46,440 nt of DNA from Gracilibacteraceae bacterium (GTDB lineage: Bacteria > Bacillota > Desulfitobacteriia > Desulfitobacteriales > Syntrophobotulaceae): the NCBI GenBank assembly GCA_031270805.1, contig JAISWK010000045.1:1-46440 (forward strand), written 5' to 3'. Below are positions 1-46,440 of this stretch, piece after piece. The position numbers and the translations under genes are program-made. Within the stretch, counting starts at the first letter, position 1. Each line of letters starts with the position of its first letter. The notes below the pieces were generated by a model. The model was not told where the DNA came from. It ran no database searches and saw nothing but the letters and a program-made list of their open reading frames with translations.

Positions 1-80
1 TTTTGTACTCTGGCAAGGCGCCAGGTTCCGCTAATACTGGTTGTATTTGCGGGTTCTGGCAACGCAGCCAGAGTGCAAAA
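1..80. other. Long composite hairpin upstream of pnp
   Basis: An almost continuous inverted repeat is visible. Bases 1-14 pair with 67-80 (one G-U), 18-20 with 63-65, 21-31 with 49-59 (one mismatch plus wobbles) and 33-37 with 43-47 around a 5-base loop. The ends are TTTTG and CAAAA, so neither strand has a U-run directly after the stem. It could be a structured leader or processing site between an upstream gene (often rpsO) and pnp, or a small palindromic repeat element. The left edge coincides with the window edge, so the full extent is unknown. Confidence 0.6.
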
Positions 81-109
81 GGGCAAGTCAAATGTATAAG
101 TTATTTGAG

Positions 110-133
110 AACAGTTCCTAATAAGGAGCTGTT
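110..133 (+). other. Stem-loop in pnp leader
   Basis: Bases 110-119 and 124-133 form a 10-bp stem with one G-U pair and a 4-base loop. It lies between the 1-80 hairpin and the terminator at 157-186 and may belong to the same leader RNA. Function is unknown. Confidence 0.45.
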
Positions 134-156
134 TGAGTTCTTTCCCGTCTGAGAGA

Positions 157-186
157 AGCGTACCGGGGTCTCCGATGCGCTTTTTT
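157..186 (+). terminator. Rho-independent terminator before pnp
   Basis: The stem 157-166 / 172-181 has one mismatch and one G-U, with a 5-base loop, and is followed by six T residues (181-186). It would end an upstream transcript or a short leader RNA about 87 bases before the pnp start. No clear promoter was recognised between it and pnp, so attenuation of read-through into pnp is possible. Confidence 0.7.
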
Positions 187-272
187 GCGTGCGGCGGCAG
201 GAAAACAAATTGTGGCCGTCGAAAATTAATCGGATTGAATAAATTGGTGATATTATTTAAGGAGGACTCAAG

Positions 273-2405
273 GTGACGCATGCGATTGTTGAGCGTTCGT
301 TGGAGTTGGGCGGACGCAGACTGAGTTTGGAGACGGGGCGGATCGGCCGACAGGCCGGCGGCGCCGTTTTGCTGCGCTACGAAGACACCGTAGTGGCTGC
401 TTTCGCGACCGGCAGCGCCAAACCGCGGGAAGGGATAGACTTTTTCCCGCTGACCGTGGATGTGGAGGAAAGATTTTACGCCGTGGGCAAGATCCCCGGC
501 GGTTTTATCAAAAGGGAGGGGCGGCCGAGCGAGCGCTCCATCCTGAACGCCCGTCTGATTGACCGGCCGGTGCGGCCGCTGTTCCCCGCCGGCTACCGCA
601 ATGACGTCCAGGTGGTGGTAATGATCCTCTCGGTCGATCAGGACTGCCCGACGGATGTTTCGGCCATTAACGCGGCCTCGGCGGCCCTGACGCTGTCGGA
701 CATACCGTTCGAGGGCCCCATCGCCGCCGTGATCGTCGGTTACGACGGCAAAGATTTTATCATCAATCCGAGCGTGGCTCAGGAAACGGAGACCCTTATG
801 CACCTGACCGTCGCCGGTACGGCGGACGCGGTCATGATGGTCGAGGCCGGCGCGCGGGAAGTGCCGGAAGAAACCATGCTGGACGCCATTTTATTCGGGC
901 ACGAGGCCATAAAACGCATCGTGGCTTTCATCAATGATTTCCGGGCCGCGGCTTTGGCGCTCGGCTTGGCCAGAGAGAAAACAGAAGTGAATTTCGCCGG
1001 TTACGACGCGGAGCTGACGGAAAAAATACAGGCCCTGGCTTATGAAAAACTCGACCGCGCCGTGCGGGTGGAGGAGAAGAAAGCGCGGGAGACGGCGGTG
1101 GAAGCCGTAAAAGAAGAAACGCTCACGGCGCTCGGGGCCGAAACGGAAGAAAACCCGGAACGGCGGAAAGAAGCGGAGCATATCCTGGACGATATGACGC
1201 GCAAGATCGTGCGCCGCCTGATCTCGGTCGAGCATATCCGGCCGGACGGCCGGGCGCTGGACGAAGTGCGGCCGCTGGAAATCGAAACGAATGTGTTGCC
1301 GCGGGCGCACGGCAGCGGCCTGTTTACCCGCGGGCAGACCCAGGTGCTGACCGTGGCCACGCTGGGCGCCTCCAGCGACGAACAGATCATCGACGGTCTG
1401 GGGCTGGAGGAATCCAAACGCTACATGCATCATTATAATTTCCCGCCGTTCAGCGTCGGGGAAACGCGGCCGATGCGCGGGCCGGGCCGGCGGGAAATCG
1501 GGCACGGCCAGCTGGCGGAGCGGGCTTTGCTGCCGGTTATTCCGGCGGTAGAAAAATTCCCCTACACGCTGCGGCTGGTTTCCGACGTGCTGGAATCGAA
1601 TGGCTCCAGTTCCATGGCTTCCGTGTGCGGCAGCACGCTGGCCCTCATGGACGCCGGCGTGCCGATAACGGCGCCTGTCGCGGGCATCGCCATGGGCCTG
1701 ATTAAGGAAGACGGGCAAATAGCCGTCCTGACCGACATCCAGGGCTTGGAAGACCATGAGGGCGACATGGATTTCAAAGTGGCGGGCACAGCCGCGGGGG
1801 TGACGGCGCTGCAGATGGACATCAAGATCAAGGGCGTGGATCGGGAAATATTGGGCCGGGCCCTGGAACAGGCCCGCAAAGGCCGGCTTTTCATCCTGGA
1901 ACATATGCTGGCCGTGCTGCCCCAAAGCCGCAGCGAGCTTTCCCCTTATGCCCCGCGCATCATCACGATGATGATCCATCCCGACAAAATACGTGACGTT
2001 ATCGGCTCCGGGGGAAAAGTGATCAAAAAAATTGTGGAGGAAACCGGGGCCAAGATCGATATCGAAGACGACGGCCGGGTCTTTATCGCGGCTGTGGATG
2101 GCGCAGCCGGTGAAAAAGCCGTGCAGATTATCGCCGCCCTGACGGAGGAACCGGAAGTCGGCCGGATCTACAAGGGCAAAGTCGTGCGCATTATGGAATT
2201 CGGCGCCTTCGTCGAGATCATTCCCGGCGTCATGGGTTCGTCGGGCAAAGACGGACTCGTGCATATCTCGGAACTGGACGTCGGCCGGGTCAACAAAGTC
2301 GAGGACGTCGTGCGGCTTGGCGATGAAGTCATGGTCAAGGCTATCGGGATAGACAAACAGGGACGCCTGAAGCTTTCGCGCCGCGAAGCGCTGGGAAAAA
2401 GGTAG
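273..2405 (+). CDS. pnp: Polyribonucleotide nucleotidyltransferase (PNPase)
   Basis: This is the phosphorolytic 3'-5' exoribonuclease, which acts in cytoplasmic mRNA decay, usually as a trimer. The 710 residues match the family length. There are two RNase PH-like cores (about 10-215 and 320-545), a KH domain (about 553-612, with the [12 protein letters not shown] loop) and a C-terminal S1 domain (about 620-695). The catalytic-core motif [13 protein letters not shown] is intact. The S1 domain carries about six extra residues (VMGSSG) between FVEIIPG and KDGLVHIS, where most homologues go straight through. The start is GTG at 273, six bases after AAGGAGGAC. The M16 peptidase gene follows after 5 bases. 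Confidence 0.97.
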
Positions 2406-2410
2406 GCGGC

Positions 2411-3673
2411 ATGATCGAAAAAACGATTTTGCCCAGCGGCGTGAGGCTGGTCACGGAAAGCCTGCCGCATATGCGCTCCGTCGCCGTCGGCATCTGGGTG
2501 GCCGTCGGCTCGCGCTACGAAGAAGCGGAACTCGGCGGTATTTCCCATTTTATTGAGCATATGCTGTTCAAGGGAACCAAAAAACGCAGCGCCCGCCAGA
2601 TCGCCGAGGAATTGGACGCGGTAGGCGGGCAGCTGAATGCTTTCACCGGCCGGGAATCCACCTGTTTTTACGCCCGCGTCCTGGACGAGGATATAGGCGT
2701 GGCGGTAGACGTGTTGACAGACATGTTTTTTCACTCCGCCTTCGCTTCCGCGGAAATCAATAAAGAAAAACAAGTCGTCTATGAAGAAATAAAAATGTAT
2801 GAGGACACGCCGGACGACCTGATCCTGGATCTTTTCACCAGTAATATCTGGCGCGGACACCCGATCGGCCGCTCGATTTTGGGCGGCGTCGCTTTGCTGG
2901 ACAAACTTACCCGCGCCGATATAGTGGCTCATATGAAATCACACTACACGCCGGAGCGGGTCGTCGTTGCGGTGGCCGGAAAATTCCACAAGCCGCAGCT
3001 GATGGAATTACTTGAGCCCTTCGCCGCCTGGCGGCGGCCGGCCGCCGCTCCCGTGACCACCACCCCGGAGGCCAAGACGACCCGGCGCAATTTCAGCAAA
3101 GACATTGAGCAGCTGCATATTATCGTCGGCGTGCCCGCTCTGCCCATCCGGCATGACGATATTTACACCCTGCAGATTATCAACAATTTGCTCGGCACGG
3201 GCATGAGTTCAAGGCTGTTTCAGGAAATCCGCGAACGGCGCGGTCTGGTCTATGATGTCCATTCCTTCCTCGGCGCTTACCAGGACACGGGTTTGTTCGG
3301 CGTTTATGCCGGCACGACGCCGGGAAAAGGCGAAGAAGTGATCCAGGCCATCCTGCATGAAGCGGAGAAGCTGAAAGAAGACGGCGTGGACGAGGAAACG
3401 CTTGCGCGCACCGTCGCCCAAATCAAGGGCAGTCTGTTCCTCGGGCTCGAATCGGTCAGCGGCGTGATGAACCGGCTGGGTAAAGCGGAGATTGATTTCG
3501 GCGAAGTGAAAACGGCGGAGGAACTGATGGCCGAATGGACGAAAGTGACGCCGGCCGACGTGCGCCGGGTCTGGCGCGGATTGTGGCGGCGGAATTCCAT
3601 CAGCGCCGTCACGCTGGGGCGCCGCATTTTGCGTCCCGATTTACGCAGCCTAATCACCAAGGGCGCCTCCTGA
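2411..3673 (+). CDS. M16 family zinc peptidase (processing-peptidase-like)
   Basis: This insulinase/mitochondrial-processing-peptidase-like metalloprotease has 420 residues. The inverted zinc motif HFIEH lies at residues 46-50 (His46, His50, catalytic Glu49), and further acidic residues that could give the third ligand follow near 120-130 (VVYEEIKMYED). The second, inactive half-domain follows, with RRGLVYDVHSF near 275. Homologues sit directly after pnp in many Bacillota (B. subtilis YmxG position). The substrate is unknown. The ATG is 5 bases after pnp and the stop overlaps the dut start, so the three genes are probably one transcript. Confidence 0.93.
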   Translation: MIEKTILPSGVRLVTESLPHMRSVAVGIWVAVGSRYEEAELGGISHFIEHMLFKGTKKRSARQIAEELDAVGGQLNAFTGRESTCFYARVLDEDIGVAVDVLTDMFFHSAFASAEINKEKQVVYEEIKMYEDTPDDLILDLFTSNIWRGHPIGRSILGGVALLDKLTRADIVAHMKSHYTPERVVVAVAGKFHKPQLMELLEPFAAWRRPAAAPVTTTPEAKTTRRNFSKDIEQLHIIVGVPALPIRHDDIYTLQIINNLLGTGMSSRLFQEIRERRGLVYDVHSFLGAYQDTGLFGVYAGTTPGKGEEVIQAILHEAEKLKEDGVDEETLARTVAQIKGSLFLGLESVSGVMNRLGKAEIDFGEVKTAEELMAEWTKVTPADVRRVWRGLWRRNSISAVTLGRRILRPDLRSLITKGAS

Positions 3674-4122
3674 TGGACGAGTTGCCGGTCAGAGTCAAAA
3701 TATTGCGCCCGGAAGCCCGGCTGCCTTTTTACGCCTCGGCTGGCGCGGCCGGCGCGGATTTGTCCGCCTGTCTGCCGGAAGCGGCGGTGCTGGAACCGGG
3801 GGAAAGGATAAGCGTTCCCACCGGTCTGGCCCTCGAAACGAGCGAAAGCGGGTATGCCGCTTTGATTTTTGCCCGCAGCGGCCCGGCCGCCGCGCGGGGT
3901 CTGGCCCTGACGAACGGCGTCGGGGTGGTGGATGAGGATTATCGCGGGGAAATATGCCTCCTGCTCGTCAACCTGGGACAGGAGACGATTATCCTTAGCC
4001 CGGGGGAGCGCCTGGCTCAAGTCGTATTTGTGCCGGTGCGGCGGGGACTGTTCCGGGTGGAAGAAGACCTCGGCGTCACGGAACGCGGCAACGGCGGCTT
4101 TGGCTCGACGGGACGGCTGTGA
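3673..4122 (+). CDS. dut: dUTP diphosphatase
   Basis: Trimeric dUTPase hydrolyses dUTP to dUMP and PPi, keeping uracil out of DNA. All five family motifs are present in 149 residues: AGADL, ARSGPAA, GVVDEDYRGEI (catalytic Asp), GERLAQVVF and the C-terminal P-loop-like RGNGGFGSTG. The ATG overlaps the last base of the M16 stop codon (TGATG), which implies translational coupling. An in-frame extension further upstream lies wholly inside the peptidase gene and was not used. Confidence 0.95.
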   Translation: MDELPVRVKILRPEARLPFYASAGAAGADLSACLPEAAVLEPGERISVPTGLALETSESGYAALIFARSGPAAARGLALTNGVGVVDEDYRGEICLLLVNLGQETIILSPGERLAQVVFVPVRRGLFRVEEDLGVTERGNGGFGSTGRL

Positions 4123-4134
4123 CAGAGGAGGACA

Positions 4135-4929
4135 ATGATTAAAGTATATGTGGCGGGGGCTTGCGGTCGCATGGGCCGCCTCACGGCCGAAACCGTGCTG
4201 CGGCAGCCGGATATGGAACTGGCGGGCGTGGCCGACGTCCTGGGGGAAGGGCAGGAGTGGCCGGTTGCGGCGAACGGTCGGCCGCCCTTGCGTCTGGCCG
4301 GTCGGCCGGAGGCGGAATTGCTGCGCGCGGCCGGGGCGGAGGTCATGGTGGATTTTACCGGCCCGCAGTCCGTGCGGGAAAACGCCGTCGCCGCCCTGAC
4401 CGCAGGAGTGAGGCCGGTAATTGGGGCGACCGGGCTGGACGCGGCGGCTGAGGCCGAACTCCGGCGCTTGAGCCGGGAGAAGGGCGTCGGCGTTTTTATC
4501 GCGCCGAATTTTGCCTTGGGCGCTATCCTCATGATGAAATTCGCCGAACAGGCCGCCGTCTGGTTTCCCGATGTGGAAATTATCGAACTGCATCACGATC
4601 GCAAGCTGGACGCCCCTTCCGGCACGGCCCTCCGGACAGCGGAGCGGATTGCCCGCGTCCGCCGGCCCAAACGGCAGGGACACGCGGCGGAAGCGGAAAA
4701 ACTGGCGGGCGTGCGCGGAGGCGATTTTGAGGGTATGCGCCTCCACTCCGTCCGACTGCCCGGACTGGAAGGGCATCAAGAGGTTATATTCGCCGGTTCC
4801 GGCCAGGCCCTCACGATCCGGCACGACGCTTTCAACCGGGAAACATATATGCCGGGCGTAATGCTCGCCATCAGGCAAGCTCGCGCTTTGACGGACTTTG
4901 TCGTCGGACTGGAGCATTTTTTGGATTAA
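4135..4929 (+). CDS. dapB: 4-hydroxy-tetrahydrodipicolinate reductase
   Basis: DapB catalyses the NAD(P)H-dependent step after DapA on the way to diaminopimelate and lysine. In 264 residues it shows the N-terminal nucleotide-binding loop GACGRMG and the substrate/catalytic signature ELHHDRKLDAPSGTA (His-His, Lys). It is preceded by AGAGGAGG and lies 12 bases after dut. It is separated from asd-lysC-dapA by a new promoter, so the pathway is split between two transcription units that can still read through. Confidence 0.95.
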   Translation: MIKVYVAGACGRMGRLTAETVLRQPDMELAGVADVLGEGQEWPVAANGRPPLRLAGRPEAELLRAAGAEVMVDFTGPQSVRENAVAALTAGVRPVIGATGLDAAAEAELRRLSREKGVGVFIAPNFALGAILMMKFAEQAAVWFPDVEIIELHHDRKLDAPSGTALRTAERIARVRRPKRQGHAAEAEKLAGVRGGDFEGMRLHSVRLPGLEGHQEVIFAGSGQALTIRHDAFNRETYMPGVMLAIRQARALTDFVVGLEHFLD

Positions 4930-4955
4930 AAATTTCCCCCGGGGGCGAAAATCCT

Positions 4956-4984
4956 TTGACTTGGAGCGCGCTTTGCGCTATAAT
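4956..4984 (+). promoter_or_regulatory. Sigma-A promoter for asd-lysC-dapA
   Basis: The -35 box TTGACT (4956-4961) and -10 box TATAAT (4979-4984) are separated by 17 bp, close to the sigma-70 consensus. The predicted start of transcription is near 4991, giving a leader of about 38 bases before the asd GTG. No lysine riboswitch fits in so short a leader. A C5G5 palindrome at about 4936-4945 precedes it. Confidence 0.85.
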
Positions 4985-5028
4985 CAGGGATAATGTAAAA
5001 GCTGATAGAAAAACGGAAGTGAAATATT

Positions 5029-6018
5029 GTGGCTGATGTAGCCGTGGTCGGCGCAACAGGCGCCGTGGGACGGGAGTTTCTGGATATTTTGGCGGAGCGG
5101 TGCTTTCCGGTGGACGAGTTGCGCCTGCTGGCGACGAAACGTTCCGCCGGCCAGCGCGTGGTCTGGCGAGAGCGGGAATTTGAGGTGCGGGAGACGACGC
5201 GGGACAGTTTTCGCGGCGCGGACATCGCTTTTTTTGCCGGCGGATCGGACGGGGCTCGATTCGCCGACGCGGCCGTGAGCGCCGGGGCGGTCGTGATTGA
5301 CAACAGCAGCGCTTTTCGCCTCCGCCCCGACGTGCCCCTTGTGGTGCCGGAAGTGAATGCGGCGGATATCAAACAGCATAAAGGCATCATCGCCAATCCG
5401 AATTGCTCAACTATTATCATGGCGGTGGCGATTAAACCGCTGGAGGACGCGGCCCGGATCCGGCGGATTGTGGTCTCCACCTACCAGGCTGTTTCCGGCG
5501 CCGGTCGGGACGGGATGCAGGAACTGGAAAATCAGTTGCACCAATGGGCCGCCGGGGAACCGTCCGCTCCAGGTAAAATTTTTCCCTACCAGATCGCTTT
5601 TAACCTGATCCCACGCATCGACGTTTTTCAGGAAGCGGACTATACAAAAGAAGAATGGAAAATGGCCCGGGAAACACAGAAAATTTTTCACCGGGAAGAT
5701 TTGCTCGTAACGGCGACCTGCGTGCGGGTGCCGGTGTTGCGCTCCCACGCCGAATCCCTTAACCTGGAAACAGAAGGCCCGCTTACCCCGGAAAAAGCGA
5801 AGGAGCTCCTCAGCCGGGCGGCCGGCGTGCGTCTGGTGGACGATATTCAGGCCGAACGCTATCCGATGCCGCTGGAAACCACGCATGAGGATGATGTTTT
5901 TGTCGGGCGTGTCCGGGCCGATCTGACGCTGCGGCACGGCTTGAACATGTGGATTTCCGGGGATCAGCTCCGCAAAGGCGCGGCGCTGAACGCCGTGCAG
6001 ATAGCGGAATTACTGTAG
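5029..6018 (+). CDS. asd: Aspartate-semialdehyde dehydrogenase
   Basis: Asd reduces aspartyl phosphate to aspartate semialdehyde, the branch point to lysine/DAP, threonine and methionine. The Rossmann loop GATGAVG is at residues 8-14. The nucleophile Cys126 lies in NPNCST, followed by the typical STYQAVSGAG. Length is 329, as expected. The start is GTG at 5029 with a modest upstream GGAAG. It lies first behind a consensus promoter, with lysC following. Confidence 0.95.
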   Translation: MADVAVVGATGAVGREFLDILAERCFPVDELRLLATKRSAGQRVVWREREFEVRETTRDSFRGADIAFFAGGSDGARFADAAVSAGAVVIDNSSAFRLRPDVPLVVPEVNAADIKQHKGIIANPNCSTIIMAVAIKPLEDAARIRRIVVSTYQAVSGAGRDGMQELENQLHQWAAGEPSAPGKIFPYQIAFNLIPRIDVFQEADYTKEEWKMARETQKIFHREDLLVTATCVRVPVLRSHAESLNLETEGPLTPEKAKELLSRAAGVRLVDDIQAERYPMPLETTHEDDVFVGRVRADLTLRHGLNMWISGDQLRKGAALNAVQIAELL

Positions 6019-6035
6019 AAAGACGAGGCGAAGCA

Positions 6036-7268
6036 TTGAAGATACTCGTGCAGAAATTTGGGGGCACCTCCGTCTCCACGGAAGAACGCCGGGCTAAGGC
6101 GGCCGCCAAAGTGCTGGGCGCGGTAAAGGAAAACTATGCGGTGGTCGTAGTGGTTTCCGCTATGGGACGCCGGGGCGACCCCTATGCCACGGACACCCTG
6201 ATTCAATTGGCGGCGGATATTAACCGGGAAACGGCCGCCCGGGAGCTTGATTTGCTTATGAGCTGCGGCGAGGTGATTTCCGGGGCGGTGCTGGCCGCTA
6301 CGCTGCAGGGATACGGACTGCGGACGGCGCTGCTGACGGGCGGGCAGGCCGGGATTATCACGAACGCCGATTACGGGGAGGCGCGCATCCTGCGCGTCGA
6401 TCCGCAGGAGATTTACCGGGAGCTGGAGGCGGGCTGCGTCGTCGTGGTTACCGGATTTCAGGGGGCGACGGAGGATGGGCAGGTCACAACCCTGGGCCGG
6501 GGTGGCAGCGACACCACGGCGGCGGCGCTGGGCGTGGCCCTGAACGCCGAGGCCGTGGATATTTACACCGACGTGGAAGGCATTATGACCGCCGACCCGC
6601 GCCTTGTGCAAGACGCTCGGATTTTGGACGTGGTGACCTATAACGACATCGCCCAGCTGGCGCATGAGGGGGCCAAGGTCATTCATCCCCGGGCCGTGGA
6701 GATCGCGATGCGGCAAAATATCCCGCTGCGGATCAAAAGCACGTTTTCCGATACTCCCGGCACGCTGGTCACGAACAGTCAGCCCCATCGCGCCGCGGGG
6801 GCCGATATGTTTGACGATCGCTTGATCACCGGTATCGCCCACATGCCTCAGGTAACGCAGTTTACGATCGACATCAGCCGGGAGGCGGACAAACCCAAGG
6901 TTGTGCGCCGGATTTTCAAGTCCATGGCCCAGGCCGGCATCAGCGTGGATTTTATCAGCACGCAACTGGACACGGTGCGTTATACCGTGAAAGACGAATT
7001 GGCGGACAAAGCGGCGGATATATTGCAGAGCATGAATACGGAAGCCAAACAGCTGCCGGGTTGCGCCATTATTTCCCTCGTGGGGGGAGGGATCACCGAT
7101 GTGCCGGGCGTGATGGCCGATGTGGCGGAGGTGCTGGCCGAAGGGGATATAGAGATTTTGCAGTCGGCGGATTCGCATACGACGATCTGGGTGCTGGTGG
7201 CCGGGCCGCGTTTGGCGGAAGCCGTGCGGATGTTGCATGACAAATTCATCAATCCCAGCGGCCGCTGA
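6036..7268 (+). CDS. lysC: Aspartokinase
   Basis: This enzyme phosphorylates aspartate, the first step of the aspartate family pathway. The kinase motif KFGGTS begins at residue 7, GRGGSDTTA follows near 150, and tandem ACT regulatory domains occupy roughly 265-410. The chosen start is TTG at 6036 behind GAGGCG, giving 410 residues and the canonical KILVQKFGGTS N-terminus. A longer in-frame reading from 5949 would lie inside asd. The clustering with asd and dapA resembles B. subtilis dapG, the DAP-regulated isozyme. Which effector the ACT domains bind cannot be read here. Confidence 0.93.
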   Translation: MKILVQKFGGTSVSTEERRAKAAAKVLGAVKENYAVVVVVSAMGRRGDPYATDTLIQLAADINRETAARELDLLMSCGEVISGAVLAATLQGYGLRTALLTGGQAGIITNADYGEARILRVDPQEIYRELEAGCVVVVTGFQGATEDGQVTTLGRGGSDTTAAALGVALNAEAVDIYTDVEGIMTADPRLVQDARILDVVTYNDIAQLAHEGAKVIHPRAVEIAMRQNIPLRIKSTFSDTPGTLVTNSQPHRAAGADMFDDRLITGIAHMPQVTQFTIDISREADKPKVVRRIFKSMAQAGISVDFISTQLDTVRYTVKDELADKAADILQSMNTEAKQLPGCAIISLVGGGITDVPGVMADVAEVLAEGDIEILQSADSHTTIWVLVAGPRLAEAVRMLHDKFINPSGR

Positions 7269-7292
7269 CATCGGAGAAATGGAGTGTTTCGG

Positions 7293-8171
7293 ATGTTTGG
7301 ACGAATTTTGACGGCGATGGTCACGCCCTTTCAGGCCCAGGGCGGGGTGAATTATGCGGGGGCGGCGGATCTGGCCGCTTACCTGGCCGCGAACGGTTCG
7401 GACGGCGTTGTGGTGGCCGGAACCACCGGGGAAGCGCCCAATCTGTCCGCAGAAGAAAAAACAGAGCTTTTTCGGGTTGTGCGCCGGGCAGTCCCGGCCG
7501 CCTGCAAGGTCGTCGGCAATGTCGGCACCTACTCGACGGAAGAAAGCGTCAAACTGGCGGAAGCCGCGCAGGACACGGGAATCGACGGAGTGATGGCCGT
7601 GGCGCCTTACTACAGCAAACCATCCCAGGAGGGGATCTACAGACATTTTCAGGCGATAGCCGCAGCCACTCCGCTGCCGGTGATGCTGTACAATGTCCCG
7701 GGACGCACGGTCGTGAACATTTTGCCCGATACGGTCAAGCGCCTCAGCGCCCTGCCTAATATCACCGCACTGAAAGAAGCGGGCGGTTCCATGGAGCAAA
7801 TGAGTGAACTCAAGCTGAGTTTGCCGGCGGATTTTGCCGTTTATGCCGGGGACGATTCCCTGACCCTGCCCATGCTCGCCCTGGGGGCCCGGGGCGTGGT
7901 CAGCGTGGCGGCTCATGTGGTCGGACTCCAGATGCAGCGCATGATAGGGGCGTTCACCATCGGCAATACAGCGGAAGCCCTTGACTGGCATACCAGGTTG
8001 TACCCGGTGTTCAAAAATTTATTTATCGCCGCCAACCCGGCGCCGATTAAATTTGTGCTGGAAACGCTCGGCCACCCTGTCGGCCCGTGCCGTTTGCCTT
8101 TGACTGAACCGAACGAACAGGAACGGGAATTGCTGCGGGCAACAGCGCGCTTGATTCAGGCGCTGGCCTGA
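7293..8171 (+). CDS. dapA: 4-hydroxy-tetrahydrodipicolinate synthase
   Basis: A (beta/alpha)8 aldolase that condenses pyruvate and aspartate semialdehyde. With the ATG at 7293 the Schiff-base lysine is Lys161 (ALKEAGG) and the catalytic tyrosine is Tyr133 (MLYNVPGRT), matching the usual numbering exactly. GTTGEAP is at 43-49. The GTG nine bases upstream is possible, but ATG 7293 has GGAG at a good distance. It ends the asd-lysC-dapA group. RNase J follows after 43 bases. Confidence 0.95.
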   Translation: MFGRILTAMVTPFQAQGGVNYAGAADLAAYLAANGSDGVVVAGTTGEAPNLSAEEKTELFRVVRRAVPAACKVVGNVGTYSTEESVKLAEAAQDTGIDGVMAVAPYYSKPSQEGIYRHFQAIAAATPLPVMLYNVPGRTVVNILPDTVKRLSALPNITALKEAGGSMEQMSELKLSLPADFAVYAGDDSLTLPMLALGARGVVSVAAHVVGLQMQRMIGAFTIGNTAEALDWHTRLYPVFKNLFIAANPAPIKFVLETLGHPVGPCRLPLTEPNEQERELLRATARLIQALA

Positions 8172-8214
8172 AAAGGCGCTTGAGGATTCGTATTTTAACA
8201 AGGAGGTTATATTT

Positions 8215-9876
8215 TTGCCAAAGGATCATAAACTGCAAATCATTCCTTTGGGGGGACTGGGTGAAGTAGGGAAAAACATGACGGTGATCCGCTACGATGA
8301 TCAGATGATCGTCGTCGACGCCGGGCTGGCTTTTCCTGAAGACGATATGTTGGGCATCGATATAGTGATCCCTGATTATGCCTATATCTTGGATAATATA
8401 GAGTGTTTGCAGGGTATCGTGATAACCCACGGACATGAGGATCATATCGGCTCGCTGCCCTACTTGCTGAGAGATGTGAACGCGCCGCTTTTTGCCACCA
8501 AATTGACGATGGGACTCATCCAGGCTAAACTCAAAGAAAGCAATGTCAACAAACTCAAAGGCACTGTGGTCAAACCGGGCGACTCCTTCAAACTGGGGAG
8601 TTTTACCATTGACTTTATCCGGGTCAGCCACAGTATACCCGATTCGGTGGGATTGGCCATACACACCCCCATGGGCACCATCGTCCACACCGGCGATTTC
8701 AAACTCGACCACACGCCTGTAATCGGCGAGGTGCTGGATATTCAGAAATTCGCCGAGTTGGGGCATAAAGGCGTACTCTGTCTCCTCTCGGACAGCACAA
8801 ATGTGGAAAACCCCGGTTTTACGATGACGGAACGCAAAGTGGGGGAGATGTTTGATAATGTTTTCCAAAACGCGAAAGAGCGGATCATTCTCGCCAGCTT
8901 TGCTTCCAATGTTCACCGGGTGCAGCAGGTCATAGTCTCCGCCTTTAAGACCAACCGCAAAGTGGCGATTGTGGGGCGCAGTATGCTGAATTACGCGTCC
9001 ATCGCGGCGGAGTTGGGCTACCTCATCGCGCCGCCGGGAACGCTGGTCGATGTGGACGAGATCGTCAAACTGCCGAATAACCAGGTCTGCATCATAACGA
9101 CCGGGAGCCAGGGCGAGCCCATGTCGGCGCTGACCCGTATGGCGGCGGGCGACCATCGCCGGTTGGAGATTCGATCCGGGGATACGGTGATTATCTCGGC
9201 CAACCCGATTCCGGGCAACGAAAAATCCATTACCCGCACGATCAATCAACTTTTCCGTCTGGGGGCCAACGTAATCCACGGTTCCGCCAACCAGGTGCAT
9301 GTATCGGGGCACGGCAACCAGGAAGAGCTGAAACTCATGTTGAACATGGTAAAACCCAAATATTTCCTGCCAGTACACGGAGAGTACCGGATGCTGGTCA
9401 AACACGGCTTGCTGGCGGAACAACTCGGCATCCCCCGGGACAATATTTTTATCGCCGAAAACGGCAGCGTGGTGGAGTTCACCCGGCAGGGCGCCGCCAT
9501 TACCGGCAAGGCCCCGGCGGGACGAATCCTGATTGACGGCCTCGGCGTCGGCGACGTGGGCAATATCGTCCTGCGCGATCGCAGACAATTGTCCCAGGAC
9601 GGCTTGGTTATTATCGTTATGACCCTCAACCACCTGACCGGCGATATTGTCGCCGGCCCGGACATTGTGACCCGCGGTTTTGTATATGTGCGCGAATCGG
9701 AATTGATGCTGGGACAGGCCAAGGAAAAAGTAATCCAGACGGCGGAGCGTTGTCTCGGCAACGGTATATCGGAGTGGGCTCTTTTGAAATCCCAAATCCG
9801 GGAAGAATTGAGCAGACATTTGTATGAAAAAACGAAGCGCCGCCCGATGATCCTGCCGATTATCCAAGAGATTTAA
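8215..9876 (+). CDS. rnjA: Ribonuclease J
   Basis: A metallo-beta-lactamase/beta-CASP ribonuclease with 5'-3' exo- and endonuclease activity, central to mRNA turnover and rRNA maturation in Bacillota. The metal-binding motif HGHEDH is at residues 72-77, further histidines are in SHSIPDS and HTGDFK, and beta-CASP motifs include GSQGEPMSAL and SANPIPGNE. The length of 553 residues is typical. The start is TTG at 8215 after a strong AAGGAGGT. Its position after dapA matches other Bacillota. Whether it is the J1 or J2 type cannot be decided without comparison. Confidence 0.94.
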   Translation: MPKDHKLQIIPLGGLGEVGKNMTVIRYDDQMIVVDAGLAFPEDDMLGIDIVIPDYAYILDNIECLQGIVITHGHEDHIGSLPYLLRDVNAPLFATKLTMGLIQAKLKESNVNKLKGTVVKPGDSFKLGSFTIDFIRVSHSIPDSVGLAIHTPMGTIVHTGDFKLDHTPVIGEVLDIQKFAELGHKGVLCLLSDSTNVENPGFTMTERKVGEMFDNVFQNAKERIILASFASNVHRVQQVIVSAFKTNRKVAIVGRSMLNYASIAAELGYLIAPPGTLVDVDEIVKLPNNQVCIITTGSQGEPMSALTRMAAGDHRRLEIRSGDTVIISANPIPGNEKSITRTINQLFRLGANVIHGSANQVHVSGHGNQEELKLMLNMVKPKYFLPVHGEYRMLVKHGLLAEQLGIPRDNIFIAENGSVVEFTRQGAAITGKAPAGRILIDGLGVGDVGNIVLRDRRQLSQDGLVIIVMTLNHLTGDIVAGPDIVTRGFVYVRESELMLGQAKEKVIQTAERCLGNGISEWALLKSQIREELSRHLYEKTKRRPMILPIIQEI

Positions 9877-9916
9877 GCGCAGCCTGTTTTGGGTTTCGCA
9901 GCCTGAGGGGGAACGG

Positions 9917-11014
9917 ATGCCGCGTCGGTCGGCCAAGGTATTAAAAATCGGCTCCGTGCCGATCGGCGGCGATCACCCGATCGTTATTCAGTCGATGACT
10001 AATACCGATACGCGGGATTGTGGGCGTACCCTGGCTCAAATCACCGCGTTGCGGGACGCCGGCTGTCAAATCGTCCGCGTGGCCGTGCCGGACACGGCGG
10101 CGGCGGAGGCGCTTCGGCGCTTGAGCCGGGCCAGCGTTCTCCCGCTGATCGCCGATATTCATTTTGATTATCGCCTGGCCCTGGCCGCCATTGCCGCGGG
10201 CGTACAGGGGTTGCGTCTCAATCCGGGCAATATCGGGACGCGGACGCGCGTGCGCGAAGTGGCGCGGGCGGCGCGGGCGGCAGGCGTGCCGATCCGCATC
10301 GGCGTGAACGCCGGTTCGCTGGAGCGGGATATTCTGGCCCGGCACGGAGGCGTTACCGCCCCGGGCCTGGTTGAGAGCGCGCTGGCTCATGTCCGGCTGC
10401 TGGAAGAGGAAAATTTTGATCAGATAAAAATTTCCCTTAAAGCCTCCCGCGTTCCCTTGATGCTCGCCGCCTGCCGGATGCTGGCCGCCCGAACCGATTA
10501 TCCGCTGCACTTGGGCGTGACGGAGGCCGGGACGGCGCGGGGCGGCGTCGTCAAGTCGGCCGTGGGCATCGGGACGCTCTTGGCGGAAGGGATCGGCGAT
10601 ACGATTCGCGTTTCGCTGACCGGGGATCCGGTCGCGGAAATAGCGCCGGCCCGCGCGATTCTCGACGCGCTGGAACTGCGGCCCGGTCGGGTCGAAGTTA
10701 TCAGCTGCCCGACTTGCGCCCGCACCGGCATTGATGTGGAGGGTCTGGCGGCGCGGGTGGAAGAAAAACTGACCACCCTGCCGGCCTTGCGCCGTTCGCT
10801 GACGGTGGCGGTGATGGGTTGCGCCGTGAACGGACCGGGGGAGGCGCGGGAAGCCGATTTGGGCGTAGCCGGCGGGACGGGACGGGGCGTGTTGTTTGCC
10901 CGCGGGCAGGTGCGGGCGCGACTGGCGGAAGATGAGTTGCTGCCGGCGCTCTTCCGGGCCATCGACGAGTTTGTGCGGGCGGAAGCCGTCGCAGGGCCCG
11001 AGCCGCCGCCCTGA
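9917..11014 (+). CDS. ispG: 4-hydroxy-3-methylbut-2-en-1-yl diphosphate synthase (IspG)
   Basis: An iron-sulfur enzyme of the MEP isoprenoid pathway that converts MEcPP to HMBPP. The 365 residues show the N-terminal IGGDHPIVIQSMTNTDT region of the TIM barrel. The cluster ligands are at the C-terminal side: SCPTCARTGID (two Cys) and MGCAVNGPGEA (one Cys). The ATG at 9917 follows a GAGGGGGA ribosome site. It is convergent with recG, with only 14 bases between the stops. The usual partners dxr and rseP are not nearby. Confidence 0.95.
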   Translation: MPRRSAKVLKIGSVPIGGDHPIVIQSMTNTDTRDCGRTLAQITALRDAGCQIVRVAVPDTAAAEALRRLSRASVLPLIADIHFDYRLALAAIAAGVQGLRLNPGNIGTRTRVREVARAARAAGVPIRIGVNAGSLERDILARHGGVTAPGLVESALAHVRLLEEENFDQIKISLKASRVPLMLAACRMLAARTDYPLHLGVTEAGTARGGVVKSAVGIGTLLAEGIGDTIRVSLTGDPVAEIAPARAILDALELRPGRVEVISCPTCARTGIDVEGLAARVEEKLTTLPALRRSLTVAVMGCAVNGPGEAREADLGVAGGTGRGVLFARGQVRARLAEDELLPALFRAIDEFVRAEAVAGPEPPP

Positions 11015-11017
11015 GAG

Positions 11018-11046
11018 CGGGCGACCATTTAATTGACAGTCGCCCG
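11018..11046. terminator. Hairpin between convergent ispG and recG
   Basis: A perfect 8-bp stem (11018-11025 with 11039-11046, CGGGCGAC/GTCGCCCG) spans the 14-base gap and the recG stop codon. No U-run follows on either strand, so it is at best a weak or factor-assisted bidirectional terminator or a 3'-end stabiliser. Confidence 0.4.
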
Positions 11047-13398
11047 GTTCGGCGGGAACTGCCGCCGCACTTCCGCCCTGATTTCGGCGTATTCGGCCGG
11101 CGCCGCCAGAATTTCCCGGGCAAAACGGGAGGCGTATTCGATCAGGCGCGCGTCCCGGGTGAAATCAACGAGTTTTAATTCCGGCAGACCATGCTGGCGC
11201 AGACCGAGCAGTTCGCCCGGGCCGCGCTGTTTCAGGTCTTCTTCGGCTATGCGAAACCCGTCTTCCGTTTGACAGAGGATTTTCAGGCGGGCGTTGTTTT
11301 TTGCCTCGCTGACCAGGAGACAGTAAGACTGTTCCCCGCCCCGCCCCACCCGTCCGCGCAGCTGGTGCAATTGGGCCAGGCCGAAGCGTTCGGCGCTCTC
11401 GATGACCATGACCGTGGCGTTCGGGACATTGATCCCCACTTCGATCACGGTGGTGGTGACGAGGATATCTATGGCCCCGGCCGCGAAGCGGTTGAGGATA
11501 TCCTCTTTGTCCGTCCCGCTCATCCGGCCGTGCAGCAGGGCCAGGCGGCGTTCAGGCAGAGCGGCGGCCAATTCCGCCGCCCGTTGTTCCGCCGAGATGA
11601 GATCGGTTTTTTCTGTTTCCGCTACCAGCGGGCAGACGATATAAGCCTGCCTCCCTTTGCCTGTTTCCCGCGCCAGGGCCGGAATGAGGCGGGCCCGGCT
11701 TTTTTCTGTTATATGGCGGGTCAGCACCGGTCGGCGGCCGGCCGGCATTTCGTCCAACGCGGAGAGGCTCAAATCTCCGTAAGCGGTCAGAGCCAGAGAG
11801 CGGGGGATAGGCGTCGCCGAAAGGACAAGCACATGGGGATTTTCCCCTTTGGCCGTCAGGCGGGCGCGCTGGCGCACGCCAAAACGGTGCTGTTCATCCG
11901 TTACGACCAGCCCCAGCGCGTTATAGCGTACTTTTTCCTGGATCAGCGCCTGCGTACCGACGACGATATGAGCCTTGCCGGTGGCAATCGCGCTCAATAC
12001 GGCTTCGCGCTCTTTTTTTCCCTGCGCGCCGACGAGCAGCACCACTTCGACCGGCAGCGCGGCGAACAAAGTTTGCAAAGAGTTGAAATGCTGGTAGGCC
12101 AGAACTTCGGTCGGCGCCATGAACGCCCCCTGCATCCCCGATCCTACGGCCATGAGCAGAGCCGCCGCCGCCACGGCGGTTTTGCCCGAACCGACGTCGC
12201 CCTGCACCAGCCTGACCATACCGCGCCTGCTCGCCATGTCGGCAAAAATTTCTTCGATAACGCGCTCCTGCGCCCCGGTCAGCTTGAAGGGCAGCGAGCG
12301 GAGAAAATCCGTCGCCAGGGCGCGGCCGGCGTCGAGAACCGGGCTTTCCCCCTGTTCGGCCGTTTTGCGCCGATCGGCCAAGGCCAACTGCAGGAACAAT
12401 ATTTCTTCCAGCACGAGGCGGTCGCGCGCCGCAGCGGCCCGGGTCAGAGTGTCCGGGCTGTGGATCAGGCGGAAAGCCTCCGGGCGGGGCATCCACTCCG
12501 ACCGTCTGGCCTCTGGCAGGTATTCCGGGAAAAGGCGCTCCACCCAGGGGAGAACATTTTGGATCATCGCCCGCAGAGCTTTGGAATTAAGCTGGGCTGT
12601 CTCCGGGTAAACGGGGGTCAGCGCGCCCTGCTCGGCCTCTCCGGCCTGAATATCCACCGCCAGCAGTTCCGGGACGCTTCGCCGCCGCTGCACCTTGCCC
12701 GTGACGGTGACGATGTCGCCCGCCTGGTATTGCTGCGCGATATGCACCTGATTGAACCAGATGGCGTCCAAAAAAGACCCGTCCTGCTCCAGGCGCAGGA
12801 CGACCACTTTTACCCGGCTGGTTCTCACCTGGGTGTTCGATACCGTTGCGCAGACCATGACCGTCTCCCCCTCCCGCAGGTCGGCAAAGCGGCGCAGGAT
12901 CCGATCCTCATAACGGCGGGGGTAATGGCGCAATAGATCCTCTCCCGTGCGGATACCCATTGCCGTCAGTTGTTTCAGCCGTTGCGGGCCCACACCTTTC
13001 ACAAATCGGAGCGACAAACCGCCGGTCGACCCGACCGGGGGCGCTTTTTTTTCTGCCGGTCGCCGCTTCTCTCTTCGCTCGGCCGGCGCGGCGGCTGTAC
13101 TTTCCGCCGCCGGTTCGGAGGGGAGGGGGTTCTCTTTTTGCCATATTTTTATAGCAGGTAAAACATCGTTCCAGGCTGCGCTGATTTCGCTCCACAAGGC
13201 CCGCCTGGCCCAGGGGCTAGCCTCGCCATACTGCCGCGCCAATTCCCTCAGGTGGGCGGACTGTTCCGGGGTCAGCGCGCCGTCGCAACGGGAAAACACG
13301 CCGAGAATAAAGGTATGAAAACCTTCCCAGGCGCCTGCGTTCAGATAGCCCTGCTTGCGCTCGGCTAACAGGGCGCGTTCCACACTTTCCGCTTCCAT
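11029..13398 (-). CDS. recG: ATP-dependent DNA helicase RecG
   Basis: RecG remodels stalled replication forks and branched DNA. The OB-fold wedge domain is followed by helicase motifs: Walker A GDVGSGKT, DEQHRFG (the DEAH-type box), SATPIPRSL and QLRGRVGRGG. With the ATG at 13398 the protein has 789 residues. That includes about 115 extra N-terminal residues before the usual GVGPQRLKQLTAMGI start region, ending in a Lys/Arg/Ala/Pro-rich linker. Extended N-termini occur in some RecG lineages. AAGGGAGG lies rather far (16 bases) upstream of this ATG, so the start is uncertain. It is last in the yloU-fakA-recG operon. Confidence 0.93.
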   Translation of the reverse strand: MEAESVERALLAERKQGYLNAGAWEGFHTFILGVFSRCDGALTPEQSAHLRELARQYGEASPWARRALWSEISAAWNDVLPAIKIWQKENPLPSEPAAESTAAAPAERREKRRPAEKKAPPVGSTGGLSLRFVKGVGPQRLKQLTAMGIRTGEDLLRHYPRRYEDRILRRFADLREGETVMVCATVSNTQVRTSRVKVVVLRLEQDGSFLDAIWFNQVHIAQQYQAGDIVTVTGKVQRRRSVPELLAVDIQAGEAEQGALTPVYPETAQLNSKALRAMIQNVLPWVERLFPEYLPEARRSEWMPRPEAFRLIHSPDTLTRAAAARDRLVLEEILFLQLALADRRKTAEQGESPVLDAGRALATDFLRSLPFKLTGAQERVIEEIFADMASRRGMVRLVQGDVGSGKTAVAAAALLMAVGSGMQGAFMAPTEVLAYQHFNSLQTLFAALPVEVVLLVGAQGKKEREAVLSAIATGKAHIVVGTQALIQEKVRYNALGLVVTDEQHRFGVRQRARLTAKGENPHVLVLSATPIPRSLALTAYGDLSLSALDEMPAGRRPVLTRHITEKSRARLIPALARETGKGRQAYIVCPLVAETEKTDLISAEQRAAELAAALPERRLALLHGRMSGTDKEDILNRFAAGAIDILVTTTVIEVGINVPNATVMVIESAERFGLAQLHQLRGRVGRGGEQSYCLLVSEAKNNARLKILCQTEDGFRIAEEDLKQRGPGELLGLRQHGLPELKLVDFTRDARLIEYASRFAREILAAPAEYAEIRAEVRRQFPPNRATVN

Positions 13399-13453
13399 GC
13401 CGTGAGTTTTTTGGCCTCCCTTGCCGGTATCCGGCCCCGGCGGCGGGCAGGGG

Positions 13454-15139
13454 TTATTCCACGCCGAATATATAGTAGTAAAGCGGCTGTCGTCCGGCGT
13501 GGACATCCACCTCGACCTCGGCGTTTTCGGCCCGCAGTCGCTCCGCCAGTTTAGCGGCGGCTTCGCCTGATGTTTCCTCCCCGTAAAAAACTGTGACTAC
13601 GTCGCGCTCCCGCCAGGACATCGCCTCCAGCACGCGCAGGGCGGCTTCCTCCACATCGGCGCAGGCCGTGACGATCTGCCCCTCGACCAGGCCGAGTACG
13701 TCGCCCGCGCGGATGGTGAGCCCGTCAAAGGATGAGTCGCGCACGGCGTAAGTCACTTCACCGGAACAGACTTCGCTCAAAGCGGCCGTCATAGCGGCGG
13801 TGTTCTCTTCCGCCCCAGCGTCGGGATTATAGGCCACGAGAGCGGCCACTCCCTGCGGCGCCGCTTTGGAGGGGATGAGGTGTACCTCGCGGTCGTCCAC
13901 CAGTTCGCGAACCTGGCCGGCGGCCATGATGATATTGCTGTTGTTGGGCAGGATAAAAACATGCCGGGCCGGAACCAGGAGTACCGCTTCCGCCAGGTCC
14001 TGCGTACTCGGATTCATCGTTTGCCCGCCCGTCACGATCCGATCGACGCCGAGGCTTTGGAAAACCTCCGCTATGCCTTCGCCCATCGCCACGGAGACAA
14101 AGCCATATTCCTTCCATTCTGCCACCGGCAGCGGCAGCGGTTCGCCCGCGTCCGCCCCGGCCGCCTCTTTGGCCTGCTCCCGCCGTTCATGCGCAATAGC
14201 TTCGTTCTGAGAGAGCATATTGCTGATTTGCACATTGTGCAGACTGCCGAACTGAATGGCGTAACTGAGGATGGCGCCGGGGTTTTGCGTGTGGATGTGG
14301 ATCTTGACCACTTCCTCCGTCCCGACCGCCAGGAGGCAATCCCCCTGATCTACTAGAGCCTGGCGCAGGAGATCCGGGTTCAATCCCGCGCCTTTGAGCA
14401 GGAATTCCGTACAATAGGGAAATTCCAAATCTTCTATTTCGGCGATGCCGACCGCTGCCGGCGGGGCGAGGGGCGTTTCGGCCTGCGGTAGCGCGGACGG
14501 AGCGATTTTGCGGCCCTCCAGCACAGCCAGCCATCCGCTCATAATCACGAGCAGGCCCTTACCGCCGGCGTCCACCACGCCGGCCTGTTTCAGGACGGGT
14601 AAAAGATCCGGTGTGCGGGCCAGCGCGCGCTCTCCCGCCGCAAACGCCGCGCGCAACACGGCGGTTATATCGTCCTCGCCCCCCCGGACGCTGTTCAGCG
14701 CTCCTTTGGCCAGTTCCTTTACCACCGTCAGGATGGTGCCTTCCACCGGTTTCATCACTGCGCGGTAAGCGGTGTCCACCCCGGCCTGCAGCGCGTTGGC
14801 CACGGCCACGGCATCGGCTTCGTCCAGCCCATCGAACCCCCGGGCCAGCCCGCGCATGATTTGTGACAGGATAACGCCGGAATTACCGCGCGCCCCCATC
14901 AGCGAACCGCCCGAAGCGGCGCGAGCCACGGCGCCGATCGTCTGATCGGCCGCCCCGGCCGCAGCGGCGACGGCCGATTGATAAGTGAGAAACATGTTTG
15001 TCCCGGTGTCGCCGTCCGGCACCGGAAAAACATTGAGCGCGTCAACTTCTTTTTTTTGCTGTTCCAGGATCTGCGCGCCGCCCAGCAACAGTCGCCGGAA
15101 CTGCGCGCCGGTCAGGACAAATGTCTTTTGTTCCGCCAC
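13454..15139 (-). CDS. fakA: Fatty acid kinase catalytic subunit FakA (DAK2 family, YloV)
   Basis: This DhaL/DAK2-domain kinase phosphorylates fatty acids held by a FakB carrier. The N-terminal ATP/Mg site NVFPVPDGDTGTN is at residues 36-48, with the metal-binding Asp42 and Asp44. GSLMGARGNSG follows near 95. The C-terminal half is the FakA-specific domain. The length of 561 is normal. No FakB (DegV) gene is in the window. It lies 15 bases after yloU, as in most Bacillota. Confidence 0.93.
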   Translation of the reverse strand: MAEQKTFVLTGAQFRRLLLGGAQILEQQKKEVDALNVFPVPDGDTGTNMFLTYQSAVAAAAGAADQTIGAVARAASGGSLMGARGNSGVILSQIMRGLARGFDGLDEADAVAVANALQAGVDTAYRAVMKPVEGTILTVVKELAKGALNSVRGGEDDITAVLRAAFAAGERALARTPDLLPVLKQAGVVDAGGKGLLVIMSGWLAVLEGRKIAPSALPQAETPLAPPAAVGIAEIEDLEFPYCTEFLLKGAGLNPDLLRQALVDQGDCLLAVGTEEVVKIHIHTQNPGAILSYAIQFGSLHNVQISNMLSQNEAIAHERREQAKEAAGADAGEPLPLPVAEWKEYGFVSVAMGEGIAEVFQSLGVDRIVTGGQTMNPSTQDLAEAVLLVPARHVFILPNNSNIIMAAGQVRELVDDREVHLIPSKAAPQGVAALVAYNPDAGAEENTAAMTAALSEVCSGEVTYAVRDSSFDGLTIRAGDVLGLVEGQIVTACADVEEAALRVLEAMSWRERDVVTVFYGEETSGEAAAKLAERLRAENAEVEVDVHAGRQPLYYYIFGVE

Positions 15140-15154
15140 CTTTTCCTCCTCCGC

Positions 15155-15511
15155 CTACGCTAAAAATCTGACGCCTTGCACATTTACGTTGACCGCAGCC
15201 ACCTTCAGCCTGGTGGAGGACTCCAGGGTGTATTTCACTCGCTCCATCACATTGGCCGCCACTTCCGAAATCTTGATCCCGTACCCCACGACCACATAAA
15301 GGTCGATGACGACACTGCCGCCTTCTATTTTTACCTCAACGCCCCGGGACAGATTTTCCCGCTTCAGCAGGCCCGCCATCCCGTCCGTGAGTTTCCGGGG
15401 CGACATGCCAATCAGGCCGTAACACTCCATAGCCACGGAGCCGGCTAAATTGGCCACTACTTCCTCGGAGACGTCAATGCGGCCCAAATCGTTCTCAATG
15501 GTATTTCCCAT
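15155..15511 (-). CDS. yloU: Asp23/Gls24 family envelope stress protein (YloU)
   Basis: A small 118-residue alkaline-shock-like protein with the typical DVSEEVVANLAG opening and VDLYVVVGYGIKI core strand. Homologues of this size are conserved immediately upstream of fakA. The molecular role is unclear; relatives associate with the membrane or cell envelope. It is the first gene behind the promoter at 15598-15626. Confidence 0.9.
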   Translation of the reverse strand: MGNTIENDLGRIDVSEEVVANLAGSVAMECYGLIGMSPRKLTDGMAGLLKRENLSRGVEVKIEGGSVVIDLYVVVGYGIKISEVAANVMERVKYTLESSTRLKVAAVNVNVQGVRFLA

Positions 15512-15597
15512 GTCTGCGACCTCACTTTCAACTGCGTCGACGCAGCCGCGAGACTTTTTCCGGCGGATTCGCCGCGGTTGCGCGCTATTTTACAAAT

Positions 15598-15626
15598 AGC
15601 ATAAACTAAAATGCCGCTTAAGTCAA
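15598..15626 (-). promoter_or_regulatory. Promoter of the yloU-fakA-recG operon
   Basis: Read on the minus strand, TTGACT (15626-15621) is followed after exactly 17 bp by TATGCT (15603-15598). Transcription would begin near 15591, leaving a leader of about 80 bases before the yloU ATG. Confidence 0.75.
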
Positions 15627-16093
15627 ATGGCAAGTGTTTGTCAGGGGCAAGTTTTTCGCCAAGCGTAGGTTCAGGGAAGTGCGGCTTACATATTACCCCC
15701 GGTACGCGGACGCCTCCGGCTAAGCGCGGGGAGAAAAATAGGGCAATAATCCCATGGCATCGTAGGGGATAGACGCGCGACCGCACGAAGTGAAACAGGG
15801 AGCGCGGCTATCACAACAAGCACGAGCGCCGCGGAGCGGAGAAAGCGAGTGCGACTTGCAGCAGCAACAGGGAGAATCGCCGATAGCTGAAGGTGCTGCC
15901 ACGAGCGATGCGACCATGTTGCAATGCCAGCAACACACCGCCTCGCACGAAACAGATAAGTGAAAACGCGAGTGAGGCGGTGATGTTGCAACGAGGCAAA
16001 GTTGAGAAGAGTATCGTAGGGTAGGGGACGCCGCCCACGGCGTCCCGCCCCACCTGCTCAGGATTTCCTCCTTGAGATAGATACTCCTTGTAA
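15627..16093. other. Gene-poor structured region, possible non-coding RNA
   Basis: No convincing protein gene is present. Minus-strand frames here are short, rich in Arg/Cys/Ser and lack ribosome sites. The stretch contains inverted repeats: 15930-15944 with 15974-15989, and a perfect 9-bp stem 16025-16033 / 16038-16046. It also has many GCGAG/CGAGTG-like words. A plus-strand terminator lies just downstream with no plus-strand gene to serve. It may be a non-coding RNA gene or an intergenic repeat element. No known RNA family (RNase P, tmRNA, 6S, SRP) was recognised. Confidence 0.4.
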
Positions 16094-16130
16094 CCTGTGT
16101 CCGGGGACACCCGGACGCAGGCTTTTTTTT
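16094..16130 (+). terminator. Orphan rho-independent terminator
   Basis: An 11-bp GC-rich stem (16094-16104 / 16111-16121, one G-U) with a 6-base loop is followed by eight T residues (16123-16130) on the plus strand. Both flanking genes run on the minus strand, so it implies a plus-strand transcript arising in 15.6-16.1 kb. Confidence 0.8.
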
Positions 16131-16157
16131 GGTCCCGCAATCCCCATTTAGTCCCGT

Positions 16158-16199
16158 CCCTAATCCCTAATCCCTAATCCCTAATCCCTAATCCCTACT
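16158..16199. repeat. Heptamer tandem repeat CCCTAAT
   Basis: Five perfect copies of CCCTAAT are followed by one variant (CCCTACT), 42 bp in all. It sits 10 bp from a second heptamer array of unrelated sequence. Confidence 0.95.
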
Positions 16200-16209
16200 C
16201 CCTTTCCCA

Positions 16210-16258
16210 ATTGTGCATTGTGCATTGTGCATTGTGCATTGTGCATTGTGAATTGTGC
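16210..16258. repeat. Heptamer tandem repeat ATTGTGC
   Basis: Seven consecutive 7-bp units are present, of which six are ATTGTGC and the sixth is ATTGTGA. The array ends four bases before the last codon of the DUF6273 gene on the opposite strand. Confidence 0.95.
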
Positions 16259-16262
16259 CGCT

Positions 16263-17480
16263 TCAGATGATAGTCAGGTTAAAATACATCGGCAGAGAAC
16301 CTTCATGGCTGTTAAGCGTATTATCTTTTTGGGCCCAGATGTACAGCGTATATTTACCCGGGCCGAGTTCCCCGTTGATCGTTACCCCGTCGGCTGATCC
16401 GGCGCCGTAAGCGGCGATAACACGTTTTCCCTGACGGCTCTTGACGATTTTATAAACAAATTTACTATGTTTCGCGGCGACGCCCGTCAAGAGCAATGAT
16501 TCGCCCGCCTTCATTGTTATGTCGTCGCCGCTTTTCAGGACGGCGCCGTTGTTTGCCAAGCGGGAAATGGTTATTCCCTCGTTTAACAGGGTGAACTTAC
16601 GGGTTTTGTCATTGCCGGCCGTTTTTTCCGCATACAATACATTTGCCGGGTTGAGTTTTAGAATCGGGCGCAGACCAAAACTGGAAACCGTATAATTTCC
16701 CGGCAAAATATGATTTGAAGATTCCGGCATCGGGGAACGGGACAAGGCCCATATGGCGTCGCCGCTGTCGGTAAGGGTTTCGCCGTTCCGCAGCCGGATC
16801 GCCGCCGCCTCGCCGGCTATTATATATTCGGCGGCGGATTTATTGGCCGCGTCCCAGTGGAACACGTCGGATTGGTATTCGCGCCACGGCAGGTATACTT
16901 TATCGTCATATGCGGTTTTGGGAAATTCCGTCGTATGTTCCGGCCCGGAACCCCACAGCGTCGTGAATGAACCATTTACCCACTCGCCCGCGCCGGGATT
17001 CCACATTTTCTGCACAATAACGGCAGTATTGAGCGCGCCGTTCTCGGCGCCGGTGAAAGAATTGTTCAAAAATGAACCGTTCAGCCATTGGCGAATGGCG
17101 GACTTTGTATAATCGAAGGAAAGCCAGGCGTCATTGCTGTGGAATTGTCCGCTGTCCAGAACATATTCGCTCAATAGCGTAATTGAGCCATCCGCCTCGT
17201 CCTCGCCCATAACCCGCCAGAGGACAGGCCGAAGCGAACCCTCGTGCTTTATGGCCGGCTGCGTCCAGCTCGACGCTGTTTTGCGGGTAAATGTCGCCGT
17301 CATGGCGGAAACATGGTTGTATGCTCCCAAATAGACGGTGCTGTTGATTAACTCAGCAAAGTTTACGCCGTCGGCCGGACTGCCGATAACAGATTCGTCC
17401 GCCGGGCCGGCGGGCATTCCCGCTATAAGCAGAGCCGACCATAGTATAGCCGCGCAGACCTTTACCTGCATTATGGGCAT
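16263..17480 (-). CDS. Exported DUF6273-domain protein
   Basis: A 405-residue secreted protein of unknown function. The N-terminus has a hydrophobic signal segment (about residues 5-25, AAILWSALLIAG) ending near GPA. The central part matches the DUF6273 pattern by eye: PVLWRVMGEDEADGS, then LLSEYVLDSGQFH, then IRQWLNGSFLNNSF. That fold is often found in Bacillota surface proteins of unknown role. A C-terminal beta-rich domain (about 290-405) may be an adhesion or carbohydrate-binding module. AAAGGAG seven bases upstream supports the ATG at 17480. It follows the DUF4358 lipoprotein gene by 27 bases and probably shares its promoter. Confidence 0.75.
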   Translation of the reverse strand: MPIMQVKVCAAILWSALLIAGMPAGPADESVIGSPADGVNFAELINSTVYLGAYNHVSAMTATFTRKTASSWTQPAIKHEGSLRPVLWRVMGEDEADGSITLLSEYVLDSGQFHSNDAWLSFDYTKSAIRQWLNGSFLNNSFTGAENGALNTAVIVQKMWNPGAGEWVNGSFTTLWGSGPEHTTEFPKTAYDDKVYLPWREYQSDVFHWDAANKSAAEYIIAGEAAAIRLRNGETLTDSGDAIWALSRSPMPESSNHILPGNYTVSSFGLRPILKLNPANVLYAEKTAGNDKTRKFTLLNEGITISRLANNGAVLKSGDDITMKAGESLLLTGVAAKHSKFVYKIVKSRQGKRVIAAYGAGSADGVTINGELGPGKYTLYIWAQKDNTLNSHEGSLPMYFNLTII

Positions 17481-17507
17481 TGCTTGTCTCCTTTGGCGAT
17501 TTTTGAA

Positions 17508-17972
17508 TCAAACAATACCTGTTATCGCCTTTTCGACCTGATCAAAGTTATCGCCACCAATGACATAGTAGACATAAGGCCCGATTCTTCCACAGCGGCC
17601 GGAATCAATCTTGAATTTTTCCTCCGCCAAATAATTTACGTCCCACTCTTCTTTGCGGGTTTGCAGGTATTTGTTTACCGCGTCTTCAACTTCGCTCTCC
17701 CGGTCGGGCGCGGCGACAAATACACCGTACTCGTTTTGGTTTGTGCCAGTCGGTATTTTCATAACAAAGTCGCTGATCGCCTCGCCGTCGACTTCCAACA
17801 ACATCAGCATATATTCGCGGTCAGCGGTGTGCATAGCGCTCGTATCAAAGTCAATGGTCGCCTCGACGGTTTTCTCCAGTTCGGCGATGGAGACGTCTTT
17901 CTGCGGCGTTGTGGCGGCGCAGCCCGCCATCAGGAAAGTCGCCGCGCAGAGCGCCAGCATAAGTCGTGTCAT
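17508..17972 (-). CDS. DUF4358 lipoprotein
   Basis: A 154-residue predicted lipoprotein with a positive/hydrophobic leader and lipobox LMAGC, so Cys18 would be lipidated. The remainder resembles DUF4358 (VNKYLQTRKEEW, then YVYYVIGGDN near the C-terminus). The function is unknown. The ATG at 17972 is chosen because GGAAGGAGG lies directly upstream and it begins the signal peptide. A longer in-frame reading to 18080 would cross the promoter. Confidence 0.8.
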   Translation of the reverse strand: MTRLMLALCAATFLMAGCAATTPQKDVSIAELEKTVEATIDFDTSAMHTADREYMLMLLEVDGEAISDFVMKIPTGTNQNEYGVFVAAPDRESEVEDAVNKYLQTRKEEWDVNYLAEEKFKIDSGRCGRIGPYVYYVIGGDNFDQVEKAITGIV

Positions 17973-18015
17973 TTTTCTAATCCTCCTTCCGGCGGGTCTG
18001 TCTGAATCCTCACAA

Positions 18016-18044
18016 ATTATACAATGCCGGCGGTAGTTTGGCAA
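18016..18044 (-). promoter_or_regulatory. Promoter of the DUF4358-DUF6273 pair
   Basis: On the minus strand TTGCCA (18044-18039) and TATAAT (18021-18016) are spaced 17 bp, with the start of transcription expected near 18009, about 37 bases before the lipoprotein ATG. Confidence 0.8.
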
Positions 18045-18183
18045 CAGGGGGGTGGGAAATTGGGCGGGAGTTTTTCGCAAAAAAAGGAAATCAGATTGGA
18101 ATGTCGAAGTAATCGTATACAGGCGAGGAGGGTTGACTGGTGCGCAAACAAGGGCCGGTGAAGGCGCGGATGGGAGACGGATA

Positions 18184-18858
18184 GTGATAAGCCTGAAGAA
18201 CGTGTCAAAAATCTATGCCAACGGCGCTCGCGCGCTGCACAACGTGGATTTGGACATTGCCGCCGGTGAGTTTGTTTTTCTCGTCGGTCAGAGCGGCGCC
18301 GGCAAGTCGACGCTGATAAAATTGCTCTACCGGGAAGAAACGGCTACGCGCGGACTGGTCATGGTGAACAAATTCAACTTGATGCGGCTGCGCAATTATC
18401 AGATACCGGCCTATCGGCGCCGAATAGGCGTTATATTTCAAGATTTCAAATTGCTGCCCAATAAGTCGGTCTTTGAAAATGTCTCCTTTGCCCAACAGGT
18501 GATCGGAAAACCGAAAAGAGAGCGCAAGGCCAATACGGACAAAATGCTGGCTCTCGTCGGTTTGTCCCATAAGGCTCGCTCCTTCCCCGGCGAACTTTCG
18601 GGGGGGGAACAGCAGCGGGTCTGTATCGCCCGGGCTATGGTCAATAACCCGCTCCTCCTGGTCGCCGACGAGCCGACCGGCAACCTGGATGAAACAACCG
18701 CCTGGGAAATCATGCGGCTGCTTTATGAGTTGAACCGCCTGGGGACGACAGTGGTGATGGCCACGCACGCCATGTACATTGTCAACAAAATGCAGAAAAG
18801 GGTCGTTCGCGTGGAGCGCGGCCGGATAGCGGGTGAGCAGCCGGAGGTGAGGCGCTGA
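18184..18858 (+). CDS. ftsE: Cell division ATP-binding protein FtsE
   Basis: The ABC-type ATPase of the FtsEX complex, which drives peptidoglycan hydrolase activation at the septum. It carries Walker [11 protein letters not shown]-loop [17 protein letters not shown], signature LSGGEQQR and Walker [14 protein letters not shown]. The GTG at 18184, seven bases after GGAG, gives 224 residues and the canonical [10 protein letters not shown] start. The stop lies one base before the ftsX TTG. Confidence 0.95.
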
Positions 18859-18859
18859 A

Positions 18860-19747
18860 TTGTTTTGGAACTCCCTGGGTTTTGTGCTTAAGCAGTCCTT
18901 CGTCTCCCTTTACCGGAATTTCTGGCTGACTTTCGCCTCCATCCTGACCTCCATGCTGGCCTTGACCTTGCTCGGTTTCGCCTTGTTGTTCCTGGCGAAC
19001 GCCGATCATTTTGCCCGGGCGATGGAGTCGCAGGTGGAAATAGCGGCTTTTATCGACGACGCAGCCGACGACGCCGGGGTGGCGGATATTATGCAAGCCA
19101 TTCGGGAACTGGCCGGCGTCGCGGACGTGACGCTGACGACAAAAGACGAGGGCCTGCGGACGCTGTTTCCGGACGCGGAAGCCAGAGCCCGCTACCTGGA
19201 AGATGTGGGCGGGATCAATCCCGTCCCCAACAAACTCACGGTCACGGCCCATGAAGCGGAGGCGGTGGCCGACCTGGCCCAGCAGATCATGGAAATGGCC
19301 GGGGTTTACCGTGTCAATTACGGCGAGGATTTTCTCGTGCCGCTGCTCCGGCTCACCGCTTCGCTCCGCTGGGTTGGTTTGGCGGTGGTGGGGGCTTTCG
19401 CCCTGGCGACTATGCTGCTCATATCCCTGAATATCAAAACCAATGTCCAAACGCGCGAAAAAGAAGTGCAGATCATGCGTCTGGTCGGCGCGGAGAATTT
19501 TCTTATCCGCGGGCCTTTTTTCTTTGAAGGGCTGCTGATCGGGTTGCTCGGCGCGACGCTGGCCATCATTATCGTCGGCCTCGTCTACACTTGGCTGGCG
19601 GAATATATTACCGCGAACCTGGTTTTCGTTCCCGTCGTCTCGGATCGCGCCGCTCTGTATTCCGTGCTGGAGATCATGCTTCTGGCAGGCATGACGCTCG
19701 GCGCCGTAACTAGCGCGGTTTCCGTCCGGCGATTCTTGAGATTTTAA
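18860..19747 (+). CDS. ftsX: Cell division protein FtsX
   Basis: The membrane subunit of FtsEX. Four transmembrane segments are visible (about 22-45, 170-192, 222-248 and 268-290), with a large extracytoplasmic domain after the first (about 46-160) that in this family contacts the hydrolase or its activator. NIKTNVQTREKEVQIMRLVGA is the conserved cytoplasmic coupling region. The TTG start at 18860 follows GGAGGTGA. The adjacent M23 gene is the likely partner. Confidence 0.95.
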   Translation: MFWNSLGFVLKQSFVSLYRNFWLTFASILTSMLALTLLGFALLFLANADHFARAMESQVEIAAFIDDAADDAGVADIMQAIRELAGVADVTLTTKDEGLRTLFPDAEARARYLEDVGGINPVPNKLTVTAHEAEAVADLAQQIMEMAGVYRVNYGEDFLVPLLRLTASLRWVGLAVVGAFALATMLLISLNIKTNVQTREKEVQIMRLVGAENFLIRGPFFFEGLLIGLLGATLAIIIVGLVYTWLAEYITANLVFVPVVSDRAALYSVLEIMLLAGMTLGAVTSAVSVRRFLRF

Positions 19748-19771
19748 CGAGTTAAGCGGAGGGTGAAGCAG

Positions 19772-20914
19772 TTGAGAAAAACCAGAAAAAGGACGGGTCT
19801 CCTGATCGGCTGTTTGTTGCTGGGCCTGATTTTACCGGGCGCGGCGGTCGCGACCGACGAACTGAATGAAGCAATCCGCGAGGCGCAGGAAAAATATCGC
19901 CAGCAGACGCAAGTCGAGGGACAGCTGAAAAACCTGACCGTCAAAGCGACGGAGATGGAAAATAAGATTCGGGATCTGAACGCGAAGATCGCCCAGGCTT
20001 CCCGGGATCTGAGCGCCAAGGAGTCGGCCTACCTGAGCGCCGTGCAGGAAGTGGATACTGTGCGGGCGGCCGCAGTCCAGAAAGAAAAAGAAGTGGAAGC
20101 TCGGCAGGAAGCGCTGCGGGCCCGTTCGCGCGCCGCTTACGAAGAAGGGAATATCAGTTACCTGGCCGTGGTATTTCAATCAGCCAGCATTTCTGATTTT
20201 CTCACCCGCCTCGAGTATATGGAGCGCATGATCGACAACGACCAGAACCTGGTCGATGATGTGCGCGCCCAAAAAGCGGAGCTGGAAGCCCAGAAAGCCG
20301 CGCTGGAGCTGAAAATGGCGGAAGCGGAAAAACTGAAAATAGAAGCGGCGGCGGCCAAGAACTACCTGGACGCCTCCCAGGTGCAGCAGCAGACGGCGCT
20401 GCGGGAAAACGAGCGCGATCAGGACGAGCTGATGGAACAGATGGAGCAGCTGGAAAAAGACTCCAAGGAATTGGAGGCCAAGATCCGGGAGCTGCAGCGC
20501 CAGAACCAAAGCGGACTCATCGGCAATATCACGACCTGGCCCACGCCCGGTTACTCCTATATTACGAGTCCGTTTGCCATTCGCAACCACCCGATCACGG
20601 GCCAGGTGAAACAGCACACCGGGATAGATATCGGCGCGGCCAACCGCAGTAAGATTTTGGCCGCCGGTTCCGGCACGGTTATTCTGGCCAGCTGGTACGG
20701 CGCTTATGGCAACGCGGTCATAGTCGATCACGGTAACGGCATTTCCACCCTGTACGGCCACATGTCTTCCATTAACACCCAAGTCGGCAATCCGGTCGTG
20801 GCCGGTCAGGTTATCGGTTATGTCGGTTCGACCGGCTGGAGTACGGGGCCGCACCTGCATTTTGAAATCCGGCTCGACGGGACGCCGACCGATCCGATGC
20901 CATATTTTCGCTGA
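19772..20914 (+). CDS. Coiled-coil M23 peptidase / murein hydrolase activator (EnvC/PcsB-type position)
   Basis: A secreted protein of about 380 residues: signal peptide (about 8-28, GLLIGCLLLGLILPG), long coiled coil (about 30-250) and C-terminal M23/LytM domain (about 270-380). Zinc-site motifs HTGIDIGA and HLHFEIR are intact, so it could be a real endopeptidase rather than a degenerate activator. The gene follows ftsEX, and the architecture resembles proteins gated by FtsX. TTG at 19772 is preferred because GCGGAGGG lies about nine bases upstream. The GTG at 19763 would touch the ribosome site. Confidence 0.9.
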   Translation: MRKTRKRTGLLIGCLLLGLILPGAAVATDELNEAIREAQEKYRQQTQVEGQLKNLTVKATEMENKIRDLNAKIAQASRDLSAKESAYLSAVQEVDTVRAAAVQKEKEVEARQEALRARSRAAYEEGNISYLAVVFQSASISDFLTRLEYMERMIDNDQNLVDDVRAQKAELEAQKAALELKMAEAEKLKIEAAAAKNYLDASQVQQQTALRENERDQDELMEQMEQLEKDSKELEAKIRELQRQNQSGLIGNITTWPTPGYSYITSPFAIRNHPITGQVKQHTGIDIGAANRSKILAAGSGTVILASWYGAYGNAVIVDHGNGISTLYGHMSSINTQVGNPVVAGQVIGYVGSTGWSTGPHLHFEIRLDGTPTDPMPYFR

Positions 20915-20966
20915 GACGGCCGCTCGCTGACGGATCGACCCGCGAAGAAGAAAGCCGAGGAGAGTT

Positions 20967-22193
20967 TTGAACGATAATAACAGAGACGAGTCCGCGCCCG
21001 AGGAAACTGAGTCTGCGCCGCGGCCCCTCAAAGCATGGCAGCAGATTCTGATTTCCGTCGTGCTGGTTCTGCTGGTTCTTTTTGCTGGCGCCAATGTAAT
21101 CATATATACTAACTATAATAACCTTGGAAAATTATTCCAGGTAGTTATGAATATACACGAACATTATGTGGAAGATGTTCCATTCACTGAACTCGTGGAC
21201 GGCGCCATCGGCGGCATGGTCAAAGCCCTGGATCCGTACAGCTCCTACCAGAACGCGGAAGAGAGCGCCGAGTTCATGCAGGAACTCAGCGGGCGTATCG
21301 GCGGCATCGGGATACTGATCAGTTCGGCCGACCCGAGCAAATTAGTGGTGGTCAAGGTTTTCAGCGACAGCCCCGCCGAAAAGGCCGCCCTCCTGCCCGG
21401 CGATATTATCATCGGCGCGGACGGGCAAAACCTGACGGAGATGGAGCAGGACGCGGCCATCAGCCTTATCCGGGGGGAACCGGGGACGGACGTGGCGCTG
21501 GATATTCTGCGCAGTGAGGAGGGTCGAACCTTCCAGGTAACGCTCAAGCGGGAATACATTGTCGTGCCGTCGGTGGAGGGCGGGGAACTGCCCGGTCGTC
21601 CCGGTCTGGCCCTGGTCGCGATTTCCAGTTTTACCGAGCAGACCGGCGACGAGTTCGCCCGGGTGCTGGAAGAGATTGATATGCCCAATAAGGACGGTCT
21701 GATTCTGGATTTGCGCTACAATTCCGGGGGCGAAGTCAGAGCGGCTTTGAAAACAGCGGGCTTCCTTGTGCCGGGCCGGGAAATTTTTTATGTGGTTGAC
21801 CGCGACGGCGCGGAAAAGGCGGAGGTTTCCGATTCACCCTATATGGACAAACCGCTGGTCGTACTCGTCAACGGCTATTCCGCCTCGGCGGCGGAAATAG
21901 TGGCGGGAGCGGTGAAGGATTACGGCAGCGGCAAGCTGGTGGGGAGCAAAACCTACGGCAAGGGAGTTATGCAGACGGTCTACCAGGTGGACGGCAGCAA
22001 CCTGGTGCTGACGACGAACAGATACCTGACCCCCGGCCGCCATGACATTCACGGCAGCGGGATCGAGCCGGATGTGGTCGTGGACCTGGCCGCCGGAGAA
22101 ATCGTCACGATCATGCCGGAGACGGAGACCTTTGACAGCCAGCTGCGGGAAGCGGAGCGCGTCCTGCTGGAATTGACGGAAGCCCGGGGATAA
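20967..22193 (+). CDS. ctpA: Carboxy-terminal processing serine peptidase (S41, CtpA-type)
   Basis: A membrane-anchored protease of 408 residues: short cytoplasmic acidic N-terminus, one transmembrane helix (about 28-50), a PDZ domain (about 110-195) and the S41 catalytic domain. The Ser-Lys dyad is visible as Ser307 in SASAAE and Lys332 in TYGKG, 25 residues apart as in the family. The TTG start follows GAGGAGAG. Relatives often lie after ftsEX-M23 genes and trim envelope proteins. The substrate here is unknown. Confidence 0.93.
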   Translation: MNDNNRDESAPEETESAPRPLKAWQQILISVVLVLLVLFAGANVIIYTNYNNLGKLFQVVMNIHEHYVEDVPFTELVDGAIGGMVKALDPYSSYQNAEESAEFMQELSGRIGGIGILISSADPSKLVVVKVFSDSPAEKAALLPGDIIIGADGQNLTEMEQDAAISLIRGEPGTDVALDILRSEEGRTFQVTLKREYIVVPSVEGGELPGRPGLALVAISSFTEQTGDEFARVLEEIDMPNKDGLILDLRYNSGGEVRAALKTAGFLVPGREIFYVVDRDGAEKAEVSDSPYMDKPLVVLVNGYSASAAEIVAGAVKDYGSGKLVGSKTYGKGVMQTVYQVDGSNLVLTTNRYLTPGRHDIHGSGIEPDVVVDLAAGEIVTIMPETETFDSQLREAERVLLELTEARG

Positions 22194-22194
22194 T

Positions 22195-22974
22195 ATGCTT
22201 ATGCGCCTTCTGGCCGTCGGCGCCTGTCTTTTTTACGGGCTGGCCCGTTTTACCCTCATCGCCTTGACCTCGCGGGATTACGGATTGGCGCTGCAGATAA
22301 ATATTCTGTGCTGGATAACCGTGCTGCTTCTGCTCCTGCTCATATATATCCTACGCGGGAAGGACGATTTGCAGGCTCTCGGCGTCCCGTTGCTGCTCTT
22401 CTGCTCTTTCACGGCTGGGGCCCTGTACATGCGGGATTTTCGCTATTATTTTCTCGTCTGTCTGGGTATATCCGGCCTTGCCTGCCTCTACCGGAATCTC
22501 CCCCGTCTGACGCAGTTTTATCTCACGGCCAACGCGGTGGTATTAGTCCTGCTCCTCACCGGTCTCTTCGCTCTCGATCCGGAGATGGACGTAGCTGTGG
22601 CGACCGCTTGCTGGATTATTTTCCTCTGTTCGGCCGCGCTCCTCCTGGCCCTGACCAGCCGGGCCGCGGGCCAAACCGGGGCTGCCGACCGCGCTTTCCG
22701 TACTTTTGCGACGCTGATGAACACGACGCCCAACCTTATCGCCATCGTGGACGGGCACAATCGGGTGGTATATATCAGCAAAGCACTTGCCAAATTTGCG
22801 AATATCTCCGACCCGGAATCCGTGAAGGAGCAACCGATTTACGCCCTGTTTCGGGATGCGGCCATGCAGGCAATGATCGGGGAAGTGCTGGCCGTAGACG
22901 GTTTTCATGACGAGGCAAAAGAAATCATCCTGGAGGGTGAGCCGCGTTTTTTCAGGTGGTGGCCGATGATTTAA
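22195..22974 (+). CDS. Hybrid histidine kinase, sensor part (membrane + PAS), frameshifted
   Basis: The 259-residue zero-frame product holds five or six hydrophobic helices (about residues 3-150) and then a PAS domain (about 165-255: NTTPNLIAIVDGHNRVVYIS). The frame runs out nine codons after a T6 run, ending RWWPMI. Reading one base back at that run gives RFFQVVADDL, which is the expected continuation of a PAS domain into the kinase reading frame that follows. This is therefore one gene in two frames: a disrupted gene, a sequencing error, or a gene using programmed -1 frameshifting. The ATG at 22195 lies one base after the ctpA stop. Confidence 0.8.
   Translation: MLMRLLAVGACLFYGLARFTLIALTSRDYGLALQINILCWITVLLLLLLIYILRGKDDLQALGVPLLLFCSFTAGALYMRDFRYYFLVCLGISGLACLYRNLPRLTQFYLTANAVVLVLLLTGLFALDPEMDVAVATACWIIFLCSAALLLALTSRAAGQTGAADRAFRTFATLMNTTPNLIAIVDGHNRVVYISKALAKFANISDPESVKEQPIYALFRDAAMQAMIGEVLAVDGFHDEAKEIILEGEPRFFRWWPMI
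22932..22953 (+). other. Candidate programmed -1 frameshift site
   Basis: The heptamer T_TTT_TTC (22947-22953) is in the correct phase for tandem slippage from the sensor frame into the kinase frame. A Shine-Dalgarno-like GGAGGG (22932-22937) lies nine bases upstream, an arrangement like E. coli dnaX. No strong downstream stem-loop was seen by eye. Confidence 0.5.
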
Positions 22975-24968
22975 CCGATATGGAAGGCAAGTTCATTGAC
23001 ATTATGGATATAACGTCGGTGGCGCGCTCCCGGCTGGAGGCGGAGAAGGCCAACGAGGCCAAGACTGATTTTCTGGCGATGATGAGCCATGAAATCCGCA
23101 CGCCGCTGGGCGCCATCATCGGTCTTTCCGAGGCCGGTCTACATCGCCCCCTGCCGGAAAAGCTGCGCGCGGATCTGGAAACCATCCACCAGGCCGGGGC
23201 CGGACTGCTCGCGTTCATTAACAATACGCTTGATATCGCCAAGATCGAGGCGGGCGGCCTCTCGCTCGTGCCGGCGGAATACGATTTGGCCGCCATGATC
23301 AGCGAAACGGTACAGATGAACCTCGTCCGCGCCGGCGACAAGCAATTCACTTTCAAACTGGAACTGGATCGCACGCTGCCGGTTCGCCTGTTCGGGGACG
23401 AAATCCGTGTGCGCCAGATCCTGAACAACCTGCTCTCCAACGCGATCAAATACACGCCGGCCGGGGGCGCCTCTCTCTCGGTGCGCTGGGCGCCGCAGAG
23501 CGAGGGGGACAGTATCAGAGCCCGGCTGCGTTTTGTGGTCAGCGACACGGGCATCGGCATCCGACCGGAGGACGTGGGTAAGCTTTTTACCGAATATGTT
23601 CAGGTGGACACGCTGAATAACCGCCATATTGAGGGCGCCGGCCTCGGTCTCGCCATCACCAGGCAATTGGTGACTATGATGAACGGGACGATCGGCGTGG
23701 AAAGCGAATACGGCGGCGGCAGCGTTTTTACGGCCGAAATCATGCAGGGGATCGCCAGTTCCCGGCCGCTGGGCGCCGAGGAGGCCGGGCGCCTGATGGC
23801 CCAATGCGCTTACAGCGGGGGCCGGGCGGCGGCAAGGCCGGCGCTTCCCGCGCTCCGGGGCAAGAGGGTGCTGGTGGTGGATGATATGGCCGCCAATCTC
23901 AGTGTGGCCCGGGAATTGCTTGCGCCCTGCGGCGTCGCCGTCGACGGGGTTCTGCGGGCCCGGGAGGCGCTGGAACTCTTGCGCGCCGGCCTCCCGGTTT
24001 ATGACGCTGTCCTGATGGATCACCGGATGCCGGAAATGGACGGGATCGAGGCCGTGCGGCTTATCCGGGCTCTCGGCACGGAATACGCCGGCCGACTGCC
24101 GATTATCGCCCTGACCGCCGGCGATGCGGTCGCGCAGGCCGAAAAATTTCTGGAGAGCGGGTTTAACGGTTTTGTCGCCAAACCGATTGATTTGCTCCGC
24201 TTGGAGGCGGAAATGAGCCGCTGCCTGGGAGAGGCGGCGGCACCGTCGGCGTCGCCGGGCGCCCCCCTGGAAGACGCGGCCGGTATGGACTGGGCGGAAG
24301 ATGGGGTCGCTATAGCCGGGATCGACTGGGCGGAAGGCCGCCGCCGCTACGGAGAAATACCGTTTCGGAATATCCTGCACGCTTTTCTCCGCCACACGCC
24401 CGCTGTGCTGGCGCGGATGGAAAGCCTGCTCCCGGAGTACACGCCTGATTACGTCGTGGCGGTTCACGGCCTGAAAAGCAGTTGTTACGGCATTTGCGCC
24501 CCCCGGCTCGGGCAAATGGCCGCCGCGCTGGAAAAAACGGCGGCCGAAGGTTATTCCCTCCGGCTGCAGACGAATCAGGCCGAGTTTACCGCAGATGTGC
24601 AGGAGTTGCTCGACGAATTGCGGAATATGTTCGGCCGGCGGCAGGCGCTCCGGCCCAAGGCGGCCCCCGCCGCCGAAACCTTGCGCCGCATGCTGGACAG
24701 CAGCCGCCATTACCGGATTAACCAGATGGAAGAAGCCCTGGATGAACTGGAACGCTACGCTTACGAGGATGAAGCGGCCAACGACTTGGTGGTCTGGCTG
24801 CGCGAACAAACAGACGACTTGGCTTACGGCGCCATCGTCCAAAAACTGACCGCCTGGCTGCAAAGCGGCGAAAACAGGCGGGTCAATTTTCCTGGCCCGG
24901 CGCAAGCTCCAGCGCGACAAAACCCCCGCCGAGTGCGGTGGTGCGCAGCCAAAGTCCGACGTCAATGA
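22956..24968 (+). CDS. Hybrid histidine kinase, catalytic part (HisKA-HATPase-REC-Hpt)
   Basis: Downstream half of the split kinase, read in the -1 frame. In order: HisKA with phospho-acceptor His45 (MMSHEIRTP), HATPase (NNLLSNAIKYT, DTGIGI, GAGLGLAI), receiver domain (about 303-425; acidic pair near 309-310, phospho-Asp355 in LMDHRMPEMDG, Lys in AKPID) and an Hpt domain (about 455-560) with His504 in HGLKSS. That is a full His-Asp-His relay lacking only a terminal response regulator, none of which lies nearby. The GTG at 22956 is merely the first start-like codon in this frame. The last 86 bases overlap the convergent peptidase gene. Confidence 0.85.
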   Translation: MVADDLTDMEGKFIDIMDITSVARSRLEAEKANEAKTDFLAMMSHEIRTPLGAIIGLSEAGLHRPLPEKLRADLETIHQAGAGLLAFINNTLDIAKIEAGGLSLVPAEYDLAAMISETVQMNLVRAGDKQFTFKLELDRTLPVRLFGDEIRVRQILNNLLSNAIKYTPAGGASLSVRWAPQSEGDSIRARLRFVVSDTGIGIRPEDVGKLFTEYVQVDTLNNRHIEGAGLGLAITRQLVTMMNGTIGVESEYGGGSVFTAEIMQGIASSRPLGAEEAGRLMAQCAYSGGRAAARPALPALRGKRVLVVDDMAANLSVARELLAPCGVAVDGVLRAREALELLRAGLPVYDAVLMDHRMPEMDGIEAVRLIRALGTEYAGRLPIIALTAGDAVAQAEKFLESGFNGFVAKPIDLLRLEAEMSRCLGEAAAPSASPGAPLEDAAGMDWAEDGVAIAGIDWAEGRRRYGEIPFRNILHAFLRHTPAVLARMESLLPEYTPDYVVAVHGLKSSCYGICAPRLGQMAAALEKTAAEGYSLRLQTNQAEFTADVQELLDELRNMFGRRQALRPKAAPAAETLRRMLDSSRHYRINQMEEALDELERYAYEDEAANDLVVWLREQTDDLAYGAIVQKLTAWLQSGENRRVNFPGPAQAPARQNPRRVRWCAAKVRRQ

Positions 24969-25542
24969 CGACGCTCCTGCTCTGGTCGTACATCAGGGCG
25001 GTGTGTTCGGCAGGGTCGTAGGCGAGCAGCGTGACCCAATGCCAATTATCCAGGTTGGTCAGCACGCCGTTGGAGAGATTGAGAAAAGCCACCGGCAGAT
25101 CGGCCGCCAGAAATTGCGTCAGAAACCGTTCCGTTTCCGGGAGGGGAGGGCGCCGGCGGGCCGGCCCAGGTATTTCCAGCACCCGGGCCGTGAGGGGTAC
25201 GTTTTTTTCCGCGCCGTAGCGCAAAGCGCCGCGCGTAAACATGCCGGTTTTGTTCACGCCCTGGGCGCCGGGGGTGATATAAAGCCAGATGTCTTCCATC
25301 AGGCAAAGGAAGCCGGCGCAGTTCATGCCGTTATAAGGGCAGAGCGGAGCGCATTGCTTCCTGGTGCGGGCCAGGTACCAGGCCAAGTGGGCAAAAACAG
25401 TGGGGCCGCAACCCGCGCGCCGCTGCCATTCCGTCGTGTACCAGGTCTGACTGGCGCCATAGCTGGGCTGGCCGTCTTTATCCGTGAAGGCAAAAAGTTC
25501 CGGCGAACGAACCGCCACAGCCTCCGGGTTGGACATATTCAA
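24883..25542 (-). CDS. Papain-like (C39-like) cysteine peptidase family protein
   Basis: A 219-residue protein with no signal peptide. AGCGPTVFAHLAWYL (Cys45) looks like the nucleophile helix. NWHWVTLLAYDP (His near 168) followed by MYDQS would supply the His and Asp/Asn of a papain-type triad. Further cysteines (about 64-80) may bind metal or form disulfides. The substrate is unknown. TTG at 25542 is chosen because AGGAGGGG lies nine bases upstream; the ATG two codons later is the alternative. It follows the glutamate-synthase-like gene by 73 bases on the same strand, so the two may be cotranscribed. Confidence 0.7.
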   Translation of the reverse strand: MNMSNPEAVAVRSPELFAFTDKDGQPSYGASQTWYTTEWQRRAGCGPTVFAHLAWYLARTRKQCAPLCPYNGMNCAGFLCLMEDIWLYITPGAQGVNKTGMFTRGALRYGAEKNVPLTARVLEIPGPARRRPPLPETERFLTQFLAADLPVAFLNLSNGVLTNLDNWHWVTLLAYDPAEHTALMYDQSRSVVIDVGLWLRTTALGGGFVALELAPGQEN

Positions 25543-25615
25543 AATTTTTTACCCCTCCTTGCCGCCGCGGATCGGCCCGGAGGGCGGACGCCGCCGTCCG
25601 CCCCGGCCCCGGTCT

Positions 25616-27208
25616 TTAACCGCGCAGAATCTCCAGCGCCTCGGCCCGATAGCAATCCGTCAAATAGGGGATACCGGTCACCTTGGCGCATTCCTCGGTC
25701 AGAGACATCAATTCCCGCCGCGACAGCACCGCAAGATTGAATTTGCGCGCGCCGGCCATCAACTGCTGCAACCCGACCTTGATCTTGTCGGCATAACTGT
25801 AAATGCCGATGGCGCCCAACGGGATATTCTTGATTTCCTCTGTGCCGACGATGTCTTTCACTTTTTCGTAATTGACGAAAATCTCTTCCGGCGTTCGGCC
25901 GAATTCGGAAACAGTCTTGGGCAAGTCGGAGTTTTTCAGCCATTGCTCAATATTTTTCCCGACCATGCCCGGAATCATCAGGGCCCGCCCCATACATACC
26001 GCCTTGACATAAGGCGCGCCGAGAGCGAGGGCCTTGAAAACGCCGTCCTCGGAGCTGAAGCCGCCGGCAAAAGCCAGGTCCGGCACGCGCTCGCCCTGTC
26101 CGGCCAGAATAGAAGCGTATTCGTAAGCCGCGCTGTGTAAGTAGAGGGAAGGTACGCCCCATTCTTCCATCATCCGCCAGGGACTCATGCCCGTGCCGCC
26201 CGGGGCGCCGTCGATCGTCAGCAGGTCGATGCCGGCTTTCGAGCAAAATTTGATGGCCATAGCCAGTTCCCGCAGACTGTAGGCGCCCGTTTTCAGGGTG
26301 ACGCGCTTGAAGCCGAGGGCCCGCAGCCGCTCCACTTCACGGAAAAAACCTTCTTCCGTCACAAAACCCAGCCGGCTGTGCCGCTCAAATTCCTTGATCG
26401 CCCCGGCCCGGAACGAGGCCTGGACAATCGGATCGGAGGGATCGGGCGTGATGATGTAACCGCGGCGCTGCAGTTCCTGCGCCCGCTCCAGCGAGGAGAC
26501 CTTTATCTCGCCGCCGATGCACTTGGCCCCTTGCCCCCATTTCAGCTCGATGGTTTCGATCCGGTGCCGGTTGATGATGTACTCCGCCACGCCGAGGTTC
26601 GTGTCCTCCACGTTCATCTGGATGAGGATCTCGCCGTAGCCGCCGTGGTAGCGCCGGTAGGCCTCGATGCGCCTGTCCATATCCGGGGCCTTGACGACTT
26701 TGCCGGAACCATCGAGTTCCAGGGCCGGGTCAATACCGCAGACATTTTCGCCGCAGACGATGGTGACGCCGGAAATGGCCGCGCCCACTGCGAAATGTTC
26801 CCAGTTTTTGCGGGCGATGTCCGTCGAACCGAGGGCGCCGGTAAAAATCGGCACGGTCATCTTCACTTTTTTGTCCCAGCCGTAAGCGGTTTCGGTCGAA
26901 ACGAGGGGGAAACGCGCGGTATCCGGCCCCGCGTCCACTCCGGCCGGCAAGCCGGTTGCGCCGACGGCGTAGCCCTGGATATTCAGATGGGAATAATCCA
27001 CGGGGTAGTCCTTGTCCCCGCCGGCAGTCACGTCGCCGAACGGACCCGGATAGATGAGTTCCCGGCCGCGAAACGTCGCTTTGAAAATTTCGCAGTTGCC
27101 GCGGCAGCCGTCGAGACAGCGGGAACAGAGGCCGCTGCACGGAACGACGCTTCTGGATCGGTTGCTGGTTCTCGTCGCGTCATTGCTGTTCGGAGTCTGG
27201 AGATTCAT
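25616..27208 (-). CDS. FMN-binding glutamate synthase family protein
   Basis: A 530-residue stand-alone homologue of the glutamate synthase (GltB) FMN/TIM-barrel domain. Core family stretches are seen: ELKWGQGAKCIGGEIKV, DGAPGGTGMSP, and LAFAGGFSSEDGVFKALALGA. The N-terminus has five cysteines (24, 28, 31, 35, 39), probably an iron-sulfur cluster. No glutaminase domain and no GltD partner are present. It may be a ferredoxin-linked or otherwise repurposed enzyme; the reaction is not provable from sequence. The ATG at 27208 has only a moderate AAGGAAAG upstream. Confidence 0.8.
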   Translation of the reverse strand: MNLQTPNSNDATRTSNRSRSVVPCSGLCSRCLDGCRGNCEIFKATFRGRELIYPGPFGDVTAGGDKDYPVDYSHLNIQGYAVGATGLPAGVDAGPDTARFPLVSTETAYGWDKKVKMTVPIFTGALGSTDIARKNWEHFAVGAAISGVTIVCGENVCGIDPALELDGSGKVVKAPDMDRRIEAYRRYHGGYGEILIQMNVEDTNLGVAEYIINRHRIETIELKWGQGAKCIGGEIKVSSLERAQELQRRGYIITPDPSDPIVQASFRAGAIKEFERHSRLGFVTEEGFFREVERLRALGFKRVTLKTGAYSLRELAMAIKFCSKAGIDLLTIDGAPGGTGMSPWRMMEEWGVPSLYLHSAAYEYASILAGQGERVPDLAFAGGFSSEDGVFKALALGAPYVKAVCMGRALMIPGMVGKNIEQWLKNSDLPKTVSEFGRTPEEIFVNYEKVKDIVGTEEIKNIPLGAIGIYSYADKIKVGLQQLMAGARKFNLAVLSRRELMSLTEECAKVTGIPYLTDCYRAEALEILRG

Positions 27209-27235
27209 GGGAGGTCACCACTTTCCTTCTTTTTT

Positions 27236-27258
27236 CGGCAGCGGAGCCGCCGCTGCCG
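27236..27258. other. Perfect 9-bp palindrome upstream of the glutamate-synthase-like gene
   Basis: The arms 27236-27244 and 27250-27258 are perfectly complementary around a 5-base loop. On the minus strand the stem precedes a purine-rich run leading to the start codon, with A residues rather than T, so it is not a terminator. It may shape the leader. Confidence 0.35.
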
Positions 27259-27333
27259 CGCCTTCACTCAACAAAGGCCGCACCTGTATTTTACCCGGAA
27301 AAAAGGAAAAAGGCAAGCGGCGCCGAAGGCGAG

Positions 27334-30300
27334 TTACGGAGCGCTCTCCCAGTCATAACCGTTCCAAATGTAGTCGCCGGCGGGAATGGGCGGGGTAAGC
27401 TGCGCCCCGGGCCGAACCGTCAGGCGCCCTCTTGCCTCCGGGTTTTCCTCGGTGATGGCGGCGCCGCGGATGCGCTGGCCCTCGTCGCCCAGGGTGAGAA
27501 CAGCGGTCGGGCCGATTTCCAAGCGACCGGTTCCCTCTATAATGATGTTCCCGTCATTACCACTGACAGTGGAGTCGTCGATGAGGAAGGCGCCATATAC
27601 ATAGATCTCGGCCTCGTCCGCCAGGCTCGTGTCCCGATCCAGGGTGAAGGAGGACTGCGGATAACCTTCCGGCGTTTTATTGACGCTGACGCTGCCGTTG
27701 ATCTCATACCCGGCTTTGCTCAGGGTCAGGTCGCCTTTGACCACGGAGAGATAACCGAAACTCGCGTTGTCAGTGCTATTGGCGCCCACCAGGTGCGTAT
27801 AGCCCATATCCAGGCGACTGCCGGGGAGGCAGACTAGCCGAGGGTCGCCGCTCCAGACATCCCAGCCGTCGCCCGTGCCGCTCTTGAGAGTTCCCCTGAG
27901 CGTAACCAGGGCGTCGCCGGCGACGAGCCGCTCCAAGACCCAGACGCCGTCCACGGCGATCTCGCCGGCGACCTGGGCGTCATACCCGGACGGCAGAGTG
28001 AGCGTGCCTGTGACGTTCAGAGCCGCCTCCGCTTCCACAACCAGGTCTTTATTTATCGTCAGGTCGCCGTTAAGCAGCGTCAGACCTCCGCCGCCGCCGC
28101 TGGCGAAAATCCAGGCGTTCTGCTCCAGGGTCAGAGTGGATGTCGCGGACAGCTGGATTTGCGGCGTTTTCCCTTCCAGCGCACCGGCCCCGGCCAGGAA
28201 AAGGGCGCCGTTCCAGAATTGACCGCCGGCCTGGAGCAAGAGCTTAACCCCGGGATCGGCCCACAAATCATCGGTCGCCGGATTCAGATTGTCGAATCGG
28301 CCCTCGTTTATGACTTCGATTACACCGTCGCCCCGGGCCGGGATATGCTCAACCATCCGCCCCTCCACCTGCACCGTTCCGCCGGCCAAATCCAGGGCGC
28401 TGCCCGTGTTGAGGGTGAGAATCCGGTCGGGTCGGACGATCAGATTCCCGGCGACGCGAAGATTCACGCCGTAGAGGGTAAGGTGCTCCCGCACAGCGGC
28501 GTTTCCCGTCACCTCAATATCGGTCACCTCACCGCCCGTCACGCTGAAATCCACGCCGGCTCCGCTCAGGGCGGAAAAAATATTGTCCGCGTTCAGTGTG
28601 ATGGTTTGCCAGGCCGCGCCGTCCCAGTAATACTTGGCCCCGGGGCCGAGACCGGCGGCGGCGGCCGCGGCTGCCAGCTCGATCCGGGCGTTTTTCTCCG
28701 GCGCGATCGTCCCGGCGGCGGTTAGGCTCTTGCCCGCAGCCACGCTGATCTTGCCGGCGGCGGTTATATTCCATGTTTCCGTGGCGGGAAGGAAAATATC
28801 CTCCTGCACCACGACCGTCCCGGAGATTTGGGCGGCGGCGGCGGAAAGCTCCAAACTGCCGCCCGGATCAATCCGGAGCAGGCCCGGGCTGCCCACATAG
28901 CTGAGCGAATCCTGTTTGACGCTGCAGCCGGCCTCCAAGGTCAGCAAAGCGAAAGACCCGTCCCGCCATTGCCAATAATTTCCAGGCGAGGGGGCGCGAT
29001 TATCGTTCAGGCTTCCCCCGCTCAATACGGTCAAGTGCCCGTTTATTAGGGCTCCGGCGGACAGGGTCAGCGTTCCGCCCTCCGCCACTTCCGTCGCCGC
29101 GGCTAAAGTCACTGCCGCCCCGCTCTCTGTGCGCAGATGCCCGTTGATTTCCAGGAGAGCAGGGTTGTTCACCCTAAAGGCGCCGCTTACGACGAGACTG
29201 CCGTCGACGGAGGTCGGCCCGTACACGGTCAGGACGCCTCCGGCCGCGATATTGCCCCGCTGCAAGAGGAGAGCGCCGCGGGTAGTCAGGTTACCGGAGA
29301 GTACCAGTTCGTCCCGCACGGTCAAGCTGCCCGCCGCCAGGTTCATTGTCCCGCCGATGGCGGCGTTCCGGGCGGCCAGCGTGCCACTGCCCGTAGCGTT
29401 GCCGGCGGCGGTCAGGGTCAGCTTGCCGTCAACATTGACGGCCCCGTTATTCTGCAGGGCACCGCTGACCGTCAAATCGCCGCTTACATTCAGTCGGCCC
29501 TCCGGGCTGAGGGTCAGCTCGCCGGCCAGGGTCAGATTGCCGGCGTTGACGCTTGCTTTGCTCGCGATGGTCATTCGGCCGTTGACGTTAATTTTCACTT
29601 CGTCGTCGAAAACGGTCTGGGTTTCGACTGTGATTATCCCGCCGGCGGCCACTTCCACCGGCTTTTCAAAAACAGTGGGGACAAGGCGCAGTCGCAGGGT
29701 TTCATTATAAATGGTCAGGGGCGAGTCCACCACTATAGCCGTTAAGCCGCTGGTTACTTGGGCCTCCCGGATTTGCTCAATAGTGGAGACGATTCTCGTC
29801 TGCGCGTCGGTATAGCGCATCTTCAGTTCGCTGTCGCCCAACCCGCTCGCGGCGGTGGTGCGCACCCCCACCCAATGCGTATTCTCCACCTTCCGCCCGA
29901 AAGTGAGCGTATAGCTAATATTGCTTATTTGCTCCTTTTTGAGGCCCGTGATGCTCACGATATCCAGCGGCGTCGTCGGGGCGCCCACTCCGGTGAAAGC
30001 CTCGACGTCTCCCAGGCGCATACCGGCGCGGGCGGCGCTCAAAGTCAGAATCGCCGTCTGGTCGCTGGTGAATTCCAAGCTGCGCAGAACCGGCCCTTTG
30101 CTGACTGAGCCGCCGCCTCCACCGCCGCCACCGCCGCCTCCACCACCGCCGCCACCACCGCCTGAGCCGCCGCCGGCGGAAACGCTGCTGCCACCGGCGG
30201 GAAGAGTTCCCCCCAGCGCCACAAGCACGGAGGTCAAGATCTCATCCGAGGCCGCGGCTTCACCGCCGATCGCGCTCACATCCAACAACTCCCGGATGCC

Positions 30301-31215
30301 GGCCATATTGGTTTGGAGAAAAGTCAGCGTCTCGGCGGCGACAGCCTTGTTGTCGGTCAGAATCAGCGGGGCGCCGGCGATATAAGCGGAAGCGGTCAGC
30401 GCGTCCACGAGGTGCTTGTCGGCGCCGCTGGCCACAAACACGCCCCGGCTGTAGTTCCCCGCGCCGGCGAAGAAACGCAGAACGGCCAGATTGGTGGCGT
30501 AACGGTCGCCGCCGCCCAGGCGCACCGGGTCGGGCAGGGAGGCAAAAATCCCGTCGCTCACCGCGCCATGCCCGCCGATTACGTACACATTACTTACTTG
30601 CTGTTCGGTGAGGAAGCCGCGCACCGCCGCCGGCAGAGCGTCCCGGCCGGCCAGCAGTATCGGCCAGCCGTTGGCCGCGGCGATCGAAGCGATGGAGAGA
30701 GCGTCGGCGTTGCTGTAGGCCGTCGTTACCACCGCCGTTGTAACTTCTGTTCTCCGGGCGATTTCCGCCGCGATATTCGCCGCCGTGGCAAAACGATCCG
30801 CTCCGCCCAGGGCCACAGTCCGGATGCCCAGAGCCCGCACGGCGTCGACCACCGGCTGGCGCAAGACGCCGGCGCCTCCGGCCAGGTAAACGGTTTTCAC
30901 GCCCAGCCGCCGCAGTTCGCCGGCCGTGACCGCCGTCAAAGCGCCGCCCTCGGTGATCAGGATCGGCGCGCCGAGCAGTTTGGCCAGCGGAGCGACCGTC
31001 AGCGCGTCCACCAGGTTGGCGTCGGCCCCCGAAGCCAATATCGCGTACTCCGAGCTGTCCCAGCCCGCCTGGGCTATGCTGACCGCCGTCTGATAGCGGT
31101 CGGCCCCGGCCAGGCGGTGCGAGGAAATATTGGCCGCCGCCAACGGCGCTACGGGCAGCATGGTTAAGAAAAGAGCAATAAGGCTTAATACCAGCCGGAC
31201 ATATTTTGCTTTCAT
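27334..31215 (-). CDS. Giant cell-wall-binding repeat (CWB2) surface protein
   Basis: A secreted protein of about 1293 residues: signal peptide (about 5-28, ending PLAAA), then three CWB2-type modules (about 30-335; recurring LAGADRYQTA, LGGADRFATA and LGGGDRYATN), which in clostridia anchor proteins to wall polysaccharide. Next come an uninterrupted polyglycine run (about 349-368) and a very long Leu/Thr/Gly-rich region (about 370-1290) of short recurrent strands such as LTVSGAL, LTLTAAG and LVVSGAF, suggesting a beta-helix stalk. No sortase motif or enzyme domain was found. ATG 31215 is supported by AAGGAGGA five bases upstream. Confidence 0.88.
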   Translation of the reverse strand: MKAKYVRLVLSLIALFLTMLPVAPLAAANISSHRLAGADRYQTAVSIAQAGWDSSEYAILASGADANLVDALTVAPLAKLLGAPILITEGGALTAVTAGELRRLGVKTVYLAGGAGVLRQPVVDAVRALGIRTVALGGADRFATAANIAAEIARRTEVTTAVVTTAYSNADALSIASIAAANGWPILLAGRDALPAAVRGFLTEQQVSNVYVIGGHGAVSDGIFASLPDPVRLGGGDRYATNLAVLRFFAGAGNYSRGVFVASGADKHLVDALTASAYIAGAPLILTDNKAVAAETLTFLQTNMAGIRELLDVSAIGGEAAASDEILTSVLVALGGTLPAGGSSVSAGGGSGGGGGGGGGGGGGGGGGGSVSKGPVLRSLEFTSDQTAILTLSAARAGMRLGDVEAFTGVGAPTTPLDIVSITGLKKEQISNISYTLTFGRKVENTHWVGVRTTAASGLGDSELKMRYTDAQTRIVSTIEQIREAQVTSGLTAIVVDSPLTIYNETLRLRLVPTVFEKPVEVAAGGIITVETQTVFDDEVKINVNGRMTIASKASVNAGNLTLAGELTLSPEGRLNVSGDLTVSGALQNNGAVNVDGKLTLTAAGNATGSGTLAARNAAIGGTMNLAAGSLTVRDELVLSGNLTTRGALLLQRGNIAAGGVLTVYGPTSVDGSLVVSGAFRVNNPALLEINGHLRTESGAAVTLAAATEVAEGGTLTLSAGALINGHLTVLSGGSLNDNRAPSPGNYWQWRDGSFALLTLEAGCSVKQDSLSYVGSPGLLRIDPGGSLELSAAAAQISGTVVVQEDIFLPATETWNITAAGKISVAAGKSLTAAGTIAPEKNARIELAAAAAAAGLGPGAKYYWDGAAWQTITLNADNIFSALSGAGVDFSVTGGEVTDIEVTGNAAVREHLTLYGVNLRVAGNLIVRPDRILTLNTGSALDLAGGTVQVEGRMVEHIPARGDGVIEVINEGRFDNLNPATDDLWADPGVKLLLQAGGQFWNGALFLAGAGALEGKTPQIQLSATSTLTLEQNAWIFASGGGGGLTLLNGDLTINKDLVVEAEAALNVTGTLTLPSGYDAQVAGEIAVDGVWVLERLVAGDALVTLRGTLKSGTGDGWDVWSGDPRLVCLPGSRLDMGYTHLVGANSTDNASFGYLSVVKGDLTLSKAGYEINGSVSVNKTPEGYPQSSFTLDRDTSLADEAEIYVYGAFLIDDSTVSGNDGNIIIEGTGRLEIGPTAVLTLGDEGQRIRGAAITEENPEARGRLTVRPGAQLTPPIPAGDYIWNGYDWESAP
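30110..30170 (-). repeat. Polyglycine-coding low-complexity run
   Basis: A near-continuous run of GGN codons within the CWB2 protein gene encodes about 20 glycines between the wall-binding and stalk regions. It is prone to length change by slippage. Confidence 0.85.
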
Positions 31216-31268
31216 TTGATCCTCCTTATACTGATTCAATTATAATATTTATTTTTACAATTATAGCC

Positions 31269-31296
31269 ATTATACCATGAGATAAGTAAATTACAA
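31269..31296 (-). promoter_or_regulatory. Promoter of the CWB2 protein gene
   Basis: On the minus strand TTGTAA (31296-31291) and TATAAT (31274-31269) are spaced 16 bp, in a strongly AT-rich stretch. It runs away from the telA promoter. Confidence 0.65.
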
Positions 31297-31317
31297 GTTC
31301 ACCTCGGAAATTCTCTG

Positions 31318-31346
31318 TTGAAATTCCGACGCCGGGGCATTATAAT
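31318..31346 (+). promoter_or_regulatory. Promoter of the telA operon
   Basis: TTGAAA (31318-31323) and TATAAT (31341-31346) are separated by 17 bp. The transcript would start near 31353, about 63 bases before the telA ATG. Confidence 0.8.
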
Positions 31347-31415
31347 GAAAGCAGGCAGACGGGACGCTGCGGCATGCGGCGTTTCCCGGGACAAATTGGG
31401 AAGGAGAGACTGGGA

Positions 31416-32540
31416 ATGGATTTGGAATTCAAACCGCAAGGCGATCAGCCGGCGGAAGATCCCCAGGTTGTGGAGTCGGAACCGGAACAAACCTATGACG
31501 TTGTGGTGCAACGCAAGGTCTTGACGCAGGAGTTGGCCAATTCGGCTGAAGTCGGCGCTATCATGGACACGATTGACATCAACAATCAGCAAAGCATTGT
31601 CAAATTCGGCGGCAAAGCGGCGGAGGAAATCGCCAAATGCTCGGACTCCGTGCTGAACAGCATGAGCATGGACAAAATCAATGACACGGGCAAACTGCTG
31701 AACGCGCTGGGCGTTATCATGGACAAATTTGACATCAACGAAGTTTCGACGGAAAACAAGGGGTTTTTGCAAAAAATCTTCGGCAACGTGCAAAAACAGC
31801 TCGACCAATTACTGGCCAAGTACCACACAATGGGCGATGAGGTGGATAAAATCTACATTCAGCTCAAAGAGTACGAAGCGGAAATCGGCGGCGCCAACGG
31901 CAAGCTCCAGAATATTTTTCAGGCCAATGTGAATTACTACAACGAATTGATCAAGTATATCCTGGCCGGAGAGAAGGCGCTGGAACTGATTGACGCCAAA
32001 CTGACGGAACTGCGGAACAACTACGCCCAAAACCCCGACAACATGCTTCATATGGAAATCAGCAACCTGGAGCAGGCGCGCATCATCCTCGAACAGCGCG
32101 TCCAGGATCTGCGCATCGCTGAAAACGTGGCCATGCAATCCATTCCGATGATCCAGTCCATGCGCTTCGGCAATCTGAACTTGATTCGCAAGATCAATTC
32201 CGCTTTCATTATTACGCTGCCGGTCTTCAAGCAGGCCCTGACCCAGGCCATCCTGCTCAAGCGGCAAAAAATCCAAACCGATGCCATGCAGGCTCTCGAT
32301 GAACGCACGAATGAAATGCTGTTGAAAAACGCCCAGAACACGGTGGAACAAACAAAAATGACCGCCCGGCTGGCCGGTTCCAGCTCGGTCAAAGTGGAAA
32401 CGCTGGAACAGACCTGGCGCACGATCGTCAATGGGATTGAAGAAACGCGGCGCATCCAGGAGGAAGCCTCCACCAAACGGGCGGCGGACGCGCAAAAACT
32501 GGCGGTGCTGAAAGAAGACTATTTCAAGCGCATGGGATAG
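31416..32540 (+). CDS. TelA-like toxic anion resistance family protein
   Basis: A 374-residue, mostly alpha-helical soluble protein of the TelA/KlaA family, with the conserved central region VNYYNELIKYILAGEKAL and the later RIAENVAMQSIPMIQSM. Family members are linked to tellurite and envelope-stress tolerance, but the biochemical activity is unsettled. ATG 31416 follows AAGGAGAG; an in-frame start 42 bases upstream lacks a ribosome site. It is first of four tightly packed plus-strand genes. Confidence 0.88.
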   Translation: MDLEFKPQGDQPAEDPQVVESEPEQTYDVVVQRKVLTQELANSAEVGAIMDTIDINNQQSIVKFGGKAAEEIAKCSDSVLNSMSMDKINDTGKLLNALGVIMDKFDINEVSTENKGFLQKIFGNVQKQLDQLLAKYHTMGDEVDKIYIQLKEYEAEIGGANGKLQNIFQANVNYYNELIKYILAGEKALELIDAKLTELRNNYAQNPDNMLHMEISNLEQARIILEQRVQDLRIAENVAMQSIPMIQSMRFGNLNLIRKINSAFIITLPVFKQALTQAILLKRQKIQTDAMQALDERTNEMLLKNAQNTVEQTKMTARLAGSSSVKVETLEQTWRTIVNGIEETRRIQEEASTKRAADAQKLAVLKEDYFKRMG

Positions 32541-32549
32541 CGACTCCCG

Positions 32550-33263
32550 ATGCCACGAGGGGGACGGGACAATCGGCGCTTTGTGGCGATTGCCGCTTTC
32601 TATACGGCCCTGGTCGTTCTGATCACAGTCTTGCTCTGGCCGTATGTTGATCGCTTCAACGACCCGGATTTTCGCCGGGAGGTCAGCGAGCGCGTGGCGG
32701 CGCTCGGGCCGGGCGGCTGGCTCCTGCTTTTCGCCGTCCAGCTTTTTCAAATCCTGATCGCCTTTATCCCCGGCGAACCGGTGGAATTAATTGCCGGGGT
32801 TCTGTACGGCGTTCCCGGCGGTTTTTTCCTCTGTCTCGCCGGCTGCGTCGCCGGCTCGGCCATTGTTTTTACCCTGGCGCGGCGGGTCGGCGCCCGTTTC
32901 ACCGTCAGCCTCTTCAGCGCGGAAAAATCCGACCGCTACGCATTTTTACGCGACAGCCGCAATACTAGGCTGATCATCTTCCTCCTTTTTCTCATCCCCG
33001 GCACGCCGAAAGACATGCTTTCCTACCTGGCCGGTCTCAGCCGCCTCAAAATGGGGGAATTCCTCATGCTGGCCAATTTTGCCCGCATCCCTTCCATTAT
33101 TTCCTCTGCGATCATCGGCGCGACGCTATGGGAAGGCGCCTGGAAAATATCGCTTCTTGTGTTCGCGGCCACGGCTCTGATCGGCATCGCTGGGATTTTT
33201 TACCAAAAAAGGATCGTCGAATTTTGCCGCCGCTTTGGCCGGGCAAAGGGGGGGAGCGGATGA
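32550..33263 (+). CDS. TVP38/TMEM64 (DedA-like VTT domain) membrane protein
   Basis: A 237-residue polytopic membrane protein. The first helix is at about 12-32, and the VTT core contains the re-entrant-type motif FIPGEPVELIAGVLYG (about 73-88). FLLFLIPGTPKDMLSYLAGLS is the second conserved half. VTT-domain proteins are connected with lipid scrambling or carrier-lipid transport; the substrate here is unknown. It begins 9 bases after telA and its stop overlaps the next start. Confidence 0.88.
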   Translation: MPRGGRDNRRFVAIAAFYTALVVLITVLLWPYVDRFNDPDFRREVSERVAALGPGGWLLLFAVQLFQILIAFIPGEPVELIAGVLYGVPGGFFLCLAGCVAGSAIVFTLARRVGARFTVSLFSAEKSDRYAFLRDSRNTRLIIFLLFLIPGTPKDMLSYLAGLSRLKMGEFLMLANFARIPSIISSAIIGATLWEGAWKISLLVFAATALIGIAGIFYQKRIVEFCRRFGRAKGGSG

Positions 33264-34063
33264 CTGAGGCAATCGAGCGGCAGCTGCTGGAACTGGAATG
33301 GGAAGAACGCCGTTCGCGCCGGGCGCGGAGCAAGCCCGGTTTTTTGGCCCCGCTCAATAAAAAAATATACGGACTCATTCCGCCCCCAATGACGCGAGTG
33401 CTGGAAGACGCTTTTCGCGCCGCTTTTCGCCTTGTGTTTCAGCAGGGTTCCGCCCTCATTGCCCGGACTATTGCTCCGGAGAAACTGCGCGCGGAGGCCC
33501 CGGTCGGTTCGCCGACGAGGGAGAGTCTGACCCGCCTCCGCCGCCGGGCCCGCGACGGCGCCCTGGCCAACACGACCTTCGCCACGATCGAGGGCGGGAG
33601 CCTCGGCCTCCTGGGCTGCGGTCTGCCGGACATTCCCGTCTTTTTGGCCCTCTTGCTGAAAAATATCTATGAAATTGCGCTGCGGCACGGGTTTTCCTAC
33701 GAGGGCAAAGGGGAGCGCGTTTACATTCTGACTCTCCTCAGCGCTGCGCTCGCCCCGGCGGAGGAGCAGGAAGCCCGGAGCCTGGCGGTGGACGACGTGG
33801 CGGAACGCCTGGATCTTGGCCTCGCCCTCTATGAGGAGGAGACGGAAACATTGAATCAGGCGGCCCGCAGCCTGGCGCAGGCGATGCTGGTCAGCAAATT
33901 CATCCAGGGTTATCCCCTCGTCGGCGTCGCCGGCGGTCTGGTCAACAACATTATTATCCGCAATATCAGTGATTACGCCACTCGAAAATACAGCAAAAGG
34001 TTTTTGCTGCTTCTGCGCGCGGCGGAAACCGGAAACGGAGAAAATAACCAATGCAATACCTGA
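33260..34063 (+). CDS. EcsC-like family protein
   Basis: A 267-residue protein with the EcsC-family core: basic helical N-terminus, glycine-rich hydrophobic segment GGSLGLLGCGLPDIPVFLALLLKNIYEIA, written here in two parts only for reference (GGSLGLLG, then LPDIPVFLALL), and later GYPLVGVAGGLVNN. EcsC proteins are membrane-associated with unknown activity. ATG 33260 overlaps the preceding stop (ATGA), supported by GGGGGGAG. The 3' end overlaps panE by 13 bases. Assignment rests on pattern recognition. Confidence 0.7.
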   Translation: MTEAIERQLLELEWEERRSRRARSKPGFLAPLNKKIYGLIPPPMTRVLEDAFRAAFRLVFQQGSALIARTIAPEKLRAEAPVGSPTRESLTRLRRRARDGALANTTFATIEGGSLGLLGCGLPDIPVFLALLLKNIYEIALRHGFSYEGKGERVYILTLLSAALAPAEEQEARSLAVDDVAERLDLGLALYEEETETLNQAARSLAQAMLVSKFIQGYPLVGVAGGLVNNIIIRNISDYATRKYSKRFLLLLRAAETGNGENNQCNT

Positions 34064-34962
34064 TCATCGGCGCCGGAGGCACCGGCGGCAGCTTGGCCGC
34101 TTATCTGGCTCGGGGCGGCCGGGCCGTGACCCTGATCGCCCGCGGCAAGCACCTGGAGGCCATCCGCTCCGGCGGTCTGCGCGTGGAAACCCCTCACTTG
34201 GGTAATTTTACCCTGCCGCTGCCGGTTTTTGCCCAGGACGAGTATACCGGCCGGCCGGACGTCGTCCTCCAATGCGTCAAAGGCTATTCCGTCGCCGAAA
34301 CCATCCCCTTCATTCGGCGCGTCGCCGGCGCGGACACCGTGGTCATACCCATCCTGAATATATTCGGAACCGGCGGGCGTATGCAGGCCGAACTCCCCGG
34401 CGTTCCCGTCATGGACGGCTGCATGTATGTGACCGCCAGTATCGAAGCACCGGGAACCGTGAAAATGCACGACAAACTCATGCGGGTCATTTTCGGCCCC
34501 CGCCGGCCGGAAGAGTCTCACCCGGCTTTGAGCGCCATCGCCGCTGAAATGAAAGACTGCGGCATCACCACCGTGCTATCGAAAAATATTCGCCACGATA
34601 CTTTGCGCAAATTTTCTTTTATCTCCGCCCTTGCCGCCTGCGGTCTGTACTACGACGCCACGGCCGCTCAGATCCGCACCGGCGAAAAAAGAGAGATGTT
34701 CATCGGCCTGGTGCGGGAGATGGAAGCCGTCGCCACGGCAATGGGCATCCCCTTTCAGGTGGACATTCTGCAAGTCAATCTGACCGTCCTCGACGGACTG
34801 GCGCCGGATATGCTCACCTCGCTGCAGCGAGACGAGGCGCAGGGGCACCCGTCCGAGATCGACGGGCTGCTGTTTGAACCGCTGCGCATGGGCGCGGCCG
34901 TCGGGGTGGATATGCCCCTCTACGCCCGGATTGCCGCCCGTTTTAACTACAAAACCCCTTGA
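34051..34962 (+). CDS. panE: Ketopantoate reductase family protein
   Basis: A 303-residue NADP-dependent 2-dehydropantoate 2-reductase homologue. The N-terminal loop is GAGGTGGSLAAYLARGG, catalytic-region residues are in LRKFSFISALAACG (Lys), and the C-terminal family pattern TSLQRDEAQGHPSEID is clear. A role in pantothenate synthesis is supported by panB at 37498, though they are in different transcription groups. The family also includes reductases of other 2-keto acids. It is last in the telA group, overlapping the EcsC-like gene. Confidence 0.83.
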   Translation: MQYLIIGAGGTGGSLAAYLARGGRAVTLIARGKHLEAIRSGGLRVETPHLGNFTLPLPVFAQDEYTGRPDVVLQCVKGYSVAETIPFIRRVAGADTVVIPILNIFGTGGRMQAELPGVPVMDGCMYVTASIEAPGTVKMHDKLMRVIFGPRRPEESHPALSAIAAEMKDCGITTVLSKNIRHDTLRKFSFISALAACGLYYDATAAQIRTGEKREMFIGLVREMEAVATAMGIPFQVDILQVNLTVLDGLAPDMLTSLQRDEAQGHPSEIDGLLFEPLRMGAAVGVDMPLYARIAARFNYKTP

Positions 34963-35033
34963 AGAAAAAAATAAATGCCGCTTACCAAAAACTTACTGGC
35001 GACGCGGGTGGTTTTGGGGTACAATGAAAAAAC

Positions 35034-35061
35034 AGCGTGGAGTGTTCAGCGCTCCGACGCT
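35034..35061 (+). other. Leader hairpin upstream of the 35088 gene
   Basis: 35034-35042 pairs with 35052-35061 (9 bp with a one-base bulge). A possible -10 box TACAAT lies at 35020-35025, but no convincing -35 was found at 16-18 bp. The 34963-35087 gap otherwise shows nothing clear. Confidence 0.35.
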
Positions 35062-35087
35062 ACATACTGATGAAATGCGGTGAGTTT

Positions 35088-35630
35088 ATGCAGGACTGTG
35101 ACGGGCGGGTGCTGGAATCGCTGGAGCGAATTTATCGCTGCCTGGAGGCGGAGATCGAAAAATTAAGCGATTTGAGAGCCGTCCCCTTAGACGGTCTGCG
35201 GGAAATGGCCCGGGAAACCAAAGGATACGCCCGTCTGCTGGAGGAAATATCTGCCGCCGGGCGCGTGGTGGTTGAGTACGCCCTGTTGCTGAAAAGGGAC
35301 GACGGCCGGATCGCGCTGGAAACGGATGCGGTGAGGCAAGGTTTTTGCGCCGTGCGCCGCGTTCATATAGAAGAATTTGGCGTTTTGCGCCTGGATCTGG
35401 GAGACGCGCGCCTGACTTGGCGGGACGGAGGCTGCAACTACCTGTTTTACCCCGACAAATTGGAGATGCGCGCGCAGGACGAAAGAACCGCCGTCAAATT
35501 ATTTTTTTCCCGCTCCTTCGATCGGCAGTTCCTGCGGCACAAAGGCGATTTGCTCGCCTGCCCCCTGACGAGCTACGTCCATCCCGAGCTGGAAGAGATT
35601 TTGCGCGAAGAACTGCGGTCGGCGGAGTGA
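35088..35630 (+). CDS. Hypothetical protein upstream of the DnaA-like gene
   Basis: A 180-residue protein not assigned to a family. It has a helical, probably coiled-coil N-terminal third (about 5-60, ESLERIYRCLEAEIEKL) and then an alpha/beta region with the motif WRDGGCNYLFYPDKLEM, and ends in an acidic helix. No signal or membrane segment is seen. ATG 35088 after GGTGAG is chosen; in-frame starts at 35037 and 35070 are possible. The stop is 12 bases before the DnaA-like gene, so the two are likely cotranscribed and may act together. Confidence 0.7.
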   Translation: MQDCDGRVLESLERIYRCLEAEIEKLSDLRAVPLDGLREMARETKGYARLLEEISAAGRVVVEYALLLKRDDGRIALETDAVRQGFCAVRRVHIEEFGVLRLDLGDARLTWRDGGCNYLFYPDKLEMRAQDERTAVKLFFSRSFDRQFLRHKGDLLACPLTSYVHPELEEILREELRSAE

Positions 35631-35642
35631 CGGAGAAAACAA

Positions 35643-36491
35643 ATGTACGTCAGTAATTGCAACGGTCTGTGTTTCAGCGTTTTTAACGATTACGACCCCG
35701 CGACCGCGCCGGACATTCTGCTCCTGCTCGGCTGTCCCGGCAGCGGCAAGACCCTGTTGCTGGAGCATCTGCGGCGCAAATTGCAAAGGACGCACCGGGT
35801 GTCATTTCTGGATTCCGCCGCTTTTGCCCGCAAATTCGCTTTTTTGCTGCACAAAGGGGATTACAGCGCCTGGCGGAAAGAGCTGCGCGCCTCGGAAGTC
35901 CTGCTCGTCGATGATATTCACGCTATCGGCGGCAAGAAAAAAACCCTGGAAGAAATGTACTACACGATGAAGGACGTGCTGGCCCGCGGCGGCAAATTGG
36001 TACTCACCGCCTGCGGCCACCGTTACTGTCCGGAGGCGCTGGGGGCGCATTTACGCGCCAATCTCACCACCGCCCTTACTTTTCGCCTCAACGATCCCAG
36101 CCTGGAGGAAAAAGAGCAATTCCTCCGCCACTATTCCCGGCGCAGAGGAATAGCGACCGACGGTATGGCGGCTCTACCGCTGAGCGACATGAGTTTTAAG
36201 GATATCGCGGCGGCCGTGGACGGGCACGCCGCCGGCGAGCCTTTTGTTCTCCGCGATCTGGCCCTGGCCTATGAAAGACTGCTTTCTTCCTTGCGGGATG
36301 TCCGGCATGACGATATAGTCGGCCGCAGCAAAAAAACGGAGATTGTGCAGGCGCGGCGGGAGATTTGTTTTCGTCTGACGGAAAATCTGGGTTATTCCCA
36401 TCGGGACGTGGCCGTATTCCTCGGCCACACGATCAGCTGTATTCGACAGCGCTGCCACGCCTACAGAGTGGAGGCGGGGAAAGGAGATTAG
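35643..36491 (+). CDS. DnaA-like AAA+ ATPase paralogue with DNA-binding domain
   Basis: A 282-residue protein that aligns by eye with DnaA domains III and IV but lacks domains I-II. Walker A GCPGSGKT (about 31-38), Walker B LLVDDIHAI (about 88), sensor I LVLTACGH and a sensor-II-like arginine (VLRDLALAYERL) are present. At the Box VII/arginine-finger segment, AHLRANLTTAL replaces DnaA's RLKSRFxxGL, so the finger Arg appears to be Asn. The domain IV helix TEIVQARREICFRL is clear, while the DHxTV recognition motif is altered to GHTISCI. It could be a regulator like Hda or a specialised DNA-binding ATPase. It ends one base before the pfkA ATG. Confidence 0.8.
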   Translation: MYVSNCNGLCFSVFNDYDPATAPDILLLLGCPGSGKTLLLEHLRRKLQRTHRVSFLDSAAFARKFAFLLHKGDYSAWRKELRASEVLLVDDIHAIGGKKKTLEEMYYTMKDVLARGGKLVLTACGHRYCPEALGAHLRANLTTALTFRLNDPSLEEKEQFLRHYSRRRGIATDGMAALPLSDMSFKDIAAAVDGHAAGEPFVLRDLALAYERLLSSLRDVRHDDIVGRSKKTEIVQARREICFRLTENLGYSHRDVAVFLGHTISCIRQRCHAYRVEAGKGD

Positions 36492-36492
36492 A

Positions 36493-37455
36493 ATGGTGAA
36501 CAAAATTGCCGTCCTGACCAGCGGAGGCGACGCCCCCGGGATGAACGCCGCCGTGCGCGCCGTGGTGCGCAAAAGTATTTTTCACGAATTGGAAGTGTAT
36601 GGCGTCTACCACGGGTATGACGGCTTGCAGCGCAATATTATCCGGCGAATGGAGCTCGGCTCCGTAGCCGACATTATTCACCGGGGCGGGACGATGCTGC
36701 AGACGGCCCGCTGTCTGGCCATGCTGACCGGGGAAGGTCAGGCCAGGGCGGCCGCCGCCTTGCGGGAGCACGGGATCAGCGGCCTCGTCGTCGTCGGCGG
36801 CGACGGTTCGTATCGCGGCGCTCAAGCGCTGGCCCGGCACGGTCTCCGGGTCGTCGGCGTCCCCGGCACGATAGACAACGACATTCTCGGCACAGAATTG
36901 ACCATCGGCTTTGACACGGCGGTCAATACCGTGATCGAGGCCGTCAGCAAATTAAGGGATACGGCTTCGTCGCACGAGCGCGCTTTTATCGTGGAGGTCA
37001 TGGGCCGCAATTGCGGCGACATCGCCCTGCGAGCCGGGCTGGGCATAGGAGCGGAAACGATTATCATTCCGGAAGTACCCTATGATTTGGATGAGATAGG
37101 GCAAAAAATCCTGCGCGGCGTCAAGCGGGGCAAGAATCACAGTATAATCATCGTGGCCGAAGGAGCGGGGGACGCGCGGGAAATAGGAGCGCGGCTGCAT
37201 GAAATCGCCGGAGTGGAATCCCGGGTGACGATTCTCGGGCATGTGCAGCGCGGAGGCAGCCCCACGGCCGCCGACGCGGTTTTAGCCACGCGCATGGGGG
37301 CCAAGGCCGTAGAGGCGCTGATGAACGGCGAATCGGAAGTGATGGTGGCCGCCTGGCACAACGATATTATCCTGCGCCCGCTGGACCTGGCTTTTGCCGA
37401 GCGGCCGCCTTTTGACAGAGGAATGTACGATCTGGCCGATCAACTGGCTATATAG
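36493..37455 (+). CDS. pfkA: ATP-dependent 6-phosphofructokinase
   Basis: Phosphorylates fructose 6-phosphate in glycolysis. The 320 residues match the short bacterial ATP-PFK. Nucleotide motif LTSGGDAPGMNAAVRA is at the N-terminus. GGDGSYRGA (glycine where PPi enzymes usually have Asp) indicates ATP use, PGTIDND holds the catalytic Asp, and MGRNCGD is the substrate-binding stretch. The ATG is one base after the stop of the DnaA-like gene, so its translation is probably coupled to it. Confidence 0.95.
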   Translation: MVNKIAVLTSGGDAPGMNAAVRAVVRKSIFHELEVYGVYHGYDGLQRNIIRRMELGSVADIIHRGGTMLQTARCLAMLTGEGQARAAAALREHGISGLVVVGGDGSYRGAQALARHGLRVVGVPGTIDNDILGTELTIGFDTAVNTVIEAVSKLRDTASSHERAFIVEVMGRNCGDIALRAGLGIGAETIIIPEVPYDLDEIGQKILRGVKRGKNHSIIIVAEGAGDAREIGARLHEIAGVESRVTILGHVQRGGSPTAADAVLATRMGAKAVEALMNGESEVMVAAWHNDIILRPLDLAFAERPPFDRGMYDLADQLAI

Positions 37456-37497
37456 TAGGAAAGAGTGGATAGGAAAGAGAAAAGAGAGTGGACAGCT

Positions 37498-38334
37498 ATG
37501 AAAAAAAACGGGCCGGAACTGAGGCAAATGGCGGAGGCCGGCGAAAAAATTACCATGCTGACGGCTTATGATTATATGACGGCCAGAGCGGCGGAACTGG
37601 CGGGCGTGGACACCATTCTGGTCGGGGATTCGCTGGGCATGGTCGTCTTAGGCTACGATTCCACGGTGGCCGTAACGATGGAGGATATGCTCCATCACCT
37701 GAAGGCGGCGCGGCGCGGCGCCCCGGAGACCTTTATCATTTGCGACCTGCCCTTTATGAGTTACGCCGAACCGGGCCCGGCGCTCGCTAACAGCGGCCGC
37801 CTAATGAAAGAAGGCGGGGCGGACGCCGTCAAACTGGAAGGCGGCGAGCATTTCGCCCCTGTCGTGCGGGCTTTGACCAGGGCCGGGATCCCGGTCGTGG
37901 GTCATATCGGCCTGACGCCCCAGACCGCCGGGCAATTGGGCGGCTTCAAGGTGCAGGGCCGGGACCTGGACGGCGCCCGCCAGTTGTTGCGGGACGCGCT
38001 GGCGATCGAGGAAGCGGGGGCGGTGATGATCGTGCTGGAAGCGATACCATCCCAACTCGCCGCCGCCATAGCCGAGCGGCTGCAAATTCCGACGATCGGC
38101 ATCGGAGCGGGCCCGGACGCGGACGGCCAAGTGCTGGTCATACACGACGTTCTCGGCTTGTATGACCGTTTCACCCCCAAATTTGTGAAACAATATGCCC
38201 GTTTGCAGGCCGACATCGTCCTGGCCCTGAAATTATATTGCCGGGAGGTGAAAGAAGGAATCTTTCCGGATGCGGCCCATAGTTTTACAATGCGGGAAGA
38301 TGTGTGGAGCGAGCTTTTGGCCGAATCCGGCTGA
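37498..38334 (+). CDS. panB: 3-methyl-2-oxobutanoate hydroxymethyltransferase
   Basis: Transfers a hydroxymethyl group from methylene-tetrahydrofolate to ketoisovalerate to give ketopantoate, the substrate of PanE. Family motifs: MLTAYDYMTA, VGDSLGMVVLGY, HIGLTPQ and GIGAGPDADGQVLV, and the Glu in LEAIPSQLA. ATG 37498 gives 278 residues, the usual size; GTG at 37465 would add 11 residues with its ribosome site too close. No panC or panD is nearby. A terminator follows. Confidence 0.93.
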   Translation: MKKNGPELRQMAEAGEKITMLTAYDYMTARAAELAGVDTILVGDSLGMVVLGYDSTVAVTMEDMLHHLKAARRGAPETFIICDLPFMSYAEPGPALANSGRLMKEGGADAVKLEGGEHFAPVVRALTRAGIPVVGHIGLTPQTAGQLGGFKVQGRDLDGARQLLRDALAIEEAGAVMIVLEAIPSQLAAAIAERLQIPTIGIGAGPDADGQVLVIHDVLGLYDRFTPKFVKQYARLQADIVLALKLYCREVKEGIFPDAAHSFTMREDVWSELLAESG

Positions 38335-38362
38335 AGGAACGGGGGAGTGGCGGCGGATTTTT

Positions 38363-38398
38363 ACCCGGGCAGGGTGGCGGCTGCCCGGTGGTTTTTTT
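38363..38398 (+). terminator. Rho-independent terminator after panB
   Basis: An 8-bp GC stem (38365-38372 / 38381-38388) with an 8-base loop is followed by seven T residues (38392-38398). It closes the transcription unit that includes pfkA and panB. Confidence 0.85.
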
Positions 38399-38509
38399 CC
38401 TGACGGCAGGATTTAGGAAATTGGCCGGCGAATTAATCTTAATCTAATTACTTTTTCTGTCCTAGTTCGTCAGACTGAAACCGAGAGCGGCGGGCGACGA
38501 GGTGGAGTC

Positions 38510-39061
38510 ATGCTCATAAACACAGAAACCGCCATAGGGATGATTTGCCCGCGCTGTGGCAAAATACACGCGGACGAGGTCAGTATCTTCTATTCGTTCG
38601 CTTCCGGGGCGCGGAGGGGGTACTGCAGCTGCGGGGCGCCTATTTACGCTGTGTTCACCCGCCGGGGCGAAACCGCTTTGTTTTATGATTGTATTTACTG
38701 CGGGCACACCCACCGCCTGACCGCCGACCGGGCGGAACTTTTCAGTGAGACGCCGCGCGACTTGTTCTGTCCGCCGCGACGTATGCCGGTGGGCTGCCTC
38801 GGCCCCCAGGCGGCCGTGCATGAGCGCTGCCGGGAACTGAAGGAAGAATTTGTTCGTTTTGCCCTGACCATGTCGGAGGAGGAGGAGATGACGGACACAG
38901 ATTTTTCCAGTTTTTTTGCTCTCTACGGTTACATGGAGAAAATAGAAGCGGCCGTCCGGGAAGGCCGCCGCTGTTTGCCCGTAAGAAAAGCCCGCGCGCC
39001 GGAAATGGCTGTGGTCAGCATTTTACAGGACATCCGCCATATTTTGGCGGCGGAGCGGTAA
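38510..39061 (+). CDS. Zinc-ribbon protein of unknown function
   Basis: A 183-residue cytoplasmic protein with an N-terminal cysteine-rich region: CPRC (13, 16), CSC (39, 41) and CIYCGHTH (61, 64, with His66/His68), enough for one or two zinc sites. The C-terminal half is acidic and helical (MSEEEEMTDTDFSSFF). No family was recognised. The ATG at 38510 follows GAGGTGGAG. It is separated from panB by a terminator and lies 18 bases before the fba start, so it is probably the first gene of the fba-fsa-glpX group. Confidence 0.75.
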   Translation: MLINTETAIGMICPRCGKIHADEVSIFYSFASGARRGYCSCGAPIYAVFTRRGETALFYDCIYCGHTHRLTADRAELFSETPRDLFCPPRRMPVGCLGPQAAVHERCRELKEEFVRFALTMSEEEEMTDTDFSSFFALYGYMEKIEAAVREGRRCLPVRKARAPEMAVVSILQDIRHILAAER

Positions 39062-39079
39062 AAAAAAGGAGTGAAGCAA

Positions 39080-39934
39080 ATGAGTCTCGTTCCCATGAAA
39101 GAACTGCTGCTCGCGGCCCAGAAAGAACATTACGCGGTCGGCGCCTTCAACTGCAACAATATGGAAATTGTGCAGGCTATCGTCGCCGCCGCCGTGGCGG
39201 AAAAATCACCGGTGATCATTCAGGCCAGCCAGGGCGCGATCAAGTACGCCGGCATCGCTTACATTGCGGCCCTGACCAGGACGGCGGCGGAAAGCGCCGC
39301 TGTGCCGATCGCGCTCCACTTGGATCACGGCACAAGTTTCGAGCAATGCATGTCCTGTGTCCGCAACGGTTTTACCTCCGTGATGATCGATGGTTCCAAG
39401 CACGGGTTGGCGGACAATATCGCCCTGACCAAAAAAGTAATAGAAGTGGCTCACCCGCTCGGGATCAGCGTGGAAGCGGAACTGGGCAAGATCGGCGGAA
39501 CCGAGGATGATATCAAGGTGGAGGAATGGGACGCTCTTTTCACCGACCCGGATGAAGCCGTCCATTTCACCGAGGCGACCGGGGTTGACGCCCTGGCGGT
39601 GGCTATCGGCACGGCGCACGGGCAATACAAGGGGACGCCGAAACTGGATTTTGAGCGGCTGAAAAAAATTGTGGCCAAGGTGTCCGTGCCTTTGGTCTTG
39701 CATGGATCCTCCGGCGTGCCCAGCGAAGCGATCCAAGAGGCGATCGCCATCGGCGTCGCGAAGGTGAATATCGACACGAATATCCGCGAGGCCTTTGTCG
39801 CGGCCAGCCGGCGCGTGCTGAACGCGGACGCCGGCGAAATCGATCCGCGCAAGGTTCTGGGCCCGGCCCGGGACGCGGCGACGGAAATCATCCGGGAAAA
39901 GATCCGCGTTTTCGGCAGCAGCGGAAAGGCGTGA
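39080..39934 (+). CDS. fba: Class II fructose-1,6-bisphosphate aldolase
   Basis: The zinc-dependent aldolase interconverting fructose 1,6-bisphosphate with two triose phosphates. It shows LHLDHG (catalytic Asp and zinc His), SVEAELGKIGG, HGQYKG and LHGSSGVP (zinc His), and NIDTNIRE at the phosphate site. ATG 39080 is chosen because AAGGAG lies ten bases upstream; the GTG at 39071 abuts that site. Length is 284. fsa follows after 4 bases. Confidence 0.94.
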   Translation: MSLVPMKELLLAAQKEHYAVGAFNCNNMEIVQAIVAAAVAEKSPVIIQASQGAIKYAGIAYIAALTRTAAESAAVPIALHLDHGTSFEQCMSCVRNGFTSVMIDGSKHGLADNIALTKKVIEVAHPLGISVEAELGKIGGTEDDIKVEEWDALFTDPDEAVHFTEATGVDALAVAIGTAHGQYKGTPKLDFERLKKIVAKVSVPLVLHGSSGVPSEAIQEAIAIGVAKVNIDTNIREAFVAASRRVLNADAGEIDPRKVLGPARDAATEIIREKIRVFGSSGKA

Positions 39935-39938
39935 GCAA

Positions 39939-40604
39939 ATGCAGTTTTTTCTTGACTCCGCCAATGTCGCCGAGATCCAGGCCGCCTGGGAAGGCGGGTT
40001 GATCGCCGGCGTAACCACCAATCCCTCGCTGGTGGCCAAAGAGGGCAAGGATTTTCACGGTCTGCTCAAGGTAATCGCGGGCATTGTGGACGGGCCGATC
40101 AGCGCGGAGGTGCTGGACACCACGGCCGAAGGCATGACCATCGAGGCGCGGCTGCTCGCCCGCCTCAGCCCCAATATCGTGATCAAACTGCCGGTGACGG
40201 CCGACGGTCTGAGGGTGGCGCGGACGCTGGCGGCGGAAACGCCGCCGATCAGGACGAATGTGACGCTGGTCTTCACGCCGATGCAGGCCTTGTTGGCGGC
40301 GCGGGCCGGAGCCAGTTACGTCAGTCCTTTTGTCGGCCGCCTGGACGATATCGGCCAGGACGGACTCGGTCTGGTTGACGACATTTGCCGCGTTTTTGAG
40401 CGCCATTCCCTGTCCTGCCAGGTCATTGCCGCCAGCATCCGCCACCCGGTACACGCGCTGAAAGCGGCCTTGCTCGGAGCGCATTTTGCCACGCTGCCCT
40501 ACGCCGTTTTGCGGCAGCTGCTGCGGCACCCGCTGACGGACGCCGGGATAGAAAAATTTATGGCCGACTGGCGCGCCGCCGGCCGGCATACTGAAAACGC
40601 CTGA
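39939..40604 (+). CDS. fsa: Fructose-6-phosphate aldolase / small transaldolase
   Basis: A 221-residue class I aldolase of the TalC/FSA subfamily. It has FFLDSANVAEI, GVTTNPSL, Schiff-base Lys in VIKLPVT, TLVFTPMQALLAARAGA and SPFVGRLDDIG. Subfamily members are either transaldolases in the pentose phosphate pathway or true F6P aldolases. Sequence alone does not separate them here. The operon place between fba and glpX fits sugar phosphate interconversion. Confidence 0.92.
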   Translation: MQFFLDSANVAEIQAAWEGGLIAGVTTNPSLVAKEGKDFHGLLKVIAGIVDGPISAEVLDTTAEGMTIEARLLARLSPNIVIKLPVTADGLRVARTLAAETPPIRTNVTLVFTPMQALLAARAGASYVSPFVGRLDDIGQDGLGLVDDICRVFERHSLSCQVIAASIRHPVHALKAALLGAHFATLPYAVLRQLLRHPLTDAGIEKFMADWRAAGRHTENA

Positions 40605-40625
40605 GATTAAGCGGGGGGAGTGTTT

Positions 40626-41600
<975 letters not shown>

Positions 41601-41666
41601 TTCCTCAAAATACCCGGACAAGACGGGAAACGACAAAATTTGCGGCCGAATGCGGAGGGAAATTAC

Positions 41667-44327
41667 ATGTTCACGGGCAACGAACTGAGAGAGATGTTTC
41701 TGCGCTTTTTCGCGGACAAAGGACACACGCGCCAGCCCAGCGCCTCGCTTATTCCCCGGGACGACCCGACCCTGCTGCTGACGGTGGCCGGGATGGTGCC
41801 GTTCAAGCCGTATTTTATGCGCAAGGTGGAGCCTCCGTTCAGCCGCGCCGTCACAAGCCAGAAATGCGTGCGCACCCCCGATTTGGAGGTGGTGGGCAGA
41901 ACGGCGCGCCACCATACCTTTTTTGAAATGCTGGGTAATTTTTCCTTCGGAGATTATTTCAAAAAGGACGCCATTCACTGGGCCTGGGAATATGTGACGG
42001 AAGTGTTGCGCATCGAGCCGGAAAGGCTGTGGGTGACGGTTTATCCCGCAGACGAGGAAGCGCGCGCTTTATGGCTGAGTGAAACATCCATTCGCCCGGA
42101 ACGCATCTTGACTGACGAGACGAATTTTTGGGCCGCCGGGCCGACCGGCCCCTGCGGGCCGTGTTCGGAAATATATGTCGATCAGGGCGCGGCCCGGGGC
42201 TGCGACCGGCCGGAATGTGCCGTCGGCTGCGATTGCGACCGCTACCTGGAAATATGGAACCTTGTCTTCATGCAGTACGACCGGGCGGAAAACGGGGAAC
42301 TGACGCCGCTGCCCAGGCAGAATATTGACACCGGCATGGGCTTGGAGCGCATCGCTTCGGTCATGCAGGGCGTGGATACTAATTTTGACACCGATTTATT
42401 CCTGCCCTTGATCGAAAAAACGGCCGAACTGGCCGCGGTGCGCTACAAAACGGACGCCCGGACGGACACGGCCCTGAAAGTGGTGGCCGATCACGCCCGC
42501 GCCGTCTGTTTTATGCTGGCGGACGGCATTTCCCCCGCCAGCGACGGGCGCGGTTATGTCCTGCGCCGGATTTTGCGTCGCGCCGTCCGTTACGCCAAGA
42601 TGCTCGGCATAGCCGAACCTTTTCTCGAACGGCTTTATTATGTCGTGCGCGCCGGCTACGGCGAACATTACAGCGAACTGCCGGAGAATGAACATTTCAT
42701 CCTCAGTCATTTGCGCCTGGAGGAAAAGAATTTCCAGGCCACGCTTGACCAGGGAACGGCCATCCTGCAGCAAAAGGCGCGGGAACTCCTGGCCGCGGGT
42801 CAACCCGTCCTGAACGGGGCCGATACCTTTCACTTATACGAGACATACGGGTTCCCGGCGGAATTGACGGCGGAGATACTGGCGGAACAGGGTCTCGCCG
42901 TGGATATGCCGGGTTTTCACGCGGCGGAGGCCGAACACCGCCGGCAGGCGCGGAATCAATCCAAACAAATGCGGGGGGCGGGGGAGAACCCGGCCCTGCT
43001 GGAGCAGACGCGCCGCTTCGGCGCGACGCCTTTTGCCGGATACGCTCTCTTCAAACTGGAAACGGAGATTCTGGCCCTCTTTGACCGGGAGGAAACGACG
43101 GCGGTGCAGGAAAACGAAACCGCCTGGTGCGTACTCGGCCAGACGCCGTTCTTCGCGGAAAGCGGCGGCCAGGTGTCGGACACGGGCCTGCTTACCGCCC
43201 CGGGGGCGGCGGCGCGCGTCACGGAATTGCGCCGACTGCCCTCCGGCCTGGTTCTGCATAAAATATCCATCCAGGAGGGCGTTTTACGCGCCGGCGCCAA
43301 AGTGACCGCCCAGGTGGATGAGAGACCGCGGCGTTCGGTCTCGCGCAATCACACAGCCACGCACTTGCTGCACCGGGCTTTGCGGGAAATACTCGGCGAC
43401 CATGTGCAGCAGGCCGGCTCTTTGGTCACGCCGGAGCGGCTGCGCTTTGATTTCACCCATTTTGCCCCGCTGACGCCGGCGGAATTGCGGGCCGTGGAAT
43501 TGCGCGTCAACGACATCATGTTCCGGGCCATGTCCGTGCGCACGCGGGAAATGCCGCTGGCCGAGGCGCGGGCCCAGGGAGCGGCGGCCCTCTTCGGGGA
43601 AAAATACGGAGAAACGGTGCGGGTCGTTTTTGCCGGCGGCTACAGCAAAGAATTGTGCGGCGGCACCCATGTCACGAACACCGGTGAGATCGGCAGTTTG
43701 AAGATACTGAGCGAAAGCGGCGTCGGGGCCGGACTGCGCCGGATCGAGGCGGTAACCGGCTTTGGTGCGCTGGATTATATGGAAAAACTGGAACAGGAAA
43801 TCGCGGCAGCGGAACAAACCCTGAAAGCGGGGCCGCAGGAACTGAGCAAACGGGCGTTGGCCGTCATGGCGGAGATGCGGGAATTGGAGCGGGAGACGCG
43901 GCGTTTGCGTGAGCGGCTGGCCAAGTATGAAGCCGACGATATAATGACGCAGGTCAAAGACGTGAATGGAGTCCAGGTGCTGGCGGCTCGCGTGCAGGTG
44001 GGGGATATGGACGCCTTGCGCCGGATGGCCGACACCCTGAAAGACCGTTGGCGGGCCGGCGGCCAGGCCGGAGTAATCGTCCTCGGCGCGGCGGAAAACG
44101 GCAAAGTCAACCTGGTGGCGGCCGTACTGCCGGAAGGGTTGCGCGGTCTGCATGCCGGCAAACTGATCAAGGAAGTGGCCGCCGTCACGGGCGGCGGCGG
44201 CGGCGGCCGGGCGGACATGGCTCAAGCCGGCGGCAAAGACCCGGCCAAATTGGCCGAGGCTCTGGACAAAACACCGCAGATTGTGCGCCGCCATTTGCTG
44301 GAACAGGAAGGAGGAGCGCTTGGCTGA
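41667..44327 (+). CDS. alaS: Alanyl-tRNA synthetase
   Basis: Charges tRNA-Ala. The 886 residues carry the class II catalytic core (about 1-240, [17 protein letters not shown], motif-2-type [14 protein letters not shown]), the tRNA-binding domain, the editing domain with HTATHLLH and CGGTHV zinc/editing residues, and a C-Ala DHHA1 domain ([15 protein letters not shown]). ATG 41667 follows GCGGAGGG. The leader is only 66 bases after glpX, so there is no T-box element and expression probably depends on the upstream promoter. Its end overlaps ireB. Confidence 0.96.
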
Positions 44328-44580
44328 TTTTGAAGAAACAAAATTGTTTCGCCGGAACACGGAAGATGTGTCGGCGGCGGCTATTCTGAGCGAGGTTTAT
44401 AATTCCCTGCGCGAGAAAGGCTATGACCCCATCAACCAGTTGGTCGGCTACCTGATGTCCGGCGATCCCGCCTATATTACCAGCCACCGGCAAGCGCGGG
44501 CGCGGATTCGCAAGATAGAGCGGCATGAACTTTTAGAGGAACTGGTGCGCAGTTATTTGCCCGACTTGGAGGCGGATTGA
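44320..44580 (+). CDS. ireB: IreB family regulatory phosphoprotein (UPF0297/DUF965)
   Basis: A small 86-residue protein conserved between alaS and ruvX in Bacillota. In Enterococcus the homologue is phosphorylated on N-terminal threonines by the PASTA kinase IreK and affects cephalosporin tolerance. Family features include [10 protein letters not shown] at the start, [20 protein letters not shown] and the basic [19 protein letters not shown] 44320 is chosen, five bases after AGGAGG, overlapping alaS by 8 bases. The stop overlaps the ruvX ATG. Confidence 0.92.
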
Positions 44581-45464
44581 TGCCAGAGGCAAGACCGCGT
44601 GTATTGGGGTTGGATTTGGGCGATAAGAAGATCGGCGTGGCCGTCAGCGACGTTTTTGGCTGGACGGCCCAACCTGTCGGCGTCGTCCGGCGCGGGCCGG
44701 GGGAAATGCGGGATTTGGCGGCGCTGGTGGCCCGTTACGAAGCGGCCGCTTTTCTGCTCGGCTATCCGCGCAATATGAATGGGACTGCAGGCCCCCGGGC
44801 GCAGGCGACGGAGGAATATGCCGCTTTGCTGCGGCAAAAATTTTCTTTGCCCGTGTGTTTTTGGGACGAGCGCCTCACGAGCGTGGCGGCGGAACGGGCG
44901 CTGCTGGAAGCGGATTTGTCCCGGGCCCGGCGCAAATTGGTCGTCGATCAGACTGCGGCGGCGCTTATTTTGCAGGGTTATTTGGATTATCAGAACGGGC
45001 CGGGCGCAAAAAAGACGGAATCCGCCCGAAACAATTTGACTTTGCCCGCCAAACAGGTTATGATAATAAATGGAAACTCAATATGTGGGGGAGGTACGGG
45101 TATGGCTGATAAAATCACGCCGGAAGAAGAATTGGTCGACTCTGTGGTGCTGACGGACGATGAAGGCGCCGAGCATGAATTCATTCATCTCGAAACGCTC
45201 GAAGTGGACGGAAACACATATTTCGTGTTGCTGCCGACCGGCGCGGAAGACGATGAAGACGAGGACGAGGACGAGGACGAGGACGTGGACGAGGAATATG
45301 ACGAGGATGACGATGAAATCGAAGCCATCATTTTGAAATTGGAAAAAAATGAGAAAGGCGAAGAAATTCTCGTTGACATCGAAGATGATGAGGAGTGGGA
45401 AAAAGTCTCGGACGCCTGGGAAGAACTGGACGACTGTGATTGCGACGACTGCGCGGAGGACTGA
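44580..45464 (+). CDS. ruvX: RuvX (YqgF) joined in frame to a DUF1292 domain
   Basis: Residues 1-138 are a complete RuvX/YqgF, the RNase H-fold nuclease linked to rRNA processing and Holliday junctions: LGLDLGDKKIGVAVSD, LLGYPRNMNG, DERLTS and the C-terminal VDQTAAALILQGYL. Instead of stopping, the frame runs through about 35 unstructured residues into a DUF1292 (YrzB-like) domain starting MADKITPEE, with an acidic Asp/Glu run and a Cys-rich tail (CDCDDC). Elsewhere these are two adjacent genes. The linker DNA contains a promoter and ribosome site, so both a fusion and a separate DUF1292 protein may be made. ATG 44580 follows GGAGG by six bases. Confidence 0.85.
   Translation: MPEARPRVLGLDLGDKKIGVAVSDVFGWTAQPVGVVRRGPGEMRDLAALVARYEAAAFLLGYPRNMNGTAGPRAQATEEYAALLRQKFSLPVCFWDERLTSVAAERALLEADLSRARRKLVVDQTAAALILQGYLDYQNGPGAKKTESARNNLTLPAKQVMIINGNSICGGGTGMADKITPEEELVDSVVLTDDEGAEHEFIHLETLEVDGNTYFVLLPTGAEDDEDEDEDEDEDVDEEYDEDDDEIEAIILKLEKNEKGEEILVDIEDDEEWEKVSDAWEELDDCDCDDCAED
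45036..45064 (+). promoter_or_regulatory. Internal promoter for the DUF1292 part
   Basis: TTGACT (45036-45041) and TATGAT (45059-45064) are spaced exactly 17 bp inside the linker of the ruvX-DUF1292 frame. A start near 45071 would give a leader of about 31 bases. Confidence 0.75.
45102..45464 (+). CDS. DUF1292 domain protein (nested start)
   Basis: A 120-residue acidic protein read from the internal ATG 45102 in the same frame as ruvX, behind GGGGGAGGT (about seven bases) and a consensus-like promoter. The opening VDSVVLTDDEGAEHEFIHLETLEVDG and the later strand NTYFVLLP, quoted here only to locate the domain at residues 12-45, match the YrzB/DUF1292 family. That family is normally encoded alone after ruvX. 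A GACGAG hexamer repeat (about 45250-45290) encodes the Asp/Glu run, and the tail CDCDDC could bind metal. The function is unknown. Confidence 0.8.
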   Translation: MADKITPEEELVDSVVLTDDEGAEHEFIHLETLEVDGNTYFVLLPTGAEDDEDEDEDEDEDVDEEYDEDDDEIEAIILKLEKNEKGEEILVDIEDDEEWEKVSDAWEELDDCDCDDCAED

Positions 45465-45485
45465 GATTTACGACCGTCTGCTACA

Positions 45486-45514
45486 GGGAAAGAGTGAGGG
45501 TCTCACTCTTTCCC
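45486..45514. terminator. Perfect 13-bp hairpin between convergent genes
   Basis: GGGAAAGAGTGAG (45486-45498) pairs perfectly with 45502-45514 around a 3-base loop. There is no T-run on either side. It lies between the stop of ruvX-DUF1292 and the end of the minus-strand exported gene, so a bidirectional 3'-end structure is likely. Confidence 0.55.
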
Positions 45515-45533
45515 GATGCGGGCGCAGCCCTCA

Positions 45534-45977
45534 TCAATAGCGGATACTTTCAAACGGGAAATCTTCCCCGTCGCGGGTAAAAACAATGGTTTCGGCGTCG
45601 GCGGCAGCGAAGGCGTAAGCGGTTGATTGCCCGGCGAAGTGCATGACCATTGTGCAGCCGTCCGCCGGATCGTTCGTATTACGATAAAGCTCGTATGTTC
45701 CCGTTTGCCAGTCCCCGCCCGCAAAGCCTCTGCGATCTGTTACATAAAGGATGCCGTGGTCAAAGCCGTAATAGATGTCCACTGTTTTGCCGCGCCAATC
45801 GCCGGACAGCTTGCCCGTTATGCTGCGGCGGGATTGGTCATGGAGTAGAGCCGCGCTTTTTACCAGGGTGAACAGGATGGCCCGGCTCGGTTTGAGGCAA
45901 ATCAGCGCCGTAAAAACCAGCGCCGCGCCGGCCGTCAGAGCGCGGCCCCTCAGTCCGCTCGTTTTTTTCTTTCGCAT
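45534..45977 (-). CDS. Small exported or membrane-anchored hypothetical protein
   Basis: A 147-residue protein with a basic start (MRKKK) and one hydrophobic segment (about 13-30), either a signal peptide or an anchor, then a beta-rich domain containing DWRGKTVDIYYGFDHG and YVTDRRGF. No family was recognised. The ATG at 45977 has GGAGG six bases upstream. TATAAT-like boxes at 46016-46011 and 46001-45996 (minus) lie upstream, next to the end of the IS element, but the -35 regions are poor. Confidence 0.7.
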   Translation of the reverse strand: MRKKKTSGLRGRALTAGAALVFTALICLKPSRAILFTLVKSAALLHDQSRRSITGKLSGDWRGKTVDIYYGFDHGILYVTDRRGFAGGDWQTGTYELYRNTNDPADGCTMVMHFAGQSTAYAFAAADAETIVFTRDGEDFPFESIRY

Positions 45978-46034
45978 CGCAACCTCCGCAAATTTATTAT
46001 AATCAACCGCATTATATCCCAACGGCGGGCGATT

Positions 46035-46158
46035 TTGACACTCCCCACGGCTAAAGCCGGGGGATTCTTGGTTCAAAACGTCCGTCGCCCCCACGGGTCT
46101 TACACGAACTCCCCAAGCGTATAGGTTCCGGCGTGTCCCGCCGTACCGCGTGAGCAGT
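46035..46158 (-). mobile_element. Right end of an IS200/IS605-type element
   Basis: Starting near TTGACACTCCCCACGG at 46035, the sequence contains the hairpin CCCCACGGCT-AAA-AGCCGGGG type (46043-46062), typical of IS605-family right ends, followed by the 3' non-coding part after the tnpB stop. In intact elements this segment also forms the scaffold of the TnpB guide RNA. The element continues beyond the window. Confidence 0.75.
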
Positions 46159-46440
46159 CTACTCTATCAAGCGCAAACCCTCGCGCAGAATATTCTTTGC
46201 GGCGTTGATGTCACGGTCGTGTACCACGCCGCAGTCCGGGCATACCCATTCGCGCACCGCCAAGTTCTTTGTCGCGGCGTTCTGGTGACCACACGCGCCG
46301 CAAAGTTGACTTGACGGATAGAAATAGAACTCTCTGTTCGCACTGCCCTTTTGTTTTCGAGACAGCCCGCGACAAAGACGCGCTAATTTTTCTTGTGACT
46401 TATGGAGGTGTTTATGATTCTTGAATCGCTCCCCATCAGA
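46159..46440 (-). pseudogene. tnpB: Internally deleted tnpB (IS605 OrfB) remnant, 5' part outside window
   Basis: The 93 residues visible on the minus strand are TnpB-like: [20 protein letters not shown] follows where RuvC-I would be, then [11 protein letters not shown]. The C-terminal zinc ribbon is present (CGAC ... CPDC), as is the RuvC-III motif [11 protein letters not shown], and it ends in RLIE. Between GSANR and FYFYPSSQ about 85-95 residues found in intact TnpB are missing with the frame kept, including RuvC-II with its catalytic Glu. The product should lack nuclease activity. The first half lies beyond 46440. Confidence 0.8.

Follow-up and report, generated by a model that had tools for sequence, protein, structure and literature searches.

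A short DnaA paralogue, restricted to one bacterial order, is encoded beside phosphofructokinase

INTRODUCTION

In Firmicutes, the usual negative regulator of DnaA is YabA, and how bacteria couple the start of replication to their metabolism is still debated. The roles of individual residues of Escherichia coli DnaA, such as R227, K243, R285, and V211, have been described (PMC5742627), and DnaA also acts as a transcription factor (PMC8203912). In Bacillus subtilis, glycolysis and replication are connected by PykA-DnaE and other links (PMC10427196). Two putative origins are listed for Dehalobacter CF, the second of which adjoins parB and not the paralogue that we describe here (Gao 2015, PMC4403523). 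In the open-licence literature, we found no description of DnaA together with phosphofructokinase and none of a DnaA paralogue from either Desulfitobacterium or Dehalobacter.

Here, we analyze a locus in a 46,440-nucleotide stretch of DNA from a Gracilibacteraceae bacterium, which we call the window. A sequence-only reading had pointed to a DnaA paralogue without an apparent arginine finger, lying directly before pfkA, and had proposed that it could bind ATP and perhaps DNA, fail to form normal filaments, and possibly act against initiation.

RESULTS

The window encodes a short DnaA paralogue made of domains III and IV

The ORF at 35643-36491 (+ strand) encodes a protein of 282 aa that is a true DnaA paralogue with DnaA domains III-IV, as supported by Pfam, NCBIfam, AlphaFold2, and the tree. 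It matches Pfam Bac_DnaA with 57 bits (E 3.4e-15), and its best sequence matches among solved structures are DnaA 8bv3, labelled as Bacillus subtilis DnaA domain III in the fold-search listing, and 2hcb/1l8q from Aquifex aeolicus. The AlphaFold2 model, built with an alignment of 29 family members, reached a mean pLDDT of 89.4, and a PDB fold search with this model placed DnaA at the top (1l8q, 3r8f, 2hcb, 8btg) and Hda next, confirming the DnaA homology that had been proposed. The domain IV helix claimed earlier is also borne out, as the fold match to DnaA covers domain IV and its helices are visible in the model, but by sequence this domain gives only a marginal Pfam match of 15.9 bits, below the cut-off. 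The first residues of the protein are those of the domain III N-linker, which also forms the N-termini of the orthologues (MYVSxxN or MFVSxxN), and the protein therefore lacks domains I and II, as had been read.

Except for the generic AAA and DnaA domain models, no curated family in Pfam or NCBIfam was matched above its own cut-off. Against the DnaA equivalog TIGR00362, the window paralogue scored 73.6 bits and its orthologues 116-168 bits, far below the cut-off of 343.9; against TIGR03420 (Hda), the scores were 43.3 and 29-48 bits, respectively, and did not reach the cut-off of 194.8. The match of the window paralogue to PRK08939 (DnaI) was 18.3 bits versus a cut-off of 228, and the loader N-terminal extension is absent.

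Nucleotide-binding motifs are kept and both sensors are lost

We numbered the residues of the window protein by alignment to E. coli DnaA. Walker A (GCPGSGKT, aa 30-37, with K36 at K178; 35730-35753, +) and Walker B (VLLVDD, aa 86-91, with D90 and D91 at D235 and D236; 35898-35915, +) are kept, the latter including the LLVDD at aa 87-91, and AID-1 R227 and K243 are retained as well. The E. coli sequence R281LKSR285 aligns with H136LRAN140, in the stretch HLRANL (36048-36065, +), and both arginines are lost, with His136 at Box VII R281 and Asn140 at finger R285, exactly as the sequence-only reading had it. A hidden finger at Arg138, two residues off, was considered and rejected because this position is Q, G, or S in sister species.

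The same reading was wrong in stating that sensor I and a sensor-II-like Arg are kept, as Cys124 stands at D269 in the sensor-I strand LVLTAC (35997-36014, +) and Lys186 stands at R334 in SFKDIA (36192-36209, +). The hydrophobic ssDNA-binding residue V211 is Ala. In the domain IV helix region, which runs from Arg238 to the degenerate DHTTV region (LGHTISCIRQRC, 36354-36455, +), R407 is retained as R238 and R399 is replaced by Lys. The DHxTV motif is indeed altered, but its proposed rearrangement to GHTISCI is ambiguous: the GHT triplet (aa 261-263), invariant within the genus, could be a shifted equivalent of DHTTV.

The paralogue is present in nearly every genome of two families

We refer to the families of the class as f1, f2, f3, and f4, the window's genus belonging to f1. 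A scan of genome contigs with the single protein returned no relatives, and a closer family alignment as query recovered five named loci, from Candidatus Dichloromethanomonas elyunquensis and uncultured Peptococcaceae. Among 60 relatives searched, genomes of the same genus carry the paralogue at 65-74% identity, and most of the others encode a short protein 24-36% identical to it, usually accompanied by another match, as long as a full-length DnaA, at a separate place in the genome. A profile search of 83 genomes of the class detected the paralogue in 70 of the 71 f1 and f2 genomes, with scores of 176-431 bits and one contig-edge fragment at 99, and in none of the three f3 and nine f4 genomes, which have full-length DnaA only. 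No paralogue was found outside f1 and f2 in a phylum sample of 399 genomes; four extra matches in this sample were discarded, since their frames of 437-548 aa are full-length DnaA. These searches show an order-restricted family that is present in nearly every f1 and f2 genome. The two families are related to each other and consist of anaerobic Firmicutes of the Peptococcaceae type, and their other members presumably resemble Dehalobacter, Syntrophobotulus, Desulfitobacterium, and Desulfosporosinus.

A separate full-length dnaA, which the earlier reading had left to be searched for, is present in relatives, including three of the four same-genus genomes, but a search of the incomplete genome to which the window belongs (G000; 196 contigs, 83.6% complete) did not detect one. 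There, dnaN was not found either, and the identical dnaN search was positive in ten control genomes. Because dnaN is also missing, the dnaA-dnaN origin region is most likely absent from the assembly, and the lack of a dnaA match there has no bearing on the biology; for the same reason, along with the full-length DnaA of same-genus genomes, we rejected the paralogue as a substitute for a lost DnaA. Genome G004 of the same genus, in which the short paralogue coexists with a normal DnaA, also encodes a 643-aa protein (L064:1849-3780, -) with BspA-type leucine-rich repeats fused to DnaA domains III-IV (Pfam LRR_5, 241 bits; DnaA domains III-IV, 205 and 98 bits), a fusion that may be a chimeric assembly.

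In a maximum-likelihood tree of 56 rows, including Hda and DnaC rows, all 30 short paralogues formed one clade (99/100) apart from full-length DnaA, with a stem of 1.8 changes per site. Within it, f1 forms a clade (100/99), and the window's genus sits on a further long stem (1.5). The tree proposed earlier as a check thus returned a single paralogue clade, but not its place among DnaA and Hda, because the Hda and DnaC rows are long. The paralogue would have a single origin, in the common ancestor of the two families. Within the genus, dN/dS was 0.12-0.20 between species at 65-74% identity, and the closest pair gave 0.07; the gene is therefore constrained, that is, under purifying selection. 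A degenerate DnaA relic carried in the operon could account for the long stem of the genus and for the loss of several motifs, as could a helicase loader of the DnaC/DnaI type, but both are highly improbable. A relic would not be expected to show such dN/dS values or to persist in 70 of 71 genomes, while a separate DnaC-like loader is encoded in the window's genome (L002), and domain IV, the DnaA-best scores, and the fold group the paralogue with DnaA.

Walker motifs and DnaA-DnaA interface residues are the common denominator of the family

The residue survey covered 47 copies, with full-length DnaA removed from the f2 set before counting and with f1 and f2 split by H434, a division that matches the family to which each genome is assigned. 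K178, D235, and R227 are present in every copy covering the site, and K243 in all but one. The sensors are lost throughout, with Arg at sensor II R334 in none of the 47 copies and sensor I D269 in one, and V211 is replaced by A, S, or C in all but one copy. Finger R285 is present in 39 of the 42 copies outside the window's genus (18/19 in f1 and 21/23 in f2) and in none of the five inside, where the position is N, N, N, N, and S; g19, a genus of f2, has lost it as well (F, L), and G008 has Lys instead. The finger is thus retained in almost all members, and its loss is secondary. A conserved Arg at this position, which would have contradicted the sequence-only reading, does not occur in the window's genus. 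However, RLxSR is retained by almost all orthologues from other genera; finger loss therefore does not define the family, and filament failure by this route could explain only this genus.

D236 is Asn in 18 of the 19 f1 copies outside the genus, as it is in E. coli Hda (CIDNIE). This Walker-B Asn, the finger in 39 of 42 copies, and the ranking of Hda structures after DnaA would all suit a genuine Hda-like RIDA factor, in which the arginine finger stimulates hydrolysis of DnaA-ATP. We consider such a role unlikely, as no N-terminal clamp-binding motif QL[SP]LPL was found in the paralogues, internal matches being scattered and chance-like, and as most copies keep domain IV. In addition, the TIGR03420 scores of the orthologues remain at 29-48 bits versus the required 194.8, and the mechanism is inapplicable to the window's genus and to g19, where the finger is lost.

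Domain IV differs between the two families. H434 is present in all 23 f2 copies and in no f1 or window-genus copy; f2 also has R399 in 20 of 23 copies and keeps R407, which is retained in every member having domain IV. Other DNA-contact positions (D433, T435, and Q408) drift across the family. In f2, domain IV was significant where scanned (60 bits at L050 and 54 bits at L054), while in f1 it has been lost in two genera (L112 in G010 and L113 in G008), leaving AAA+-only proteins of 204-207 aa with an Hda-like architecture. The lost contact His, the two genera without domain IV, and the kept interface indicate that DNA binding is dispensable in f1, and the invariant H434 with a significant domain IV points to DNA binding in f2. 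Therefore, the common denominator of the family is nucleotide binding plus the DnaA-DnaA interface, with DNA binding and the finger being variable.

The paralogue is linked to pfkA in two families

In the window, the paralogue lies between a gene without a family match, unk (180 aa; 35088-35630, +), which ends 12 bp upstream, and pfkA (36493-37455, +; Pfam PFK, 359.8 bits), which is separated from its stop codon by 1 bp, and both spacings had been read correctly. Next comes panB (37501-38334, +; Pfam Pantoate_transf, 374 bits), which is probably the last gene of the transcription unit. A candidate intrinsic terminator follows at 38365-38388 (+), which matches the consensus, although the terminator total of the region is not above that of shuffles, and the gene order with panB is the same at loci L033 and L034. 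Upstream in the window, 27334-31239 (-) encodes a protein of 1301 aa that combines CWB2 cell-wall-binding repeats with a poly-glycine linker.

Of the 70 genomes with the paralogue, 56 have pfkA on the same strand no more than 250 bp downstream, another eight have it within 4 kb, and six have no PFK match on the contig and strand of the paralogue. Among these six, L035 has an adjacent pfkA fragment at the contig edge, and G035 stops at the contig end. At least 7 kb 3' of the paralogue are without pfkA in G014 and G064, where the link may be broken; G055 and G068 make up the rest of the six. The association proposed from the window alone is thus conserved over two families, and the homologues, which by curated score are neither Hda nor DnaC, do have a conserved neighbor.

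In several f2 genomes, pgi is among the next genes after pfkA, and an FtsA/PilM-like gene of ~710 aa occurs soon after pfkA in f1 and f2 (L042:4037-6178 and equivalents, about 25 loci). In f3, pfkA adjoins an apparent sugar kinase, and in f4 it adjoins apparent dnaE, accD, accA, and pyk (L117 and L118, named by eye), the f4 neighborhood being another pfkA setting with an apparent replication gene (dnaE).

The main rival to a role in replication starts from this conserved place directly upstream of pfkA, with pgi next in several f2 genomes: the paralogue would be a DnaA-derived transcription factor that oligomerizes with ATP, contacts DNA by means of domain IV, and sets the expression of pfkA (and pgi), replication not being the target. 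DnaA itself works as a transcription factor (PMC8203912), and the H434 (23/23), R399 (20/23), and R407 of f2 would fit this role better than the residues of f1. Even so, we find it doubtful, because D433, T435, and Q408 drift, because f1 copies without H434 and those of the two genera without domain IV are still beside pfkA, and because no DnaA-box cluster was found at the locus, with DnaA boxes in the window not beyond chance and no cluster at the loci of relatives.

The product of unk had no family match in Pfam or NCBIfam, and its AlphaFold2 model (pLDDT 93.2) consists of a helical hairpin plus a PH-like beta sandwich, a label that comes from weak fold matches, as a PDB fold search with the model returned nothing below E 1e-3. 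The gene is present in f1, f2, and one f3 genome and absent from f4, nearly the same genomes as the paralogue, and is thus its conserved companion. The adjacency of all three genes suggested by the window holds only in part, since the paralogue stays next to pfkA but unk adjoins it only in the window's genus and in genome G008; most of f1 has glutamine synthetase between them, and in f2 unk lies roughly 4-26 kb upstream where one contig holds both. The tight linkage to pfkA, the phyletic range in common with unk, and the loss of initiator functions would also agree with a protein that partners phosphofructokinase or the unk product directly, a nucleotide-sensing or assembly ATPase in which the DnaA fold is reused for metabolism. 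This is quite unlikely in our view, as it has no known precedent and gives no reason, unless there is self-assembly, for the kept DnaA-interface residues.

DISCUSSION

The paralogue family described here is DnaA-derived, is distinct from Hda, and is probably not an initiator, and no description of it was found in the open-licence literature. We tentatively favor the reading that it descends from DnaA, is expressed together with glycolysis, and serves DnaA as a partner or opposes it as an antagonist, which would dock through the AAA+ interface and restrain DnaA, and the anti-initiator role suggested by the sequence-only reading is possible. Nucleotide binding is predicted, yet the protein would be no initiator, because domain I for helicase contacts, the ssDNA residue, and both sensors are missing. 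The residues for contacts between one domain III and another are kept (R227 and K243, plus Box VII and the finger outside the genus), and the paralogue could join DnaA by this head-to-tail interface, holding it back. In finger-bearing orthologues, the finger could enter ATP-DnaA in trans, as that of Hda does. In the window's genus, an ATP pocket without a finger could only accept the finger of DnaA, and by residue logic alone the paralogue may cap one end of the DnaA oligomer. Co-expression with pfkA would couple the amount of the paralogue to glycolytic gene expression.

Essentially all of the genomes examined encode YabA, so the paralogue was rejected as its replacement, and this leaves no vacancy for the paralogue to fill, which counts against the restraint of DnaA; the paralogue would then be an additional layer. 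A fuller version of the idea, in which an order-specific DnaA-derived regulator made with phosphofructokinase, plus the PH-like protein, tunes initiation to the glycolytic state and acts in the window's genus as a finger-less cap, appears to us somewhat unlikely.

An initiator paralogue fixed lineage-wide beside the gene of a committed glycolytic step is a specific, testable candidate for a tie between replication and metabolism in culturable bacteria. The family is also a natural mutant series, in which f2 retains both DNA binding and the finger, most of f1 has the finger but has lost the DNA contacts, and the window's genus has lost the finger, and this series allows one to ask which DnaA surface the paralogue needs.

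In comparison with known systems, the paralogue is most similar to DnaA, with which it shares the AAA+ domain III with Walker A and B, AID-1 R227, and K243, the helices of domain IV, and the best fold match; most members also have Box VII and the finger. Unlike DnaA, it has no domains I-II, sensor I, sensor II, or hydrophobic ssDNA residue, and it is found beside pfkA instead of at a dnaA-dnaN origin locus and coexists with full-length DnaA. Similar to Hda and HdaA, it is a DnaA-like AAA+ protein without domains I-II, with the finger in most members, the Walker-B DN in f1 members, and no domain IV in two genera. However, it usually has domain IV, has lost sensor residues still found in Hda of E. 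coli, falls far below the TIGR03420 cut-off, and forms its own long-branched clade. The DnaC/DnaI/IstB loaders belong to the same AAA+ initiator/loader group, but the match to them is much weaker, their N-terminal domain is not present, and a separate DnaC-like gene exists. YabA resembles the paralogue in function only, as both would restrain DnaA at the protein level, whereas their sequences are unrelated and both coexist in nearly all genomes. Finally, the PykA-DnaE link of B. subtilis likewise couples a glycolytic enzyme to a replication protein, although it joins pyruvate kinase and DnaE, while the one found here joins phosphofructokinase and a DnaA paralogue.
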